Made by a program: the position numbers and the translations under genes. A stretch of DNA of 64,000 nt from Ignatzschineria larvae DSM 13226 (GTDB lineage Bacteria; Pseudomonadota; Gammaproteobacteria; Cardiobacteriales; Wohlfahrtiimonadaceae). The DNA lies in the NCBI RefSeq assembly GCF_038500265.1, contig NZ_CP150637.1:315001-379000 (forward strand). The letters run 5' to 3'. Every line of letters starts with the position of its first letter. The stretch's first letter is position 1. A model generated the notes under the pieces. The model saw only the letters and a program-made list of their open reading frames with translations. It searched no databases and was not told the DNA's origin. Of this stretch, positions 1-64,000 are shown piece after piece.

Positions 1-63
1 GCGCTTATTCTAAAATTATGTACTGAATGAGGGATGCAACGGTTGCAATGATCGTAGCGACAA

Positions 64-1197
64 CTACGCCTTACCCGTTGCCCGCTTAGGTTGATCGAGG
101 TAATCCTGTGATTGCATCTCAATGAGTCGGCTAATTGTGCGGTCAAATTCAAAATCGAGCGCCTTTTCCCCTTTTGGCTCATAGAGTTTTTCCATAGGAA
201 CATCTGAACCGATGACGATTTTAACGCCTTGGTCATAAAATTCATCGATCATAATCACAAACCGCCGGGCTTCATTCTCTAAGAAGCGGGTCAATTGTGG
301 TAAACCACTAAAGAAGACCGTTTCAAAAATAGAGGCTAAATAGATGAAGTCTTGTGAAGAGCGGGCTTTTTTACAAGCCTCTTCAAAGGTAAACCAAGCG
401 CAATCATTCCCCATTTCGATCATCGTAAAAGGATGGCCATTGACATCGAGTGTAATAGGCTCACTTGTGGTACCGACAATCTCTTCAAACTGTTTTCTAA
501 AATGGGCCTCCTGTGCTTCAGTATCACCCACAAACCAGACATCGGCACTCTCGATATGGCGCATACGATAATCTTGCTCGGTATCGAGAACAATTATTTC
601 AAGGCGGTTCTTGATAATCTCAATGGCCGGTAAAAATTGTTGTCTTTGTAGGCCATTTTTATAGAGCTCATCAGGCTCTCTATTCGATGTGGTAATAAAG
701 AAGATTCCCTCAGCGAGCAGCGCATCTAGCAGTCGATAGAGAATCATCGCATCCGTAATATCGATCACGTGAAATTCATCTACACAGAGTACTTTACACT
801 CTTTGGCAAACTCTTTGGCCACTAATTTCAATGGATCTTCAGCCCCTTGATAACCCCGCATTTTTTTATGCACATCTTGCATAAAATGGTAATAATGTTC
901 CCGAATTTTGGGTACATCAATATTGTTGTAGAAGAGATCCATTAGAAAGGTTTTTCCGCGTCCAACACGCCCATAGATATAAAGCCCACGGGGATCGGTA
1001 TATTCCATTTCTGTCTCAGCAAAAGGCTTAAAGAGCTTTTGCATAAAGGAGCGCTTCTCTTCTTTAGCCACAGGTTTATCCTGCATAATTTTAGCTTTTA
1101 AACGATCATAGGCTTCCGCTACCGAAACCTGTACAGGATCGACATTAAATCCTTTCTCTTCGATGAGTTTAAAGTATGCATCTTTGATAGTTGTCAT
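64..1197 (-). CDS. zapE: ZapE/AFG1-family ATPase
   Basis: 377-aa P-loop ATPase of the AFG1/ZapE family. The E. coli member is a division-associated ATPase that acts with the Z-ring; mitochondrial relatives work in protein quality control. Walker A (GRVGRGKT) lies at residues 76-83 and Walker B (VLCVDEF) near 136-142, both intact, and length matches the family. The ATG at 1197 follows an AAGAGGA-type ribosome-binding site. It is the last complete gene of a minus-strand run. Family assignment is firm; the cellular role in this organism is inferred. Confidence 0.93.
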   Translation of the reverse strand: MTTIKDAYFKLIEEKGFNVDPVQVSVAEAYDRLKAKIMQDKPVAKEEKRSFMQKLFKPFAETEMEYTDPRGLYIYGRVGRGKTFLMDLFYNNIDVPKIREHYYHFMQDVHKKMRGYQGAEDPLKLVAKEFAKECKVLCVDEFHVIDITDAMILYRLLDALLAEGIFFITTSNREPDELYKNGLQRQQFLPAIEIIKNRLEIIVLDTEQDYRMRHIESADVWFVGDTEAQEAHFRKQFEEIVGTTSEPITLDVNGHPFTMIEMGNDCAWFTFEEACKKARSSQDFIYLASIFETVFFSGLPQLTRFLENEARRFVIMIDEFYDQGVKIVIGSDVPMEKLYEPKGEKALDFEFDRTISRLIEMQSQDYLDQPKRATGKA

Positions 1198-1302
1198 TAT
1201 TATTTATCCTCTTGGTGTTTTATTGACTATAACGGAATATATTTATAAAAACTCAAAAATATCCACAAATATATCGATATATAATTGATAGATATCAGAA
1301 TA

Positions 1303-1815
1303 TTACTCGTTCTTTATCGATGTTTTCTGGCGCCGAGCCCGAAAGAAATCTTGCAGTAAGGTGCGACATTCGGTTTCTAAAATGCGGGGAATAATCTCGA
1401 TTTTGTGATTAAAAGCTTGGTAATCATTGACATTCAGATGGGTGCCGAGTGCACCATTACGGGAATCCCCAGCACCGTAGACGACAGTTGCGATACGACT
1501 ATGAAGAAAGCTTCCGGCGCACATTGTACAAGGTTCAAGCGTTACGTAGAGTGTCGTATTGGGAAGACGATAATTCTGCATTACTTGGCAGGCTTCTCGG
1601 ATGGCCACAATCTCAGCGTGAGCGGTTGGATCGTGGTCGATGATTGAGCGATTATGACCGCGGGCGATAATCTCGCCATTTAGCACAATCACTGCGCCAA
1701 TAGGAACTTCCCCTAAATGTTCTGCCTTTTTTGCTTCCACTAAAGCTTCGCGCATAAAGTGTTCGTGCTGCGCTAATTCTTCAGGAGCGTATGTCGGGGA
1801 AGCAGTTAAAGTCAT
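1303..1815 (-). CDS. tadA: tRNA-specific adenosine-34 deaminase
   Basis: 170-aa zinc deaminase that converts A34 to inosine in tRNA-Arg(ACG), allowing wobble reading of arginine codons. The zinc site is complete: HAE at residues 66-68 (His ligand and catalytic Glu) and PCTMC at 95-99 (two Cys ligands). The basic C-terminal tail is usual for TadA. ATG at 1815 is preceded by AAAGGA. It lies 244 bp downstream of the yggT-family gene, separated by a hairpin, so it probably has its own promoter. Guanine or cytosine deaminases are alternatives, but the TLEPCTMCAG context is TadA-like. Confidence 0.95.
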   Translation of the reverse strand: MTLTASPTYAPEELAQHEHFMREALVEAKKAEHLGEVPIGAVIVLNGEIIARGHNRSIIDHDPTAHAEIVAIREACQVMQNYRLPNTTLYVTLEPCTMCAGSFLHSRIATVVYGAGDSRNGALGTHLNVNDYQAFNHKIEIIPRILETECRTLLQDFFRARRQKTSIKNE

Positions 1816-1968
1816 AGAGATCCTTTACGTTTGCATCAATGCTTAAGAAGAGAAAACGAATCGGCAGAAAATGAATGAAGAGCATTATTATACTGAATAT
1901 TAAAATAATATAAATTAACTTCCGATTTTCAATCATTATTTTATATCACAATGGCTAGATAATGAAAG

Positions 1969-2027
1969 ACGCTCGATATCAACCTTAAAGAGATGATCTA
2001 TTTCATCGTAAAGGGATTATCGAGCGT
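1969..2027 (-). terminator. Hairpin after the yggT-family gene
   Basis: Perfect 10-bp inverted arms, ACGCTCGATA at 1969-1978 and TATCGAGCGT at 2018-2027. The 39-nt loop can itself pair (CCTTAAAG against a downstream CTTTACG). It starts 33 bp past the yggT stop in the minus direction and is followed by only a short CTTTC, so the U-tract is weak. It is probably a transcription end or an mRNA 3'-stabilising structure. Confidence 0.5.
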
Positions 2028-2059
2028 TGATTAATTTTATGATTCTGATTCTATGATGT

Positions 2060-2623
2060 TTAGGTAAAGAACACCCATTGTGCATAGAAGTAATTGACGG
2101 TATTAAGTCCAAGAAAGAGCAGGAACACAATCACTGCCGGGCGAAAATCGATCATCCCCGCTTGTAATTTTACCGGAAAGCGACGATTAATCGGGTCTGT
2201 TAATTGATTGAGTAGGCTCAAAAAGACATTTTGCCGAGGAGATGAGCCGATCCAACTGCTGATTGCTTGGATAATATAGGCAAAGAGATAGATATAGATA
2301 ATATTACGGATCACTTCTAGCAGAATCACCCCCACTAATATGAGCGGTGAAATCGGTAACACAGCACCGATGAGTATTAGAAGCAGATATTTCACAATCG
2401 TTAGAATCGCTACAGCCACTAAGCAAGACCAATCGGCACTACCGACAATGGGCGTAATTCGGCGAATCGGGAGAATGATGGGATTGGTGAGTTTCACAAT
2501 AGACTGCACAATCGGATGATAAAAGTTCGCTTTCGCTAACTGCAATAGGAAGCGTAACAGAATAAAGATCATCGCAAAGCTATAAGCGATCTCAATAAAA
2601 AACTCGAAGATATTTTGTAGCAT
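2060..2623 (-). CDS. YggT-family inner-membrane protein
   Basis: 187-aa membrane protein with two YGGT repeats, each a pair of hydrophobic helices. The first repeat carries LANPI-like LTNPIILPIRRI around residues 45-57, the second LTDPINRRFP around 145-155. In E. coli YggT is linked to osmotic stress and potassium handling; the molecular function is unsettled. proC lies upstream in the minus direction, as in many proteobacteria (proC-yggT), but here a 225-bp tandem repeat array separates the two. Confidence 0.88.
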   Translation of the reverse strand: MLQNIFEFFIEIAYSFAMIFILLRFLLQLAKANFYHPIVQSIVKLTNPIILPIRRITPIVGSADWSCLVAVAILTIVKYLLLILIGAVLPISPLILVGVILLEVIRNIIYIYLFAYIIQAISSWIGSSPRQNVFLSLLNQLTDPINRRFPVKLQAGMIDFRPAVIVFLLFLGLNTVNYFYAQWVFFT

Positions 2624-2760
2624 CGTTGTCTTATGAACCTTGTAGTTAAAAGAGAGGGAGCATCTCTGCTAGAGAGATACGCTGATTATTCACAATTATA
2701 AGGTATTCTGATTAAAAGCCTGAAAACTTTTCCGCTTTTAGGTGTTGTCTGATGATTTTA

Positions 2761-3284
2761 TTTCGGCATTGATGAGTGCCGAAACTACCGGCGCGGGATT
2801 GTGGCAAGAGCAGGATCGTTCGCCTCGGCGGTGAGATTAATCTTTTGAGTTATTTCCAATGAAAGCTGATTCGTGGCGGGAGGGAATGCTTGCAATTCCA
2901 GAGAAACCCCGCGCCCGCAAGTGAGAAGCACAAAGCCTCTCAACCGGATGGATCTCTTCGTCTGCAATTAAACGTATTGTGAACCTTTCGGCATTGACGA
3001 GTGCCCAAACTGCCGGCGCGGGATTGTGGCAAGAACGGGATCATTCGCCCCGGCGGTGAGATTAATCTTTTGAGTTGTTTCTAGTGAAGGCTGATTCGTG
3101 GCGGGAGGGAATGCTTGCAATTCCAGAGAAACCCCGCGCCCGCAAGTGAGAAGCACAAAGCCTCTCAACCGGATGGATCTCTTCGTCTGCAATTAAACGT
3201 ATTGTGAACCTTTCGGCATTGACGAGTGCCGAAACTGCCGGAGCGGGATTGTAGCAATAATGGGATTATTCGCCCCGGCGGTGA
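2761..3284. repeat. 225-bp tandem repeat array, 2.3 copies (family A)
   Basis: Copies start at 2761, 2986 and 3211 (each with TTTCGGCATTGA), giving an exact 225-bp period; the third stops after about 74 bp at CGGCGGTGA. Bases 2865-3005 and 3090-3230 are identical over 141 bp, whereas the rest of the unit differs at many positions, which suggests recent duplication or conversion. The unit contains short palindromes (TTCGGCA...TGCCGAA; GGAATGC...GCAATTCC). It is locally GC-rich compared with flanking intergenic DNA. The same family occurs inverted at 12060-12425. It fills most of the proC-yggT gap (2624-3308). Not convincingly coding. Confidence 0.93.
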
Positions 3285-3308
3285 ATCAGCTTTAGAATGG
3301 CTTAGAAC

Positions 3309-4142
3309 TTAGACAATCGTATCGCCAATCTCTTTTGAGAGTACTTGATCTCGATCGTAAGCGGCTTGCATTGCACGTTTTAAAACATCATCAAGATGAT
3401 CTCTCTCTAAGCTAAAGACAGCTTGTTCTGTGGTACCTTTAGGGGACATCACATTTTTCTTGAGGGTTTCTAGCGGAATACCGGCTTCTTGACTATATCG
3501 AGCCGCACCGAGCATTGCTTGTTGAGTTAAGATCAAACTACTTTCAGGATCTAATCCCATTGATTCGCCCACTTTTGTCATAATATCCATAATATAGAAG
3601 AAGTAAGCAGGGCTTGAGCCTGACACCGCTACAACCGCCGAAATCAACGCTTCAGATGGGAGCCAAGTAATGACGCCACAACTTTCAAAGAGCGTTGAGA
3701 CAATGGCTTTTTGTGTATCACTAGTTGCCGTATTCCCATAAAGGCCCGTTGCGCCTAAGCCTATGGAAGAGGGCGTATTGGGCATTGCGCGGACGATCGC
3801 AATTTGATTGTCTGCTTGCCCTAAACCTCGAGCAATCGCTTCAATCGGAATACCGGCAGCGATAGAGAGAATCAGCTGATGGGGCTTAATGAGCGGTTTA
3901 AGTTCCGCCAATAACGCCGGAAAACCTTGCGGTTTGATTGCTAAGACAATCACATCTACTGTTTCGATAAATTCTCGATAATCGTGAGTCGCTTGAACGC
4001 CGAGTGTTTCTGTAAAGAAATGGCGTTTATTCTCATTACGATCACATACATAGAGCTCATAAGGGGAACCCTTTGCTGTGAGACCTGAGAGAATTGCTTG
4101 GGACATATTACCGCCGCCGATAAAACCAATTTTATAACGCAT
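3309..4142 (-). CDS. proC: Pyrroline-5-carboxylate reductase
   Basis: 277 aa. Last step of proline synthesis: NAD(P)H-dependent reduction of 1-pyrroline-5-carboxylate. The N-terminal Rossmann motif is GFIGGGNM (residues 6-13). The C-terminal dimerisation domain has the conserved AVSGSSPAYFF and SPKGTTEQAV stretches. ATG at 4142 follows AAGGA. It lies upstream of the yggT-family gene in transcription order, the usual proC-yggT pairing, although a repeat array intervenes. Confidence 0.97.
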   Translation of the reverse strand: MRYKIGFIGGGNMSQAILSGLTAKGSPYELYVCDRNENKRHFFTETLGVQATHDYREFIETVDVIVLAIKPQGFPALLAELKPLIKPHQLILSIAAGIPIEAIARGLGQADNQIAIVRAMPNTPSSIGLGATGLYGNTATSDTQKAIVSTLFESCGVITWLPSEALISAVVAVSGSSPAYFFYIMDIMTKVGESMGLDPESSLILTQQAMLGAARYSQEAGIPLETLKKNVMSPKGTTEQAVFSLERDHLDDVLKRAMQAAYDRDQVLSKEIGDTIV

Positions 4143-4269
4143 AGAAAATCCTTATCTGTTTTTTGTATCTATTTTTAAACTCTATTTTGAAATTTTATTT
4201 TTTATATCTCTATCTTTCTATATGACTGCAACAATCATCTCTGATGATGGCTTGAGGGAGCATCATCGA

Positions 4270-6312
4270 TTATGAGAGCTCAAGTAGATGACGTTTAAGA
4301 TCCTCGATCTCATCTCGAACTCGCGCAGCTTCCTCAAATTCAAGGTTTTGCGCGTGATTGAGCATCGCTTTCTCTAATTGCCGTAAGTGTTTTGCCAATA
4401 GTTTCGGATTCGCTCTGAAGGCTTCTTCTTGCTTGATCGCTTTTTCATCGACAATTAATTTCCCTCGATATTCCTTGAGATATTCCTGTTTAGGTGTGTT
4501 ATCTCGGGCATCGTACATCACATCTTGAACCGCTTTGCGAATGGTTTGTGGTGTGATGTTGTGCGCGGTATTAAATTCTTCTTGAAGTTTGCGCCGGCGC
4601 TCTGTTTCATCAATGGCGTAGCGCATCGCTTTGGTGATCTTATTCCCGTAGAGAATCGCTTTCCCCTCGGAATTTCGAGCGGCTCGGCCAATGGTTTGGA
4701 TTAATGAGCGTTCTGAACGTAGAAAACCCTCTTTATCTGCATCTAAAATCGCCACTAAGGAGACTTCCGGAATATCTAATCCCTCACGCAAAAGGTTAAT
4801 GCCGACTAAGACATCAAAAACGCCTAAACGCAGATCTCGAATAATTTCCATTCGTTCAACAGTATCAATATCAGAATGGAGATAGCGCACTTTGACCTGA
4901 TGTTCCGAGAGGAACTCGGTGAGATCTTCGGACATTTTTTTGGTTAAAGTGGTGACTAATACCCGTTCCCCTTTTTCCGTTCTTAGAGCAATTTCCGAGA
5001 AGAGATCATCAATTTGGGTATCTGCCGGGCGAACCTCGACAATAGGATCGAGTAACCCCGTTGGGCGCACCACTTGTTCGACCACTTGATCAGCGTGTTC
5101 CGCTTCATAAGTGCTTGGTGTGGCCGACACAAAAATCGTTTGTGGCATTAACGCTTCAAATTCTTCAAAGCGAAGAGGGCGGTTATCAAGGGCTGAGGGC
5201 AGTCTAAATCCATAATTGACAAGGGTCTCTTTACGGGAGCGATCCCCTTTATACATTGCACCGACTTGCGGAATGGAGACGTGAGATTCATCCACAAATA
5301 AAATGGCATTCTCGGGTAGATAATCAAAGAGCGTAGGTGGCGGTTCGCCGGGTTTGCGACCGGAGAGATAGCGCGAGTAGTTCTCAATTCCTTGGCAGTA
5401 ACCTAACTCAATCATCATCTCAATATCAAATTTAGTGCGCTGTTCGATTCGCTGTGCTTCTAATAATTTATTGTCGGCGCGAAGCACTTCGAGGCGTTGA
5501 CGAAGCTCCTCTTTAATCTCATCAACTGCTGCTAAGAGCCGATCTTTCGGGGTCACATAGTGGCTTGAAGGATAGACAGTTAAGCGAGTTACAGAGCGTG
5601 AGACGTGACCTGTGAGCGGATCAAAGTAGGAGAGATTCTCAATTTCATCATCGAATAGCTCGATTCTAACCGCATCTCGCTCACTCTCTGCTGGGAAGAT
5701 ATCGATAATTTCCCCGCGAACCCGAAAGTTTCCGCGCTCAAGAACGGTATCGTTGCGCGTATATTGCAGTTCCACTAAACGTTGAATAATCGCCCTCTGA
5801 TCGATTCTTTCCCCTTTCGTGACGTGAAGGATCATACTCATATAGTGATCCTTGTCCCCGAGTCCATAAATCGCAGAAACGGTGGCGACAATAATGGTAT
5901 CAGGGCGCTCTAAGATTGCTTTAGTGGCGGAGAGCCGCATCTGTTCGATATGATCATTGACAGAAGCATCCTTTTCAATAAAGGTATCGGAGGCCGGCAC
6001 ATAAGCTTCAGGCTGATAATAATCGTAATAGGAGACGAAATACTCTACGGCATTATTGGGGAAAAATTCTTTCATCTCACCATAGAGTTGTGCCGCTAGC
6101 GTTTTATTGGGTGCAAGAATAATCGCCGGCCTTTGAGTATTTTGAATCACATTGGCCATAGTAAAGGTCTTCCCGGAACCTGTTACGCCGAGCAGTGTTT
6201 GATAGGCAAGCCCGTCCTCTAGTCCCTCGGTTAAAGCTTCAATCGCTTTAGGTTGATCCCCGGCGGGAGAATAGTGGGTAGAAATCTTGAAATTGATTGG
6301 ATCTGACACCAT
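4270..6312 (-). CDS. uvrB: Excinuclease ABC subunit B
   Basis: 680-aa DNA-damage-loading helicase of the UvrABC nucleotide excision repair complex. Walker A GVTGSGKT lies at residues 42-49; the beta-hairpin tyrosines are in [14 protein letters not shown]; helicase motifs include the DESH box and [11 protein letters not shown]-terminal UVR/UvrC-binding domain covers about 640-680. Length is that of E. coli UvrB. It diverges from lon across 183 bp. I see no LexA-type operator upstream, unlike E. coli uvrB. Confidence 0.98.
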
Positions 6313-6495
6313 ATTAAACTCGATTATCTATAAGATATTGAAAGAAATATTGTAAGAAATGAGATAGGAAATATAAAAGCGAATGTTAAAAGGCTACTAT
6401 AGCATAACTTCTATCAAAGGCTGTTAGGTGTTAAGATCTTAAGAGTCAATAACAAACGCCCTATAAAATTATAAAAGATCGGAGATAAAACAGAG

Positions 6496-8946
6496 ATGTC
6501 TCAAAAAAAGAATCAATATGCGGAACTACCCATTCTTGCACTGCGGGATTTAGTGGTATTTCCGGGAACTAAAACGCCATTATTAGTGGGGCGACCACTC
6601 TCTATCGGCGCTTTAGAGATGGCGGTTGAAGTCGATCATCGGGTGCTCTTAATGAGTTTAAAAGATCCTGATGATGAATCGATCACAATGGATTCGGTCT
6701 ATCATACCGGCGTTGTGGTGCGTGTTGTATCGAGTAAACTCTCAAAAGGGGGCTCGTATCAAGTATCAGTCGAAGCGATTGAGCGTGTTAAATTAAAATC
6801 TACTAAAGCGCTCGTTTATGAAAATAGTGAAGGTTATGTTTATGATTTTGTGATGGGACAGTATGAACTTGCGCCTTTTGAAGATCATCTCTCATTAGCA
6901 GAGAAAGAGGTGTACGCCTTAACCTTTGAAAAATTGGTCAAAAAACTGTTAGAAAATGCGCAAATTAAACAATTAACGCCAGAATTGCTACTAGAAGATC
7001 GGACGCTCTATCCGCTTGTGATGAAGCTTGCCACAGAAATTCCGATGAGTGTGGAGAAAAAACAGGCGATTTTAGCAGAAGATGAGCTCGGTGGCGCGGC
7101 GGATGCGCTGATTCATAGTTTAACGGTGGAGCTGAATATTATCGACCTTCAGCGCCGTATTCACGGTTTAGTGCAGACGCAAATTAGCAAAAATCAGCGG
7201 GAATATTATCTCAATGAGCAGATCAAAGCGATTAATAAAGAGCTTGATGAACTGAGTGATTCGGGGCTTTCTGAATTAGAAGAGCTTGAGGAAAAAATTC
7301 GGGCCGCGAAGATGCCTCTTGAGGCCGAAGAGAAAGCCTTAAATGAAGTAAAACGTTTGAAATCGATGCCGACAATGTCCGCAGAAGGAACGGTTTCCCG
7401 CACTTATATCGATTGGTTACTCAAAATGCCTTGGAATGAGCGTTCTCGTTTGCGTTATGGTTTAGCAACGGCGAAGAAGACTTTAGATAAAGATCATTCC
7501 GGCTTAACGAAAGTCAAAGATCATATTCTCGATCATTTAGCGGTGATCAGTCATACCAAAAGTAAAAAAGGGGATATCCTCTGCTTTATTGGGCCGCCGG
7601 GAGTAGGTAAAACATCGCTCGCGCGTTCCATTGCCGAAGCGACAGGGCGGGAATTTATGCGTATGAGCTTAGGTGGAGTGAATGATGAAGCGGAAATTCG
7701 CGGTCATCGCCGAACCTATATCGGGGCAATGCCGGGGAAATTAGTCCAGCTTTTAACCAAGGCGAAGACAAAAAACCCTCTAATTCTGCTCGATGAGCTT
7801 GATAAAACAGGGAGTACCCATAAAGGAGATCCTGCGGATGCACTGTTAGAAGTGCTCGATCCTGAGCAAAATAGTAACTTCAATGATCATTATCTCGATG
7901 TGGATATCGATCTCTCTGAAGTGATGTTTATTGCCACTGCGAATAGCTACAATATTCCAGGCCCACTTCGGGATCGAATGGATATTATTGAGCTCTCAAG
8001 TTATACCGAGCTTGAAAAGCTAGCGATTGCTAAAGAGCACCTTGTACCGGAGTGTTATAGAGAGAATAAGCTCTCAAAAGAAGAGATTCGCTTTACAGAT
8101 GAAGGGCTACTCTTTTTAATTAATCACTATACGAAAGAAGCCGGCGTTCGGAATTTAAATCGAGAGTTAAATACGATCTGCCGGAAGTTTATCAAAGAGC
8201 GCTTACTTGAAAAAGATAAAAATCGGCAAGGGGAAGTGATCACGCCTGAACGGATTAAACATTATCTTGGCGCCACTAAATATCGTCATGGAATTAAAGA
8301 AGAGGCTCATGAAATTGGTTATGTGAATGGCCTTGCTTGGACACAAGTAGGCGGTGATCTCTTAGGGATTGAAGTGCAATTAGTGCCGGGTAAAGGTGAA
8401 CTAATCGCAACCGGCAGTCTTGGCGATGTGATGAAAGAGTCTGTGAGAACTGCACTAACAGTCATTCGTGCGCGTAGTAACCTCTATGGTTTGCCGGAAG
8501 ATTTCTATAAAAAATGGGATATCCATGTTCATGCACCGGAAGGCGCGGTACCGAAAGATGGCCCAAGTGCGGGAGCTGCGATTACATTAGCGATTCTCTC
8601 GGCGCTTTTAGGGGTGCCGATCCGTTCAGATATTGCCATGACGGGAGAAATTACACTTCGAGGTCATGTTCTGATTATTGGTGGTCTAAAAGAGAAATTG
8701 ATTGCGGCAGAACGTGCCGGCATTAAAACAGTATTAATTCCAGAAGAGAATCTCAAAGATTTAGAGGATGTACCTGATAATGTTTTAACAAAATTAGAGA
8801 TAATTCCTGTGAAAACATTTGATGAAGTGGTCGATTATGCCTTGACTCAAGCACTTACAAGAGCGGATGATTGGGAACGTTTTAGTAGCTTTACCTTGAT
8901 GAATGAAGATCAAGATAAGATCAAAAATAGTGCGAAAACACATTGA
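6496..8946 (+). CDS. lon: ATP-dependent protease Lon
   Basis: 816-aa cytosolic AAA+ serine protease that degrades misfolded and regulatory proteins. Order: N-terminal LON substrate domain (about 1-210), coiled-coil, AAA+ domain with Walker A GPPGVGKT at 366-373, and a protease domain with the Ser-Lys dyad Ser691 (PKDGPSAG) and Lys734. All catalytic residues are present. It ends about 130 bp before hupB, the classical lon-hupB order. An A/T-rich region precedes it; no convincing sigma-32 promoter was found. Confidence 0.98.
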
Positions 8947-8951
8947 AATAC

Positions 8952-8980
8952 TTGACTTGCGGGCTATACGGACGTATAAA
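8952..8980 (+). promoter_or_regulatory. Sigma-70 promoter of hupB
   Basis: TTGACT (8952-8957), a 17-bp spacer, then TATAAA (8975-8980), starting just after the lon stop. This near-consensus promoter gives an mRNA leader of roughly 90 nt before the hupB ATG at 9077. Confidence 0.75.
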
Positions 8981-9076
8981 ACTATACAGAATTAACAAAG
9001 TTTGTTAATTTGATTAGACATAAGCACTAAAAATCGGTGCAAATCACATGTTTTATTAAAAAGTAGGAAAAATTTT

Positions 9077-9355
9077 ATGAACAAAACTGAATTGATTGCT
9101 GCAGTAGCAGAAAAAACGGAAATGACGAAAGTAGCTTCTGCGAAAGCAGTTGAAGCAGTAATGGAAACAATTACTGAAGCGCTTGCAAAAGGCGATAGCG
9201 TCACTTTAATTGGTTTCGGTACTTTCACTGTGCGCGATCGTGCAGCTCGTGTTGGTCGTGACCCACGTAACCCTGAAAAAACTATTCAAATCAAAGCGTC
9301 ACGTGTTCCAGCATTTAAAGCAGGTAAAGGATTACGTGAGTCTGTAAATAAGTAA
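9077..9355 (+). CDS. hupB: DNA-binding protein HU
   Basis: 92-aa nucleoid protein of the HU/IHF family, a homodimer or heterodimer that bends DNA without strong sequence preference. The beta-arm carries [13 protein letters not shown] with the intercalating proline, and the C-terminus is [15 protein letters not shown], both typical of HU rather than IHF. A strong promoter lies upstream and an intrinsic terminator follows directly. The position after lon supports hupB rather than hupA. Confidence 0.95.
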
Positions 9356-9385
9356 GTTTGTTTCATACTTATCCAAAATTTAGAA

Positions 9386-9417
9386 GGTTTTAGTGCATCT
9401 GTACTAAAGCCTTTTTT
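9386..9417 (+). terminator. Intrinsic terminator of hupB
   Basis: Stem GGTTTTAGT (9386-9394) pairs with ACTAAAGCC (9403-9411) with one G-U pair and an 8-nt loop, followed by six T residues. It lies 30 bp after the hupB stop. Confidence 0.85.
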
Positions 9418-9545
9418 CATGAGTCATTTATGGGTAACTTTTAGCATGAATTTCTTCTGTTTGTTGATAGTCTATTTTCTAGGATACAGCTATAATAGAG
9501 CGCTTTAATACTATTGATTTACACTATTGAATTTGGGAGTCAAGA

Positions 9546-10082
9546 ATGCAAGAAGCACCTTCGATCACTTATGATCTCTTACAGTCACAATTTGAAGGGC
9601 TCAACTTAGCTGAAGCTCAGGGTATTTTAGTGGCGCTATTATGTGGAACTTCATTCGATCATTTCCAAGATTGGATGCAAGAGCTTCATCGTATTCAAGA
9701 GGGGGATCAACCACTTAACGAAGAGATTCTCAAAATTCTCTATGAAAAGACCATTGCTGAGATGGACTCAACAGAATTTAACTTGCGCCTATTAATCGCC
9801 GAAGAGGATCATCTTAAAGAGCGTATCGAGGGCTTTATTAGCTGGTGTTATGGTTTTAGTTATGGCTTTGGTTTATCGAGTGAGCTTTACAAAGGGCTTG
9901 ATGAAGATGGTCGGGATTTTATTCGCTATGTACTTGAATTTTCTTCATTAGATATTGAAAATGTCATGAATGATATCGCAACAGAAGAAGATCGAATAGC
10001 GCTAGAAGAGCTCGTTGAGTTTGTTCGTGTAGGTGCATTAATGCTCTATTTTTCGTTAAAAGATCAACCTAAAGTCCATTAA
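9546..10082 (+). CDS. YgfB/UPF0149-family protein
   Basis: 178-aa acidic, all-alpha protein of the UPF0149 (YecA/YgfB) family. Recognisable features are GFISWCYGFSYGFGL around residues 97-111 and the acidic C-terminal half. It has no SEC-C zinc tail, so it resembles YgfB more than YecA. In Pseudomonas a YgfB homologue affects beta-lactam resistance; function elsewhere is poorly known. ATG at 9546 follows GGGAG. A consensus TATAAT at 9491-9496 upstream could be the -10, with no good -35. Confidence 0.82.
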   Translation: MQEAPSITYDLLQSQFEGLNLAEAQGILVALLCGTSFDHFQDWMQELHRIQEGDQPLNEEILKILYEKTIAEMDSTEFNLRLLIAEEDHLKERIEGFISWCYGFSYGFGLSSELYKGLDEDGRDFIRYVLEFSSLDIENVMNDIATEEDRIALEELVEFVRVGALMLYFSLKDQPKVH

Positions 10083-10209
10083 ATAATGGCTACAAAATGA
10101 CCTATTCGATCTAATTTGTTAATTCAATATTATTTTATTAGGGTTGTTAATTTGATATTGTGACATTGTGTTATTTTATAGGCTGGACTAGTGAGAAGGA
10201 TTCTATTTT

Positions 10210-10986
10210 GTGCAACTAATTGATTCCCATATTCATCTCAATTCCCCTCTGTATAAGAATTTATCAGAAGTGCTCTCAAAAGCACAATCGTTAGGTGTTA
10301 GTGGTTGGATTGTGCCAGGAACAGAGCTTGCGGATATTGAGATGCAGGTACTGCTTAAAGCAAGGTATCAAGGGATAGCGAATGGTTTCGGGGTGCATCC
10401 TTGGGAAGTATTAACTGTTTCTGATGGTTGGCAATCATTATTGGCCAATGCTTTGGCTCAACATCAAGCGATTGCGATTGGCGAGTGTGGGCTTGATTTT
10501 TCAACGGATGCACTTATTAGTCAAAAGGCTAGGCAATTGATGGTTTTTGAAGCGCAAGTTGAGTTAGCAGAATCATTGAATCTTCCGTTAATCATTCACT
10601 CTTATAAAGCGGTGGATCAGGTATTAAAGATTCTTCGGCGTTATCCTGCAGTGCGTGGCGTATTTCATAGCTTTAATGGGAGCTTACAGCAGCTCGAGCA
10701 GATTATCGATTTAGGGTATTATATTGGAATGGGTGGTGCGGTTACTTATCATCGAGCGAAACGGATGCAGCAAAATTTATTGCAGATTCCACTTTCTCGA
10801 TTACTACTTGAAACTGATGGTCCTTATCAAGTAGGTGCTTACCGCACAAAAGGAGAGATTCATTATCCTGAAGATCTCTATCAAATTGCCCAATCAATTG
10901 CACAACAAAGATCGCTCACGCTTGAAGATCTTGCTAAGATAACCACAGAGAATGTAGTTCAACTATTTAATTTGGAGCTGTCATGA
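10210..10986 (+). CDS. TatD-family metal-dependent DNase
   Basis: 258-aa TIM-barrel hydrolase of the TatD family. Metal ligands are visible: HIH at residues 7-9, a GECGLDF glutamate, IIHSYK, VFHSFNGS and ETDGP. Family members are 3'-5' exonucleases or deoxyribonucleases in DNA repair. GTG start at 10210, preceded by GAAGGA. It overlaps the next gene by 4 bp (ATGA), so the two are translationally coupled. It is divergent from canonical TatD, so I leave the paralogue name open. Confidence 0.88.
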   Translation: MQLIDSHIHLNSPLYKNLSEVLSKAQSLGVSGWIVPGTELADIEMQVLLKARYQGIANGFGVHPWEVLTVSDGWQSLLANALAQHQAIAIGECGLDFSTDALISQKARQLMVFEAQVELAESLNLPLIIHSYKAVDQVLKILRRYPAVRGVFHSFNGSLQQLEQIIDLGYYIGMGGAVTYHRAKRMQQNLLQIPLSRLLLETDGPYQVGAYRTKGEIHYPEDLYQIAQSIAQQRSLTLEDLAKITTENVVQLFNLELS

Positions 10987-12038
10987 CTATTAAAAAACCT
11001 GCAAAATTACCCCAATTACTCGGTATTGAGTATCCTATTGTGCAAGTACCGCTCTATCATGGGGATTCTACAGAATTAGTAGCCTCGATCTCTAATGAGG
11101 GTGGGCTTGGTATGATTGCAGGTGGATTGCTAACACCGGAAGCCTTGCAACATGAGATTGAAGCGGTGAGGGCATTAACGGAAAAGCCTTTTGGGGTGAA
11201 TCTGCTGATTGCGAATAAGCATGAACTTGCCGAATCTCGTTATCAAGCGGCGATTAAAGCGATTGAAGGTTTTGCGGGTGCGGCGCAACTTGAAGTGGAT
11301 GCGCTCAATACTGAGGCTTGGGAGCTATCTCCGATTGAGGATCTCATCGATATTTTGATTGAGATGGAAGTGGCTGTGGTAAGTTTCTCTTTTGGCATTC
11401 CTGATGAAACGAATATTGCACTTCTCAAAGATGCCGGCATTAAGATTATGGGGCATTCAACGCATATGGTTGAAGCGTTACTTTGGGAAGAGAGTGGTGT
11501 GGATATTCACTTATTGCAAGGGAGTGAATCAGGGGGAATGCGCGGTACTTTTATTGGTGATCCGCAGCAACATAGTTTCAGTGCTTCAACATTAGTGACA
11601 CAAGCGAATCAAGTGCTTGAGCAGCCTTTTATTGTGTCTGGTGGTGTATATAATAAATCTTCTTTCGCTTCGTTGATTATCCAAGGAGCGGATGGTGTTG
11701 GGATTGGTACAGCTTTTATGTTAACGCCGGAGAGTGGCTTAACAGAGATAGAGGCGGATAAGATCTTATCAGGTAATGAATATGATACGATCTTAACAGC
11801 CCATTGGACCGGGATTATGGGGCGCTGTTTTAGTAATCAAGGAGCACAAGTGCTCAATCGAGTGAAGAAAACCACATTACCATTTCCTGAGCAACTCTTT
11901 TTAATTCATGCCGCAACCATTGATGAGTTAGAGTCTGGTAGCGAAAGCGAAGAGTTTCAACCGATTTGGGCAAGCGTCAATGCGCCATTTTGCCAACGTC
12001 TATCGGTAGGTGCTTTAATGGCATCCTTAGTGAATTAG
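10983..12038 (+). CDS. Nitronate monooxygenase-family flavoprotein
   Basis: 351-aa FMN-binding TIM-barrel enzyme of the NMO / 2-nitropropane dioxygenase family (related to FabK). GGLGMIAGG near residue 40 and SEXGGXRGT-type SESGGMRGT near 184 bind FMN phosphate and substrate; GADGVGIGTAF follows near 239. It oxidises nitronates such as propionate-3-nitronate, or acts on an unknown substrate. It overlaps the TatD gene by 4 bp. The exact substrate cannot be read from sequence. Confidence 0.85.
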   Translation: MTIKKPAKLPQLLGIEYPIVQVPLYHGDSTELVASISNEGGLGMIAGGLLTPEALQHEIEAVRALTEKPFGVNLLIANKHELAESRYQAAIKAIEGFAGAAQLEVDALNTEAWELSPIEDLIDILIEMEVAVVSFSFGIPDETNIALLKDAGIKIMGHSTHMVEALLWEESGVDIHLLQGSESGGMRGTFIGDPQQHSFSASTLVTQANQVLEQPFIVSGGVYNKSSFASLIIQGADGVGIGTAFMLTPESGLTEIEADKILSGNEYDTILTAHWTGIMGRCFSNQGAQVLNRVKKTTLPFPEQLFLIHAATIDELESGSESEEFQPIWASVNAPFCQRLSVGALMASLVN

Positions 12039-12059
12039 GCGATATTTTATTTTATTAAT

Positions 12060-12425
12060 CTCAACTGCGGGTGCTGGGTTTTGCTGGAATTGCAAGCATT
12101 CTCTCCCGCCGTAAGAGATATTTTATTTGAAATACATAAGATAGCTTCTCGCATTGCCGGGTCGAATGATCCCGTTCTTCTTATAATCGCACACCGGCAG
12201 TTGTAGCATCATTTAATGCCGGATATTTTGATGGTTATTACTTGCTAGTTGGCTGATGATCTTATTTCGTTATAGGAGGCTTTGAGCTTCTCAACTGCGG
12301 GCGCGTGATTTTGCTGGAATTGCAAGCATTCCCTCCCGCCGTAAGAGATCTTTTATTTGAAATAAATAAGATAGCTTCTCACATTGCCGGCTCGTTCTTC
12401 TTATAATCGTATGCCGGCAAATTAG
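12060..12425. repeat. 230-bp tandem repeat, 1.6 copies (family A, inverted)
   Basis: Copies start at 12060 and 12290 (both CTCAACTGCGGG), period 230 bp. The unit is the reverse complement of the array at 2761-3284: bases 12276-12340 match the complement of 2875-2939 over the same 65-bp length with scattered substitutions. A second stretch (CGAATGATCCCGTTCTT with CCGGCAGTT downstream, in 12150-12205) matches the complement of about 3010-3060. It fills the gap between the NMO-like gene and nth (12039-12447). Confidence 0.88.
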
Positions 12426-12447
12426 TATATTTAAATACATTTAAAGA

Positions 12448-13278
12448 CTATTCTGTCTTTTCTAAAAATTGGCATTGGTCATATACCACGCAAGCGCCAC
12501 AGCGAGGTTTGCGGGCGACACAAGTATAGCGCCCATGAAGAATCAGCCAATGATGGGCATCTAATAGGAAAGGTTTAGGGATTCGTTTTAGCAATTCTTG
12601 TTCTACTTCTAGGACATCTTTGCCTGGCGCTAAACCGGTACGATTTGAGAGCCGAAAAATATGGGTATCTACTGCCATTGTAGGTTGCCTAAAAGCGGTA
12701 TTGAGAATAACATTGGCTGTTTTTCGCCCAACGCCAGGAAGGGCTTCGAGGGCTTCTCGAGTATCGGGTACTTCGTTGTTGTATTGCGTAGCTAAAATAT
12801 GGCAGGTCTGATAGAGATTTGCAGCCTTGCCATTATAGAGCCCTAAAGTTTTAATATAGTCTCGGATTTTCTCTTCCCCTAAGGCATACATCGTATCGGG
12901 CTTATTCGCAGCTTTAAAAAGATGAACGGTGGCTTTATTGACACCGACATCAGTGGATTGCGCTGACAGAAGTACGGCAACGAGTAATTCAAAGGTAGAA
13001 CTATAATTAAGCTCAGTCGTTGGATGGGGATTTTCCCGTTGTAAGATCGTGAAAAAGGCCTCAATTTCATCTTTTGTCATCAATCTTTGATAAAGTTTTT
13101 GAGCTGTGGATTTTTTTACTGGCCGTTTTTTAGCGATAGTTTTCTTTGCGGTAGACTTTTTAGCAGAATCACTTTTAGTCGAAGAGGCTTTTTTAGTAGA
13201 CCTTTTCGTTTTTGGGCTAGCTTCATTTTGAGTTGTTACTTTTTGAGTAGTCGATGACTTTTTTTCAGCGTCTGTCAT
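12448..13278 (-). CDS. nth: Endonuclease III with lysine-rich N-terminal tail
   Basis: 276-aa bifunctional DNA glycosylase/AP lyase that removes oxidised pyrimidines. The HhH-GPD core starts near residue 60: LPGVGRKTA contains catalytic Lys186, and VDTH contains Asp204. The [4Fe-4S] cysteines are 253, 260, 263 and 269. E. coli Nth has 211 aa; the extra 60 or so residues here are a Lys/Ser/Thr/Ala-rich tail with AKKT-type repeats, like bacterial histone H1-like tails. The rnfB-like gene lies 92 bp upstream. Confidence 0.96.
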   Translation of the reverse strand: MTDAEKKSSTTQKVTTQNEASPKTKRSTKKASSTKSDSAKKSTAKKTIAKKRPVKKSTAQKLYQRLMTKDEIEAFFTILQRENPHPTTELNYSSTFELLVAVLLSAQSTDVGVNKATVHLFKAANKPDTMYALGEEKIRDYIKTLGLYNGKAANLYQTCHILATQYNNEVPDTREALEALPGVGRKTANVILNTAFRQPTMAVDTHIFRLSNRTGLAPGKDVLEVEQELLKRIPKPFLLDAHHWLILHGRYTCVARKPRCGACVVYDQCQFLEKTE

Positions 13279-13370
13279 AAAAGAGTATCCGATTGTTGAA
13301 TGGTATGATTTATCTATGAGTGCTTTCTATTTTACAGTTTATTATTCACGAAAATTGATTGTTATGGATC

Positions 13371-14012
13371 TTAAGAACTTTTACTTTTAAATTCTTTGCG
13401 TGCCATTTGAATTAGATCGAGCATCTTGTTTTTAGATACTGGCTCAGCAAGCTTCTTCTCTTGCGGTGGCTGTGTATCAGTAATACTATTGCGAGCGGCT
13501 TCTCGTGCTTTTTTAGCATTAAAACGCCGGCGTGATTGCTCGGCACGTTGCTGTTCAAATTCAGTAAGCCCTATTTGATTTGCGGGAATAGTGACATTGA
13601 GCGGTTCAATGACAATACAGTTCAGTGGGCAAGGGGGGATGCAGAGTGCACACCCGGTGCATTCATCACGAATAACTGTATGCATTAATCGGCGCGCCCC
13701 CACGATAGCGTCCACCGGGCAGGCTAAAATACATTTCATACAACCAATGCAGTAATCTTCCTCAATTCGTACGACTTGTGGAGGGGTATATTCGCCGAGT
13801 GTTGTATCGAGGGGAATTTCCGGTTGATTGAGTAATTGACTCAGCGCACGAATCACTGCTTTACCGCCGGGAGGGCAGCGATTAATAGGGGCATTCTCAG
13901 TAATAATTGCGCTAGCATAAGCGTAGCAACCCTCATAGTCACACTGCTCACACTGTGTTTGTGGCAGAAGCTGATCTACTAACGCGATCTCTGTTTCAGT
14001 ACTATTGGCCAT
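13371..14012 (-). CDS. RnfB-like iron-sulfur protein
   Basis: 213 aa. Order: a 4Fe-4S domain with Cys21, 24, 29 and 46, then two ferredoxin-type 4Fe-4S motifs with Cys88/91/94/98 and Cys118/121/124/128, then a basic hydrophilic tail. This is the RnfB/RsxB layout, but the usual N-terminal membrane helix is absent and no other rnf gene is nearby, so it is probably a soluble electron carrier. Position next to nth echoes the E. coli rnf-nth order and may be a relic of it. Confidence 0.85.
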   Translation of the reverse strand: MANSTETEIALVDQLLPQTQCEQCDYEGCYAYASAIITENAPINRCPPGGKAVIRALSQLLNQPEIPLDTTLGEYTPPQVVRIEEDYCIGCMKCILACPVDAIVGARRLMHTVIRDECTGCALCIPPCPLNCIVIEPLNVTIPANQIGLTEFEQQRAEQSRRRFNAKKAREAARNSITDTQPPQEKKLAEPVSKNKMLDLIQMARKEFKSKSS

Positions 14013-14475
14013 ATATCTCTATTGAATATTGTAATGGATATCCGATTGTTGCAAGGAGATGATTTCTCAGCTTTGATCGTAAGGACAATTCACATAATGG
14101 TGAATTGATTTAAACTCAAGATTATACCTTATTGCTTGGGATCTTGCTTCTATCGATCTTGTCGGTTTTATGATTCTTAATTGTAGACAATCAAAAAGGT
14201 TTTTATCAATATCTTAGAAAAAGCAGAAAAATCAGAAAAAACATTATAAAAGTGTAGATTTTGCGTACAATAGCGCAATGCTTGCTATGATTAAGAGAAT
14301 CTGATGATCCATTAATATGAAATATGAAATGAGAAATATGGAATTAGAGATATCTTGTAGCAGATTTGAATCGTATATTTTATAGAGAGGAAATGTAGTG
14401 AGGATTTATCGTCAGTGATAATCAAACTATGTGGATCTCACCCTATCAATCTTATAAGCCCCATTAGGAGTTTAC
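14013..14475. other. Divergent intergenic region, no gene
   Basis: 463 bp between the rnfB-like gene (minus) and the AI-2E-family gene (plus). It holds a perfect 8-bp inverted repeat, CAATTCAC-N6-GTGAATTG at 14086-14107, which could be an operator. TACAAT near 14267 is a possible -10, and A-rich tracts lie around 14210-14245. No supported small ORF. Confidence 0.5.
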
Positions 14476-15552
14476 ATGTTATTTGATCGTGTTAACCGAT
14501 TAATCTTTTTCTGGTTAGGGGTTATTCTAACCGTCTATCTTATTCATCGGCTCTCTTCGGTTTTAATCCCTTTTCTAGTCGCTTTTGGTTTAGCCTATTT
14601 AGGGAATCCTTTGGTTTTAAAAATTGAATCGAAGCGTATCTCTCGAGTTTGGGCGGTGAGTATTGTTTTCGTTGGGTTATTTTTACTGCTATTGCTCATT
14701 TTACTGGTCGTTATTCCACAGGTCATTAATCAGATTTTAGTCTTCTTAGATAAAATTCCGACTTACTATCTTTGGCTTCAAGATAATGTCTTCCCCCGTC
14801 TAGAACATTATCTCTCACTTGAGAGCCTTGAGATGAATAAGGCCTCTGTACAGCGTGCTTTAAGTAAATCTCTGAATATTTTAGGAGAGATTACTTCGCG
14901 ATTAGCCCCCTCTATTAGTGGCTTGATCTTGAGTCTCATCGGATTTATCGCAAGTTTAGTCTTGATACCGATGATTACTTTCTACTTAATGCGCGATTGG
15001 ATGACGATTACGGAGAAGATGGAAACCTTAATTCCGCGTTCTATCTTTCCACAAACGATGGATTTCCTACATGAAGCGAACTTTATGCTCAGTAGCTTCC
15101 TGCGTGGACAATTAACCGTCATGTTCTGTTTGGCCTGTATTTATGGTATTGGTTTGAGCTTAATTGGCGTGGAATATAGCTTAGTCATAGGCTTAATTGC
15201 CGGTTTAATTAGTTTTATCCCTTACTTTGGCGCCACATCAGGCGTGATTATGGGCTTATTAGTGGCTTGGTTCCAATATGGAACATTAACGCATTTGATC
15301 CTCGTCGGTGTTGTCTTCGGTATTGGGCAATTGATGGAGAGCTTTGTTTTAACACCGATTTTGATTGGCGATAAACTAGGGATGCATCCGATTGCTGTAG
15401 TTTTTGCTTTAATGGTCGGCGGAAGCCTATTTGGCTTTGTAGGAATTCTGTTAGCGCTTCCTGTCTGCGCTGTCTTGATGGTTGCGCTTCGTCGTTTATA
15501 TCATTGGTATCTTAATAGTGATTTCTATAAAGGAAAGCGGCAAGTATCGTAA
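14476..15552 (+). CDS. AI-2E-family (PerM-like) membrane protein
   Basis: 358-aa polytopic inner-membrane protein of the AI-2E transporter superfamily. About eight hydrophobic segments: two near the N-terminus, one at about 60-85, a long cytoplasmic loop, then 145-170 and 210-345. Members include TqsA (autoinducer-2 export), YdiK and Na+/H+ antiporter-like proteins, so substrate is unknown. ATG at 14476 follows TAGGAG. It is monocistronic. Confidence 0.86.
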   Translation: MLFDRVNRLIFFWLGVILTVYLIHRLSSVLIPFLVAFGLAYLGNPLVLKIESKRISRVWAVSIVFVGLFLLLLLILLVVIPQVINQILVFLDKIPTYYLWLQDNVFPRLEHYLSLESLEMNKASVQRALSKSLNILGEITSRLAPSISGLILSLIGFIASLVLIPMITFYLMRDWMTITEKMETLIPRSIFPQTMDFLHEANFMLSSFLRGQLTVMFCLACIYGIGLSLIGVEYSLVIGLIAGLISFIPYFGATSGVIMGLLVAWFQYGTLTHLILVGVVFGIGQLMESFVLTPILIGDKLGMHPIAVVFALMVGGSLFGFVGILLALPVCAVLMVALRRLYHWYLNSDFYKGKRQVS

Positions 15553-15611
15553 TAAAGGGATATGTCATACCGTAATATTAATAACGATATACGGATCGGA
15601 AGAAAGGGCGC

Positions 15612-16265
15612 TTAGCAGCGTCCTTTTTCTTTACTTACGCGAAAGTAACCATAAACATTAATAATCCATTCTGTATCTGTTTGGATTTCTTGATTATTAG
15701 AGTGATCTGAAGTGTTGGAACTATTTGAGATCTTAGCCGGTTGAGGGCAGAGTTTGATTCGACCATTCGGAAGTGATCGACCCATACCATAAGCGTATTC
15801 TCGCCTAGGGGCAATATTAATACCGCCGGCAATATTCACCGTGCTTTTAAGGATAAAATAGGGGGCAAGTTCATTAGGATTGACGGAGTGAATGATTGTG
15901 TCAGATGTGGGTATAAAGTTGGCCGTATCATCATAAAAGAGAATCCAGCCGAGCCAAGTTTCTGTTTGCGGACTCACACATTGATAGCCATTTTCAGTGC
16001 CACAGAGGGAGATAGGACGATGCTCTATAGAAGCAAGGCTTTTCGCTAACTGCAGATCTTGTGTCAGTAGGAATTGTAGCTTTTCAGCTTGCAGCGTGAT
16101 TTTGAGATTGTGATACAGAGGCGTGGCAAATAGGGCAATCAAAGCGATTAACAGTAAGGTGATCAAACTCTCAATGAGTGAGATCCCTCGCTCGGAAGCG
16201 GTTTGGGAGATACTTGATACATTTTTGTTCCGGCACTGATGCACTTGAATGATCCTATTTGCCAC
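15612..16265 (-). CDS. GspH/FimT-family type IV pseudopilin
   Basis: 217-aa minor pseudopilin. A 27-residue basic leader ends in Gly27; prepilin peptidase would cut before Ile28 in G-ISLIES, leaving the conserved Glu at +5, followed by a hydrophobic helix (28-50). The rest is a FimT/GspH-like globular domain with possible disulfide cysteines. Start is GTG at 16265 with no clear ribosome-binding site. comEA lies 126 bp upstream, suggesting a joint role in DNA uptake through a type IV pilus, although FimT also serves piliation. Confidence 0.82.
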   Translation of the reverse strand: MANRIIQVHQCRNKNVSSISQTASERGISLIESLITLLLIALIALFATPLYHNLKITLQAEKLQFLLTQDLQLAKSLASIEHRPISLCGTENGYQCVSPQTETWLGWILFYDDTANFIPTSDTIIHSVNPNELAPYFILKSTVNIAGGINIAPRREYAYGMGRSLPNGRIKLCPQPAKISNSSNTSDHSNNQEIQTDTEWIINVYGYFRVSKEKGRC

Positions 16266-16391
16266 GATCTAAGAGAGGAGAGTATGAGAAGGGGGGATAT
16301 ATGCAGAGATAATAGTTCTTTGATACATTTTTATTACTGAATATTCCCGTTTCTTACTACCTCTCTATTGATTCTCTCTTGCGAGATAACT

Positions 16392-16766
16392 TTATTTTGT
16401 GCTTTCTACCGGAACCGTAACCTCTTCGACTTCAAGAAAGAGGAGGTTATCGCGGTTTTTCTCTAACGTTTTAGCACCAATGCCTTTGACAGAGAGTAGA
16501 TCTTCAGCGACTTTAAAAGGACCATTTTGCTCTCGATACTCAACAATTGCACCGGCTTTGACAGGACCTACATCCACTAAATTTTCCATAATGGTAGGGA
16601 GGTCTGCGGTATTGATATTAATCGGTGCTGCGAATGTTAATGTGCTTAAGGTTAAGGAACCAAGTGCTAGAGCGCCGATTGTGAATTTTACCAAGGCAGC
16701 TTTGATTGTTTTTACACGGTTAGTAATTGCTGTAGTAGTGATAGTTTTTGTAGTAGACATAGTCAT
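16392..16766 (-). CDS. comEA: ComEA-family helix-hairpin-helix DNA-binding protein
   Basis: 124 aa from the ATG at 16766, which has a GAGG site 6 nt upstream; an ATG at 16778 is the longer alternative. A basic N-terminus and one hydrophobic segment form a signal peptide; the mature part begins near INTADL and carries a double helix-hairpin-helix (ENLVDVGPVKAGAIV, then LLSVKGIGAKTLE). It would bind incoming double-stranded DNA in the periplasm during natural transformation. A short acidic tail follows. Confidence 0.88.
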   Translation of the reverse strand: MTMSTTKTITTTAITNRVKTIKAALVKFTIGALALGSLTLSTLTFAAPININTADLPTIMENLVDVGPVKAGAIVEYREQNGPFKVAEDLLSVKGIGAKTLEKNRDNLLFLEVEEVTVPVESTK

Positions 16767-16913
16767 AACAAACCTCATATTGATTAAAAATATCGAATAT
16801 AGAAAAGAAGGTCACACGTTAAAATTCGTGTATCCCTTCGGCTAGGTGTTATAACTGTAGGCAACCATTTTTTATTTAGGGGAAAATGGTAGCAATTATT
16901 GCAGAAATTATTT

Positions 16914-17699
16914 TTAGGTGGCTTTTAATGAAATCATGATTTCAGCATATGCCTCATCTTGCTCAATAATAATAGATTGTTGTTTCGCTAACTCTAAGAG
17001 CGATAAGAAAGAGATAGTAATGCCGTAGCGTCCTTCGTGAGGATGAAAGAGCTCAGAGAATGCTATCGGTTTTTCGACTGATAAGTGTGTGATAATCTCC
17101 GCCATACGATCTGTAATAGAGATCTTTTCAGAGGCAACTTGATGTCTTTCTCGTAGCGCCGCTCGCGCAAGGAGCTTTTGTAATGCGGCAACAAGTTGTG
17201 ATAATTCAACCGTAGGCGGTTCAGGTGTGATCTTAATGTCAGGTGTTCCTGGTGCAATCGGGAAAGTATCTCGATAGAAGAGAGGGCTTTTAGAGAGGGC
17301 AATAGCCACCTCTTTATATTGAGCATAGATCTGTAACCTGCGAATAAGTTCTTGGCGAGGATCAAGTTCCTCTTCATCAGGGTTGTCGGACTCTGGCATC
17401 GGCAGAAGAATGCGGGATTTAATCTCGGCAAGCCAAGCCGCCATTACAAGATATTCAGAGGCCAATTCAAAGCGCTCTTCCTCAAGATGGGTAATATACG
17501 CCATATATTGTGTTGTAATTTCGCGAATGGGAATATCGAGAATATCGAAGTTATTTTTACGAATGAGATGTAAGAGAAGATCAAGTGGTCCCTCAAACTC
17601 TTCTAACCAAATTTCAAAGGCATCGGGTGGAATAAAGAGATCTAAAGGCAGCTGTAGTTGCTCACCTTTAAAGAGAATGGTGCTATCCGTCTCACTCAT
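16914..17699 (-). CDS. scpA: Segregation and condensation protein A
   Basis: 261-aa kleisin-like subunit of the SMC-ScpA-ScpB condensin. The N-terminus has FEGPLDLLLHLIRKN (about 34-48), the diagnostic ScpA motif, followed by SRILLPMP and a C-terminal winged helix. ATG at 17699 follows GGGAG. scpB, often adjacent, is not in the window. Three 14-bp direct repeats lie just upstream. An SMC partner (rather than MukBEF) is therefore expected elsewhere in the genome. Confidence 0.95.
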   Translation of the reverse strand: MSETDSTILFKGEQLQLPLDLFIPPDAFEIWLEEFEGPLDLLLHLIRKNNFDILDIPIREITTQYMAYITHLEEERFELASEYLVMAAWLAEIKSRILLPMPESDNPDEEELDPRQELIRRLQIYAQYKEVAIALSKSPLFYRDTFPIAPGTPDIKITPEPPTVELSQLVAALQKLLARAALRERHQVASEKISITDRMAEIITHLSVEKPIAFSELFHPHEGRYGITISFLSLLELAKQQSIIIEQDEAYAEIMISLKAT

Positions 17700-17761
17700 A
17701 TATTCAAATCTCCCGATATTTATGGTTTATTCAATTAATCAACAATCAATAACAAATAATG

Positions 17762-17803
17762 AAGAACAAGTAGTTAAGAACAAGTAATTAAGAACAAAGA
17801 ATA
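17762..17803. repeat. Three 14-bp direct repeats before scpA
   Basis: AAGAACAAGTAGTT, AAGAACAAGTAATT and AAGAACAAAGAATA in tandem, 63-104 bp upstream of the scpA ATG, between scpA and trpS. Similar purine-rich 14-15-bp triplets occur at 29675 and 38254. Confidence 0.8.
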
Positions 17804-17900
17804 AATTACAAGTAACAATCTCTGTGCGATCGTTACCTGCTTTTTATTATTTGTTTTCTAATGTTCGCCTGCTAGATTTATTAATTGCGCAATTACTCAA

Positions 17901-18908
17901 TTAGATAAAGTTGCGCAAACCTACGGCATCTTTGAGTTTACGTAGCATTTCTCTGGCTGGAATACGGGCTTTTTCTGCGCCATGTTGCAGTGTTTCTTCA
18001 ATCTGTTTGGGATTTTCCATAAGGGCGTAATATTTTTCGCGTGCTTCTTTGAGTTCATCATTGATGAGATTAAAGAGCATTTTTTTCGCCTCGCCCCAAC
18101 CAATCCCATCTAAGAATGCTTGACGATACTCAGCTGTTTGCGCTTCCGTTGCAAAGGCTTTATAGATTTCAAAGAGATGCGCATCATCAGGATCTTTGGG
18201 AACTCCTGGTTCAAGAGAGTTAGTGACGATGCGGTTGATTGATTTTTGCAGCTGTTTTTCAGGTAAGAAGAGCGGGATTGTATTGTTATAAGATTTACTC
18301 ATCTTCCGGCCATCAAGTCCTGGAAGAATCGCTGTCTCATCATCAATCACTTCTTGAGGCATCACGAAGAATTCTTGACCATAGATATGATTAAAGCGCT
18401 GCGCAATTTCCCGAGCGATCTCCACATGCTGACGCTGATCGCTACCAACGGGGACTAAATCTGCGTTAAAAGTGAGGATATCGGCGGCCATTAACACAGG
18501 ATAAGAGAAGAGCCCCATTGTGATCCCTTTATCAGGATCATTCCCGGCGGCCATATTGTCATCCACTGCTGCTTTATAAGCATGAGCCCGATTCATTGTT
18601 CCCTTTGCGGTGACACAATTGAGAAGCCACGTGATTTGTGGAATCTCTTCAATATCCGATTGACGATAGAAGACTGCTTTATCCGTATCAAGACCAAGTG
18701 CCATCCAAGTGGCGGCGATCTCTAGGCGTGAACGATTCACTAATTCAGGATCTTGGCATTTAATTAACGAATGAAGATCCGCTAGGAAGAAGAAGGCTTG
18801 ATCATGGGTTTTGCTTAGCTCAATGGCAGGGCGGATAGCGCCGGCGTAATTTCCAAGATGTGGTGTGCCTGTTGTACTAATACCTGTTAAAACCTTCTTC
18901 TGTGTCAT
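17901..18908 (-). CDS. trpS: Tryptophanyl-tRNA synthetase
   Basis: 335-aa class I aminoacyl-tRNA synthetase that charges tRNA-Trp. The HIGH-equivalent is TGTPHLGNY (13-21) and the KMSKS loop is GRKMSKSYNN near residue 200. Length fits bacterial TrpS. ATG at 18908 follows AGAGGA. trpS-scpA is a common neighbour pair. Confidence 0.98.
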   Translation of the reverse strand: MTQKKVLTGISTTGTPHLGNYAGAIRPAIELSKTHDQAFFFLADLHSLIKCQDPELVNRSRLEIAATWMALGLDTDKAVFYRQSDIEEIPQITWLLNCVTAKGTMNRAHAYKAAVDDNMAAGNDPDKGITMGLFSYPVLMAADILTFNADLVPVGSDQRQHVEIAREIAQRFNHIYGQEFFVMPQEVIDDETAILPGLDGRKMSKSYNNTIPLFLPEKQLQKSINRIVTNSLEPGVPKDPDDAHLFEIYKAFATEAQTAEYRQAFLDGIGWGEAKKMLFNLINDELKEAREKYYALMENPKQIEETLQHGAEKARIPAREMLRKLKDAVGLRNFI

Positions 18909-19238
18909 GTCTAATCCTCTATTGAGTCGCCTAACGTCGGCGCATCATTAATAAATATATAAATTTGAATTATTTGAATTACAAACTCACACTCAGTGAG
19001 TGGTATAAATCTGTTTGATCGCTACATGCGTTTTATTCATTGTATCCGTTGAGTATTCGTTGATGCATCCTATTGAGCATCTAGCTGAATATCTGGTAAT
19101 GGATGATTTTACCCATAGGCTATTGTAAGGGAATTGCACGATTTTATTAAGTATTTGCTTGAATCTCTTTAATGCAATACTTGTTTGCTGATCATTGTCG
19201 CGTTGTTGGTAATTTATTACTTAGTTTCTGTGATCCTG
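18909..19238. other. Intergenic region, no gene seen
   Basis: 330 bp between truA and trpS, both on the minus strand. Apart from a short palindrome (ACTCAC-ACTCA-GTGAGT near 18987) I see no structure, tRNA or supported small ORF. It presumably holds the trpS promoter. Confidence 0.4.
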
Positions 19239-20087
19239 TTATATTCGAAAACAATTTTGATAATCTTTAAATTGAGGTTTAATCGCTTCGGGATATTCAA
19301 CGTCATAGAGATAGAGCCCTTGCGGTGGTGCAGTAATTCCCCCTTGAGTGCGATCTAAACTCTCTAAAACGTGTTTCACATATTCCGGCGGTTCTTTACC
19401 GAGTCCGACTTCGAGTAGCGTCCCGACAATATTACGCACCATATTATGTAAAAAGGCATTGGCCTTGATTTCCATCTCAATATAGCGATCTTCTTTACGA
19501 AATTGGATATATTCAATAGTACGAATCGTGGTATGGGCTTGACAATCGGTAGAACGAAATGCCGAAAAATCGTGTTCCCCGATAAGATAATGGCTTCCGA
19601 TATTCATTGCTTCAAGATCGAGTGCATGATAGCACCAATGGCTGTAAAAACGAGCGAGCGGGCTTCGTAAAGGATGATGATAAATACGATAGCGATAAGT
19701 GCGACTAATAGCACTAAAACGGGCATGGAAATCAGCATGGGCAGTTGCGATTCCTTTTACGGCACAATCATCAGGAAGATTAGAATTAACACCGAGCAAC
19801 CAGGCGCGTTCCGTCCGTTTTGCGCTTGTTTCAAAATGAATCACTTGATTAAGCCCATGGACGCCAGCATCCGTGCGCCCCGCGCAGATGATTTTGACCT
19901 CTTCATTGGCAATAAAACTAATTGCACGTTCAAGCACCGCTTCCACAGATCGTACAGGCGGATTGAGCTGCTTCTGCCAACCTTTAAAATCTCGACCATC
20001 ATACTCAATAAGGAGTGCATATTTATAACGAGGTGTGGCGATTGTCATGTCTTGTTGTGGCAGCTGCATATCTGTAGAGGTTGTCAT
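19239..20087 (-). CDS. truA: tRNA pseudouridine(38-40) synthase
   Basis: 282 aa. Converts U38, U39 and U40 in the anticodon arm to pseudouridine. Catalytic Asp73 sits in GRTDAGVHG. Other TruA markers are EYDGRDFKGWQ near the start, FHARFSAISRTYRYRI and NAFLHNMVRNIVG. The first ATG (20087) has no clear ribosome-binding site; an internal ATG at 20048 also lacks one, so the start is uncertain by about 13 residues. Confidence 0.96.
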   Translation of the reverse strand: MTTSTDMQLPQQDMTIATPRYKYALLIEYDGRDFKGWQKQLNPPVRSVEAVLERAISFIANEEVKIICAGRTDAGVHGLNQVIHFETSAKRTERAWLLGVNSNLPDDCAVKGIATAHADFHARFSAISRTYRYRIYHHPLRSPLARFYSHWCYHALDLEAMNIGSHYLIGEHDFSAFRSTDCQAHTTIRTIEYIQFRKEDRYIEMEIKANAFLHNMVRNIVGTLLEVGLGKEPPEYVKHVLESLDRTQGGITAPPQGLYLYDVEYPEAIKPQFKDYQNCFRI

Positions 20088-20194
20088 TCGGATTATAAGT
20101 AGGGTATCAATAATGTTAGACGTAAGGGCTTAACAGATGAGGAATATTGAGTGCTTGATGCTCATTGATGATTGCTTTTCATTGCATGATTACG

Positions 20195-21028
20195 TTATTT
20201 CATGCGTTTTGAGTCAATAATCTTGAGCGCATTTTCCATGGCAATACGGAATTCAGGACCTTTTTTAAGGGCCAGGGTTACAAGGAGAATATCGACGATG
20301 GCGAGATCCGCTAGACGGGAAATCATTGGCATATATTCCGATGTATCTTCTTGTGTCCCGGATTCTAGAATCACAGTTGCATGGGAACTCAAGGGGGAAC
20401 CTTTGGGGGCAAATGCAATGACTTTCGCGCCATTGGAAAGCGCTATATCGGCAGAATGGATAATATCTTGACTTTTACCTGTATGAGAGACAGCAATGAG
20501 CACATCTTCCGGGGTTAATAAGCTTGCGGCTAAGCTATGGACATGGTGATCATTGTAAGAAGAGACAGGGATTCCGACTCTAAGCAATTTTTGTTGAATG
20601 TCATTTGCAACAACACCAGAAACGCCGTGCCCAATACACATTACTTGATTTGCTTTTTCAAGTAGACTAATCGCTTGATCGAGATCTTCCTCTTTGAGGT
20701 AGTGCTTCATATTCAAAAGTGCGGCACTCGATTGATCGATTAGCTTATTAATAATACTTGAGGTAGAGTCATGGGGAGAGATACTGCCATGAACAAAGGG
20801 TACGCCTGCATTTAAACTTTGTGCCAAGAGTTGTTTAAAGATATGAAAACCATCATAATTGAGTGCATGGCAAAAGCGCATAATCGTCGGTTCTGAAACG
20901 CCGGCTTTTTCTGCAAGCGCGCTAATAGAGAGGTCTACCGTTTCATTCGGATGTGCCATCACCCAATCGGCGACTTTTGCTTCGGATTTACGAAGTTGAT
21001 GGTAATGATTTTTAATATGGGATAGCAT
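20195..21028 (-). CDS. hexR: HexR-like RpiR-family regulator
   Basis: 277 aa. N-terminal RpiR helix-turn-helix (LSISALAEKAGVSEPTIMRFCHALNYDGF, described by its ends at about 33-61) and a C-terminal SIS sugar-phosphate domain (about 125-255, with GHGVSG and SHTGKSQD). HexR represses central sugar catabolism genes and is relieved by KDPG. It starts 15 bp after glk with a GGAGGTG site, so engB-glk-hexR is one operon, which supports a role in glucose metabolism. Confidence 0.88.
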   Translation of the reverse strand: MLSHIKNHYHQLRKSEAKVADWVMAHPNETVDLSISALAEKAGVSEPTIMRFCHALNYDGFHIFKQLLAQSLNAGVPFVHGSISPHDSTSSIINKLIDQSSAALLNMKHYLKEEDLDQAISLLEKANQVMCIGHGVSGVVANDIQQKLLRVGIPVSSYNDHHVHSLAASLLTPEDVLIAVSHTGKSQDIIHSADIALSNGAKVIAFAPKGSPLSSHATVILESGTQEDTSEYMPMISRLADLAIVDILLVTLALKKGPEFRIAMENALKIIDSKRMK

Positions 21029-21042
21029 GAAACACCTCCAAT

Positions 21043-22026
21043 CTAAAGATATCTTGGTAGAATATGTTGTAAACCTACCAACGTGGCGTAAGGGTGTGTA
21101 ATAAGGTAAATCGGAATATTTTCAAGTAGAGATTCTACCTTTGCTTTATTGAGAAAAGCGGAATAGAAATCTGATTGTTGCAAGAACTCACCAAATCTCG
21201 GGGCAAATCCACCACCGATATAGATACCACCTGTAGCGCCGGTATTTAGAACCAGATTACTAGCCACATTGCCTAGCATCATACAGTAACGATTGAGTAC
21301 TTGAATGGCAAAAGGGGATTGATTTTCACAAGCGGCTAACACAAGCGCTTCCGCTGTAGGTTCAAAATCAAGCGTTACCCCTTCAAGATCTGCCATAATC
21401 TTGGTAAGGCGTGTAATGCCTTTCTTACAACCTAAAATATCTTCGGTAATAATAGGGCGCCCGAGTTGATCCATTAATTGCTGCATAATGGCAATTTCAA
21501 AGAGATCTTGCGGTGCATAGAGAGAGTGCCCACCTTCTGAAGGAAAAGATTGCGTCTCACCATTGAGCGTGATCGCCATCGCTGTCCCAAAGCCTGTACC
21601 TGTTCCGATGACTATTTTGGCCTGAGGCATTAATGCAATAGAGAGGGGGTTGCTATTTGTGGTAAGTGGGAGGAGATCACTATCTGAGATATGATCGAGC
21701 GCCATAGAGAGTGCTTCAAAATCATTGAGAAAAACAACTTTAGTGTTGAGCTCATTAGCGATGGCTTGTTGACTAAAATCCCAATGAATATTGGTAAGAT
21801 TCAGCTGATCTTGACTGATCGGTGCGGCAACGGCGATGAGTACAAGATTGGGCATCATAAGTGCTTGTTCAGTAAGATAAGCATTAATAACCATAGCCGG
21901 TGAGTCAAACTGATTTGAGGCATAGGTTTTCACATGGCGAATGGCTTGATATTCATCAAGTAGAGCTACTCGAGAATAGGTTGCGCCCATATCTGCGATA
22001 ATCACTTCTAATGGTTTATGCTTCAT
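21043..22026 (-). CDS. glk: Glucokinase
   Basis: 327-aa ROK-unrelated bacterial glucokinase of the Glk family, phosphorylating glucose with ATP. The phosphate-1 motif is ADMGATYSRVAL (11-22), glucose-contact residues lie in FLNDFEAL, and GTGTGFGTA plus GGIYIGGGFAPR are further ATPase motifs. Its ATG lies inside the 3' end of engB (11-bp overlap), so it is translationally coupled. hexR follows directly. Confidence 0.93.
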   Translation of the reverse strand: MKHKPLEVIIADMGATYSRVALLDEYQAIRHVKTYASNQFDSPAMVINAYLTEQALMMPNLVLIAVAAPISQDQLNLTNIHWDFSQQAIANELNTKVVFLNDFEALSMALDHISDSDLLPLTTNSNPLSIALMPQAKIVIGTGTGFGTAMAITLNGETQSFPSEGGHSLYAPQDLFEIAIMQQLMDQLGRPIITEDILGCKKGITRLTKIMADLEGVTLDFEPTAEALVLAACENQSPFAIQVLNRYCMMLGNVASNLVLNTGATGGIYIGGGFAPRFGEFLQQSDFYSAFLNKAKVESLLENIPIYLITHPYATLVGLQHILPRYL

Positions 22027-22636
22027 GATGAGAAATCCAACTTCCTAAATAGTCTAATGCTTCATTAAGACCAATCTCCGGTTTGGTGGATGAGAATAGT
22101 TGTACGGTAATAGGCGTTGTAAAGTCTGCTTCTAACGATTTACGTACTTTAAAGAGGGTATTATTCGCTTCACTCTTGCTCAATTTATCGGCTTTAGTGA
22201 GCAAAATATGGGTGGGTAGCTCTTGAAATTCACACCAGTGAAGCATCTGCCGGTCGAGATCTGTAAGCGGATGGCGTGAATCCATCAACATAATCAGCCC
22301 ATCTAATGTGGTACGTGTTTCAAAATAGCCTTGAAGAATCTTCTGCCAATGTTCCCGCATTGGAAGAGGGACTTTAGCGTAACCATAACCCGGGAGATCC
22401 ACTAAGTAGAGTCCCTCTTGAATGGTAAAGTAGTTAATAAGCTGCGTTCGTCCCGGCGTTTTACTCGTTCTTGCGAGGTTTTTTTGACCTGTTAAGAGAT
22501 TCAGCGCGCTCGATTTACCAGCATTTGAGCGTCCCGCAAAGGCAATTTCACCGATACTATCTTCAGGCAGTTGATTTAAGCCATTTGCGCTCGTGGCAAA
22601 AGTAGTCTTTCGCAGTAAATTCCGAATCGGTTGCAT
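22016..22636 (-). CDS. engB: Ribosome biogenesis GTPase EngB/YihA
   Basis: 206 aa from the ATG at 22636; an upstream in-frame ATG at 22705 would add 23 poorly conserved residues. G1 motif GRSNAGKS (35-42), G3 DLPGYG, G4 TKAD. It is needed for 50S subunit assembly and is essential in several bacteria. A purine-rich GAGAGGA lies about 11 nt upstream of the chosen start. First gene of the engB-glk-hexR operon. Confidence 0.94.
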   Translation of the reverse strand: MQPIRNLLRKTTFATSANGLNQLPEDSIGEIAFAGRSNAGKSSALNLLTGQKNLARTSKTPGRTQLINYFTIQEGLYLVDLPGYGYAKVPLPMREHWQKILQGYFETRTTLDGLIMLMDSRHPLTDLDRQMLHWCEFQELPTHILLTKADKLSKSEANNTLFKVRKSLEADFTTPITVQLFSSTKPEIGLNEALDYLGSWISHHEA

Positions 22637-22879
22637 AACGTGGCTTATCCTCTCATGATTGTAATTGTAACGGCATATTTTACCCTTAAATGGGCTAAAT
22701 TGCATTAAAAGGCAAAAGATAAGACCGAATCAAGGATTCTCTATTCCTCTTTTCTTTAGTTATACAATGATTTCATTCTGTATCATTTATCACTGATTAA
22801 ATGGTCTTTTGTCATTGAGACTGAAACGGAAATGACTTTAACGAATTTTAACGGATTTTAATAAATTACTGGGTTTTAT

Positions 22880-23707
22880 TTATTCAGTTTTATCTCTTGA
22901 TGCGCTAGTAAGTATTATCTCCTTTTGATCAACTCGTGCAATGGTGAGTTCTCCTTCCCAAACACAGCCCGAATCAAGGCAATGGGTATTGTTTTCATGA
23001 TGAATACCAAGTGAAGCCCAATGGCCATAGAAGATTTGGGTATCTCGATCGAGTGCTCGATTAAATTTAAACCAAGGAAGCATTTGGGTTGCATCATACT
23101 CTTCACGCTTATTATCAAAATCGAGGGATTGATCGAGATTGAGATAACGCATTCTTGTGAAATAGTTGATGATCGCTCGAATACGATCTACCCCTTCAAG
23201 TGCTGGTGACCAAGCCGTAGGATGATTGCCAAACATCTCAGCAATCAATTTTTTGTAGGTTTTTTTCTTTTCCGTTGCGAGCAGTTCTGACACTTCTTGA
23301 TTGAGCTTCATCGCTTCATCAAGAGACCAAAAAGGCGGAATACCGGCATGGGCAATGGCGATATTGAGTGCTGGGATTGTTCGCATTAGGGGTTGATTGC
23401 GAAGATATTGTTTGATGACTTTCGCATCACTACTTTTTGCAATAACGTCATAGGTATCTCCTTTGCGTAGCTTTGTCTCACCTTCTGCATAGACAAGGTA
23501 AGAGAGATCATGATTGCCAAGTACAGGGAAGATGGAGTCTTGATGGGCGAGGAGATATTGCATCACTTCAAGAGATTTAGGGCCACGGTTAATAAGATCT
23601 CCGACAAGATAGAGCTGATCTGTTTGATGATTAAATGCGACTTTCGCGAGTAGCATTTCAAACTCTTCGAAACAGCCGTGAATATCGCCCATAATATAGA
23701 TTGCCAT
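22880..23707 (-). CDS. apaH: Symmetrical bis(5'-nucleosyl)-tetraphosphatase
   Basis: 275-aa PPP-family phosphoesterase that splits Ap4A into two ADP and can remove Np4 caps from RNA. Metal and catalytic motifs: GDIHG (7-11), GDLINRG (36-42) and GNHD near 65. Length matches E. coli ApaH (280 aa). It starts with ATG at 23707 behind AAAGGGA. It is monocistronic; apaG, often upstream, is absent. Confidence 0.96.
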   Translation of the reverse strand: MAIYIMGDIHGCFEEFEMLLAKVAFNHQTDQLYLVGDLINRGPKSLEVMQYLLAHQDSIFPVLGNHDLSYLVYAEGETKLRKGDTYDVIAKSSDAKVIKQYLRNQPLMRTIPALNIAIAHAGIPPFWSLDEAMKLNQEVSELLATEKKKTYKKLIAEMFGNHPTAWSPALEGVDRIRAIINYFTRMRYLNLDQSLDFDNKREEYDATQMLPWFKFNRALDRDTQIFYGHWASLGIHHENNTHCLDSGCVWEGELTIARVDQKEIILTSASRDKTE

Positions 23708-23777
23708 CGTTTCCCAATCCCTTTTAAGTTATTTTGTTATAGTTTCTGTTTTAAATCGAGTCGCATTGAGTCGCAGA

Positions 23778-26264
23778 TTACTGCTTATCAATGTAGTGCA
23801 TCATAGCAATCAGTCCTTCGACTTCTGCTGTAGCCGCCCATGGATAATTGACAATACGACCCAAATCGATTACTTCTTTAGGTGTCTCTTTTAGATAATC
23901 TAAAACGGAGGCTTCATTTTCTCCATTAAGTAATGCTTGTGCGACTTCAAAGTAGGGAACGCCGCGCTCAGGATCTTCAGTGATATTAAAGAAATAGATC
24001 AGATCAAAAATTGCAGGTAATGAGTAGTAATGTGGCATGAAGCGGTTTTTGGTAATACTATAATTGATATTACCAAGCGCTGCGTTATAGTAATGTAATG
24101 CATCATCATAATTTTTCAGTTGTAGATAAGTCCAACCTAACATCGATTGTGTACGGCCAAGATTATAGTAATCTATGGTTTCCGCCTCTTCGTGGGCTCT
24201 GAGTTTAAATAGAAGAATCTCTTCGGCTTTCTGATATTCTCTAAATTTAAGATAAAACGCTGCATAATTTTCAAGCGCTAAAATAGTGCGTATATCATTA
24301 GTAGTGAGATATTCAAGATCAAGTGCAAGTGCCGCTTGATAATTAGAATCAGCATTTTCGAAATCGTCGACAGCTTCATAATAGATCGCAAGATTACGTA
24401 GCACCATAGTGTACTGTGGTGAGTATGTATATTTTTCAAGGATCTGCTTGGCTCTGGTAAGAAGCTCGTAAATTACGATTCGCTCAGTTGTGACATCAAA
24501 GGTTAATACTAATTTGATGAGAATATCGGCAATCTCCATATCAAAACCCACGTGGGTTTCATAAATATCAAGTGCGTTGGTATATTGGAAACGTGCTAAA
24601 TACGGGTTCTCTTCCAGGTCCGCAAGTTTTACTAAGGCTTTGGCATAAATTGGGGAGTTTTTATCTTTTGCACCAATGCGAACTGCTTGAATATAGTATT
24701 GTCGGCCTTTGACGACATCATCCGCTAATATGTAGTAATCTCCAGTCGTTAGTAGTTGTTCAATCTGTTGATTGGTGGAGAGGTCTTCAAATTCGGCAGA
24801 GCTCAAAGCTTCTTCTAATTGGAGATCTTGCACATATGGGTAAGCTTGAGATTCTAAGGAGAGAACGTCGTCCTCGTCAAGTGTTTGGTAGTGTTGTTGA
24901 TAATTTTGGTAACTATCAAAATAGCTTTCGGTTAATTCTGTTTCTAAACCAGCATCTTCATCGATAGTTCCTTCCATAGCCTCATCATTCATCTCATCAT
25001 TAAAACTTAATGAATGATCAATCTTATCTACTAATTTTATGATCGATAAGTCACTTTCATGGTTATCATTCACGTCATGATTTTCTTTATAAGATTTAGA
25101 GAGCGGGGCTTCAATCACACTTTTTTTATGATGCGGGAAGAGTGCATAGAGTAGATAATGGTTGATAAATTCATCGGTTTGTTCAACTGTGGCATTCTTC
25201 TCCGAATCCATTGTTGAATTTATATTTGAATCCGCATCTGTGATCGGCAAAGGCGCATCTTGTTTTATCGATTCTGTTGATTTTACTAAGGAATTCTCAT
25301 CTGCAAGATTTTCTGTAATGAGGTCGCCTTTATTAGGGATCTCTTCGTTTAAGTTTGCACTATAAATCTGGATAGATTCAGCGGTATTTGAAGCAGTTGT
25401 AGCATTGATCGTCAAAGTTTCTGTTTTATCGATCTCGGCACTCTCGACAATATTACGCGCTACCGGTTCTCTTAATAGAGACTCTTTATTTGCAACTATC
25501 TCTGTAGATAGATCGGGCGCATCATTGCTTTTAGTATCGTTAGATGTCTCTACAACCGGTGTTGCGATTGAAAGTATCTCGATAGGAGTATCGGTTATAG
25601 CTATTTCAGAGGTAACAGGTGTTGATTCTGTTGTGTTTGCATTTGCCGTTGTCTGGATCGGCACAGAGAGTAATTCGATAGTCTCATCGATCGGGGTTTC
25701 ATGTTGTGAAATTAGATCTGTAATTGTGTCGTGGAGGAACTCATTATTCACAATCTCTTGGGCTGTGAGTTTTGGTGACATGACCTGTTCTTCTTGTAAT
25801 TGTTCCCAATAAGAGAAGACAAGCGGTGAATAGAGAACGATCGGGCTACGCGCGAAATCATATATATAGTCATTCTGATCTCTATTTTGTGGTAATTTAT
25901 TTTCAGACCCCTCATTTTTAGCCCCATCATCGTTAGATAAGGCATTACTAGGAGAGATGTTGCTAATATCAGAACCATCCGTTGTGCCGTTCTCAGTGAT
26001 AGATTGAGATTGTAACGTTAATGGCGGAATCTCTAAAGTGGCTTCTTGGGAAGAGTATTTTGAGGGTATTTCAGCTGCTTTTTGTTGTTTGGCCTGATAA
26101 GCAGTGAACGTTTTCGAGATAATAGGAAGTGCTACGTGCAATTCAGATGTACGTGCACCGCTAGCTGCTGTGGTTAATGCAAGAATCATCAATAACGCAA
26201 AAAGAAGATAGTCACGAACGAGGAATAGCGAATGGCGTAATCTTAGTAGTAGATATCTATTCAT
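23778..26264 (-). CDS. Large membrane-anchored TPR protein, unknown function
   Basis: 828 aa; not recognised as any named family. Basic N-terminus (residues 1-17) and one hydrophobic segment (about 18-36) ending near ASGA suggest an anchor or signal peptide. Residues about 40-500 are low-complexity and rich in Ser, Thr, Asn, Glu and Asp, with a shorter ordered patch at 135-190. From about 505 to 760 there are at least five tetratricopeptide-like repeats (for example LRNLAIYYEAVDDFENADSNY and LGWTYLQLKNYDDALHYY). An exported scaffold or envelope protein is the likely class. It stands alone between apaH and mutY. Confidence 0.8.
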   Translation of the reverse strand: MNRYLLLRLRHSLFLVRDYLLFALLMILALTTAASGARTSELHVALPIISKTFTAYQAKQQKAAEIPSKYSSQEATLEIPPLTLQSQSITENGTTDGSDISNISPSNALSNDDGAKNEGSENKLPQNRDQNDYIYDFARSPIVLYSPLVFSYWEQLQEEQVMSPKLTAQEIVNNEFLHDTITDLISQHETPIDETIELLSVPIQTTANANTTESTPVTSEIAITDTPIEILSIATPVVETSNDTKSNDAPDLSTEIVANKESLLREPVARNIVESAEIDKTETLTINATTASNTAESIQIYSANLNEEIPNKGDLITENLADENSLVKSTESIKQDAPLPITDADSNINSTMDSEKNATVEQTDEFINHYLLYALFPHHKKSVIEAPLSKSYKENHDVNDNHESDLSIIKLVDKIDHSLSFNDEMNDEAMEGTIDEDAGLETELTESYFDSYQNYQQHYQTLDEDDVLSLESQAYPYVQDLQLEEALSSAEFEDLSTNQQIEQLLTTGDYYILADDVVKGRQYYIQAVRIGAKDKNSPIYAKALVKLADLEENPYLARFQYTNALDIYETHVGFDMEIADILIKLVLTFDVTTERIVIYELLTRAKQILEKYTYSPQYTMVLRNLAIYYEAVDDFENADSNYQAALALDLEYLTTNDIRTILALENYAAFYLKFREYQKAEEILLFKLRAHEEAETIDYYNLGRTQSMLGWTYLQLKNYDDALHYYNAALGNINYSITKNRFMPHYYSLPAIFDLIYFFNITEDPERGVPYFEVAQALLNGENEASVLDYLKETPKEVIDLGRIVNYPWAATAEVEGLIAMMHYIDKQ

Positions 26265-26473
26265 TAAAGTCTCTGATCGAAAAGGGGGAAGGTATTGAAA
26301 TGCCGAAAGACTTTGCCATTGTACTACAAATTATAAGGGCAAGAAAATCAGTAAAGAAAATCAGTGAAAAAACGGGATGTAGGATCATTCAATCTCTTCA
26401 AAATATCGATATGAATGCCCCTATTTTGAAATGTTTTTGGAAATATAAAACTCAATACTCGCAATGTTGCAGG
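26265..26473. other. Intergenic region upstream of the TPR gene
   Basis: About 210 bp between the TPR gene and a TA-bounded inverted-repeat element. It presumably carries the TPR gene promoter on the minus strand. No RNA gene or supported ORF. Confidence 0.4.
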
Positions 26474-26604
26474 TATAGTAAGTTTGGTTTAAGAAAAATG
26501 GTTTTAAACAACACTTGCAAGATGCCGGATAGAACCGCTTCCTTACTTATTACAACCGATGCGCCGGCATTTAAATGAGCTTATTTTGAACCGATCTTAC
26601 TATA
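26474..26604. mobile_element. MITE-like element, copy 1 (131 bp)
   Basis: Left end TATAGTAAGTTTGGTT (26474-26489); right end AACCGATCTTACTATA (26589-26604), which is its inverted repeat with two mismatches in 16. Both ends finish in TA. The same ends and a nearly identical right-hand 50 bp occur at 51259-51397. There is no ORF capable of encoding a transposase, so it would be non-autonomous. It lies 11 bp beyond the mutY stop codon, so it may also serve as a transcription end. Confidence 0.7.
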
Positions 26605-26615
26605 AAATTCAATAT

Positions 26616-27827
26616 TCAAATATTAAAAAGATCATCACTTGGAAAGATCTTTTCAAAAAGTAGAGCAATTGGTTGCGGCTTTGGCTTATTGGCTAGTTGA
26701 TTGATCGCAACCCATTGATAGCGTTCTTCCTTATTATGTAGAGATGCTTCATCTAATCTATGTTGAAGCTCTCTCGGCAAGGTGGCGGTAAAGAGCGTGG
26801 CTTCTAAGGTATAGTGCGTAAATTGATGTTGGAAAGCGGCGGCTTGTTTCCGGTCTTGAAAGTCGGTTAATTGATACGTTTTGTCATCAAGCTGAAAAAT
26901 AGCGCTTGATTGACTCTTGGAGTTACGCCCTTGAAGGATCATTTCAGGAAGAGAATAGAGATTACCCCAAATCCCATTCGCCGGCCGTTTTTCAAGAAGA
27001 ATATCCCCTTTTTCATTGTGAAAGAGTAAGAGCGCTACTGATTCGACAGGGCGCGTCTTCTTAATGGCTTTTGCCGGAATAGTATTCGTTGCATTATGTA
27101 AGTAAGCTTGGCAGATATCGGTTAAAAAACATCGATCGCATGCCGGCTTTAATTTACAGAGCGTTGCGCCAAAATCCATAATGGCTTGGGTATAATCTGC
27201 GGGATTTTGCTGGCAGAGAAAGGTATCGCTAATGGGTTTTAATCGTTTATCTTGTTCTGTTCTTGGTGCTTGTAAACCAGTTATCCGGGCGAGCACTCTA
27301 CGAACATTGCCATCTAAAATAGCAAAGGGGAGATTATAACCTTGCGCTAAAATGGCGCTTGCGGTGGTATCACCGATCCCTTTAAGGTTACGAATGGCTT
27401 TAAAATCAGGCGGAATCAGCCCTTGATGTTGTTCCACTAACATTTTAGCGGCTTGATGTAAATTACGAGCCCGAGAGTAATAGCCTAAGCCTTGCCAATG
27501 ATGGAGTACCGTTTCTTCGCTGGCATCGGCTAAGGCTTCCGGCGTGGGAAATGCAGTCATAAAGCGTTCAAAATAGGGAATCACTGTCGCCACTTGTGTC
27601 TGCTGCAACATAATCTCGGAGATCCAAATGCGATAGAGATTAATCTTGAGGGAGAAGCAATCTTGAGGTTTCCAAGGAAGATCGTGTCGCCCCTCACGCT
27701 CAAACCACTCTAATAGTCGTGCTTGAAAATAACGAATCTGCTGTGCAGTAATGGGCGCAAGCAGTGTGTCATCTTGAGGAAGAGATTGATCCAGCGAGAG
27801 GGTATCAGAGGGTAATTGAGGATTCAT
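26616..27827 (-). CDS. mutY: A/G-specific adenine DNA glycosylase
   Basis: 403 aa. Removes A mispaired with 8-oxoguanine. Catalytic Glu71 in SEIMLQQTQV and Asp172 in LDGNVRRVLA; [4Fe-4S] cysteines 224, 230, 233 and 239; C-terminal NUDIX-like 8-oxoG recognition domain from about 265. It is longer than E. coli MutY (350 aa) by an N-terminal extension of about 25 residues and a longer C-terminus. No clear ribosome-binding site before ATG 27827. Confidence 0.96.
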   Translation of the reverse strand: MNPQLPSDTLSLDQSLPQDDTLLAPITAQQIRYFQARLLEWFEREGRHDLPWKPQDCFSLKINLYRIWISEIMLQQTQVATVIPYFERFMTAFPTPEALADASEETVLHHWQGLGYYSRARNLHQAAKMLVEQHQGLIPPDFKAIRNLKGIGDTTASAILAQGYNLPFAILDGNVRRVLARITGLQAPRTEQDKRLKPISDTFLCQQNPADYTQAIMDFGATLCKLKPACDRCFLTDICQAYLHNATNTIPAKAIKKTRPVESVALLLFHNEKGDILLEKRPANGIWGNLYSLPEMILQGRNSKSQSSAIFQLDDKTYQLTDFQDRKQAAAFQHQFTHYTLEATLFTATLPRELQHRLDEASLHNKEERYQWVAINQLANKPKPQPIALLFEKIFPSDDLFNI

Positions 27828-27913
27828 AAGAGGGTATTAATTGCTTAAATAGCGTTATATCTAAAATGGTGGGATCGGGCAAAGGATTGAGTGAAGAGAA
27901 TAAACGATTCCCA

Positions 27914-27945
27914 GAAAAAATGCACCTATCGAGGATAGATGCATT
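27914..27945 (-). terminator. Intrinsic terminator of uraA
   Basis: On the minus strand a 12-bp stem, AATGCATCTATC pairing with GATAGGTGCATT (one G-U), has a 3-nt loop and is followed by a run of T residues (27915-27920 read in complement). It lies 21 bp after the uraA stop. Confidence 0.88.
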
Positions 27946-27966
27946 ATTCATATTACTGATGATAGA

Positions 27967-29205
27967 TTAAAGATCGGCTTCTAAATCTTCTGCTTTCTCT
28001 GTTTTAGGGTGAGGCAGAATTAGGTTAAGTACAATCGCAAGTACAGAAGCAAGGCCTACGCCGGCAAATGGGAATGAACCAATTTCAATGGTATAACCGC
28101 CCACGCCGGTAATGAGGGTTGCACTAATGATCACAAGATTCCGGGGAATCGTGATATCTACTTTAGCATCAATCAAGGCTTTTAAACCAAGGCTAGCGAT
28201 TGTACCAAAGAGGAGGATCATAATTCCGCCCATGACAGGAAGTGGAATTGAATTTAAGAAGGCATTAAATTTTCCAAAGAATGCCATAATAATCGCAAAG
28301 ATCGCTGCATAGGTCATAATCAGAGGCTTATCATTTTTGGTAATCATCACTGCGCCGGTGACTTCACCATAAGTGGTGACAGGAGGACCGCCAATGAGGC
28401 CGGCCACACAGACGCCGAGTCCATCTCCCGCAAGTGTTCTATGGAGCCCAGGGTTCGTGGCGTAATCCTTACCGGTAACCTTACCAATAGCCATAATACC
28501 ACCGATATGCTCAATGGCAGGGGCAATAGCAACGGGTAACATAAAGAGTGCTGCCATCCAATTGACTTCAGGGCTCACAAAATGGGGAATTTGGAACCAA
28601 GGCGCTGCTGCAACGGGTGCAAAATCCACTAAACCTAAACACGCCGCTAAGATATAGCCTACGGTAATTCCTAATAAAATAGGGACTAAGCGTAAAAAAC
28701 GTTTGCCAAACATCGTCACAATCACTGTGGTGGCAAAGGTAATCGCCGATACTAAAATGGAGAGCTTATAATCAATCACTTGCTCACCATTGGATTTCCC
28801 CATCGCCATCTGCGTAGCCACGACTGCAACAGAGAGACCGATGACGATAATCACAGGACCAATGACAACAGGTGGAATGAGTTTATGAACGCTATCGAGC
28901 CCTTTGAGTTTGATGGCAAATGCAAAGACAAAATACATAAAACCAGCGGCGAATAGTCCAAAGAACGTTGCACCCATTCCCCAAGTACTGATGGAGAAGA
29001 TGATAGGGGCGATAAAGGCAAAAGAGGAACCTAAAAAGATAGGCACTTTCCAACCTGTGACGGCTTGGAAAAGAATAGTACCAATACCGGCACCGAGTAG
29101 TGCCATTGAGGGATTAAGACCTGTTAAAAGGGGAACAAGCACCATGGCACCGAAAGCAACAAAGAGAATTTGTAGCCCCGCGACGGCGTTATGAAGAACC
29201 TGCAT
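27967..29205 (-). CDS. uraA: Uracil permease (NCS2 family)
   Basis: 412-aa inner-membrane uracil:proton symporter with about 14 membrane segments. The NCS2 signature is YGEVTGAVMITK; Glu281 corresponds to the uracil-binding glutamate of E. coli UraA, and PVMGGIMILLFG matches closely. TAGGAG lies before ATG 29205. It is monocistronic and has its own terminator. It serves as a useful contrast with the second NCS2 protein at 42827, which lacks this Glu. Confidence 0.94.
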   Translation of the reverse strand: MQVLHNAVAGLQILFVAFGAMVLVPLLTGLNPSMALLGAGIGTILFQAVTGWKVPIFLGSSFAFIAPIIFSISTWGMGATFFGLFAAGFMYFVFAFAIKLKGLDSVHKLIPPVVIGPVIIVIGLSVAVVATQMAMGKSNGEQVIDYKLSILVSAITFATTVIVTMFGKRFLRLVPILLGITVGYILAACLGLVDFAPVAAAPWFQIPHFVSPEVNWMAALFMLPVAIAPAIEHIGGIMAIGKVTGKDYATNPGLHRTLAGDGLGVCVAGLIGGPPVTTYGEVTGAVMITKNDKPLIMTYAAIFAIIMAFFGKFNAFLNSIPLPVMGGIMILLFGTIASLGLKALIDAKVDITIPRNLVIISATLITGVGGYTIEIGSFPFAGVGLASVLAIVLNLILPHPKTEKAEDLEADL

Positions 29206-29638
29206 AGATGAGCTCCTATATGCGAAGTAAAGAAGATGGTTGAGTGATCATCACTCAAGTTGATCACGATCTGCTGAATATCGAGATTAGGCTTTTAGTA
29301 GACATTTTAAAAGGTAGATCAATACTGTCGATGATCTATAATCGTGAGATTGATATGAAATAAGAGAATATCAATTATGCCTATAAAATGTGCACTAAAA
29401 GAGAATCCTCGGCGATTATAGCAGGTAATAGCGAAGTAGTACGGGAGAAATTGGGGATTTTTGCAATAAATTTGTCTATAAAATTGGAAATAATACTTCA
29501 ATCATTTCAAAATATTACCTGTTATTTACGCCTCGTAAGATTCTGAGATAGTCGATAAATCAATGTATTTTGCTTGTTTTCCTCGTTATTAAGCTGAACA
29601 TTGACCTCATTTATGAAAATTTATGTATCACTAATAGT

Positions 29639-29657
29639 TGTAATGATAATCATTTTT
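29639..29657 (+). promoter_or_regulatory. Fur-box-like site
   Basis: TGTAATGATAATCATTTTT matches the 19-bp Fur consensus GATAATGATAATCATTATC at 15 positions, including the whole central AATGATAATCATT. It lies 170-187 bp upstream of the purU start. No iron-uptake gene is adjacent, so the regulated unit is unclear. Confidence 0.55.
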
Positions 29658-29674
29658 TGAGATATATAAAGAGG

Positions 29675-29716
29675 AAGTAAAAGTTAAGAAGTAAAAGCTA
29701 AGAAATAAAAGATGAA
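29675..29716. repeat. Three 14-bp purine-rich repeats before purU
   Basis: AAGTAAAAGTTAAG, AAGTAAAAGCTAAG and AAATAAAAGATGAA in tandem, 110-151 bp upstream of the purU start and just after the Fur-like box. Confidence 0.75.
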
Positions 29717-29825
29717 GATAAGAGATCAGTCATAGCGGTGCAGCTAGAGATGCGTGATCTTAGCATTGATATCTTGTAATCAATAATGATTGACAGTAAT
29801 TGTCCTAGAAGAGGAGAGAGGAAAA

Positions 29826-30674
29826 ATGAGTACCTACCGTTTAGTAATGTCGTGCCCCGATGGTGTGGGTATTGTTGCCGCTGTGAGCCAATTTATTGCA
29901 TCTCATGGCGGTTGGATTATGGAGGCAAATCATCATTCGGATCTTGAAACTGGACGGTTTTTCATGCGGCATGTGATTAAAGCGGAGAGCTTACCCTTTA
30001 AGGCTGCTGAGTTTGCTACGCTATTTGCACCGATTGCCGAGCAATACCAGCTTGATTGGCGTTTAGTGGATACGGCTAAAAAGCATAAGGTGATGTTAAT
30101 GGCGAGTAAAGAGGCGCACTGTCTAGTCGATATTCTATCGAGATGGCATGCAGAAGAGCTCGATTGTGACATTGTTGGTGTGATCTCTAATCATGCCGAT
30201 CTTCAGAATCTTGTGGAATGGTACGGAATTCCATATCACTATGTGCCGGTCAATTCTAAGGATAAAGCGCCGAGTTTTGCTAAAGTGAATGAACTGATTG
30301 AAGCCTCAAAAGCGGATACGATTGTTTTAGCCCGTTATATGCAGATTATTCCACCGAATTTATGTGAGCAATATCGTCATCGCATTATCAATATTCACCA
30401 TAGCTTTTTACCCTCTTTTATTGGGGCAAAGCCTTATCATCAAGCCTCGCTTCGCGGTGTGAAATTGATTGGAGCTACTTGCCACTATGTGACTGAAGAG
30501 CTCGATGCGGGCCCGATTATTGAGCAAGATGTGATTCGGGTATCGCACGCCGATAGCGTAAAAGAGATGGTCCGCCGCGGGAAAGATATTGAGAAAATCG
30601 TACTCTCCCGAGGCTTACGCTATCATCTTGAAGATCGTGTGATTGTTCAGGGTAATAAAACCGTCGTATTTTAG
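29826..30674 (+). CDS. purU: Formyltetrahydrofolate deformylase
   Basis: 282 aa from the ATG at 29826, chosen because AGAGGAGAGAGG lies just before it; an upstream in-frame start at 29790 would add 12 residues. N-terminal ACT domain (CPDGVGIVAAVSQFI, 9-23) senses methionine/glycine in E. coli; the C-terminal formyltransferase-fold domain has NIHHSFLPSF and the catalytic ELDAGPII. Hydrolyses 10-formyl-THF to THF and formate, balancing one-carbon pools. Confidence 0.95.
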   Translation: MSTYRLVMSCPDGVGIVAAVSQFIASHGGWIMEANHHSDLETGRFFMRHVIKAESLPFKAAEFATLFAPIAEQYQLDWRLVDTAKKHKVMLMASKEAHCLVDILSRWHAEELDCDIVGVISNHADLQNLVEWYGIPYHYVPVNSKDKAPSFAKVNELIEASKADTIVLARYMQIIPPNLCEQYRHRIINIHHSFLPSFIGAKPYHQASLRGVKLIGATCHYVTEELDAGPIIEQDVIRVSHADSVKEMVRRGKDIEKIVLSRGLRYHLEDRVIVQGNKTVVF

Positions 30675-30719
30675 GCTATTACAATAGGGCTTCCTATTTA
30701 ACGAATATTTAATAAAAAG

Positions 30720-31337
30720 TTAACGAATAATATGCCGAATAGGAAGCTCAATTTCCCCAAATTCAATCATCGCATTGAAGAGTCGAATCGCTTCAAATTC
30801 TGCTAATTGATCCTGATGAAGTTGTGCTTCTGTAATCAACTGATGATGAAGAAGCGCTGCGCGTTTTGTCCCTTTTAAGAGCGGTTTTTCGGGCGTGTAC
30901 CAAATGCCATCTTTCAATAGTGCGATATTCGCAATGGTGGTATCGGTAAGATAACCGTTTTGCGTGATAAGAATATCGTCACATTTTCCTTTTTGTTGAA
31001 AGAGCGTATTGAGTACCGGGCGCTTCTCATATTTAAAGGCATAATCACACTCTGCTTCGATCAGCTTTAAAGTGGCAATCTCTCTTGGCTTATACGGCAC
31101 AAATTCGATCTCTTCAATAACCTCACTATAGAGTACTCTCGCTTTATAGAGCCCTTTAGGCGGAATTTTACTCTGCTTCATCAAGGCAAGTGGTAGCGAT
31201 ATGGTGGGGGCTTCGGGATAGAAGTGTTGCCTTGTTTCATCCATTCGTGCTTGATGATAAGAGAGTGCGGAGAAGAAGCCATCTTCTAACTTAATGGATT
31301 CAAGAAATCGGCAGGTAGATTTTTTCGATAAGTTCAT
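30720..31337 (-). CDS. pabC: Aminodeoxychorismate lyase (PabC-like)
   Basis: 205 aa from the ATG at 31337; the frame stays open upstream to 31409, but that part lies inside pabB and is unlike the family. PLP fold-type IV aminotransferase family; the PLP lysine is likely in FKYEKR, with NGYLTDTTIANIA downstream. Releases pyruvate from 4-amino-4-deoxychorismate to give p-aminobenzoate for folate. It overlaps pabB by 38 bp. In many bacteria the two are one fused PabBC protein. Confidence 0.82.
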   Translation of the reverse strand: MNLSKKSTCRFLESIKLEDGFFSALSYHQARMDETRQHFYPEAPTISLPLALMKQSKIPPKGLYKARVLYSEVIEEIEFVPYKPREIATLKLIEAECDYAFKYEKRPVLNTLFQQKGKCDDILITQNGYLTDTTIANIALLKDGIWYTPEKPLLKGTKRAALLHHQLITEAQLHQDQLAEFEAIRLFNAMIEFGEIELPIRHIIR

Positions 31338-32358
31338 CATATTCACTTGTAGCATCACTAAGAGCGGTAATACCACCGCCACTTTTAAAGGTATAATGGA
31401 AAATCGCACTATCCGATGGTTGCGCTTCAGGTTTCGTAGTCATCGCTTGCGATTGAGGTTCAAGGTAACGAATTAAGACGGTGCTGTCGAGTGTTTTACC
31501 ATCATAAATCCCGGCAATACCGGTATAAAAACCGCGATCGTATTCTTCAATCTCGCTTAACAGTGCGGTTGCTTTAGCTCTTGGTGCACCGGTGATAGAA
31601 CCCGCAGGCAGTAAGCGAAAGAGAATATCGCCTAAATGATCTTGGTAATGGTTAGGCAATTGACCTTGAATCTCGGTACTTGTTTGTAAGATTTCCCCGT
31701 TACCGCGACTAATACGATCGATATAACGATAGCGGGTAATCGTTGCATTGTCCGCTACAAGCGCAATATCAGCTAATCCCTCTTTGGCTACAATTTGATG
31801 TTCATCGATCTCTTTTGGATTTTCCATAATCTGCTTTTCAGCATCCGGCAATTGCGCATTAATCGTCCCTTTCATCGGATTGGTTTTGATCATGCCATTT
31901 TCATCAATAGTGACAAATGTTTCAGGAGAAAATGAGAGACAATGATCTTTGAAATAGAGACGATATTTGGCATTGGTACGATGAAAAATTTCAGGAAAGG
32001 TCAAATTGCAACGAATCTGTGAGGGGAAAGTGAGATTTGCTAATTGGATCGAGCCTTGTTGTAGCGCGCTCATCAGCGGGGTAAACGCTTTCAGATAATC
32101 CGCTTTAGTGACCGGTGTGACGTGCCAAATGGGGGTTTGAAGCGTTGCAAGTAAAGATTGATGTTTAGCTTCAAATTCAGGTAGGTTACTGTGATGAGGA
32201 AAATCATAAGCAATCTCTTGCGGATTGATCTCACTTAAGGGAATCACTGCACTTTGAGTGCAATTATAATTGATGATAAAGAGAAAAGGCGTTCCTGCTT
32301 GACTGAGTTGATTAATTTTTTGAATCGCATCTTGTGATGAGTAGAGCGTAATGGGCAC
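31300..32358 (-). CDS. pabB: Aminodeoxychorismate synthase component I
   Basis: 352-aa chorismate-binding enzyme. PMKGT with Lys163 is the mark of PabB, where anthranilate synthase has Ala. Motifs GNGEILQTSTEI-like and GSITGAPRAKA are present. It is shorter than E. coli PabB (453 aa) and matches the N-terminal half of fused PabBC proteins. GTG start at 32358 after AAAGGA. pabC overlaps its end in another frame, consistent with a split of an ancestral fusion or its precursor. Confidence 0.9.
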   Translation of the reverse strand: MPITLYSSQDAIQKINQLSQAGTPFLFIINYNCTQSAVIPLSEINPQEIAYDFPHHSNLPEFEAKHQSLLATLQTPIWHVTPVTKADYLKAFTPLMSALQQGSIQLANLTFPSQIRCNLTFPEIFHRTNAKYRLYFKDHCLSFSPETFVTIDENGMIKTNPMKGTINAQLPDAEKQIMENPKEIDEHQIVAKEGLADIALVADNATITRYRYIDRISRGNGEILQTSTEIQGQLPNHYQDHLGDILFRLLPAGSITGAPRAKATALLSEIEEYDRGFYTGIAGIYDGKTLDSTVLIRYLEPQSQAMTTKPEAQPSDSAIFHYTFKSGGGITALSDATSEYDELIEKIYLPIS

Positions 32359-32487
32359 AATAAAATCCTTTTGAATATCGCAATAACCGAAAGAGCTATT
32401 AGGGTAGAACAGGTATGGTTATGAGTTCAAGTAATAATCATTTGCATTCAGAGAAGTTTTTCATTTATGGGAATTTTTTATCGATGC

Positions 32488-33426
32488 CTATTTTGTTGAA
32501 GATCGCGGCATCTCAAAGAAGCTAATGGCTAATAACGCGATAATCATCAATCCAGCGCCTATCCAAAATTGTGTCGTCACAGCCCAACCAAAGACAATCC
32601 AACCTAAGAAGGTATTGAGCGGTAATTTGAGATAATCAAAGGGCTGAATAAAGATGACATCGGCGTGCGCATACGCTTTGGCAACGGCATATTGGGCGAT
32701 TGCGGTGAGTAATCCTAGCAGTAATAACGCCCCTAAAAGCGCTAAATCAGGAATAAATATGGGATTAGGGTTATGGCTAAAATTATCGGTAAGGGCAATT
32801 AGAAGATTAATGGGTACCATCAAGATATAGAGATAACTCACCATTGTTAATGGATGATCTTTATCGGAGAGATGTTTCATTAAAAGCGCGTGCATCGCCC
32901 AGAAGAATGCCGCCAAAATCGGGAAGATCGCCGCCCAATTAAAGTGTTGTCGATTAGGTGCTAAGATAATAATGGCTCCGACAAATCCAAGTAGCGTGGC
33001 AATCACGCGAGGCCAAGTAAAACGCTCTTTAAGAAGTAAAAAAGCCCCAAGACTGGCAAACAGAGGCGATGTCATTAAGAGTGCAACTCCTTCGCCTATG
33101 GGAAATTGTAGAGAGAGCGCTTTAACCCAAAATTGAATACCAATGACCGCCATTAAGATTCGCCAAAAGTGGGTCATAAAATGGTGCGTTTTTAAAATCT
33201 GCTTCAATCCTCTTCTGAAGAGAAAGGGTGCCATAAAAAGGAGGGCAAAGAGATATTGATAGAAAGCGATCCAACTTGAACTGATTATGAAATGTTCAGC
33301 GATCAGCGGTGTAACAACATTAATGCCGGCAAAGGCAATGCCGGAGAGAATCATCCAGAGTGCGCCATAGAGCGAGTAGTGTTGATTGTCGGTATAGCGT
33401 TTTAAGAGATATTGTAAGCGATTCAT
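32488..33426 (-). CDS. EamA/DMT-family permease
   Basis: 312 aa from ATG 33426 (TTG 33435 is the alternative). About ten membrane helices in two EamA repeats, each of about 140 residues. Family members export metabolites or amino acids such as S-adenosylmethionine, threonine or purines; the substrate cannot be told here. It lies downstream of era but an intrinsic terminator separates the two. Confidence 0.85.
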   Translation of the reverse strand: MNRLQYLLKRYTDNQHYSLYGALWMILSGIAFAGINVVTPLIAEHFIISSSWIAFYQYLFALLFMAPFLFRRGLKQILKTHHFMTHFWRILMAVIGIQFWVKALSLQFPIGEGVALLMTSPLFASLGAFLLLKERFTWPRVIATLLGFVGAIIILAPNRQHFNWAAIFPILAAFFWAMHALLMKHLSDKDHPLTMVSYLYILMVPINLLIALTDNFSHNPNPIFIPDLALLGALLLLGLLTAIAQYAVAKAYAHADVIFIQPFDYLKLPLNTFLGWIVFGWAVTTQFWIGAGLMIIALLAISFFEMPRSSTK

Positions 33427-33502
33427 AATGGTCAAATAGGTCTCGCTGTAGGCGTGTAATCAATGGCAAGAAAATTAAAGCTAGGGTAATGAGCTTCTCA
33501 AA

Positions 33503-33530
33503 TGAAAAGGCCTTCTGAAAAGAAGACCTT
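33503..33530 (-). terminator. Intrinsic terminator after era
   Basis: Read on the minus strand: AAGGTCTTCT-TTTC-AGAAGGCCTT (10-bp stem with one U-G pair, 4-nt loop) followed by TTTTC. It closes the lepA-lepB-rnc-era operon 20 bp past the era stop. Confidence 0.82.
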
Positions 33531-33550
33531 GATGATTATCTATTGATCGC

Positions 33551-34441
33551 TTAGGTGAGATCTTTGTAACCTAGTGCGTTGAGCGCACGTTCATCATCTG
33601 ACCAACCTTCTCGTACTTTCACAAAGGCACGTAGAAAAACTTTGGCATCGAAAATGCGTTCTAAATCAATACGGGCTTGAGTACTGGCTTCTTTAAGTAC
33701 TTGACCGCCTTTACCAATCACGATCCCTTTTTGACTCTCTTTTTCGACCGAGATCGCTGCAAGAATACGATAGAGATTGCCTTCAATTTTAAACTCTTCG
33801 ATCTCAACGGCAATAGTATAAGGGAGCTCTTGATTGAGTCGTCTTGTGAGCTTTTCCCGTAAAACTTCGCCCGCTAAGAATGCACTTGAAACGGTGGTGA
33901 TCTCATCTTCACTATAAGGGAAAGGCTGCTCTGTGAGGTATTTTTCGATCACTTCTACTAATCGTTGCCCAGATTTCTCTTGCTTGGCTGAGAGCGGTAC
34001 GATTTCTGCAAAGGGGAATTTTTCACTCATCTCGGCAATAAAGGGGAAGAGCGCTTCTTTATTCTCAACGCGGTCAATCTTATTAATCACAAGAATAACC
34101 GGCGTTTCTACCCCTTTAAGTTTTGCGAGTACTTTCTCATCATCTTTATTAAAGCGCTGCGCTTCTACGATGAAGATAATCACATCACCTGTGTTGATTG
34201 AGCTCATTGCCGTTCTATTGAGTTGACGGTTGAGCGCTGATTGCATATTAGTATGAATCCCTGGCGTATCAAGGAAGATAATTTGGGTCTCTTGATCGGT
34301 ATAAATCCCGGTAATTGCGTGGCGCGTTGTTTGGGGTTTATTGGATGTGATACTAATTTTTTGCCCTAAAATTTGGTTCATTAGGGTGGATTTCCCTACA
34401 TTTGGGCGTCCGATAATGGATGCAAATCCGGCTTTGGTCAT
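33551..34441 (-). CDS. era: GTPase Era
   Basis: 296-aa Ras-like GTPase that binds the 3' end of 16S rRNA and helps mature the 30S subunit. G1 GRPNVGKS (11-18), G3 DTPGIH, G4 NKID, and a C-terminal KH domain with IGKGGQVLKE. The ATG is one base after the rnc stop, so the two are translationally coupled; GGAG lies within the rnc end. Last gene of the lep-rnc-era operon. Confidence 0.98.
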   Translation of the reverse strand: MTKAGFASIIGRPNVGKSTLMNQILGQKISITSNKPQTTRHAITGIYTDQETQIIFLDTPGIHTNMQSALNRQLNRTAMSSINTGDVIIFIVEAQRFNKDDEKVLAKLKGVETPVILVINKIDRVENKEALFPFIAEMSEKFPFAEIVPLSAKQEKSGQRLVEVIEKYLTEQPFPYSEDEITTVSSAFLAGEVLREKLTRRLNQELPYTIAVEIEEFKIEGNLYRILAAISVEKESQKGIVIGKGGQVLKEASTQARIDLERIFDAKVFLRAFVKVREGWSDDERALNALGYKDLT

Positions 34442-34442
34442 C

Positions 34443-35111
34443 TTATATTTTCTCCAGCATTAATTCAGCTGCGCGTTGTTCGGCACGTTTTTTGGTGGTG
34501 CCTTCGGCAATCGTATGTAAATTTTCAAAAGTACAGAGTACTTTAAAGACTTTCTCGTGATCTCTACCGGTGATATCAATCACATCATAGGTGGGGATTT
34601 CACGATTAAGGGCTTGTAATTTCTCTTGAAGTCGGCTTTTCGGGCTCTTAAAGATATCGCTCAGATCTTTCTTCGCTTTCTCAATAATATTTTGAAAGTA
34701 AGGTTCATAGAGCGAGAGAATCACTAATCGTGTGGTCTCAAAATCAGAATCTAAAAAGAGCGCACCAAAGAGGGCTTCTAAGCAATCGGAGAGGATACTC
34801 GGGCGATATTCCCCCTCATTGTTCTTCTCACCGACACTTAAGATCAGAAATTTATTGAGTTCAAGTTGTAGCGCAATTTCGGCAAGGGTATCTTCTTTGA
34901 CAAGATGCGCCCGCAATTGGCTAAGTTCCCCTTCATTTGCTTTTGGCAACTTATGGTAGAGTGCTTCCGCGATAATAAAGTTCAAACAACCATCGCCTAA
35001 ATATTCTAGGCGTTCGTTATTATCTTGTGAGTAAGATCGGTGAACAAAGGCGCGTTTAAGAAGCCGTTTGTCCATAAAGGTGTAATTTAATTTCTGCTCA
35101 AGTCGTTGCAT
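34443..35111 (-). CDS. rnc: Ribonuclease III
   Basis: 222 aa from ATG 35111, one base after the lepB stop; a longer frame to 35162 would lie inside lepB. Catalytic signature ERLEYLGDGC at 33-42 (Cys where many have Ser) and a C-terminal double-stranded RNA-binding domain from about 150. Processes rRNA precursors and structured mRNAs; its own operon leader is a known target in E. coli. Confidence 0.97.
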   Translation of the reverse strand: MQRLEQKLNYTFMDKRLLKRAFVHRSYSQDNNERLEYLGDGCLNFIIAEALYHKLPKANEGELSQLRAHLVKEDTLAEIALQLELNKFLILSVGEKNNEGEYRPSILSDCLEALFGALFLDSDFETTRLVILSLYEPYFQNIIEKAKKDLSDIFKSPKSRLQEKLQALNREIPTYDVIDITGRDHEKVFKVLCTFENLHTIAEGTTKKRAEQRAAELMLEKI

Positions 35112-35112
35112 A

Positions 35113-35949
35113 TTATTCAATTGTGGTAAAGATGTGATCACAGTCTTCAAAAGAGGTGACACAGTTATAATTCATCCAGATAAAGCGGGCTTTGCCGAGA
35201 ATTTTTTCATCATCCACAAAGCCCCAGAAGCGGCCATCAAAGCTATTATCCCGGTTATCACCCATCATTAGGAATTTTCCTTCAGGAATGGTGAAAGGGA
35301 AACGTTGATGTAGGCCTAAACCTCTATCTGCTTGGGTAATCATTCGGGAAGTCTGAATTTGATGGGTTTTATACTCACCTGTTTCAGGCTGATCAACCGT
35401 TCCAATCGGCATCATTTCGGTTACAATCAGATCTTCCTCTTCCGGCGCACGTGCTGCACCGACAACACTGTATTCTAGTGGTTGACCATTGATAGTGAGT
35501 TGTTTATTTTGGTAATCAATCACATCACCGGGAATACCGACAACTCTCTTAATATAGTTAATTTTTTCATCTTGTGGGTATTTGAAAATAGCTACATCGC
35601 CCCGTTCAATACCTTCACCAGGTTTAGAGAAGAGGCGTTGATTGGTAATCGGCATTCTCACACCATAAGACCACTTATCGGCCACAATCATATCGCCGGC
35701 ATAGAGCGTCGGTTGCATTGAACCGGAGGGAATCACATAAGGCTCGATAATAAAAGAGCGCAGTACGCCGACAAAGAGCACAACCGGGAAGAGGAACTTT
35801 GCCCAATCCACAAACCAAGGCTCTTTCTTACCGGGTTTCCGCTTTTTCTTATAGACAAGGGCATCTATCAGCCAAATTAACCCCGTCACAGGAATCGCGA
35901 GGATAATTAAGACTGAGAGATAATGGGTAAAATTGGCAAATATCGACAT
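35113..35949 (-). CDS. lepB: Signal peptidase I
   Basis: 278-aa inner-membrane serine protease that removes signal peptides. Two membrane helices (about 9-30 and 52-70), catalytic Ser77 in PSGSMQP, catalytic Lys134 in NYIKRVVG, and the box E motif GDNRDNSFDGR. Lies 55 bp after lepA and directly before rnc. Confidence 0.98.
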   Translation of the reverse strand: MSIFANFTHYLSVLIILAIPVTGLIWLIDALVYKKKRKPGKKEPWFVDWAKFLFPVVLFVGVLRSFIIEPYVIPSGSMQPTLYAGDMIVADKWSYGVRMPITNQRLFSKPGEGIERGDVAIFKYPQDEKINYIKRVVGIPGDVIDYQNKQLTINGQPLEYSVVGAARAPEEEDLIVTEMMPIGTVDQPETGEYKTHQIQTSRMITQADRGLGLHQRFPFTIPEGKFLMMGDNRDNSFDGRFWGFVDDEKILGKARFIWMNYNCVTSFEDCDHIFTTIE

Positions 35950-36004
35950 AGTTTATTACTCTTTTCAATGGCTTTTCAATGGCTGTTTAAATGGTGATTT
36001 TTGA

Positions 36005-37798
36005 TTATTCTTCATTCACTTTAAGAACTGCTAAGAAGGCTTCTTGAGGAATCTCTACGCTACCCACCTGCTTCATCCGTTTTTTACCCTCTTTCTGTTT
36101 CTCGAGGAGTTTCCGTTTCCGGCTCACATCACCGCCGTAACATTTTGCCGTTACATCTTTACGAAGGGCACGAACGTTGGTTCTTGCGATAATATTCGCC
36201 CCAATAGCAGCCTGGATCGCGATCTCAAATTGTTGTCTTGGAATCAATTCTTTCATCTTTTCAACAAGTTTACGACCTTGATACTGCGCATTATCTTTAT
36301 GGGTAATGAGTGATAAGGCATCGACGCGTTCGCCATTGATTAAGACATCTACCTTCACAAGATCAGAGGCTTGGAAGCGAATAAATTTATAATCAAATGA
36401 GGCATAGCCACGAGAGACCGATTTTAGGCGGTCAAAGAAATCGAGTACCACTTCACTTAAGGGGAGTTCATAACGGAGCTGTACCTGATTACCGGCATAG
36501 ACCATATCAAGTTGTACGCCCCGTTTTTCGATACAGAGTTTCATAATATTGCCGATAAATTCTTGTGGCGTTAAGATATTCGCCTCAATAATCGGCTCAC
36601 GAATCTCTTTGATAAGGGTCACTTTCGGCAATCCATCTGGATTATCTACATAGATCACTTCACCATTATTCTTTTCTACTTCATAAATTACCGTCGGCGC
36701 AGTGGTAATGAGATCAAGATCATATTCCCGCTCAAGACGCTCTTGGATAATTTCCATATGGAGCATTCCTAAGAAGCCACAGCGGAAACCAAAGCCTAAG
36801 GCTTGCGATGTTTCAGGTTCAAAATGGAGTGAAGAATCGTTCAGACGAAGCTTTCTAAGCGCTTCCCGGAGATCTTCATATTTTTCAGATTCAATCGGGA
36901 ATAGCCCTGCAAAAACACGAGGCTGAACATGTTGAAATCCCGGAACCGGTGCATCTGCCGGATTTCTATCGAGGGTAATCGTATCCCCAACAGGCGCGCC
37001 ATCAATCTCTTTAATGCCGGCAATAATAAAGCCTACTTCACCTGCTGAGAGCTTCTCTTTATCCACTCGTGCAGGTGTAAAGACGCCCACATGCGAGACT
37101 TCATGGGTATCTTTTGTGCTCATAATCTTGATCTTATCGCCTTTATGAATCACACCATCAAAAATTCGCACAAGTGAGACAACGCCCACATATTGGTCAT
37201 ACCAAGAATCGATAATTAAGGCTTTAAGTGGTGCATCCACATCCCCTTTAGGGGCAGGAATCTTCTTGATCATATCCTCAAGTACATCACGCACACCGAT
37301 CCCTGATTTCGCGGAACAGCGTACCGCATCTAGCGCTTCGATTGCGATAATATCTTCAATTTCCATTGCCACACGATCAGGCTCTGCTGCCGGAAGATCA
37401 ATTTTATTGAGAACAGGAATGACTTCTAAGCCTTGATCAAGGGCGGTATAGCAGTTTGCTACAGATTGTGCTTCAACACCTTGTGCCGCATCCACGACTA
37501 AGAGCGCACCTTCACATGCATAAAGCGAACGTGAAACTTCATAGGAGAAATCCACGTGTCCTGGTGTATCGATGAAGTTAAGGTGATAGGTCTCGCCATC
37601 ATCTGCCTTATAGTCGAGCGAAACACAATGTGCTTTGATTGTGATTCCCCGTTCTTTCTCAAGATCCATCGAGTCAAGTACGCGATCTTCCATTTCACGT
37701 TCGGAGAGACCTTCGCAAATTCTGATGAATTGATCGGCCAAAGAGGATTTTCCATGGTCAATATGGGCAATGATTGAAAAGTTTCTAATATTCTTCAT
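36005..37798 (-). CDS. lepA: Elongation factor 4 (LepA)
   Basis: 597-aa translational GTPase, back-translocase and 30S assembly factor. G1 AHIDHGKS (11-18), G3 DTPGHVDF, G4 NKIDLP, EF-G-like domains, then the LepA-specific C-terminal domain ending in KVNEE. Length matches E. coli (599 aa). First gene of lepA-lepB-rnc-era. Confidence 0.98.
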
Positions 37799-38332
37799 CG
37801 ATTCTTTCTATTAATAAAAGGTGATTGATCGTACTTTAAAAGAGCTCTATCTTAGCAAATAATGTCTATCAACATAAATTTAAATATTATCGACTATTTT
37901 ACAATGATTTTGTGCCGGAGGCGTGGAAAGAATGAGAAATTGAATTTGCCTTTTGATTTAGTCAATATTTGGTAAATGTTGAGTAGCATTTGCAATGCTT
38001 TACTTGAAATTTGCATTTTTAAGACCATCTATTAGAGAGGCTTTCCCTAATCTCTAGATAGGAACTTTTGAGAAGTTTAGAGGAAGCGATAGATTATTGC
38101 TATGATAGGGAACTGAATATCGATTCTGTTGCCACTAGAGATTGTGGTTTTATAACAGACTCATCATATATCCCTATAACAACAAAACAGACACAAGACA
38201 CATTACCCATATATTAAAGAACGTGTATCTTAATGAAGTGATTCAATGAATGTATGATTGAATAGATAATGATTGAATAGATAATGATTGAATAAATACT
38301 TTAATTTAGATACAAGAAGAGAGGCTTAATTG
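37799..38332. other. Divergent intergenic region lepA / M16C peptidase
   Basis: 534 bp without a gene. Its right end holds three 15-bp direct repeats (38254-38298). The left end should contain the lepA operon promoter on the minus strand. No tRNA, riboswitch or supported small ORF seen. Confidence 0.5.
38254..38298. repeat. Three 15-bp direct repeats before the M16C peptidase gene
   Basis: ATGATTGAATAGATA twice, then ATGATTGAATAAATA, in tandem, ending 34 bp before the peptidase ATG. Confidence 0.85.
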
Positions 38333-41218
38333 ATGCAGACATTTACCAAAACTAAAGAAACATTTATTCCATCGCTCAATATTACTTTGCAGGAGTATGA
38401 GCATAATGTCACTAAGGCGAAGCATATCCATCTTGCTTGTGACGACAGTAATAATGTCTTTTTAGTGGGTTTTTTAACGGTGCCGGAAGATTCTACCGGT
38501 GTGGCGCATATTTTAGAGCATACGGCGCTCTGCGGTTCTGAGAATTATCCGGTACGGGATCCTTTCTTTATGATGATTCGACGCTCCCTTAATACCTTTA
38601 TGAACGCATTCACCTCATCGGATTGGACGGCTTATCCTTTTGCAAGCCAAAATAAAAAGGATTTCTATAATCTATTAGATGTCTATTTAGATGCAGCCTT
38701 TTTTCCAAAATTGGACTATTTAGATTTCCTACAAGAGGGACATCGTCTTGAGTTCACTGAAATGGAGAATCCAAAGAGTGAATTAGTCTATAAAGGCGTT
38801 GTCTTTAATGAGATGAAAGGGGCAATGAGTTCTATTGGTTCGGTGCTTTACCAAGAACTCACTAAGGCACTTTTTCCAACGATTACTTATCACAATAACT
38901 CAGGGGGCGATCCGAAAGATATTCCGAATTTAACCCATGAGCAGTTAGTGAATTTCCATAAGAAACATTATCACCCATCAAATAGTGTTTTGATGACCTA
39001 TGGCAATATGGATCCGCTTGAACATCAAAAAGTCTTTGAAGCAAAAGCGCTCTCAAAATTTAGTTATCAAGATTTTGATTTTAGTGTGCCGGATGAGAAA
39101 CGCTATACGGAACCCCAATCTTTCACTGCAACTTATCCATTGCCGGCAGAAGAGCCGCTTGAGAAGCAGAGTCATGTGATCAATTCTTGGCTGTTACATA
39201 AAATTACCGATGCTGATGAATTAATGCGTGCGCGTATTTTAAGTAGTGTATTAGTCGATAATGCGAGCTCACCACTTCGCTATGCCCTTGAGTCCACTGA
39301 TTTAGGGACAGCGCCTTCAATGTTCTGTGGGCTTGAAGAGGGGACACGAGAAGCGTTCTTCTCTTGTGGTTTAGAAGGGGCTAATGGGGAAGATACAGAT
39401 AAGATTAATCAATTAATTATTGATACCTTAACGCAAGTACGTGACGAGGGTGTTCCACAAGAGAGTATTGAAGCGGCATTACATCAATTAGAGCTCGCTT
39501 CGAGAGAGATCTCAGGAGATCGTTATCCGTATGGTCTTCGCCTGATTGTCGATACCTTAACGCCGGTGTTACATGGTGGCGAGGCGTATGATACGCTCTC
39601 TTTTGACGACTCCTTAAAGCAAATGCGTGAAGAGATTCAAGATCGTCAATTCATCCCTAATTTGATCGATCGTTTGTTACTCAATAACCCACATCGTGTG
39701 ATGTTAACGGTTAATCCAAGTCATACATTAGCAGAAGAGTTAGTAGCAAATGAGAAAGCGCGTTTAGCAGAGATTCAAGCAAGCTTAACACCGGAGGAAG
39801 CGGAGAAAATTATTGCCGATGCCAAAGCATTACAAGCACGTCAAGGGCAAGTGGATGACGATTCCATTTTGCCGATGGTCACCAGGGCGGATATTCCTCA
39901 AAAGCTGACATTCCCTGAATTGAATTATAGTCATAAAGAGGTCGTGTTAGGTTCGCCCACGACTAATGGTATGACTTATCAATCTATTGTGGTGAATCTA
40001 CCTGAATTGACAGCAGAAGAGATGGATATGTTGCCATTTTTAGATGCCTTTATTACAGAGATGGGGGCTGGTGAACTCTCTTATCGTGAACAACAAGCCC
40101 GTATTTCTGCGATTACCGGCGGTGTTTCTGCGCGTACTATGTATCAGCCTTTCAACAATGATATTAAAGGTTTCTGGGTATTATCAGGGAAAGCATTGTT
40201 AGAGAATCATCATCAGCTTGGGGAATTACTACAAGATATTCTCTTTAATGCCCGTTTTGATGAAGTAAAGCGCATGCAAGAGATCTTAGCGCAGATTAAA
40301 TTAGGTCGTGAGCAAGGAATTGTCAGCAATGGTCATGCTTATGCAATGGGCGTTGCGAGTCAAAACATCTCTCTTATTTCACAGTTAGATCAACGTCTAA
40401 GCGGTATGCAATCGATTAAATCATTCCGTACCATTGAAGAGACAATGCGAGATAATGAGGCTTGCCGAGCATTTGGTGAGAAATTATCTAATCTACTCAC
40501 TAAACTGCAAAATAGCCCTTATGAACTCATTGTGTTAAATGATGCTGAGAATATTGAAGCGATTGGGCAAGAGTTTGCAGCGGTAATAGCACACCATATT
40601 GATGAGAAAACGCCGGGCTTTAAAGCACCTGTAACGCTTCAAGAAGATGAAGTGATCTCTTTAGGTTGGGCGATTAATGCGCCTGTGTTCTACTGCGCGA
40701 AGAGCTATAAAACGGTCACCAGAGATCATGCAGATTCGCCTGTATTACAGGTATTAACTGGCTTCTTACGTAATGGTTATCTTCATAGAGCGATTCGTGA
40801 GCAGGGCGGTGCTTATGGCGGTGGTGCAACTTACAATGCGGCTTCTGGTGCATTTAACTTCTTTAGTTATCGAGATCCTCGTCTACAAGAGACGCTTCAG
40901 GATTTCGACGCAGCCCTTGACTGGTTATTAGAAAATGAGCATGAAGAGCAGCAATTAGAGGAAGCGGTATTAGGCGTGATTAGTGCGATTGATCGACCTA
41001 AAGCGCCGGCAGCGGAGTTTGGAGACCGTTATTTTATGCAACGTTATGAGCGTACACCTGAAGATTTAGAAGCCTATCGCGCTTCTGTTTTGAAAGTGAC
41101 GCTTGATGATCTTAAACGGGTAGTGAATACCTACTTTAAAGATCGTCATACTCATACAGCAGTATTAGGGCCGAAAGCGGCACTTGAAGAAGCTGGATTT
41201 GAGGTAAAACAGCTGTAA
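38333..41218 (+). CDS. M16C insulinase-family metallopeptidase (PreP-like)
   Basis: 961 aa from ATG 38333 (a TTG immediately before is the alternative), with AAGAAGAGAGG upstream. The inverted zinc motif HILEH is at 59-63, with a downstream glutamate in VVFNEMKGAM. Two M16 halves joined by the M16C-associated linker give a closed peptide-degrading chamber as in presequence protease. No signal peptide, so probably cytoplasmic peptide turnover. An intrinsic terminator follows at 41387. Confidence 0.93.
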   Translation: MQTFTKTKETFIPSLNITLQEYEHNVTKAKHIHLACDDSNNVFLVGFLTVPEDSTGVAHILEHTALCGSENYPVRDPFFMMIRRSLNTFMNAFTSSDWTAYPFASQNKKDFYNLLDVYLDAAFFPKLDYLDFLQEGHRLEFTEMENPKSELVYKGVVFNEMKGAMSSIGSVLYQELTKALFPTITYHNNSGGDPKDIPNLTHEQLVNFHKKHYHPSNSVLMTYGNMDPLEHQKVFEAKALSKFSYQDFDFSVPDEKRYTEPQSFTATYPLPAEEPLEKQSHVINSWLLHKITDADELMRARILSSVLVDNASSPLRYALESTDLGTAPSMFCGLEEGTREAFFSCGLEGANGEDTDKINQLIIDTLTQVRDEGVPQESIEAALHQLELASREISGDRYPYGLRLIVDTLTPVLHGGEAYDTLSFDDSLKQMREEIQDRQFIPNLIDRLLLNNPHRVMLTVNPSHTLAEELVANEKARLAEIQASLTPEEAEKIIADAKALQARQGQVDDDSILPMVTRADIPQKLTFPELNYSHKEVVLGSPTTNGMTYQSIVVNLPELTAEEMDMLPFLDAFITEMGAGELSYREQQARISAITGGVSARTMYQPFNNDIKGFWVLSGKALLENHHQLGELLQDILFNARFDEVKRMQEILAQIKLGREQGIVSNGHAYAMGVASQNISLISQLDQRLSGMQSIKSFRTIEETMRDNEACRAFGEKLSNLLTKLQNSPYELIVLNDAENIEAIGQEFAAVIAHHIDEKTPGFKAPVTLQEDEVISLGWAINAPVFYCAKSYKTVTRDHADSPVLQVLTGFLRNGYLHRAIREQGGAYGGGATYNAASGAFNFFSYRDPRLQETLQDFDAALDWLLENEHEEQQLEEAVLGVISAIDRPKAPAAEFGDRYFMQRYERTPEDLEAYRASVLKVTLDDLKRVVNTYFKDRHTHTAVLGPKAALEEAGFEVKQL

Positions 41219-41604
41219 TTGCAACTTTGTTAAATGACTAATTTGCTAGCCTTAAATTTGTTGAAGTGAATATTAATCGATTTTGTTGACATCACTGTTA
41301 ATATAAATATCAACATAAATTCCAATACAAATATCAATGTAAATATTAAAATCAATAATTTTTTAACTTAATATTATTAATAATGGAATCCCTGGTGTCA
41401 TCGGACATCAGGGATTTTTTTAGGTTTTGAGTCGTAATATCCCTTTGATATAAGTCAATAGATAATTCTTTCCTATCATAATACTTTTGCTTTCCCCTAT
41501 GATTTCAGTTACATTTTACTTGTCGACAAAATTGTCGACAATTTAAAAGCGTAGTAAAACAGCTAACGGATTAGCAATACTTTAAATTGAAAGAGGTATT
41601 TGTG
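41219..41604. other. Intergenic region with terminator and AT-rich repeats
   Basis: 386 bp between the two peptidase genes. Two imperfect 24-bp repeats (41300-41323 and 41324-41347, consensus AATAYAAATATCAAYRTAAAT) precede a strong terminator. The right part (41422-41604) presumably holds the M42 gene promoter and contains TTGTCGACAAAATTGTCGAC, a direct TTGTCGAC repeat near 41520-41539. Confidence 0.5.
41387..41421 (+). terminator. Intrinsic terminator of the M16C peptidase gene
   Basis: AATCCCTGGTGTC (41387-41399), loop ATCG, GACATCAGGGATT (41404-41416): a 13-bp stem with one G-U pair, then five more T residues. Confidence 0.92.
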
Positions 41605-42702
41605 ATGGCGAATGTAAAAAATAATATTAAGAGTTTGTTAAAAGATCTTACGATGATTAATGCAGGTGTTGGGCAAGAGCAACCTGCGATTGAATATGTG
41701 ATGAAAGCTTTAAAAGGGCATGTTGATGAACTAAAAGTAGACCAAAATGGTAATGTGCATGCAATTAAAAAAGGCCATAAAGATGGTTTAACAATGATGA
41801 TTGCAGCGCATACGGATGAGATTGGTCTGATTGTTAAAAATATTCTTCCGAATGGATTCCTCTTAATTGAGAAATTAGGGGGTGTGCCTGATAACTTACT
41901 TCTTGGACGTAAAGTCTATATCGGTAAAAATAATCTTCCGGGTGTCATTGGTACAAAACCTGGGCATTTGCAAACACCTGAAGAAGCAAAACGCGTTAAA
42001 ACAGTCTCAGAATGTTACGTTGATATGGCGCTTCCTTCTCGTGAAGCAGTGGAGTCTCATGGTGTTAGCGTTGGCGATCAAGTGATTATCTCTGGTGAGT
42101 TTACCGAAATGGTGGATCCTGATTATGTCTCAATGAAAGCGGTTGATGATCGTTTAGGCTGCTCAATCTTAATTGAACTTCTCAAAAACCTCTCTAAAGA
42201 GGATTTTGCCGGAACGGTTCATGGGGTCTTTACGGTACAAGAAGAAGTGGGTCTCTATGGCGCGAAGAAAGCTGGGGATCGTTATACGCCCGATTATGCG
42301 ATTGTATTAGATACCATTCCTGCGGGCGATACGCCTGATGTGAATACAGATCGTGATCTGCCTGTACGTTTAGGTCAAGGCCCAGGCCTTCCACTTGCCG
42401 ATGCGGTAATGCCTATCTTCTTTAGTATGATTCATCCCGCTGTGCGTAAAGCGATTGAGAAACAAGCATCTGCACAGAATATTAACCTGCAAAAATTAAC
42501 CCTTTTAGGCGGCGGTTATACGACGGATGCGGCGAAGCTCTCGCACGCAGGGGGCGGTATTCCTTGTGCCACATTAGCGATTCCGCGCCGTTATTCTCAT
42601 TCACCTATTGAGTTAACGAATTTAAATGATAGTGTAGATGTATACAATATTCTTCAAGGTCTTATCAAAGATAATGAGAATATGAATACATCATTCATCT
42701 AA
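41605..42702 (+). CDS. M42-family metallopeptidase
   Basis: 365 aa from ATG 41605, which has AAGAGG upstream; a TTG at 41587 would extend it by six residues. Dinuclear-metal aminopeptidase of the FrvX/YpdE/PepA-glutamyl group: AAHTDEIG with His69 and Asp71, VDDRLGC, EEVG near the catalytic base, and a C-terminal metal-binding histidine (PRRYSHSP). These form large tetrahedral oligomers that trim short peptides, fitting with the upstream M16C peptidase, though the two are separate transcripts. Confidence 0.92.
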   Translation: MANVKNNIKSLLKDLTMINAGVGQEQPAIEYVMKALKGHVDELKVDQNGNVHAIKKGHKDGLTMMIAAHTDEIGLIVKNILPNGFLLIEKLGGVPDNLLLGRKVYIGKNNLPGVIGTKPGHLQTPEEAKRVKTVSECYVDMALPSREAVESHGVSVGDQVIISGEFTEMVDPDYVSMKAVDDRLGCSILIELLKNLSKEDFAGTVHGVFTVQEEVGLYGAKKAGDRYTPDYAIVLDTIPAGDTPDVNTDRDLPVRLGQGPGLPLADAVMPIFFSMIHPAVRKAIEKQASAQNINLQKLTLLGGGYTTDAAKLSHAGGGIPCATLAIPRRYSHSPIELTNLNDSVDVYNILQGLIKDNENMNTSFI

Positions 42703-42715
42703 TTCAAAAGAGTAT

Positions 42716-42750
42716 AAAGCTCTGCTACATCTCGTAGTGGGGCTTTCCTT
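42716..42750 (+). terminator. Possible terminator after the M42 peptidase gene
   Basis: AAAGCTCTGCTAC (42716-42728) pairs with GTAGTGGGGCTTT (42734-42746), 13 bp with three G-U pairs and a 5-nt loop. The tail is CCTTG, so the U-tract is poor. Confidence 0.55.
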
Positions 42751-42786
42751 GTAAAACGGGCATCGGTTTACCGTACAAGGTTATCG

Positions 42787-42794
42787 ATATTGCA
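42787..42794. promoter_or_regulatory. Candidate operator half-site before the malonate operon
   Basis: ATATTGCA, 33-40 bp upstream of the permease ATG. The same 8-mer occurs at 50499-50506, and inverted at 50523-50530, just before the GntR-type regulator gene that ends the cluster. This shared word suggests regulation by that protein; it is inference. Confidence 0.35.
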
Positions 42795-42826
42795 TAGTGA
42801 TCAGCGCAGATCAATAGGGGTTAAAT

Positions 42827-44398
42827 ATGAGAATTCCTTTAGCGTCATTCCAATGGATGTTATTTATATTGATGGGAAGTATCGTTATTCCTGTCGCAGT
42901 TGGCTCAACCTATGGTTTAACAGGGGATGTTTTAGTAACATTTGTCTCTAGAACACTTTTTGTTTTAGGGGTTGCCGGTATTATTCAGGTTTTTTGGGGG
43001 CATAAAATGCCTATCATCGAGGGGCCTGCCGGCGTTTGGTGGGCAGTGTTTGTGCTCTATCTCGGGATTGGCGGCGCAATGTTTGGCCCTGGCAATGAAG
43101 ACAATGTTGAAACCTTACGGGTATTGGGGTTCTGCTTTATCTTAAGTGGTTTTGTCTTTATTCTCTTTGCGTATCTTGGTTGGATCGAGAAGATCGCGAA
43201 GCTCTTTACTCCGACGATTATTGGTGTTTATCTACTATTAATGGTAGTTCAGCTTTCAGGCACTTTCGTGAAAGGAATGATGGGTGTTAATGCACCGGGA
43301 GATACAGTGGATCTACTCGTGATGTTCTTATCGATCATTACGGTAGCAAGTGCTTTCTATGTAAAACGCTTTAAATCAGTGGCAGCTTATAGCACCTTAA
43401 TTTCCATAGCCGTAGGTTGGGCGCTCTTCATTATCTTCGGTAAAGGGAATCCTGTTGTTCCTACAGAGACCTATTTCCAATTACCAGAACTCTTCCCATT
43501 TGGAATGCCCCGTATTGAGATTGGAATGGTACTTAATGTTGTGCTATTGACCGTGCTCTTAATCACCAACTTAATGGCTAGTGTAAAAGCAGTACAAATT
43601 ACGTTAGAAACTTTCAATATTCAACCTGAAAATCGCCTTAAAGAGACGGGGGTTGTATCTGGATTAATTCATATTATGGCAGGTGCTTTCGGTGCAATCG
43701 GACCTGTGCCTATTTCGGGTTCTGCGGCCTTTATTGCGCAAACTCGTATTACGGAAAAACTTCCCTTTATTCTTGGAAATGTGTTGATTATTGCTATTAG
43801 TTTATCGCCAAAAGTGACAGCCCTATTTGCAGCTCTACCCACTGCTGTAGGCTTTGCGGCATTAGTTCCGACCTTTGGCTTTGGGACGATTATTATTGCA
43901 AAAAATCAACTTGCACTCGCGAAATACCCAGACATTCGCAACTTTGTCGCCGCTGCTGCTTGGTTTATCGGTATTGGTATTATGTTTATGCCAAGTACTG
44001 CCTTTGCCAATATGTCTGCATTAACCGTCTCTATTTTAAGTAATGGTTTAATTGTCGGTACGGCATTTGCCATTATTCTGGAGCGCTCTATGCTCAAAAA
44101 ACGAGAGCAAGAGGAAGCCGGCATTACACCAGAACCCTTAACCTTAAGCGGTTTAATCGAATCTATTCAGGGATTAGTCTCTAAAGCCGAAGCGAAGTCA
44201 AAATTGCATAAAGAGGCTCATACAGAGATTCATAAAGATCACGATTCCAAGGCAAAAGTGATGCCGGTTGAAACTGTAGAGGGCTTTGTGAGTGATGAGG
44301 AAGTAGAAGTGGTCAAACAGCCGGCAATGGATGAAAACAAGCAAAGCAATAAAGACGACAACGAACACGACAATAAACACGAAAATAGTAGGGAATAA
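42827..44398 (+). CDS. NCS2-type permease heading the malonate operon
   Basis: 523-aa membrane protein of the nucleobase-cation-symporter-2 fold: about 14 hydrophobic segments in residues 8-425, then a charged 95-residue cytoplasmic tail rich in Lys, Glu, His and Asp. In true uracil/xanthine carriers the signature has a substrate-binding Glu; here the aligned stretch is ISGSAAFIAQTR, with Gly298 in place of Glu. Its stop lies 10 bp before the mdcH start, so it belongs to the malonate decarboxylase operon, which has no other transporter. I infer malonate (or a related acid) uptake; pyrimidine transport remains possible. Confidence 0.85.
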   Translation: MRIPLASFQWMLFILMGSIVIPVAVGSTYGLTGDVLVTFVSRTLFVLGVAGIIQVFWGHKMPIIEGPAGVWWAVFVLYLGIGGAMFGPGNEDNVETLRVLGFCFILSGFVFILFAYLGWIEKIAKLFTPTIIGVYLLLMVVQLSGTFVKGMMGVNAPGDTVDLLVMFLSIITVASAFYVKRFKSVAAYSTLISIAVGWALFIIFGKGNPVVPTETYFQLPELFPFGMPRIEIGMVLNVVLLTVLLITNLMASVKAVQITLETFNIQPENRLKETGVVSGLIHIMAGAFGAIGPVPISGSAAFIAQTRITEKLPFILGNVLIIAISLSPKVTALFAALPTAVGFAALVPTFGFGTIIIAKNQLALAKYPDIRNFVAAAAWFIGIGIMFMPSTAFANMSALTVSILSNGLIVGTAFAIILERSMLKKREQEEAGITPEPLTLSGLIESIQGLVSKAEAKSKLHKEAHTEIHKDHDSKAKVMPVETVEGFVSDEEVEVVKQPAMDENKQSNKDDNEHDNKHENSRE

Positions 44399-44408
44399 GG
44401 AGTGTAAT

Positions 44409-45323
44409 GTGAGTAGCAGTATTTGGTTATATCCCGGGCAAGGGGCACAAAATTTAGCGATGTTAGAGCCTGTTGAAGAGCGCTATTTTGAGATGGTTGC
44501 CGAGATTACAGGTCGAGATTATCGTGTGACTTTGCCCGATTATAATCACACCATTGATATTCAGTTAGCACTTTTGATTACTCAAATGAGTGGGACGAAA
44601 GCTTTAAAATCGGCGGGACTTCAACCTGATTTTGTCGCTGGTCATTCTTTAGGGGCTTTTAGTGCTGCAGCGTGTACCGGCGTACTCTCTGAGGAAGATG
44701 CGATTGCATTGGTGTATAAACGTAGCTCGCTGATGGAATCACTCTACCCAACAGGTTATGGAATGGGCGTCATTGTCGGGCTGACTCGTCGTGAGGTCGA
44801 ACGGTTAGTGGAGAGATGTTTTACCACTGATGCACCGATCTATGTCTCAAATCAAAATGAGGAGTTGCAGCTCACCATTTCAGGCGCGTGGAGTGGGATT
44901 GATCGGGTGATTCAAGAGGCGAAAGAGAATGGCGCAAGTATGGCCAAAAGACTCTCTGTGCCAACACCGTCCCACTCTATTTTAATGCAACCGGTGGCGG
45001 ATGAACTGACCTTATTGGCCAAAGAGATGCATTTTAATGCCCCGAAATATCCTTATTTGAGCAATTGTACCGGGCGGCTTTTAACTGAGAAAGCAGAGAT
45101 TGTGACAGATCTTATTCAAAATGTGGTTCATCCCGTGCAGTGGCTCGATATGATGCAGGTGGCGATTGAAAATCGAATGAAGCATTTTATTGAATTACCG
45201 CCGGGCTCAACACTTACCAATCTTGTCAAACGGAGTTATCCAAGCGCTTTGACCTACTGCGTCGATCAATATGGAATTGAAGATACGATTTTTTTATTTA
45301 ATAAACGGAGTAAGGAAGTATGA
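44409..45323 (+). CDS. mdcH: Malonyl-CoA:ACP transacylase of malonate decarboxylase
   Basis: 304 aa from GTG 44409, chosen because AAGGAG (44397-44402) lies 6 bp upstream and the protein then begins SSSIWLYPGQGAQ, as in acyltransferases. The frame is open further upstream but that part overlaps the permease gene. Nucleophile Ser80 in GHSLGA and His189 in PTPSHS. It loads malonyl onto the special ACP (MdcC) to start the decarboxylation cycle. Overlaps mdcA by 4 bp. Confidence 0.93.
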   Translation: MSSSIWLYPGQGAQNLAMLEPVEERYFEMVAEITGRDYRVTLPDYNHTIDIQLALLITQMSGTKALKSAGLQPDFVAGHSLGAFSAAACTGVLSEEDAIALVYKRSSLMESLYPTGYGMGVIVGLTRREVERLVERCFTTDAPIYVSNQNEELQLTISGAWSGIDRVIQEAKENGASMAKRLSVPTPSHSILMQPVADELTLLAKEMHFNAPKYPYLSNCTGRLLTEKAEIVTDLIQNVVHPVQWLDMMQVAIENRMKHFIELPPGSTLTNLVKRSYPSALTYCVDQYGIEDTIFLFNKRSKEV

Positions 45324-46960
45324 AAACAGCTAAACAGTGGGATTTAAAACGGCAGGCAAAATTAGCAAAAATGGCTAAAATTGCACCGATGTTAAATGGT
45401 AAATATATTAGTAGTGATAATATTGTTGCTGCTCTCGAAGCGCTGATTAATCCCGGCGATAAGGTTGTATTAGAAGGGGATAATCAGAAGCAAGCTTCAT
45501 TTCTATCTCAAAAACTTTTAGAGGTAGATACCGCAAAAGTCAATAACCTGCATATGATTATGCCAAGTGTGTCACGCCCTGAACATCTCACAATTTTTGA
45601 GAAAGGGATTGCGAAGAAGCTCGATTTCTCTTATGCCGGTGCGCAGAGCCTAAGAATCTCGCAAATGATTGAAGATCAGGTGGTGCAATTAGGCGATATT
45701 CATACCTATTTGGAACTGTATGGTCGTCTCTTTATCGACTTAATTCCGAATGTAGTGTTAGTCGCTGCCGATAAAGCAGATAGAGAGGGAAACCTTTACA
45801 CCGGTTTTAATACCGAAGAAACACCGACTATTATTGAATCTGCCGCCTTTAAAGATGGCATTGTCATTGTGCAGGTCAATGAGATGGTCGATCAATTGCC
45901 TCGTATCGATATCCCGGCATCTTGGGTGGATGCGATTGTCGTTGCAGATGAACCTTATGCGCTTGAAGCACTCTTCACGAGAGATCCTAAAGCGATTACC
46001 GAGATTCAGATTTTAATGGCAATGATGGCCATTCGCGGGATTTATGAACGTCATCAAGTGCAATCACTCAATCACGGAATCGGTTTTAATACAGCGGCGA
46101 TTGAATTGCTGTTACCAACCTATGGCGAACAATTAGGCCTAAAAGGTAAGATTGCGAAACATTGGGCACTTAATCCGCATCCCACGATGATTCCGGCCAT
46201 TGAATCGGGTTGGGTTGAGAGTATTCATAGCTTTGGTGGTGAAGTAGGGATGGAGAATTATATTCGAGCTCGCCCTGATATCTTCTTTACCGGCAGCGAT
46301 GGTTCAATGCGTTCAAATCGGGCTATGTGTCAAGTGGCCGGGCAATATGCAGTGGATATGTTTATCGGTTCATCCTTACAGATTGATAAGGAAGGAAACT
46401 CTTCCACTGTCACTTTAGGTCGTCTCTCGGGGTTTGGGGGCGCGCCCAATATGGGACACAATCCCGGTGGTCGCCGGCACTCAACACCTGCTTGGCTTGA
46501 TCTAGCAGGGAAAGATGAGTTAGCGAAAGGTCGTAAAATTGTCGTTCAGATGGTAGAAACTTATGGCGCGAATAAAAAGCCTGTGATTGTGGATCGTTTA
46601 GATGCGATCGAAGTGAAAAAGCAAGCTGGGCTCGATATTGTACCGATTATGATCTACGGCGATGATACAACCCATTTAGTGACTGAAGAGGGCATTGCCT
46701 ATCTCTATAAAACCGAGGGTTTAGAGGAGCGCCGAGCGGCGATTGCGGCGGTAGCGGGCGTAACACCTATTGGAGATAATGTGGATGAAGCGAAAGTCCG
46801 GGATCTTCGAGATAAAGGGATTGTCGCATTGCCGGAAGATCTACAAGTGGCTCGTACAGAAGCGAAGCGTTCACTATTAGCCGCGCACTCTATTGAAGAT
46901 CTTGTGCAATGGTCTGATGGTCTTTATGTTCCACCTGCTAAATTTAGAAGTTGGTCTTAA
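45320..46960 (+). CDS. mdcA: Malonate decarboxylase alpha subunit
   Basis: 546 aa. Acetyl-S-ACP:malonate ACP transferase: it swaps malonate for acetate on the thiol of the prosthetic group, giving malonyl-S-ACP. Two CoA-transferase-like halves are present, with GGEVGMENYIRARPDIFFTGSD-type core (written in parts: GGEVGMEN then RPDIFFTGSDGS) and MGHNPGGRRH. It starts at the ATGA overlap with mdcH and ends directly before mdcB. Length matches known MdcA (about 550 aa). Confidence 0.96.
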   Translation: MKTAKQWDLKRQAKLAKMAKIAPMLNGKYISSDNIVAALEALINPGDKVVLEGDNQKQASFLSQKLLEVDTAKVNNLHMIMPSVSRPEHLTIFEKGIAKKLDFSYAGAQSLRISQMIEDQVVQLGDIHTYLELYGRLFIDLIPNVVLVAADKADREGNLYTGFNTEETPTIIESAAFKDGIVIVQVNEMVDQLPRIDIPASWVDAIVVADEPYALEALFTRDPKAITEIQILMAMMAIRGIYERHQVQSLNHGIGFNTAAIELLLPTYGEQLGLKGKIAKHWALNPHPTMIPAIESGWVESIHSFGGEVGMENYIRARPDIFFTGSDGSMRSNRAMCQVAGQYAVDMFIGSSLQIDKEGNSSTVTLGRLSGFGGAPNMGHNPGGRRHSTPAWLDLAGKDELAKGRKIVVQMVETYGANKKPVIVDRLDAIEVKKQAGLDIVPIMIYGDDTTHLVTEEGIAYLYKTEGLEERRAAIAAVAGVTPIGDNVDEAKVRDLRDKGIVALPEDLQVARTEAKRSLLAAHSIEDLVQWSDGLYVPPAKFRSWS

Positions 46961-47932
46961 ATGAATCGAGATATTCAGCGTGATCGCAGTGGTGAGTGTC
47001 GTGAACTCGGTATTCCTTTTGTGGGGAGCCTTATTTGTGCATCTCAAAAAGAGCTTGCATCAATGCTTGCTGATCAAGCGGTGTTCGCACTGATTGAGGA
47101 AGTGAGCTTAACGCCGAAACCCGGCCTTGTCGATTTTAGGAGCAGTAATGCGCACAAGGATATGGATTGGGCGCTGTTAGTCGCTTCCGCGAGAGCTCTG
47201 CACGACACTTTTTATCAAATAGCATTATCGGGTTATAGCGCACCTCTTGATCAATCTTTGCGAGAAAAGATCGCTAAGATTGGTCGAGAGGGGGAGATGA
47301 AGATGCTACAAGTGACCGGTGGCGTGAATACTCATAAGGGGGCAATCTGGGTTTTGGGCTTGATGATTGCTGTACTAGCCCATCAAATAAGTGAGGCGCT
47401 GATAAGAGGAGAGTCTGTTTTGACCTCTTTGACTACTCTATTGCAAGATTGTGGTCAATTAGCCTCATTTACCGATCGTTATTATCAGTCACGTACTTTG
47501 ACCAAAGGGCAAGAGAGCCGACGGAAATATGGTATTCGTGGGGCGCTCGAAGAGGCACAACTTGGCTTTCCTACCTTACGATATGTGTTGTCATTGCCGA
47601 CAATAGCCGTAGATACTGATCTTAGTGAAACGCATCAGTTTATTAAAAGCGAAGATCTCTCTAACATTGAACGGCTATTACAGCTGATAAGCGTAGTCGA
47701 AGATACCTGTATTATTGCGCGCAGTGATTTAGCGACTTTACGCAAAATTCAAGCGTTTGCCACTAGAATATTAACTTTAGGATTGACAACAACAGCAGGA
47801 CAGCAAGCTTATCAACAGTTATGCCAATATTGCACTGAAGCTTATCTCTCACCAGGGGGCAGTGCGGATCTATTAGCAGCCATTATATTTTTAGAAAAAG
47901 TAGGAGTTATCAATGGAACAGTTACGTTTTAA
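46961..47932 (+). CDS. mdcB: Triphosphoribosyl-dephospho-CoA synthase
   Basis: 323 aa, CitG family. Joins ATP and dephospho-CoA to make 2'-(5''-triphosphoribosyl)-3'-dephospho-CoA, precursor of the ACP prosthetic group. Diagnostic stretches: EVSLTPKPGLVDF near 47-59, TGGVNTHKGAIW near 126-137, and YLSPGGSADLLA near the end. Starts immediately after the mdcA stop. About 45 N-terminal residues precede the usual CitG start and may be an extension. Overlaps mdcC by 20 bp. Confidence 0.93.
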   Translation: MNRDIQRDRSGECRELGIPFVGSLICASQKELASMLADQAVFALIEEVSLTPKPGLVDFRSSNAHKDMDWALLVASARALHDTFYQIALSGYSAPLDQSLREKIAKIGREGEMKMLQVTGGVNTHKGAIWVLGLMIAVLAHQISEALIRGESVLTSLTTLLQDCGQLASFTDRYYQSRTLTKGQESRRKYGIRGALEEAQLGFPTLRYVLSLPTIAVDTDLSETHQFIKSEDLSNIERLLQLISVVEDTCIIARSDLATLRKIQAFATRILTLGLTTTAGQQAYQQLCQYCTEAYLSPGGSADLLAAIIFLEKVGVINGTVTF

Positions 47933-48212
47933 ATATCAAGGACATGAGGCGGTCAACAATCGCGCCCATGTAGGGGTCGTAGGTTCTGGTGATTTAGAAG
48001 TATTATTTGAACCTATTGAGGGTGATCATGCCGAGATTTCGGTGATTACCGGCAGTGATGGTTTTGAAGCTGTCTGGGAGAAGGTACTTAATCGCTTTTT
48101 TACCCGTTATCCGCTGTTAGTGAAAGTGACGATTCATGATTTTGGTGCAACGCCGGGCGTTGTTTCACTTCGTTTAGCACAAGCCTTGGAGGAATTGAAA
48201 AATGAGAAATAG
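47913..48212 (+). CDS. mdcC: Malonate decarboxylase acyl carrier protein (delta)
   Basis: 99-aa special acyl carrier protein. Ser25 in VVGSGDLEV is the site where the phosphoribosyl-dephospho-CoA arm is attached, the same position as in Klebsiella MdcC. TAGGAG precedes its ATG inside the end of mdcB. It overlaps mdcDE by 11 bp. It carries malonyl and acetyl groups between MdcA, MdcDE and MdcH. Confidence 0.95.
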   Translation: MEQLRFKYQGHEAVNNRAHVGVVGSGDLEVLFEPIEGDHAEISVITGSDGFEAVWEKVLNRFFTRYPLLVKVTIHDFGATPGVVSLRLAQALEELKNEK

Positions 48213-49881
48213 TTTTGTGGAATTAAATGGACGTGAACGGGCGATTGCGTTACTCGACCAAGGGAGTTCACAGGAATTTTTGGGGCCTTTTGAAGAGTTG
48301 ATGAGTCCTTATCTGATGCCGCAAGGGATTGTGCCACAAAGTGACGATGGGGTCATTTTGATGCGTGGCCAGCTTGATGGTCAAGAAGCCATTGTAATCT
48401 CGATCGAGGGGGATTTCCAAGGTGGTGGAATTGGCGAAGTCAGTGGTGCAAAAATTGTCGCGGCGCTTGGTAAAGCCTTAGAAGAAAATGAGGCAGGGAA
48501 TCGAGTCTATCCTATTATTATCTTTGATACAGGGGGTGTGCGCTTACAAGAAGCGAATTATGGGTTGCTTTCAATCTCTGAAATTCAAAATATGATTATT
48601 GCGCTACGAGGGCACGTTCCAGTGATTGGCCTTGTGCCAGGATTAGTAGGGTCATTTGGAGGAATGTCGATCACTTCAGCAGTCACTTCTTATCTTATTG
48701 CTACAAATCGGGCTCGCGTTGGTCTCAATGGCCCGCAGGTTATTGAACAAGAAGCGGGTGTGCGAGAGTTCGATTCAAGCGATCAAGCCTTAATCTGGGA
48801 TACGATCGGCGTTAATCAGAAAGCGAAGACCGGTTTAGTGGATGAAGTGGTGGAAGATGATATTGCCACTATTCGTCAAACTATTGAAAAAGTAATCACT
48901 AATCCTCCTAAAAACTTCCGTTCTCGGCAGTTAGATCGTTTCTTAGGTTTATTAGAGGTGATTGATTTCGAGGCGCCTTTAACCCCTGATCAATATGCAG
49001 ATCTCTTTGCAAAGACAACGGCTGATAAAGTATTTGATTATCCGCTTGCCACAGCAGGAGAGAAAGATCAAAGCGCCGGACGGGGTTATAGTTGGTTTTC
49101 TCGTTTAACCGGTATTCCGCATCCCACAAGCTCTGTACCCTCGGTATTAGCTGCGGATGTGGAGCAAAATGGGCAAAAACGTCGCTATCTTGCAGTCGTG
49201 CCTAATAAAACGAATCGTTTTCATCGTGTGCGCAATGGTGAGGTAGGATTACAAGAGGGCTTTGTACTGGCCAAATATATTTGGCAAGCGATTGAGGAAG
49301 ATAAGGATAAAGCAGAAAAACGGCCTATTATGCTCGTCATCGATGTCCCAAGCCAAGCGTATGGTTATAAAGAGGAGTTGATCGGTATTCATCTCGCTTT
49401 AGCGGCCAGTGCTGATGCGTATGCAACAGCTCGTCAGATGGGACATCCTGTGATTGGTCTTATCGTGGGGAATGCGATTTCAGGGGCGTTCTTAGCTCAC
49501 GGTTTACAGTCAAATCGTTTGATTGCTTTAGATGATAAAGCGATTAACGTTCAAGCGATGTCGAAAGAATCTGCCGCACGCGTTACTTTGAGAACAGTGG
49601 AAGAGATTGATGCGGCTTCAGCAAAAGTCCCGGCTATTGCTTACGATATTCGTAGCTTCCAAAAACTCGGCGCACTCTATGATCTATTAACGGTGGATAA
49701 TGCTGATGAACCCACAGAGGCGGATGTCGCGAAATTGTTAGCAAAAGCCCAAGAGGCCATTGATAGCTTAGGGGATGATGCGACAGATTTAACATTCCGC
49801 TATACCAATCCGCAAGCTGTAAGCTTTGGTCGGGTAGAAACCAATAAAGTACGCAATCGTTTGGATGAAGTATGGCAATAG
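48202..49881 (+). CDS. mdcDE: Fused malonate decarboxylase beta-gamma subunit
   Basis: 559 aa. Residues about 1-285 match MdcD (beta), a carboxyltransferase-fold subunit with GGIGEVSGAKI and GSFGGMSITSA oxyanion stretches. Residues about 295-559 match MdcE (gamma), with SAGRGYSWF, VIDVPSQAYG and GNAISGAFLAHG. In Klebsiella, Pseudomonas and Acinetobacter these are two genes. No stop or ribosome-binding site divides them here, so the decarboxylase heterodimer is made as one chain. It decarboxylates malonyl-S-ACP to acetyl-S-ACP. Confidence 0.92.
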   Translation: MRNSFVELNGRERAIALLDQGSSQEFLGPFEELMSPYLMPQGIVPQSDDGVILMRGQLDGQEAIVISIEGDFQGGGIGEVSGAKIVAALGKALEENEAGNRVYPIIIFDTGGVRLQEANYGLLSISEIQNMIIALRGHVPVIGLVPGLVGSFGGMSITSAVTSYLIATNRARVGLNGPQVIEQEAGVREFDSSDQALIWDTIGVNQKAKTGLVDEVVEDDIATIRQTIEKVITNPPKNFRSRQLDRFLGLLEVIDFEAPLTPDQYADLFAKTTADKVFDYPLATAGEKDQSAGRGYSWFSRLTGIPHPTSSVPSVLAADVEQNGQKRRYLAVVPNKTNRFHRVRNGEVGLQEGFVLAKYIWQAIEEDKDKAEKRPIMLVIDVPSQAYGYKEELIGIHLALAASADAYATARQMGHPVIGLIVGNAISGAFLAHGLQSNRLIALDDKAINVQAMSKESAARVTLRTVEEIDAASAKVPAIAYDIRSFQKLGALYDLLTVDNADEPTEADVAKLLAKAQEAIDSLGDDATDLTFRYTNPQAVSFGRVETNKVRNRLDEVWQ

Positions 49882-50489
49882 TCTATCCGCACGATATTGT
49901 AAAGGTAAAGGAAGGCGTATCATTGGATACGCTTTTCTTGCCACAATGGGCTTTAGAGCGTTGGCAGCAATCGCCTTATCACGTCATTCGTCGAGCTATA
50001 GTCCGTGATAACGAGATACCGATAGGCATTCGTGGCACTTCTCGAGGAGAGCGATTTGGCTGCTATATTCCTATTGATTGGATTGAAGAGATTATCCGGC
50101 CTCAAGATCTAGTGGTCAATAAGACTTGGCATCATTGGGCAAGAGCTGATCAGTTCTCTGAGATGTTCACGACAATTGAAGCAATGGCCGATATTTTGAC
50201 AGATATTGAGTGGGGCATTGGCGGAAGTCTAGGTTATGAGTTAACGACAGGGCAGGCGGCGATTACCGACAATAGTGATCTTGATATTATTCTCTATCCT
50301 TCACAAAAATTTTCCCGGGAATGCGCGAATAAGTGGTTAATTATGAGTAATCATTGTGCAAAAAAAGTGGACTTTCAGGTAGAAATAGAGAAAGGTGCTT
50401 TTCATTTGGTGGAATATGCGCGGGGAAATAAAGAAATTTTATTAAAGAAAATAGATGGTTACTCTCTTGTTAGAGATGTTTGGAAGTAA
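49872..50489 (+). CDS. mdcG: Malonate decarboxylase holo-ACP synthase
   Basis: 205 aa, MdcG/CitX-like nucleotidyltransferase that transfers the phosphoribosyl-dephospho-CoA arm to Ser25 of MdcC. The nucleotidyltransferase motif is GGSLGYEL near 117-124 followed by NSDLDIIL near 134-141. Overlaps mdcDE by 10 bp. With it the set of enzymes needed for a working malonate decarboxylase is complete. Confidence 0.93.
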   Translation: MAIVYPHDIVKVKEGVSLDTLFLPQWALERWQQSPYHVIRRAIVRDNEIPIGIRGTSRGERFGCYIPIDWIEEIIRPQDLVVNKTWHHWARADQFSEMFTTIEAMADILTDIEWGIGGSLGYELTTGQAAITDNSDLDIILYPSQKFSRECANKWLIMSNHCAKKVDFQVEIEKGAFHLVEYARGNKEILLKKIDGYSLVRDVWK

Positions 50490-50497
50490 TCGCGGTG

Positions 50498-50546
50498 AAT
50501 ATTGCAATAGTAGAAAGAAGTGTGCAATATTTGTTATACTTCTTTC
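50498..50546 (+). promoter_or_regulatory. Interleaved inverted repeats and promoter before the GntR gene
   Basis: First repeat: AATATTGCA (50498-50506) with TGCAATATT (50523-50531). Second: GAAAGAAGT (50513-50521) with ACTTCTTTC (50538-50546). The arms interleave, so in RNA they would form either a pseudoknot or mutually exclusive hairpins. TATACT at 50535-50540 with TG one base before (TGTTATACT) is an extended -10. The TATTGCAATA core (50500-50509) is self-palindromic and is a plausible operator for the GntR protein. Confidence 0.5.
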
Positions 50547-50570
50547 AATTTTCAATAACTATGGATTGTT

Positions 50571-51233
50571 ATGACAGAAAAACGGGCAAAAACGTTACCC
50601 AATTCGATTAAGGCAACAATCATTGAAGATATTATGACCGGCGAAATTCAGCCAAGGGATAAGATCTTAGAGGAGAAGTATGCAAAGAAAATGGGTGCAA
50701 GCCGCGCCTCAGTGCGAGAGGCAATTTTTATGTTAGTCAGCGAAGGGATCGCGACGAAGATTGAGAATAAAGGGACTTTTCTTAATAGTTTTACTTATGA
50801 AGAGCATATTGATCTCTATCATCTGCGCTTTTTCTTAGAGCAACAAGCGATTCAGAAATACCCAAGAATCAAAGATTTTTCAGAATTGATCGCCGAATTA
50901 ACATCACTCTCTACGAAGATGAAGGATGCGATGCGTAATGTCGCTGAATTGAGCCTTTATAATTATCAATTTCATTATGCCCTGGTAGAGCATTCAGGGA
51001 GCCGAGTATTAATTGAGCGCTACCCCTCTTTTTATGTGAGTTTAGCCTTTATTCAAAATGAGCTATATCATCATCACCGTTCAGAGATCGAAAAACCTGT
51101 AAATGAACATGATGAATTGATTGAAGCATTAAAAGCCCGAGATTTTGATAAGTTAACCGAGGTTTTATTGATGCATCAGAAAGATGTCTTAGCGCTACTA
51201 CAGCGGACAGTGATGCAGAGGTTAGGGGCATAA
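50571..51233 (+). CDS. GntR/FCD-family regulator of the malonate operon
   Basis: 220 aa. N-terminal winged helix with ASRASVREAIFMLVSEG (about 43-59), then an FCD all-alpha ligand domain (about 85-215) with HYALVEHSGSR and a metal-binding-type His (NEHDELIEAL). It lies 81 bp after mdcG. Malonate clusters of Acinetobacter carry a GntR repressor, MdcY; this is probably the counterpart, relieved by malonate or malonyl-CoA, but binding is not shown. Confidence 0.88.
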   Translation: MTEKRAKTLPNSIKATIIEDIMTGEIQPRDKILEEKYAKKMGASRASVREAIFMLVSEGIATKIENKGTFLNSFTYEEHIDLYHLRFFLEQQAIQKYPRIKDFSELIAELTSLSTKMKDAMRNVAELSLYNYQFHYALVEHSGSRVLIERYPSFYVSLAFIQNELYHHHRSEIEKPVNEHDELIEALKARDFDKLTEVLLMHQKDVLALLQRTVMQRLGA

Positions 51234-51258
51234 AGGCATCGATCTTTCATATTGAACA

Positions 51259-51397
51259 TATAGTGATTTTGGTTTAAGAAAATTAACCTTCATTGCAGGA
51301 TAAAAATTCATATAAACCTTGCAAATATTTTCAATCAATAATTTACAGCTGATGCGCTGGCATTTAAATAAGCTTATTTTTAACCGATCTTACTATA
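51259..51397. mobile_element. MITE-like element, copy 2 (139 bp)
   Basis: Left end TATAGTGATTTTGGTT (51259-51274); right end AACCGATCTTACTATA (51382-51397). The right-hand 50 bp differ from copy 1 (26474-26604) at only three positions and the left 24 bp at about three; the middle is diverged. Ends finish in TA. It lies just past the regulator gene. Confidence 0.7.
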
Positions 51398-51422
51398 AAA
51401 AGAGAATCTAATCTGAACAGGT

Positions 51423-51454
51423 ACCCATTATATCTACTTGCTGATATAACGGGT
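51423..51454 (-). terminator. Possible terminator of glnA
   Basis: ACCCATTATATC and GATATAACGGGT form a 12-bp stem with one mismatch/G-U and an 8-nt loop, 62 bp past the glnA stop. No immediate U-run, so it may instead be a 3'-end stabilising hairpin shared with the convergent regulator gene. Confidence 0.45.
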
Positions 51455-51516
51455 CTTACATTAGCTATACATGTGATCGATTATCATTCATGAATAATTG
51501 ATAGCATGAAAGTGTT

Positions 51517-52929
51517 TTAAATTGAATAGTAAAGCTCATATTCCACGGGATGCGGTGTTTCTGCAACTTTATTGACTTCTTTCTGTTTCAATTGAATATA
51601 AGCATCAATAAGATCATTGCTAAAGACATTTCCCGCAAGTAAGAATTCACGGTCTTTATCTAAAGCTTCAAGTGCTTCCTCTAAGCTTTTACATACTTTT
51701 GGAATGGCTTTTAATTGGTCGCTAGAGAGATCATAGAGGTTCTCATCAGAAGCAGGACCTGGATCGATCTGATTTTTAATGCCGTCAATTCCAGCCATTA
51801 ACATTGCAGCAAATGAGAGATAAGGGTTGCCCGTTGCATCAGGAAAACGAATCTCGATGCGACGACCTTTCTCATTGGCGATATAAGGGATACGAATAGA
51901 AGCTGTTCTATTTTTGGCAGAATAGGCTAATAGTATTGGTGCTTCGTAATGTGGCACTAAGCGTTTATAACTATTCGTTGAAGCATTGGTAAAGGCATTA
52001 AGGGCTTTAGCATGTTTGATAATGCCACCAATAAAGTAGAGCGCTGTTTGTGATAGGTTACTATAACCATCACCACAGAACATATTCTCCCCATTTTTAA
52101 ATAGAGAAATATGTACATGCATTCCTGAACCATTTTCCCCAAAATAAGGTTTTGGCAGGAATGTTGCGCTCTTACCATGTAGTTCAGCTGTGCTTTTAAT
52201 GATATATTTGAGTCTTTGTGTTTCATCTGCTTTCTTAAGAAGCGTATTAAAACGAGAGCCAATTTCGCATTGTCCAGCAGACGCAACTTCTCGATGATGA
52301 ATTTCTACTTCAATACCCGTCTCCTCAGCAATAAGTGTAATCTCATTACGTAAATCATGGAGTTTATCAACGGGTTGAAGAGGTGCATAGCCCCCTTGTT
52401 TCTCGGCTAAATGACCTGAAACAGCATTCGCTCCACTTGATTGCCAATAACAGACTGAGGAATTCAATTCATAGCTTACGCGATTGGGGTCTGTACTATA
52501 CTGCACATTATCAAAAATAAAAAATTCATTTTCAGGGCCTAAAAATGCAGTGTCTGCAATCCCTGTTTCTTGTAGGTGATTTTCTGCTCTTTTCGCTAAA
52601 GCTCGAGGGTCACGAGAATAGTAATCCATTGTATCGGGCTCTAATACATCACAAATAAGGACAAGTGTAGGATGTTTGATTAATGGGTCAATAAACGCAC
52701 TCTCAGGGTTTGGGAGAAGAATCATATCTGAAGATTCAGTCTGTTTCCAACCTTTAAAACTAGAACCATCAAAAAATTTTCCTTGAGTAAAGAGTTCTTC
52801 ATTAACCTGTCGTGCGGGGATAGTGAAGTGGTGTTCTTGGCCGACCATGTCAGTAAGACGAAGATCAACAAATAAAATACCTTTTTCTTTAATGAGTTCT
52901 AATACAGAACGTATACTATCAGCCGCCAT
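51517..52929 (-). CDS. glnA: Glutamine synthetase, type I
   Basis: 470 aa from ATG 52929, chosen for AAGGAGAGAG upstream; the frame is open to 52959. Makes glutamine from glutamate, ammonia and ATP as a dodecamer. Substrate and ATP site motifs FDGSSFKGW, NGSGMHVH and KPYFGENGSGM are present. Tyr399 in ENLYDLS is the adenylylation site of GSI-beta enzymes, so control by GlnE is expected. No glnL/glnG follow, and I found no clear sigma-54 promoter upstream. Confidence 0.97.
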   Translation of the reverse strand: MAADSIRSVLELIKEKGILFVDLRLTDMVGQEHHFTIPARQVNEELFTQGKFFDGSSFKGWKQTESSDMILLPNPESAFIDPLIKHPTLVLICDVLEPDTMDYYSRDPRALAKRAENHLQETGIADTAFLGPENEFFIFDNVQYSTDPNRVSYELNSSVCYWQSSGANAVSGHLAEKQGGYAPLQPVDKLHDLRNEITLIAEETGIEVEIHHREVASAGQCEIGSRFNTLLKKADETQRLKYIIKSTAELHGKSATFLPKPYFGENGSGMHVHISLFKNGENMFCGDGYSNLSQTALYFIGGIIKHAKALNAFTNASTNSYKRLVPHYEAPILLAYSAKNRTASIRIPYIANEKGRRIEIRFPDATGNPYLSFAAMLMAGIDGIKNQIDPGPASDENLYDLSSDQLKAIPKVCKSLEEALEALDKDREFLLAGNVFSNDLIDAYIQLKQKEVNKVAETPHPVEYELYYSI

Positions 52930-53181
52930 TGAATCTCTCTCCTTCAAATTTTCGATCACTAAACTAAATATTCTACACTAATTTTATAGAGAAATAACGG
53001 CGAGATAGCTAGAATTTTTTGTAAAAAAAGTTGATGAAATTCCTTGCTTTATGTTTTGCTCGGAGTGACGTAGAATAAAGAACGATTCACTTTAAAAAGT
53101 GTGGATCAAGGATATCTCTTTCTTACCATTATCCTTCAATAATGAACTATCACTAAAAATAGCGAAAGGTGATTCATATTC

Positions 53182-53946
53182 ATGAAAATTACTACCTGGA
53201 ATGTTAATTCCATCAATGTTCGTTTAACTCACCTTCTCTCTTTTCTTGAAACTGAAAAGCCAGATGTTATTGGTTTGCAAGAATTGAAAGCACCGAATGA
53301 TAAATTCCCTCTAATTGAGATCGAAGCTACCGGTTATCACGTAGCGCTTAATGGTCAGCCAACTTATAATGGTGTTGCTTTGATCGCAAGTCAGCCGATC
53401 GATGATGTTGTGCTTGATATACCGGGCTTTGATTCAGATGAGAAGCGAGTAATTGCCGGAACAGTGGCAGGTGTACGTGTTGTGAATGCCTATGTGCCCA
53501 ATGGGCAAAATCCTGATTCTGATAAATACCAATATAAATTGCGTTGGTTAGTGGCTTTTACTGCTTATCTTCAGCAGCTATCTAAAGAATATGCTCAATT
53601 GATCGTTATTGGAGATTTTAATATCGCGCCGGCGGATGATGATGTGCATAATCCTGCTTCATGGAAAGGAAAGATACTCTGTACGGATCAAGAAAGAGCT
53701 GCTTTTCAAAAAATATTAGCATTAGGATTTTTAGATACGCTCCGTATTGAAGCAAAACCGAAAGGCACTTTTACTTGGTGGGATTATCGTCAGGGTGGAT
53801 TTGAGAAAAATAGTGGTATTCGTATTGATCATCTATTATCATCGAAAGTATTAGGCCGGCGATATCAATCATCAATGGTTCATCTTGATTATAGGGCTTT
53901 AGAGCGCCCCTCAGATCATGCGCCGGTTTCTGTTGTATTTAAGTGA
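53182..53946 (+). CDS. xth: Exodeoxyribonuclease III
   Basis: 254-aa endonuclease/exonuclease/phosphatase-fold AP endonuclease. Motifs TWNVNSINVR, LQELK, GDFNIAP and SDHAPV carry the metal-binding and catalytic residues. It cuts at abasic sites in base excision repair, complementing nth and mutY elsewhere in the window. ATG at 53182; a possible small ORF follows 6 bp downstream. Confidence 0.95.
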   Translation: MKITTWNVNSINVRLTHLLSFLETEKPDVIGLQELKAPNDKFPLIEIEATGYHVALNGQPTYNGVALIASQPIDDVVLDIPGFDSDEKRVIAGTVAGVRVVNAYVPNGQNPDSDKYQYKLRWLVAFTAYLQQLSKEYAQLIVIGDFNIAPADDDVHNPASWKGKILCTDQERAAFQKILALGFLDTLRIEAKPKGTFTWWDYRQGGFEKNSGIRIDHLLSSKVLGRRYQSSMVHLDYRALERPSDHAPVSVVFK

Positions 53947-53952
53947 TGATTT

Positions 53953-54078
53953 ATGACAACTATTAACAATGAAGATGTAAAAGGTGATTATCTCAATAGA
54001 GCAGATAAATGGCTAAAATTTATTCAAGGTTTATTCAAGATCTATTCAAAGTTATTTGGCGTTATTCAAATGAGATGA
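53953..54078 (+). CDS. Possible 41-aa basic amphipathic small protein
   Basis: Open frame of 41 codons starting 6 bp after the xth stop. The first half is polar; residues about 18-38 (DKWLKFIQGLFKIYSKLF region) form a likely basic amphipathic helix. A weak AAGTGA site lies before the ATG. The nucleotide sequence TATTCAA repeats at 54021, 54032, 54043 and 54063, in roughly helical phase, so the open frame could also be a by-product of a DNA repeat. Not recognised; could be a gene remnant. Confidence 0.3.
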   Translation: MTTINNEDVKGDYLNRADKWLKFIQGLFKIYSKLFGVIQMR

Positions 54079-54222
54079 ATGAAGCATATAATAAAACGTA
54101 TATATAAAGAGCATATGAAGTGTATGGTAGTTAAGTATATGGGATATAATTGAAACTTGATGAAACTTAAATAATGAGGTCTCTTAAGTTACCTGATACC
54201 AGTATTTCACAAAGGAGAAAGT

Positions 54223-55098
54223 ATGTTTGGTGGTAGTATTGTGGCGATTGTCACACCGATGTTCCCTGATGGTCGAATTGATTACGATACATTTGAAAAG
54301 TTAGTCGAATTTCATATTGAAAATAAAACAGATGCAATTGTTGCTGTGGGTACAACCGGTGAGTCTGCAACAGTGAATTTTGATGAACATCGTGAAGTAG
54401 TTAAACGTGTTGTTCAGTATGTCAATGGGCGTGTACCGGTAATTGCTGGAACAGGTGGCAATTCTACAGAAGAGGCGATTCGTCTAACTCATTGGGCAGC
54501 TGAAGATGGAGCCGATGCATGCTTACTTGTGGCACCTTATTACAATAAACCGCCACAGGAAGGGCTCTATCAACATTTCAAGTTAATTGCTGAAACAGTG
54601 GATATCCCTCAAATTCTCTATAATGTACCAGGAAGAACTTGCTCAGATATCCAAGTCGATACAGTCGCGAGATTAGCAGAGCTTAAAAATATTGTGGCGA
54701 TTAAAGAAGCAAGTACTTTCGAGCGCGTTGAGCAATTGATTCGTCGTGTTGGGGATAAAATAGATGTTTTAACGGGCGAAGATGGAATTGCGGCAAAGTG
54801 TGTATTAGCAGGGGCAAAAGGTGTTATTTCTGTTACCGCAAATATAGCTCCTCTTCAAATGCATGACATGATTGCAGCAGCATTAGCAGGTAATGAGACT
54901 GAAGCATATGCTATAAATGATAAGATTAAAGAGTTACATCATGTACTCTTTTTAGAAACAAACCCCATTCCTGTAAAGTGGGTTTTACAAGAGATGAAAA
55001 AAATTCACGCGGGTATTCGCCTTCCCCTTGTACCGTTAAATAAACAGTATCATTTGACCGTTCGCGAAGCGATGAAAAATGCAGGGATTTATTCATAA
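54223..55098 (+). CDS. dapA: 4-hydroxy-tetrahydrodipicolinate synthase
   Basis: 291-aa TIM-barrel aldolase that condenses pyruvate and aspartate semialdehyde for lysine and peptidoglycan synthesis. Schiff-base Lys161 (VAIKEAS), Tyr133 (YNVPGRT) and Thr44-Thr45 (GTTGES) are all present. AAGGAG precedes ATG 54223. bamC follows as in E. coli dapA-bamC. Confidence 0.98.
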   Translation: MFGGSIVAIVTPMFPDGRIDYDTFEKLVEFHIENKTDAIVAVGTTGESATVNFDEHREVVKRVVQYVNGRVPVIAGTGGNSTEEAIRLTHWAAEDGADACLLVAPYYNKPPQEGLYQHFKLIAETVDIPQILYNVPGRTCSDIQVDTVARLAELKNIVAIKEASTFERVEQLIRRVGDKIDVLTGEDGIAAKCVLAGAKGVISVTANIAPLQMHDMIAAALAGNETEAYAINDKIKELHHVLFLETNPIPVKWVLQEMKKIHAGIRLPLVPLNKQYHLTVREAMKNAGIYS

Positions 55099-55139
55099 AT
55101 TATTGCTATTATAAGAGCTTATATAGGATAAAAAGAGCA

Positions 55140-56270
55140 ATGGGTTTGTTTTTACGCTATAATCCACAAAAAGTATTTTGTGATTACTTAAATCGCTTAT
55201 ACAATAACAAGAATTTTAATTCGTTAAGGGTTAGTCCATGTATACAAAAAAAAATAGCGTTTGTAGTACTGCTATCAGGTTTAGTTATTAGTGGTTGCTC
55301 TACGCAAAAAGTGCAACCGCGCGATAGCTTGCGTTATTTGTCATCATCGCAAGTGAATCCACTTGAGTATCCACCAAGCTTAGTGAAGACAACAAGAACA
55401 GATACTGTAGCGACTACGACACTTAAAGAGTATCGGCAACATCAAAAACAAGTTGCACAAAAAGTATTACCTACAGGGGATAATGCTGGTTTAACCTTCA
55501 TTGAATCTGAAAATGGTCGACGTTGGATTAATACTGGGCATTCACCAGATTATGTTTGGCAACAGATACAGCAACTTGTGCGTCAGCTTGGTTTAGAAAT
55601 CGAGTCCCAGACCCCTGAAGCCGGTATTATCGAAACTAAATGGGCTGAAAACCAAGCGAATGTAGATGATGGCTTTATTCGTGGTTTAATTCGTAAAGTC
55701 GCAGGAAGCTTACTAGGTTCGACCTCTAAAGATAAATTTAAAATTCGTTTAGAGCGCGATGGTGATCGAGTGCTTGTATTTGTAACACATTACGCATTGA
55801 AAGATGAAGCAACGGGTAATGATCAGCAATTCCATAAATGGGTTGAATCGGCAGGTGATCCTGAGCTTGAAGCTGAATTCTTAGCACGACTATCTGCGCG
55901 ATTAGGCGTGGGAGGTGATGGGCTTAGTGCCTTGGGAAAGGAGGGGATCCCCGCTATTGACCGGGAGGGGATGCATATTACTGTCAGTAATAGATCGCAA
56001 CAGGATGTATGGAAACAACTTGGTGAAATCTTAGATGATGGCGCTGAATTTAATATCTTAGAACAATATTCAGGTATCAATACTTATCGAGTTGGTCGAG
56101 TTATCAAAAAACGTCGTTTCTTCTTCTTTACTCGTTATGACCGTGAGGGTGAAGTGTACTACATTCGTGTCAATGAATCGGCTAATGGTACCGCGATAGA
56201 TATTTTACCTGTTTTGACAGTTAATCATTTAGAAGAAATGGTAGATAAAATTTCTACCAAGCTGCAGTAA
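55140..56270 (+). CDS. bamC: Outer-membrane assembly lipoprotein BamC, start disturbed by an A9 run
   Basis: 376 aa in the open frame from ATG 55140. The lipobox LVISGC puts the lipidated Cys at residue 53; BamC helix-grip domains follow (about 130-230 and 270-375). It is part of the BAM complex in the outer membrane. The 36 or so residues before the signal peptide are atypical. A second ATG at 55238, with AAGGG 7 bp upstream, is out of frame only because of nine A residues (55246-55254); eight would give the normal peptide MYTKKIAFVVLLSGLVISGC. Confidence 0.88.
   Translation: MGLFLRYNPQKVFCDYLNRLYNNKNFNSLRVSPCIQKKIAFVVLLSGLVISGCSTQKVQPRDSLRYLSSSQVNPLEYPPSLVKTTRTDTVATTTLKEYRQHQKQVAQKVLPTGDNAGLTFIESENGRRWINTGHSPDYVWQQIQQLVRQLGLEIESQTPEAGIIETKWAENQANVDDGFIRGLIRKVAGSLLGSTSKDKFKIRLERDGDRVLVFVTHYALKDEATGNDQQFHKWVESAGDPELEAEFLARLSARLGVGGDGLSALGKEGIPAIDREGMHITVSNRSQQDVWKQLGEILDDGAEFNILEQYSGINTYRVGRVIKKRRFFFFTRYDREGEVYYIRVNESANGTAIDILPVLTVNHLEEMVDKISTKLQ
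55226..55254 (+). promoter_or_regulatory. Shadow start site of bamC with A9 slippage run
   Basis: AAGGG (55226-55230), 7-bp spacer, ATG (55238-55240), then A9 (55246-55254). Reading from this ATG leaves the bamC frame at the A run and ends after 17 codons. One base fewer, in DNA or by polymerase slippage, restores the lipoprotein. Confidence 0.6.
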
Positions 56271-56342
56271 TGTTGTCTTGGAATCATAGTTATCATCATA
56301 ATATGAGTTTAGAATAGTTAATCCTATATTTTGGTAAAATAA

Positions 56343-56370
56343 AAACGCTCGATTGATTAATCGGGCGTTT
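56343..56370. terminator. Terminator after bamC
   Basis: ACGCTCGATT (56345-56354), loop GATT, AATCGGGCGT (56359-56368), one G-U pair, extended by A-U pairs. A flanking A-run on the left and T residues on the right allow action in both directions. It shares ACGCTCGAT with the hairpin at 1969. Confidence 0.7.
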
Positions 56371-56423
56371 CGTTTATGTACTGTAAGTACAATAAGCTAT
56401 CTCAAAAGGAGCAGAGAGAAGAT

Positions 56424-58370
56424 ATGGGGCAGAAAATTGCGAAACTTGATCCGCATGTCATTAACCAGATTGCCGCTGGTGAAGTGGTTGAGAGACCGGC
56501 TTCAGTTGTGAAAGAGTTAGTTGAGAATAGTATTGATGCCAATGCCACTGAAATTGTGATAGATATTCGAGCAGGTGGCATTGAACAGATTATTGTACAA
56601 GATAATGGGAGTGGGATTGCTAAGGAGGATTTAAGCCTTGCTTTATCAAGTCATTCCACGAGTAAGATTCGTTCAGCCAATGATCTAGAAGAGATTGCCA
56701 CTTTAGGTTTTAGAGGAGAAGCGCTACCGAGTATTGCGGCAGTTTCTCGCTTAACACTTATTTCTCGAGAAGCGGGAACAGAGTATGCCTTTAAAGTACA
56801 GAGCAAAGGGCATGATGAAATTAATGAGCCGATGCCGGCATCGCTTCCCCAAGGCACTCGAATCGAAGTTTTTGATCTCTTTTTTAATGTGCCGGCAAGA
56901 CGGAAATTTTTGCGTACTGAGAGAACAGAGCTAAGTCATATTGAAACTTTAGTAAAACGCCTAGCGCTTATTCGTTTCGATATTAGTTTCACTCTTATTC
57001 ATAATGGGCGTGAGATCTTTTCAGCGCCTATTGCTGAGACAATGGCGCAAAAACAGGCAAGAATTGGGCAAGTTTTTAATCAAGAATTTTTAGATAATTG
57101 TTTTCACTTTTCACATACTAAAGAAGTGGTGATTGATGATGTGGGAACAACTCGAATTTTAACGTTAGAAGGTTGGGTTGCTAAGCCTACTTTTTTCCGC
57201 AATAACAATGAATGGCAGTATGTCTATGTCAATGGGCGAATGGTAAAAGATCGTCTTGTGGCGCATGCGATTCGTCAAGCTTATCGAGATGTTATGTACA
57301 GTGATAAGCATCCTGCTTTTGTGGTCTATTTTACGCTTGATCCTGCTGCGGTAGATGTCAATGCTCATCCCCAAAAACATGAGGTGCGGTTTCGAGAGTC
57401 GCGAATTGTTCATAACTTTCTTTTTAGCACCTTTAATCATGTCATCTCTCGGCCGGAAGTTCTAGAGGGGAGTGATGCGCTTCCGGTTGTGGCTTCAATA
57501 GAGGATAAACAGCCTTTATCAGCACAAGAAGCGCCATCAGAGAGTAGTGCCATTGCAAATCAACGACAAACAGGACTCTCTTTTGGTAATCAATATGGTG
57601 GGCAGGGTAAGCCTTATAAGCCTCTTAATCTCTATGAAGCAATCGGTGCCGGTCGCAATATATCAAATTCATCAGGGCAACAAGTATTTACCGAACTAAC
57701 AGATGAAACTTCTTCAACGGCGCTTAATCATTCAGCTACTGATAAAATTGGCAATAAAAATGATCAAGATTTCGATCCTGATGATGCACCGTTAGGCTAT
57801 GCGCTCGGACAACTTCATGAAGCCTATATTTTGGCGGAGAATCGGCAGGGTTTAGTGATGGTAGATATGCATGCCGCTCATGAGCGGATTATTTATGAGC
57901 GTTTTAAGAGTGCAGTGGATACGGATAAAGGGATTGTCAGACAAGCCTTGTTAATTCCTAAAACTATTGAAGTAACCTCGAAAGAGATTGCGCTTGTAGA
58001 GGAATTTCAGGCAGAACTTCACTCAATAGGTTTGATTTTAGAAGTATTAAGTCATAATTCCATTGTAGTACGAGAGGTTCCGGCAAGTTTAATTCGCGCT
58101 AATATCGAGAAATTAGTGAGCGAAGTGTTACGAGATTTTGACCGCTATGGGTCTAGTCAAAAGATTACGGAACATATCCATGATATTCTTTCAACGATGG
58201 CTTGTCATAGCGCTATTCGTCATCATCGGCGTTTAACCTTACCAGAGATGAATGCGCTACTTCGAGATATGGAGCGTACAGAACGATCAGGGCAGTGTAA
58301 TCATGGTCGCCCTACTTGGCGGTCGTTAGCATTGACTGATTTAGATAAACTCTTTTTACGAGGTGAATAG
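56424..58370 (+). CDS. mutL: DNA mismatch repair protein MutL (endonuclease type)
   Basis: 648 aa from ATG 56424, which has AAGGAG upstream; the frame is open to 56376. GHKL ATPase N-terminus (IAAGEVVERPASVVKEL, ELVENSIDA, DNGSGI, GFRGEAL). The C-terminal domain has DMHAAHERIIYE from residue 481, ACHSAIR and CNHGRP, which together form the nicking endonuclease site found in MutL of bacteria without MutH. One position differs from the usual DQHA. Overlaps aroE by 1 bp. Confidence 0.96.
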   Translation: MGQKIAKLDPHVINQIAAGEVVERPASVVKELVENSIDANATEIVIDIRAGGIEQIIVQDNGSGIAKEDLSLALSSHSTSKIRSANDLEEIATLGFRGEALPSIAAVSRLTLISREAGTEYAFKVQSKGHDEINEPMPASLPQGTRIEVFDLFFNVPARRKFLRTERTELSHIETLVKRLALIRFDISFTLIHNGREIFSAPIAETMAQKQARIGQVFNQEFLDNCFHFSHTKEVVIDDVGTTRILTLEGWVAKPTFFRNNNEWQYVYVNGRMVKDRLVAHAIRQAYRDVMYSDKHPAFVVYFTLDPAAVDVNAHPQKHEVRFRESRIVHNFLFSTFNHVISRPEVLEGSDALPVVASIEDKQPLSAQEAPSESSAIANQRQTGLSFGNQYGGQGKPYKPLNLYEAIGAGRNISNSSGQQVFTELTDETSSTALNHSATDKIGNKNDQDFDPDDAPLGYALGQLHEAYILAENRQGLVMVDMHAAHERIIYERFKSAVDTDKGIVRQALLIPKTIEVTSKEIALVEEFQAELHSIGLILEVLSHNSIVVREVPASLIRANIEKLVSEVLRDFDRYGSSQKITEHIHDILSTMACHSAIRHHRRLTLPEMNALLRDMERTERSGQCNHGRPTWRSLALTDLDKLFLRGE

Positions 58371-59197
58371 TGAATTCAACAATCTTACAACGATGCGTTA
58401 TTTTTGGTAATCCTATTGCGCAATCAAAATCTCCAGAGATGCAGATGCAGTTTGCTCGTAATGCCGGTGTCAATCTTGAGTATTTAAAGGTTCTAACGCC
58501 GCTCGATGATCTTGCAGGAACCTTAAAGCATTGGGTCAATCAAGGGATTGTTGGGGCTAATATTACCGTTCCGTTTAAAGAGGAGATATATCGATTGTGT
58601 GATGATTTAACACCTGAAGCTCGTACAGCGAAAGCCGTCAATACAATTCGTATTCAAGAAGGGAAGATCTACGGACATAATACTGATGGTATTGGACTTA
58701 TTCGGGATATGACCGAGCTAAAAGGAATTCAAATTGCCGGCAAGCGCATTTTAGTATTAGGTGCCGGTGGCGCAGTTCGCGGCATTATGCAACCGCTTTT
58801 AGATCAAAAACCGCATTCTGTGATGTTGAGTAATCGTACTTTGATTAAAGCAGAGCAATTAGTCCAAGAGTTTGCAAATAGTACACAATGTGATATTTCA
58901 GCGATGGCTTGGCATGATTTACAGGATGAGTTTGATCTGATTATTAATGGGACAAGTGCCTCACTGCAACAAGATTTCCCGGCATTACCACAAGGAACGA
59001 TCGGTAGCGATACTATCGGTTATGATCTTGTTTATAGCAATCAACCCACTATTTTTATGGAATATATCTACGATAATGGTGGTAAAAAAGCCTATGATGG
59101 CTTAGGGATGCTCATTGAGCAAGGCGTATACGCCTTTGAATTTTGGTTCGGGAAGAAGCCCTCGATAGATGGTGTAATGGCGATCTTTGGGCGGTAA
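58370..59197 (+). CDS. aroE: Shikimate dehydrogenase
   Basis: 275 aa. NADPH-dependent reduction of 3-dehydroshikimate in aromatic amino-acid synthesis. Substrate motif NPIAQSKSP (14-22), catalytic Lys70 in NITVPFK, partner Asp in HNTDGIG, and NADP loop GAGGAVRG. GTG start overlapping the mutL stop by one base, with GAGGTG as ribosome-binding site inside mutL. Confidence 0.96.
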   Translation: MNSTILQRCVIFGNPIAQSKSPEMQMQFARNAGVNLEYLKVLTPLDDLAGTLKHWVNQGIVGANITVPFKEEIYRLCDDLTPEARTAKAVNTIRIQEGKIYGHNTDGIGLIRDMTELKGIQIAGKRILVLGAGGAVRGIMQPLLDQKPHSVMLSNRTLIKAEQLVQEFANSTQCDISAMAWHDLQDEFDLIINGTSASLQQDFPALPQGTIGSDTIGYDLVYSNQPTIFMEYIYDNGGKKAYDGLGMLIEQGVYAFEFWFGKKPSIDGVMAIFGR

Positions 59198-59332
59198 TAT
59201 TGATAAACATTATTTCCCTTTTGGATCTTTGATAAAAGTAAGAAAGTTAAGATAAAACGTGCCTTTAATCAGGCATTCAATCCTGGATTTTGATATCATT
59301 TGCAAAATCCATTCATAAAGGAAGAGAGAATT

Positions 59333-60079
59333 ATGTCTGAAGAAAAAACCCATTTTGGTTATCAAACGGTCGATCGTGATGAGAAAGAAGCGAAAGTTGC
59401 AGAAGTGTTTCACTCAGTTGCGAGCCGCTATGATGTGATGAATGATGTGATGAGTTTTGGGATTCATCGCCTTTGGAAAAATACAGCGATGAGCTTATCA
59501 GGGGCAAGACGCGGTCAGAAAGTATTGGATCTTGCCGGCGGCACTGGGGATTTGACGAAACGTTTAAGTCAACGTGTGGGTGCTGAAGGCTTAGTGGTTT
59601 TATCAGATATCAACGAATCAATGTTAGAAGAAGGTCGTAAACGTCTTATCAATGAAGGGATTGTCGGCAATGTGGAATTTAAACAGATTAATGCCGAACA
59701 GATTCCCTTTGAAGATGCGACATTTGACCTTGTTACGATCGGTTTTGGACTTCGTAATGTAACGGATAAAATGAAAGCGCTCAAAGAGATGCGCCGAGTC
59801 TTAAAACCTGGCGGTCGTCTTTTGGTGTTAGAGTTTTCTAAACCGGTGGTTCCAGGATTAGGGACGCTTTATGATTTCTATTCATTCCAAATTATTCCAC
59901 GTATGGGGGAGTTAATTGCAAAAGATGGTGATAGCTATCGCTATCTCTCTGAATCGATTCGGATGCATCCACCACAAGAAGAGCTTCGCGATATGATGCT
60001 TGAAGCGGGATTTGATGAAGTGGATTATAAAAATTTAACCGGCGGGATTGTGGCAATTCATCGAGGATTTGTCTATTAA
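59333..60079 (+). CDS. ubiE: Ubiquinone/menaquinone C-methyltransferase
   Basis: 248 aa from ATG 59333 (GGAAGAGAG upstream); the frame is open to 59300. SAM-dependent methyltransferase of ubiquinone and menaquinone synthesis. SAM motif [11 protein letters not shown] near 63-73 and the UbiE signatures [11 protein letters not shown] and FGLRNVTD. ubiB follows after 129 bp; ubiJ, which sits between them in E. coli, is absent here. Confidence 0.97.
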
Positions 60080-60208
60080 ATATTAGCCTTAGAATTAGTC
60101 TAAGCGCTAGTTAATATAGAGTTTATCAACTTTAACGATAAGCTCTGGTTATTAGTGGGGATTGCAGAGAATTCCTACTTCATATTCTATTTACTTAAGG
60201 ATAATTAG

Positions 60209-61840
60209 ATGATTTCTCGTGGTTTGCGTATGATTAAAATCTGGTGGGTATTCCTCAGATTTGGTCTATATGATCTTGCTTTTATGGTGCCAGGACTGCG
60301 GCATCTTCGGTTTCTTAAACCGGTGTTGTCTCTTTTTAATGGTTATAAAACAACGCCATTGCCGGTGCGTATTCGCCTTGCTTTAGAACAACTTGGACCG
60401 ACGTTTATTAAATTAGGGCAGGCGCTCTCAACGAGATATGATCTGCTTGATAAAGAGATTGTCGATGAGTTAGTAAAGCTACAAGATAGTGTGCCACCAT
60501 TTCCAAGTGATGTAGCGATCAATATTATTGAAAAGGCTTATCAAAAGCCGCTTAATCAAATATTCCGCTCTTTTGATGAAACGCCGATTGCAGCAGCCTC
60601 TATTGCACAGGTACATGGGGCTGTACTACTCAATGGTCAAGAGGTGGTTGTTAAAGTTGTGCGCCCTGGCATTCAGAAAGTGATTAAACGAGATATCGGC
60701 TTGATGGAAGTGCTTGCATACACTATTGAACGCTACTATCCGGATGGTAAACGGCTTCGCCCTGTGGAGATTGTAGAAGAGCATGCGCGGACAATTTTGA
60801 ATGAACTCGATTTGACAATTGAAGCCGCAAATGGCGCGCAATTAAGAGAGAATTTTAAAGGTTCAAGAGCGCTCTATGTGCCTGAAATATATCTTGATTA
60901 TGTCCGTAAAAATGTCTTTGTGATGGAGCGTATTTCCGGCGTTCCTGTCGGCGATATTGAAACCTTAAAAGCTTTAGGAGTAGATATCCCGTTACTTGCT
61001 AAACGAAGTGTCGATATCTTCTTTACCCAAGTCTTTGAGCATAGTTTTTTCCATGCAGATATGCATCCCGGTAATATCTTTGTGGATGTGACAAATCCGA
61101 AAGATCCCACTTATATTGCACTAGATTTCGGTATTATTGGGACATTGAATGAAGATGATCAGCATTATCTAGCAAGTAACTTTTTAGCCTTTTTTAATCG
61201 AGATTATCTTAAAGTTGCAGAACTCCATGTGGAATCTGGTTGGGTACCGCCAGATACACCGGTGGGAGATTTTGAAGCCGTTATTCGCTCATTATGTGAA
61301 CCCGTTTTCAATAAGCTTTTAAAAGATATCTCTTTTGGTGGTTTTCTATTATCACTCTTTCAAACGGCGCGTCGCTTTAAAATGGAAATGCAACCACAGT
61401 TGATGTTATTGCAGAAGACACTTTTTGCAATTGAGGGCTTAGGAAGAGAGCTTTACCCTGATTTAGATCTGTGGGAAACGGCAAAACCTTATCTTGTTGA
61501 TTTTGTGAAGAGAAAGCGTGGGCCAAAGGCGATCATTAAACGGTATAAACACGATCTTCCCATCTGGCTTGAACAGATTCCTGATATGATGCAAAACGGG
61601 AATATTGTTTTCCGTCAAGCTGTGAAAGGTGAGTTAAAGGTGAACCTTGCACAAACTCAATGGGAACAGTTACAAGCGATTCAAAGTGAAGAGAGTAAAC
61701 GGAGAATCTTGGGTGGTGTTGGTGCTGTATTCTTATTAGCGCTGTTACTTAAATGGGATGATCTGTCATTATGGGGAACGGTTTCTATCTCATTATTAGG
61801 ACTATTCTTTTTCTATCTATCGTTACGAAAAAGACGGTAA
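60209..61840 (+). CDS. ubiB: Ubiquinone biosynthesis regulatory kinase-like protein
   Basis: 543-aa atypical kinase of the ABC1/ADCK family needed for ubiquinone synthesis, with ATPase activity. KLGQALSTR near residue 70 is the family's KxGQ motif, followed by AAASIAQVH (Ala-rich loop), FHADMHPGN and DFGIIG. Two C-terminal membrane helices (about 500-540) anchor it. AAGGA before ATG 60209. Confidence 0.96.
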   Translation: MISRGLRMIKIWWVFLRFGLYDLAFMVPGLRHLRFLKPVLSLFNGYKTTPLPVRIRLALEQLGPTFIKLGQALSTRYDLLDKEIVDELVKLQDSVPPFPSDVAINIIEKAYQKPLNQIFRSFDETPIAAASIAQVHGAVLLNGQEVVVKVVRPGIQKVIKRDIGLMEVLAYTIERYYPDGKRLRPVEIVEEHARTILNELDLTIEAANGAQLRENFKGSRALYVPEIYLDYVRKNVFVMERISGVPVGDIETLKALGVDIPLLAKRSVDIFFTQVFEHSFFHADMHPGNIFVDVTNPKDPTYIALDFGIIGTLNEDDQHYLASNFLAFFNRDYLKVAELHVESGWVPPDTPVGDFEAVIRSLCEPVFNKLLKDISFGGFLLSLFQTARRFKMEMQPQLMLLQKTLFAIEGLGRELYPDLDLWETAKPYLVDFVKRKRGPKAIIKRYKHDLPIWLEQIPDMMQNGNIVFRQAVKGELKVNLAQTQWEQLQAIQSEESKRRILGGVGAVFLLALLLKWDDLSLWGTVSISLLGLFFFYLSLRKRR

Positions 61841-61896
61841 CATGCTGATATTTTTTGCTGTATGTGATAATCTTAAGAAAGAATTTTAAAAAGAAA

Positions 61897-61935
61897 TTGA
61901 TTTAACACAATTCTTTGCAAAATATCATCTATAAT
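61897..61935 (+). promoter_or_regulatory. Promoter of the cytochrome c' gene with FNR-like site
   Basis: TATAAT at 61930-61935 is a consensus -10. No good -35 is present, but TTGAT-TTAA-CACAA (61897-61910) matches the FNR box TTGAT-N4-ATCAA at eight of ten positions. Its centre lies about 38-39 bp before the predicted transcription start, near the class II activator position. Confidence 0.4.
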
Positions 61936-61996
61936 AAGCGGAGAATATCTTGATAATAATCAGGGTAGAGTAGAGTTTTTATAAGGAGAGAAGTCA

Positions 61997-62431
61997 ATGA
62001 AAAAATTAGCATTAGTAGCAATTTTAGCCGTAACGACTATGGGCATTTCTATGGCACAGGCAGATACAGATGCTGTGATCAAATACCGTAAAGCAGCTTT
62101 CACAGTTGCAGGCTGGAATATGGGAATCTTAGGCGGTATGCTTAAAGGTGAAGTTGAATACAACCCAGAAGAGGCGGTATCAGCGGCAAAACGTATTAAT
62201 GAAATGGCTAAGGCCGTAGGTGCAACATTCGTTGATGGCGCTTATGAAGGAACTAATGCAAGCCCTAAAATCGCAGAAAATCGTGCAGAGTTTGATGCAG
62301 ATTTAGCGGCATTCATCGAAGAGAGTGGCAAAATGGTTGAAGCTGCAGGTGAAAAACAAACGCTTGCACAACAAATGGGTAAATTAGGCGGTACTTGTAA
62401 GTCTTGCCATGATTCATTCAAATTAGATTAA
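61997..62431 (+). CDS. Cytochrome c' family protein
   Basis: 144 aa. Signal peptide 1-22 (MKKLALVAIL...AQA), then a four-helix bundle, and heme c attachment CKSCH at 134-138 close to the C-terminus, the cytochrome c' arrangement. These periplasmic proteins bind NO and CO and protect against nitrosative stress. AAGGAGAG precedes ATG 61997. Monocistronic with its own terminator; a possible FNR site lies upstream. Confidence 0.93.
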   Translation: MKKLALVAILAVTTMGISMAQADTDAVIKYRKAAFTVAGWNMGILGGMLKGEVEYNPEEAVSAAKRINEMAKAVGATFVDGAYEGTNASPKIAENRAEFDADLAAFIEESGKMVEAAGEKQTLAQQMGKLGGTCKSCHDSFKLD

Positions 62432-62528
62432 TAGCTGATTGATGATTTTAAATCATCATCTCTAGTTGATTCTTATTGTTATAGGCTTTTTTGTTAGGCT
62501 ATTACGATAAATCTAAGATACAATCAAG

Positions 62529-62557
62529 GGCGGTTGGCATGGTGCTAACCGCCTTTT
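62529..62557 (+). terminator. Intrinsic terminator of the cytochrome c' gene
   Basis: GGCGGTTGGCA (62529-62539), 3-nt loop, TGCTAACCGCC (62543-62553), one G-U pair, then TTTT. Confidence 0.85.
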
Positions 62558-62591
62558 CTATATTTCCCACTTATAGGAGATTGATCGCGTC

Positions 62592-63680
62592 ATGAAAAAA
62601 TTTAAATTGGCAACGCTCTTATCTTTAGGTTTGGCATTAGGTACGACAGCAGTACAAGCGCAAGAAGTACGCGTTTATAACTGGACTGATTATATTGATC
62701 CAGAATTGATTACTGAATTTACCGATCAAACAGGTATTAAGGTGATCTATGATACATTCGATAGTAATGAAGTATTATTGGCAAAAACTTTAACGGGTAA
62801 TTCAGGATACGATATTGTCGTACCATCAGATTATACTTTGATCTATATGACGCAGGCAGATGCGGTACAGAAGATTGATCGTAGCAAGCTACAAAATATT
62901 GGTAATATCTGGCCTTTTGTTGAGGAACGACTTGAAGAATTGCCAGGCGCGACAGAATATTCTGTCCCTTATATGTGGGGAACAACAGGTATTGCCTATA
63001 ATGTGGATAAGATTCAAGAGCTCGTGCCAGATGCACCGCTTGATTCTATGGAGCTTCTTTTTAATCCCGAATATGCTTCAAAACTCGCAAGCTGCGGAAT
63101 CTATGTTATTGATTCCCCGAGTGAGTTTTACCCAATGCTAATGCGTTACTTAGGATTAGATCCAGAGAGTACTTCAGATGCAGATCTTGCGAAAGCCAAT
63201 GAAGTCTTGGAGGGAATTCGTCCTTATATTACGAAATTTCATTCTTCAGAATATATCAATGCCATGGCCAATGGTGATGCTTGTTTGAGTTTAGGTTGGT
63301 CGGGTGATCTCTATTTAGCAAAAGCAAGAGCGAAAGAAGCGAATGCTGGCGTGAATATTGAATACTTTATTCCGAAAGAGGGTGGTCTACTCTGGTTTGA
63401 TCAATTAGCGATTCTAAAAAATGCTAAAAATGTAGATGAAGCCTATGCTTTTATCGATTTCTTATTAGATGCAAAAGTGAATGCGCGTGCGGCTGATTAT
63501 GTTGAATATGCGACATCAAATGAAGCTGCTTTCCCTTATGTGAATCAAGAGTTATTGAATGATAAAGCGCTCTATCCCTCAGAGGAAACATTATCACTAT
63601 TGAATGTGAAACAGCCTTATACGCAGCGGGAGCAGAAAAAACTAATGCGGCAATGGTTAAAAATTAAAGCGCAGAAATAG
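62592..63680 (+). CDS. PotD/PotF-family polyamine-binding protein
   Basis: 362-aa periplasmic solute-binding protein. Signal peptide about 1-23 (ends VQA), mature start QEVRVYNWTDYIDPE, typical of PotD/PotF. WGTTGIAYNVDKI and SLGWSGDLYLA carry aromatic and acidic ligand-site residues. Binds putrescine or spermidine for an ABC importer; no permease or ATPase gene adjoins, so those must lie elsewhere. TAGGAG upstream. Confidence 0.92.
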   Translation: MKKFKLATLLSLGLALGTTAVQAQEVRVYNWTDYIDPELITEFTDQTGIKVIYDTFDSNEVLLAKTLTGNSGYDIVVPSDYTLIYMTQADAVQKIDRSKLQNIGNIWPFVEERLEELPGATEYSVPYMWGTTGIAYNVDKIQELVPDAPLDSMELLFNPEYASKLASCGIYVIDSPSEFYPMLMRYLGLDPESTSDADLAKANEVLEGIRPYITKFHSSEYINAMANGDACLSLGWSGDLYLAKARAKEANAGVNIEYFIPKEGGLLWFDQLAILKNAKNVDEAYAFIDFLLDAKVNARAADYVEYATSNEAAFPYVNQELLNDKALYPSEETLSLLNVKQPYTQREQKKLMRQWLKIKAQK

Positions 63681-63748
63681 GAATGAACAGTATTTAATAG
63701 TACAAATTGGCCCAATCTTTTATTAGATTGTTGCTCGAAATAAGACCG

Positions 63749-63787
63749 ATCCTCTAAGCGTTGAAGGTAATGCTTAGAGGATTTTTT
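63749..63787 (+). terminator. Intrinsic terminator after the polyamine-binding protein gene
   Basis: ATCCTCTAAGC (63749-63759) pairs perfectly with GCTTAGAGGAT (63772-63782) across a 12-nt loop, followed by TTTTT. Confidence 0.9.
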
Positions 63788-63962
63788 ATGGAATTTGAAA
63801 AATTGTGCATGAGTTTTGATCTAGTTTTGATAGAGGGATGAGAGAGAGTTCATTTTTTATGTATAATGGTAAGTAAATTACAGATAGATAAATTCAAGAG
63901 GGTGATACTGATAAGGAGATCGCTATCTAAATTTATAACGATTATTTCAAATAGAGGTAACT

Positions 63963-64000
63963 ATGAGTATTATTCATCATTCATTAATTATTTTAGGATC
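63963..64000 (+). CDS. trxB: Start of a gene, probably thioredoxin reductase (cut by window end)
   Basis: Only 12 codons are visible, MSIIHHSLIILG, with GAGGTAACT before the ATG. The pattern resembles the N-terminus of TrxB (polar start, then LLILGSGPAG). The evidence is short and the name is tentative. Confidence 0.45.
   Translation, partial: MSIIHHSLIILG

Follow-up and report, generated by a model that had tools for sequence, protein, structure and literature searches.

The malonate decarboxylase (mdc) operon of Ignatzschineria, a fly-associated bacterium, begins with a gene for a permease of the NCS2_1 subfamily, which may well have been recruited as the malonate importer of the operon, operating by cation symport. 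An NCS2 carrier in an mdc locus was seen only in this genus. We know of importers only of nucleobases (and vitamin C) in the NCS2 family. No publication joining "malonate decarboxylase" and "NCS2" was found in the literature, nor any report of malonate uptake by such a permease. The locus is a malonate decarboxylase operon of known type with an unusual, probably recruited carrier.

The stretch of DNA analysed, hereafter the window, comprises 64,000 nucleotides of Ignatzschineria larvae DSM 13226 (contig NZ_CP150637.1, positions 315,001 to 379,000). The permease gene and mdcH-A-B-C-DE-G occupy positions 42827–50489 and are followed, 82 bp past mdcG, by a gene for a GntR-type regulator that was absent from the initial annotation (Table 1). 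That annotation had described a complete mdcH-A-B-C-DE-G set with all genes overlapping or abutting, which is borne out by the open reading frames and by NCBIfam and Pfam matches; the permease gene, said to lie 10 bp 5' of mdcH, does end at 44398, ahead of the GTG at 44409. The set required for a biotin-independent malonate decarboxylase is complete, with mdcA, C, D and E and the cofactor genes B, G and H. Scores above the curated NCBIfam cut-offs were obtained for mdcA, mdcC, both halves of mdcDE, and mdcG. The Mdc models are still the best matches of mdcH (233.8 bits, cut-off 297.9) and mdcB (252.5 bits, cut-off 282.35). The overlap of mdcA with mdcH is of 4 bases. The genes had been taken to form one translational unit; this holds for mdcH to mdcG and is not firm for the permease, the 10-bp gap not being conserved between species. 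An Rfam scan of the operon gave chance-level matches only, and promoter-like sites were no more numerous than in shuffled sequences.

Table 1. Features of the permease gene and the mdc operon (positions in the window)
Feature	Position	Strand	Evidence
Permease, NCS2_1 subfamily, 523 aa, candidate malonate importer	42827..44398	+	NF037981 417.5 bits, PF00860, AlphaFold model
TM3 substrate motif IEGPAGVWW, residues 64-72, including Glu65	43016..43042	+	alignment
Asn248, replaces essential TM8 Glu of UraA (Glu241)	43568..43570	+	alignment
Gly298, replaces TM10 Glu of UraA (Glu290)	43718..43720	+	alignment
mdcH, malonyltransferase (epsilon)	44409..45323, GTG start	+	TIGR03131 best match, below cut-off
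mdcA, malonate decarboxylase alpha	45320..46960	+	TIGR01110 921.6 bits
mdcB, triphosphoribosyl-dephospho-CoA synthase	46961..47932, abuts mdcA	+	TIGR03132/PRK01237 best matches, below cut-off; PF01874
mdcC, acyl carrier protein (delta)	47913..48212	+	TIGR03130 113.3 bits, above cut-off
mdcDE, fused decarboxylase beta and gamma	48202..49881	+	TIGR03133 and TIGR03134, one per half
mdcG, holo-ACP synthase	49872..50489	+	PRK01293/TIGR03135
GntR/FCD regulator	50571..51233	+	PF00392 and PF07729; neighbours in other mdc loci

The association of the permease with mdc is maintained within the genus. Among 32 genomes of the order, mdcA was found in four, all Ignatzschineria, and the same four alone hold a close, full-length homologue of the permease, adjacent, co-oriented and directly 5' of mdcH. 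In five Ignatzschineria genomes without mdcA, the permease homologue was likewise not found. The permease of the near relative Ignatzschineria ureiclastica KCTC 22644 (L005) is 98% identical to that of the window genome (2.56 Mb). Between the two pairs of species, identity amounts to 87% for the permease and 90% for mdcA; dN is about 0.09 for both, with dS saturated. These values indicate purifying selection on the permease, comparable to that on mdcA. The 10-bp gap is confined to the window genome and I. ureiclastica, and results from the long hydrophilic tail of their permeases; in two other Ignatzschineria species the tail is short or absent, and about 290 and 370 bp separate the permease gene from mdcH.

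An M42-type peptidase gene lies upstream (window 41587–42702) and, within the searched genomes of the genus, is present only in species that carry mdc. The four mdc-bearing genomes are probably one lineage. Because of this, and because the peptidase gene shows the same pattern, the co-occurrence of permease and mdc may amount to roughly one event. The junction of an empty site was not located in the species without mdc, where the flanking peptidase gene is missing too. On the right flank (window 51233–52959), gntR is followed by glnA, where two other loci (L108 and L109) have cysE- and trmJ-like genes instead, indicating a rearrangement or insertion beside the operon.

Carriers were then compared in other mdc loci. 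A match to mdcA above the cut-off was present in 36 of 398 Pseudomonadota and 12 of 349 Bacilli genomes. At 57 mdc loci outside Ignatzschineria, the adjoining carrier is MadLM at about 22 and an MdcF-like AEC protein at 13; the remaining loci have a MatC, TRAP DctM, MFS or YaaH gene nearby, or no recognised carrier. Thus carriers stand beside the mdc genes in most loci and come from at least six unrelated families, so that carrier replacement is common. None of the 57 loci has an NCS2 gene, and none lies near mdcA in the 12 Bacilli genomes. A branch of NCS2 permeases consistently adjoining mdc, as had been anticipated, was therefore not borne out by the 398 Pseudomonadota and 349 Bacilli genomes, where no case was found outside Ignatzschineria. 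A peptide-pattern scan of GTDB returned I. ureiclastica and Domibacillus only; it requires exact short peptides and misses relatives at about 50% identity.

The upstream carrier of the Ignatzschineria operon was correctly described as neither MdcF nor MdcLM, as no such gene occurs in the operon, and MatC is missing from it as well. MadLM/MdcLM, MdcF (AEC) and MatC stand beside mdc genes like the permease and would be equivalent to it in function if the malonate reading is right, but belong to unrelated families. MadM was not found in five Ignatzschineria genomes, and it is absent from the window genome. The AEC proteins of the window genome are unlinked to mdc, and the better match is only 23% identical to MdcF. 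No match to other dicarboxylate carriers was detected in the window or in 0.8 Mb read beyond it, in all some 0.86 Mb of the 2.56-Mb genome. Paralogues of the permease in the window genome are UraA and PbuX-like and AzgA-like proteins.

The permease passes the cut-off of the NCS2_1 model NF037981 (417.5 bits), compared with 214.8 bits for YbbY (PRK11412) and 62.8 bits for the general ncs2 model. PF00860 matches its full core with 184 bits (cut-off 27). It falls inside the 58-row NCS2_1/YbbY clade with an SH-aLRT of 100 and, in a tree of 65 proteins, sits on a long branch deep within the Bacillota NCS2_1 group. In the alignment, the closest of the relatives sampled from other genera (L105/L135) is 48% identical, and its gene adjoins amtB.

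The UraA fold is seen in an AlphaFold model computed with 30 homologues as input (mean pLDDT 90.5). The model superimposes on UapA with a Z score of 38.9 over 415 residues and on UraA with 36.6 over 385 residues; other matches are SVCT1 (Z about 37) and SLC26 carriers (about 28–31). The protein consists of a UraA-fold core (residues about 1–430) and a variable hydrophilic tail (about 431–523). The half-helices of TM3 and TM10 are present in the model, with strands 65–67 and 293–295. The permease shares these strands and the 14-TM fold with UapA and UraA, the uracil/H+ symporter of E. coli; it differs from them by an identity of about 20% and by the replacement of both functional glutamates of UraA. 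The tail (window 44117–44398) is repetitive as well as hydrophilic, and its length varies even between near-identical species.

UraA binds uracil via Glu241 (TM8) and Glu290 (TM10) (PMC5539350). Gly298 of the permease had been aligned with Glu281 of the UraA encoded in the window, and this is confirmed. The other glutamate, not considered earlier, is gone too, as Glu232 (TM8) of the window UraA corresponds to Asn248. Among 58 NCS2_1-type proteins, which were picked by their Asn but include every sequence that scored high against the NCS2_1 model, the TM8 residue is Asn in 58 and the TM10 residue is Glu or Gln in none. By contrast, all 42 classical NCS2 members aligned have Glu in TM8 and Glu or Gln in TM10. 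Like the whole NCS2_1 branch, the permease lacks this combination, which is a criterion for classical members only. Loss of both glutamates is, from the alignment, ancestral to the NCS2_1/YbbY branch. Since it is branch-wide, and shared by YbbY and by members encoded in purine operons, the missing glutamate is no sign of a dicarboxylate substrate. The initial annotation's conclusion from the lost residue is thus not upheld, and glutamate loss was rejected as a mark of dicarboxylate transport.

Glu or Asp occupies TM3 position 65 in 58 of the 58 NCS2_1 members, versus 0 of the 42 classical ones. In NCS2_1 homologues, a near-constant motif, [ED]GPxGxWW, stands in place of the classical TM3 sequence. 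With Glu65 and Asn248, the permease follows the pattern of a TM3 acid and a TM8 Asn, which is defined in this analysis and is not a published criterion. The acid of the binding site thus seems to have been shifted to TM3 rather than simply lost, well before any link to mdc. The permease has in common with the NCS2_1 (NF037981)/YbbY cluster 3 of the NAT/NCS2 proteins a full-length match, the fold, the TM8 Asn, the TM3 acid and a TM10 site without Glu or Gln. What sets it apart are the malonate operon, the hydrophilic tail, the insertion of one residue in TM12 and changes at positions 64, 73, 301, 343 and 347. Compared with Bacillota relatives, these core or gate motif changes of the Ignatzschineria permeases are N64I, G73A, G301A, Y343F and F347V; together with the insertion, they are located in the TM3, TM10 and TM12 motifs. 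They are compatible with a shifted specificity without proving one. In the binding motifs, the alignment revealed no basic residue that only the Ignatzschineria permeases have.

NCS2_1 genes are widespread in Bacilli, with matches at E ≤ 1e-40 in 190 of the 349 genomes, and are found in purine operons, in 5-oxoproline operons, or alone. The nearest relatives in a context of readable function belong to purine salvage: the order deoD, NCS2_1 permease, nupC, deoB is kept in four Bacilli (L099–L102; L145:8453–13026). YbbY, which has Asn in TM8 and Ser in TM10 and is encoded among allantoin genes (L075), is reported to transport adenine, guanine and hypoxanthine, in unpublished data cited in PMC6308229. 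For the NCS2_1 branch as a whole, homologues are therefore indeed found beside purine or pyrimidine genes, which had been named beforehand as evidence against a malonate carrier. In many Bacillaceae (L072, L084, L090, L092, L104, L144), a lone NCS2_1 gene is flanked by plsY and a gene for a CoA-binding protein. In three loci (L136:6547–10988, L139:6417–10551, L146:8566–12693), the NCS2_1 gene directly follows pxpA and an NRAMP-like gene; the permeases have Tyr at the TM10 site, and a D-glutamate cyclase gene is also upstream in two. This context suggests that they are putative 5-oxoproline carriers, and that carboxylated lactams may be substrates within the NCS2_1 branch. No riboswitch was found upstream of NCS2_1 genes in 41 loci; a purine riboswitch in L148 points to a separate, classical NCS2 gene.

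Both parts of the operon point to Bacillota. In the mdcA tree, the Ignatzschineria group is nested among Bacillota sequences, with Niallia and lactobacilli, and the best plasmid match is from Niallia taxi (74.7%). The permease nests among Bacillota sequences too. The gntR-mdcHABC-DE-G clusters of Bacillota, as in Domibacillus robiginosus (L106), have the same gene order, a fused mdcDE and a homologous GntR gene, whose product is 31–34% identical to the Ignatzschineria regulator. The D. robiginosus cluster differs in that gntR comes first and divergent madLM genes lie upstream in place of the NCS2 gene. From these phylogenies, Bacillota genes were probably transferred horizontally, with an NCS2_1 permease taking the position of the carrier.

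The following scheme is proposed. An ancestor of Ignatzschineria would have acquired, probably by horizontal transfer, a Bacillota-type biotin-independent malonate decarboxylase operon, with a Bacillota-derived NCS2_1 permease taking the carrier place instead of MadLM, MdcF or MatC. The permease would import malonate in symport with a cation through the elevator-type motion of UraA/SLC26-fold proteins, both substrate and coupling being presumed. MdcA and MdcC would form the malonyl thioester, which MdcDE would decarboxylate to yield acetate; MdcB, MdcG and MdcH would make the cofactor and load it, and regulation of the unit would fall to the GntR protein, possibly in response to malonate. Import of malonate is favoured because a carrier is expected for an mdc operon, MadM is absent, and the AEC proteins are unlinked and distant from MdcF. 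Oxalate and sulfate carriers of the SLC26 type share the UraA fold, and the structure of one SLC26 protein contains oxalate (9nnc), so the fold of the permease is compatible with a small dianion as substrate. Of the earlier proposal that an NCS2 branch had shifted to a dicarboxylate, the operon context and the carrier position, which is kept in four species, stand, but the argument from residue loss does not. It is solely the Ignatzschineria context that makes the case for malonate.

The permease might instead be an ordinary purine transporter of the NCS2_1 type that a single chance insertion placed beside mdc, with malonate entering by another carrier. This is considered unlikely, though it is the likeliest of the alternatives. 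The branch is annotated as purine/pyrimidine permeases, and the substrates reported for YbbY, the deoD-deoB gene order of four Bacilli and the 290–370 bp between permease and mdcH in two species all agree with it. However, linkage and co-orientation are kept across 13% protein divergence, congeners without mdc have no NCS2_1 copy, no purine gene adjoins the permease, and the genome already encodes the UraA, PbuX-like and AzgA-like paralogues.

It is improbable that the permease takes up a different small carboxylate, or a precursor that supplies the operon with malonate (malonamate, a half ester or some other dicarboxylate, for example). The pxpA-NRAMP-(D-glutamate cyclase) clusters of a related subgroup lend this idea some weight through their suggested lactam substrates, but the operon has no hydrolase or amidase, and where mdc operons have been characterised, their linked carrier transports malonate itself (PMC5534430, PMC12303837). 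Import of a pyrimidine (barbiturate or uracil, for instance) is the most improbable alternative: in oxidative pyrimidine breakdown, barbiturase and ureidomalonase would generate malonate and urea ahead of Mdc in a single path, and the nucleobase-type fold of a carrier encoded with malonate genes would be accounted for. Such a pathway to malonate and urea was reportedly established by Soong et al. in 2001 and 2002. Against it, no barbiturase-like (AtzD) match was found in the operon or in the about 0.86 of 2.56 Mb read, and the NCS2_1 branch lacks the pyrimidine-binding residues of UraA.

Should the permease import malonate, as is favoured here, the NCS2 family would gain a dicarboxylate substrate and mdc operons another unrelated carrier family. 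Labels such as "purine/pyrimidine permease" on NCS2_1 proteins would often be misleading, and the pattern of TM3 acid and TM8 Asn would be a starting point for understanding specificity in this large branch, found in over half of the sampled Bacilli. More tentatively, and with considerable doubt, the branch may have turned to carboxylates at least twice, to malonate in Ignatzschineria and, in some Bacilli, to 5-oxoproline or a similar lactam; if true, these would be the first carboxylate carriers in the NCS2 family apart from those of ascorbate.
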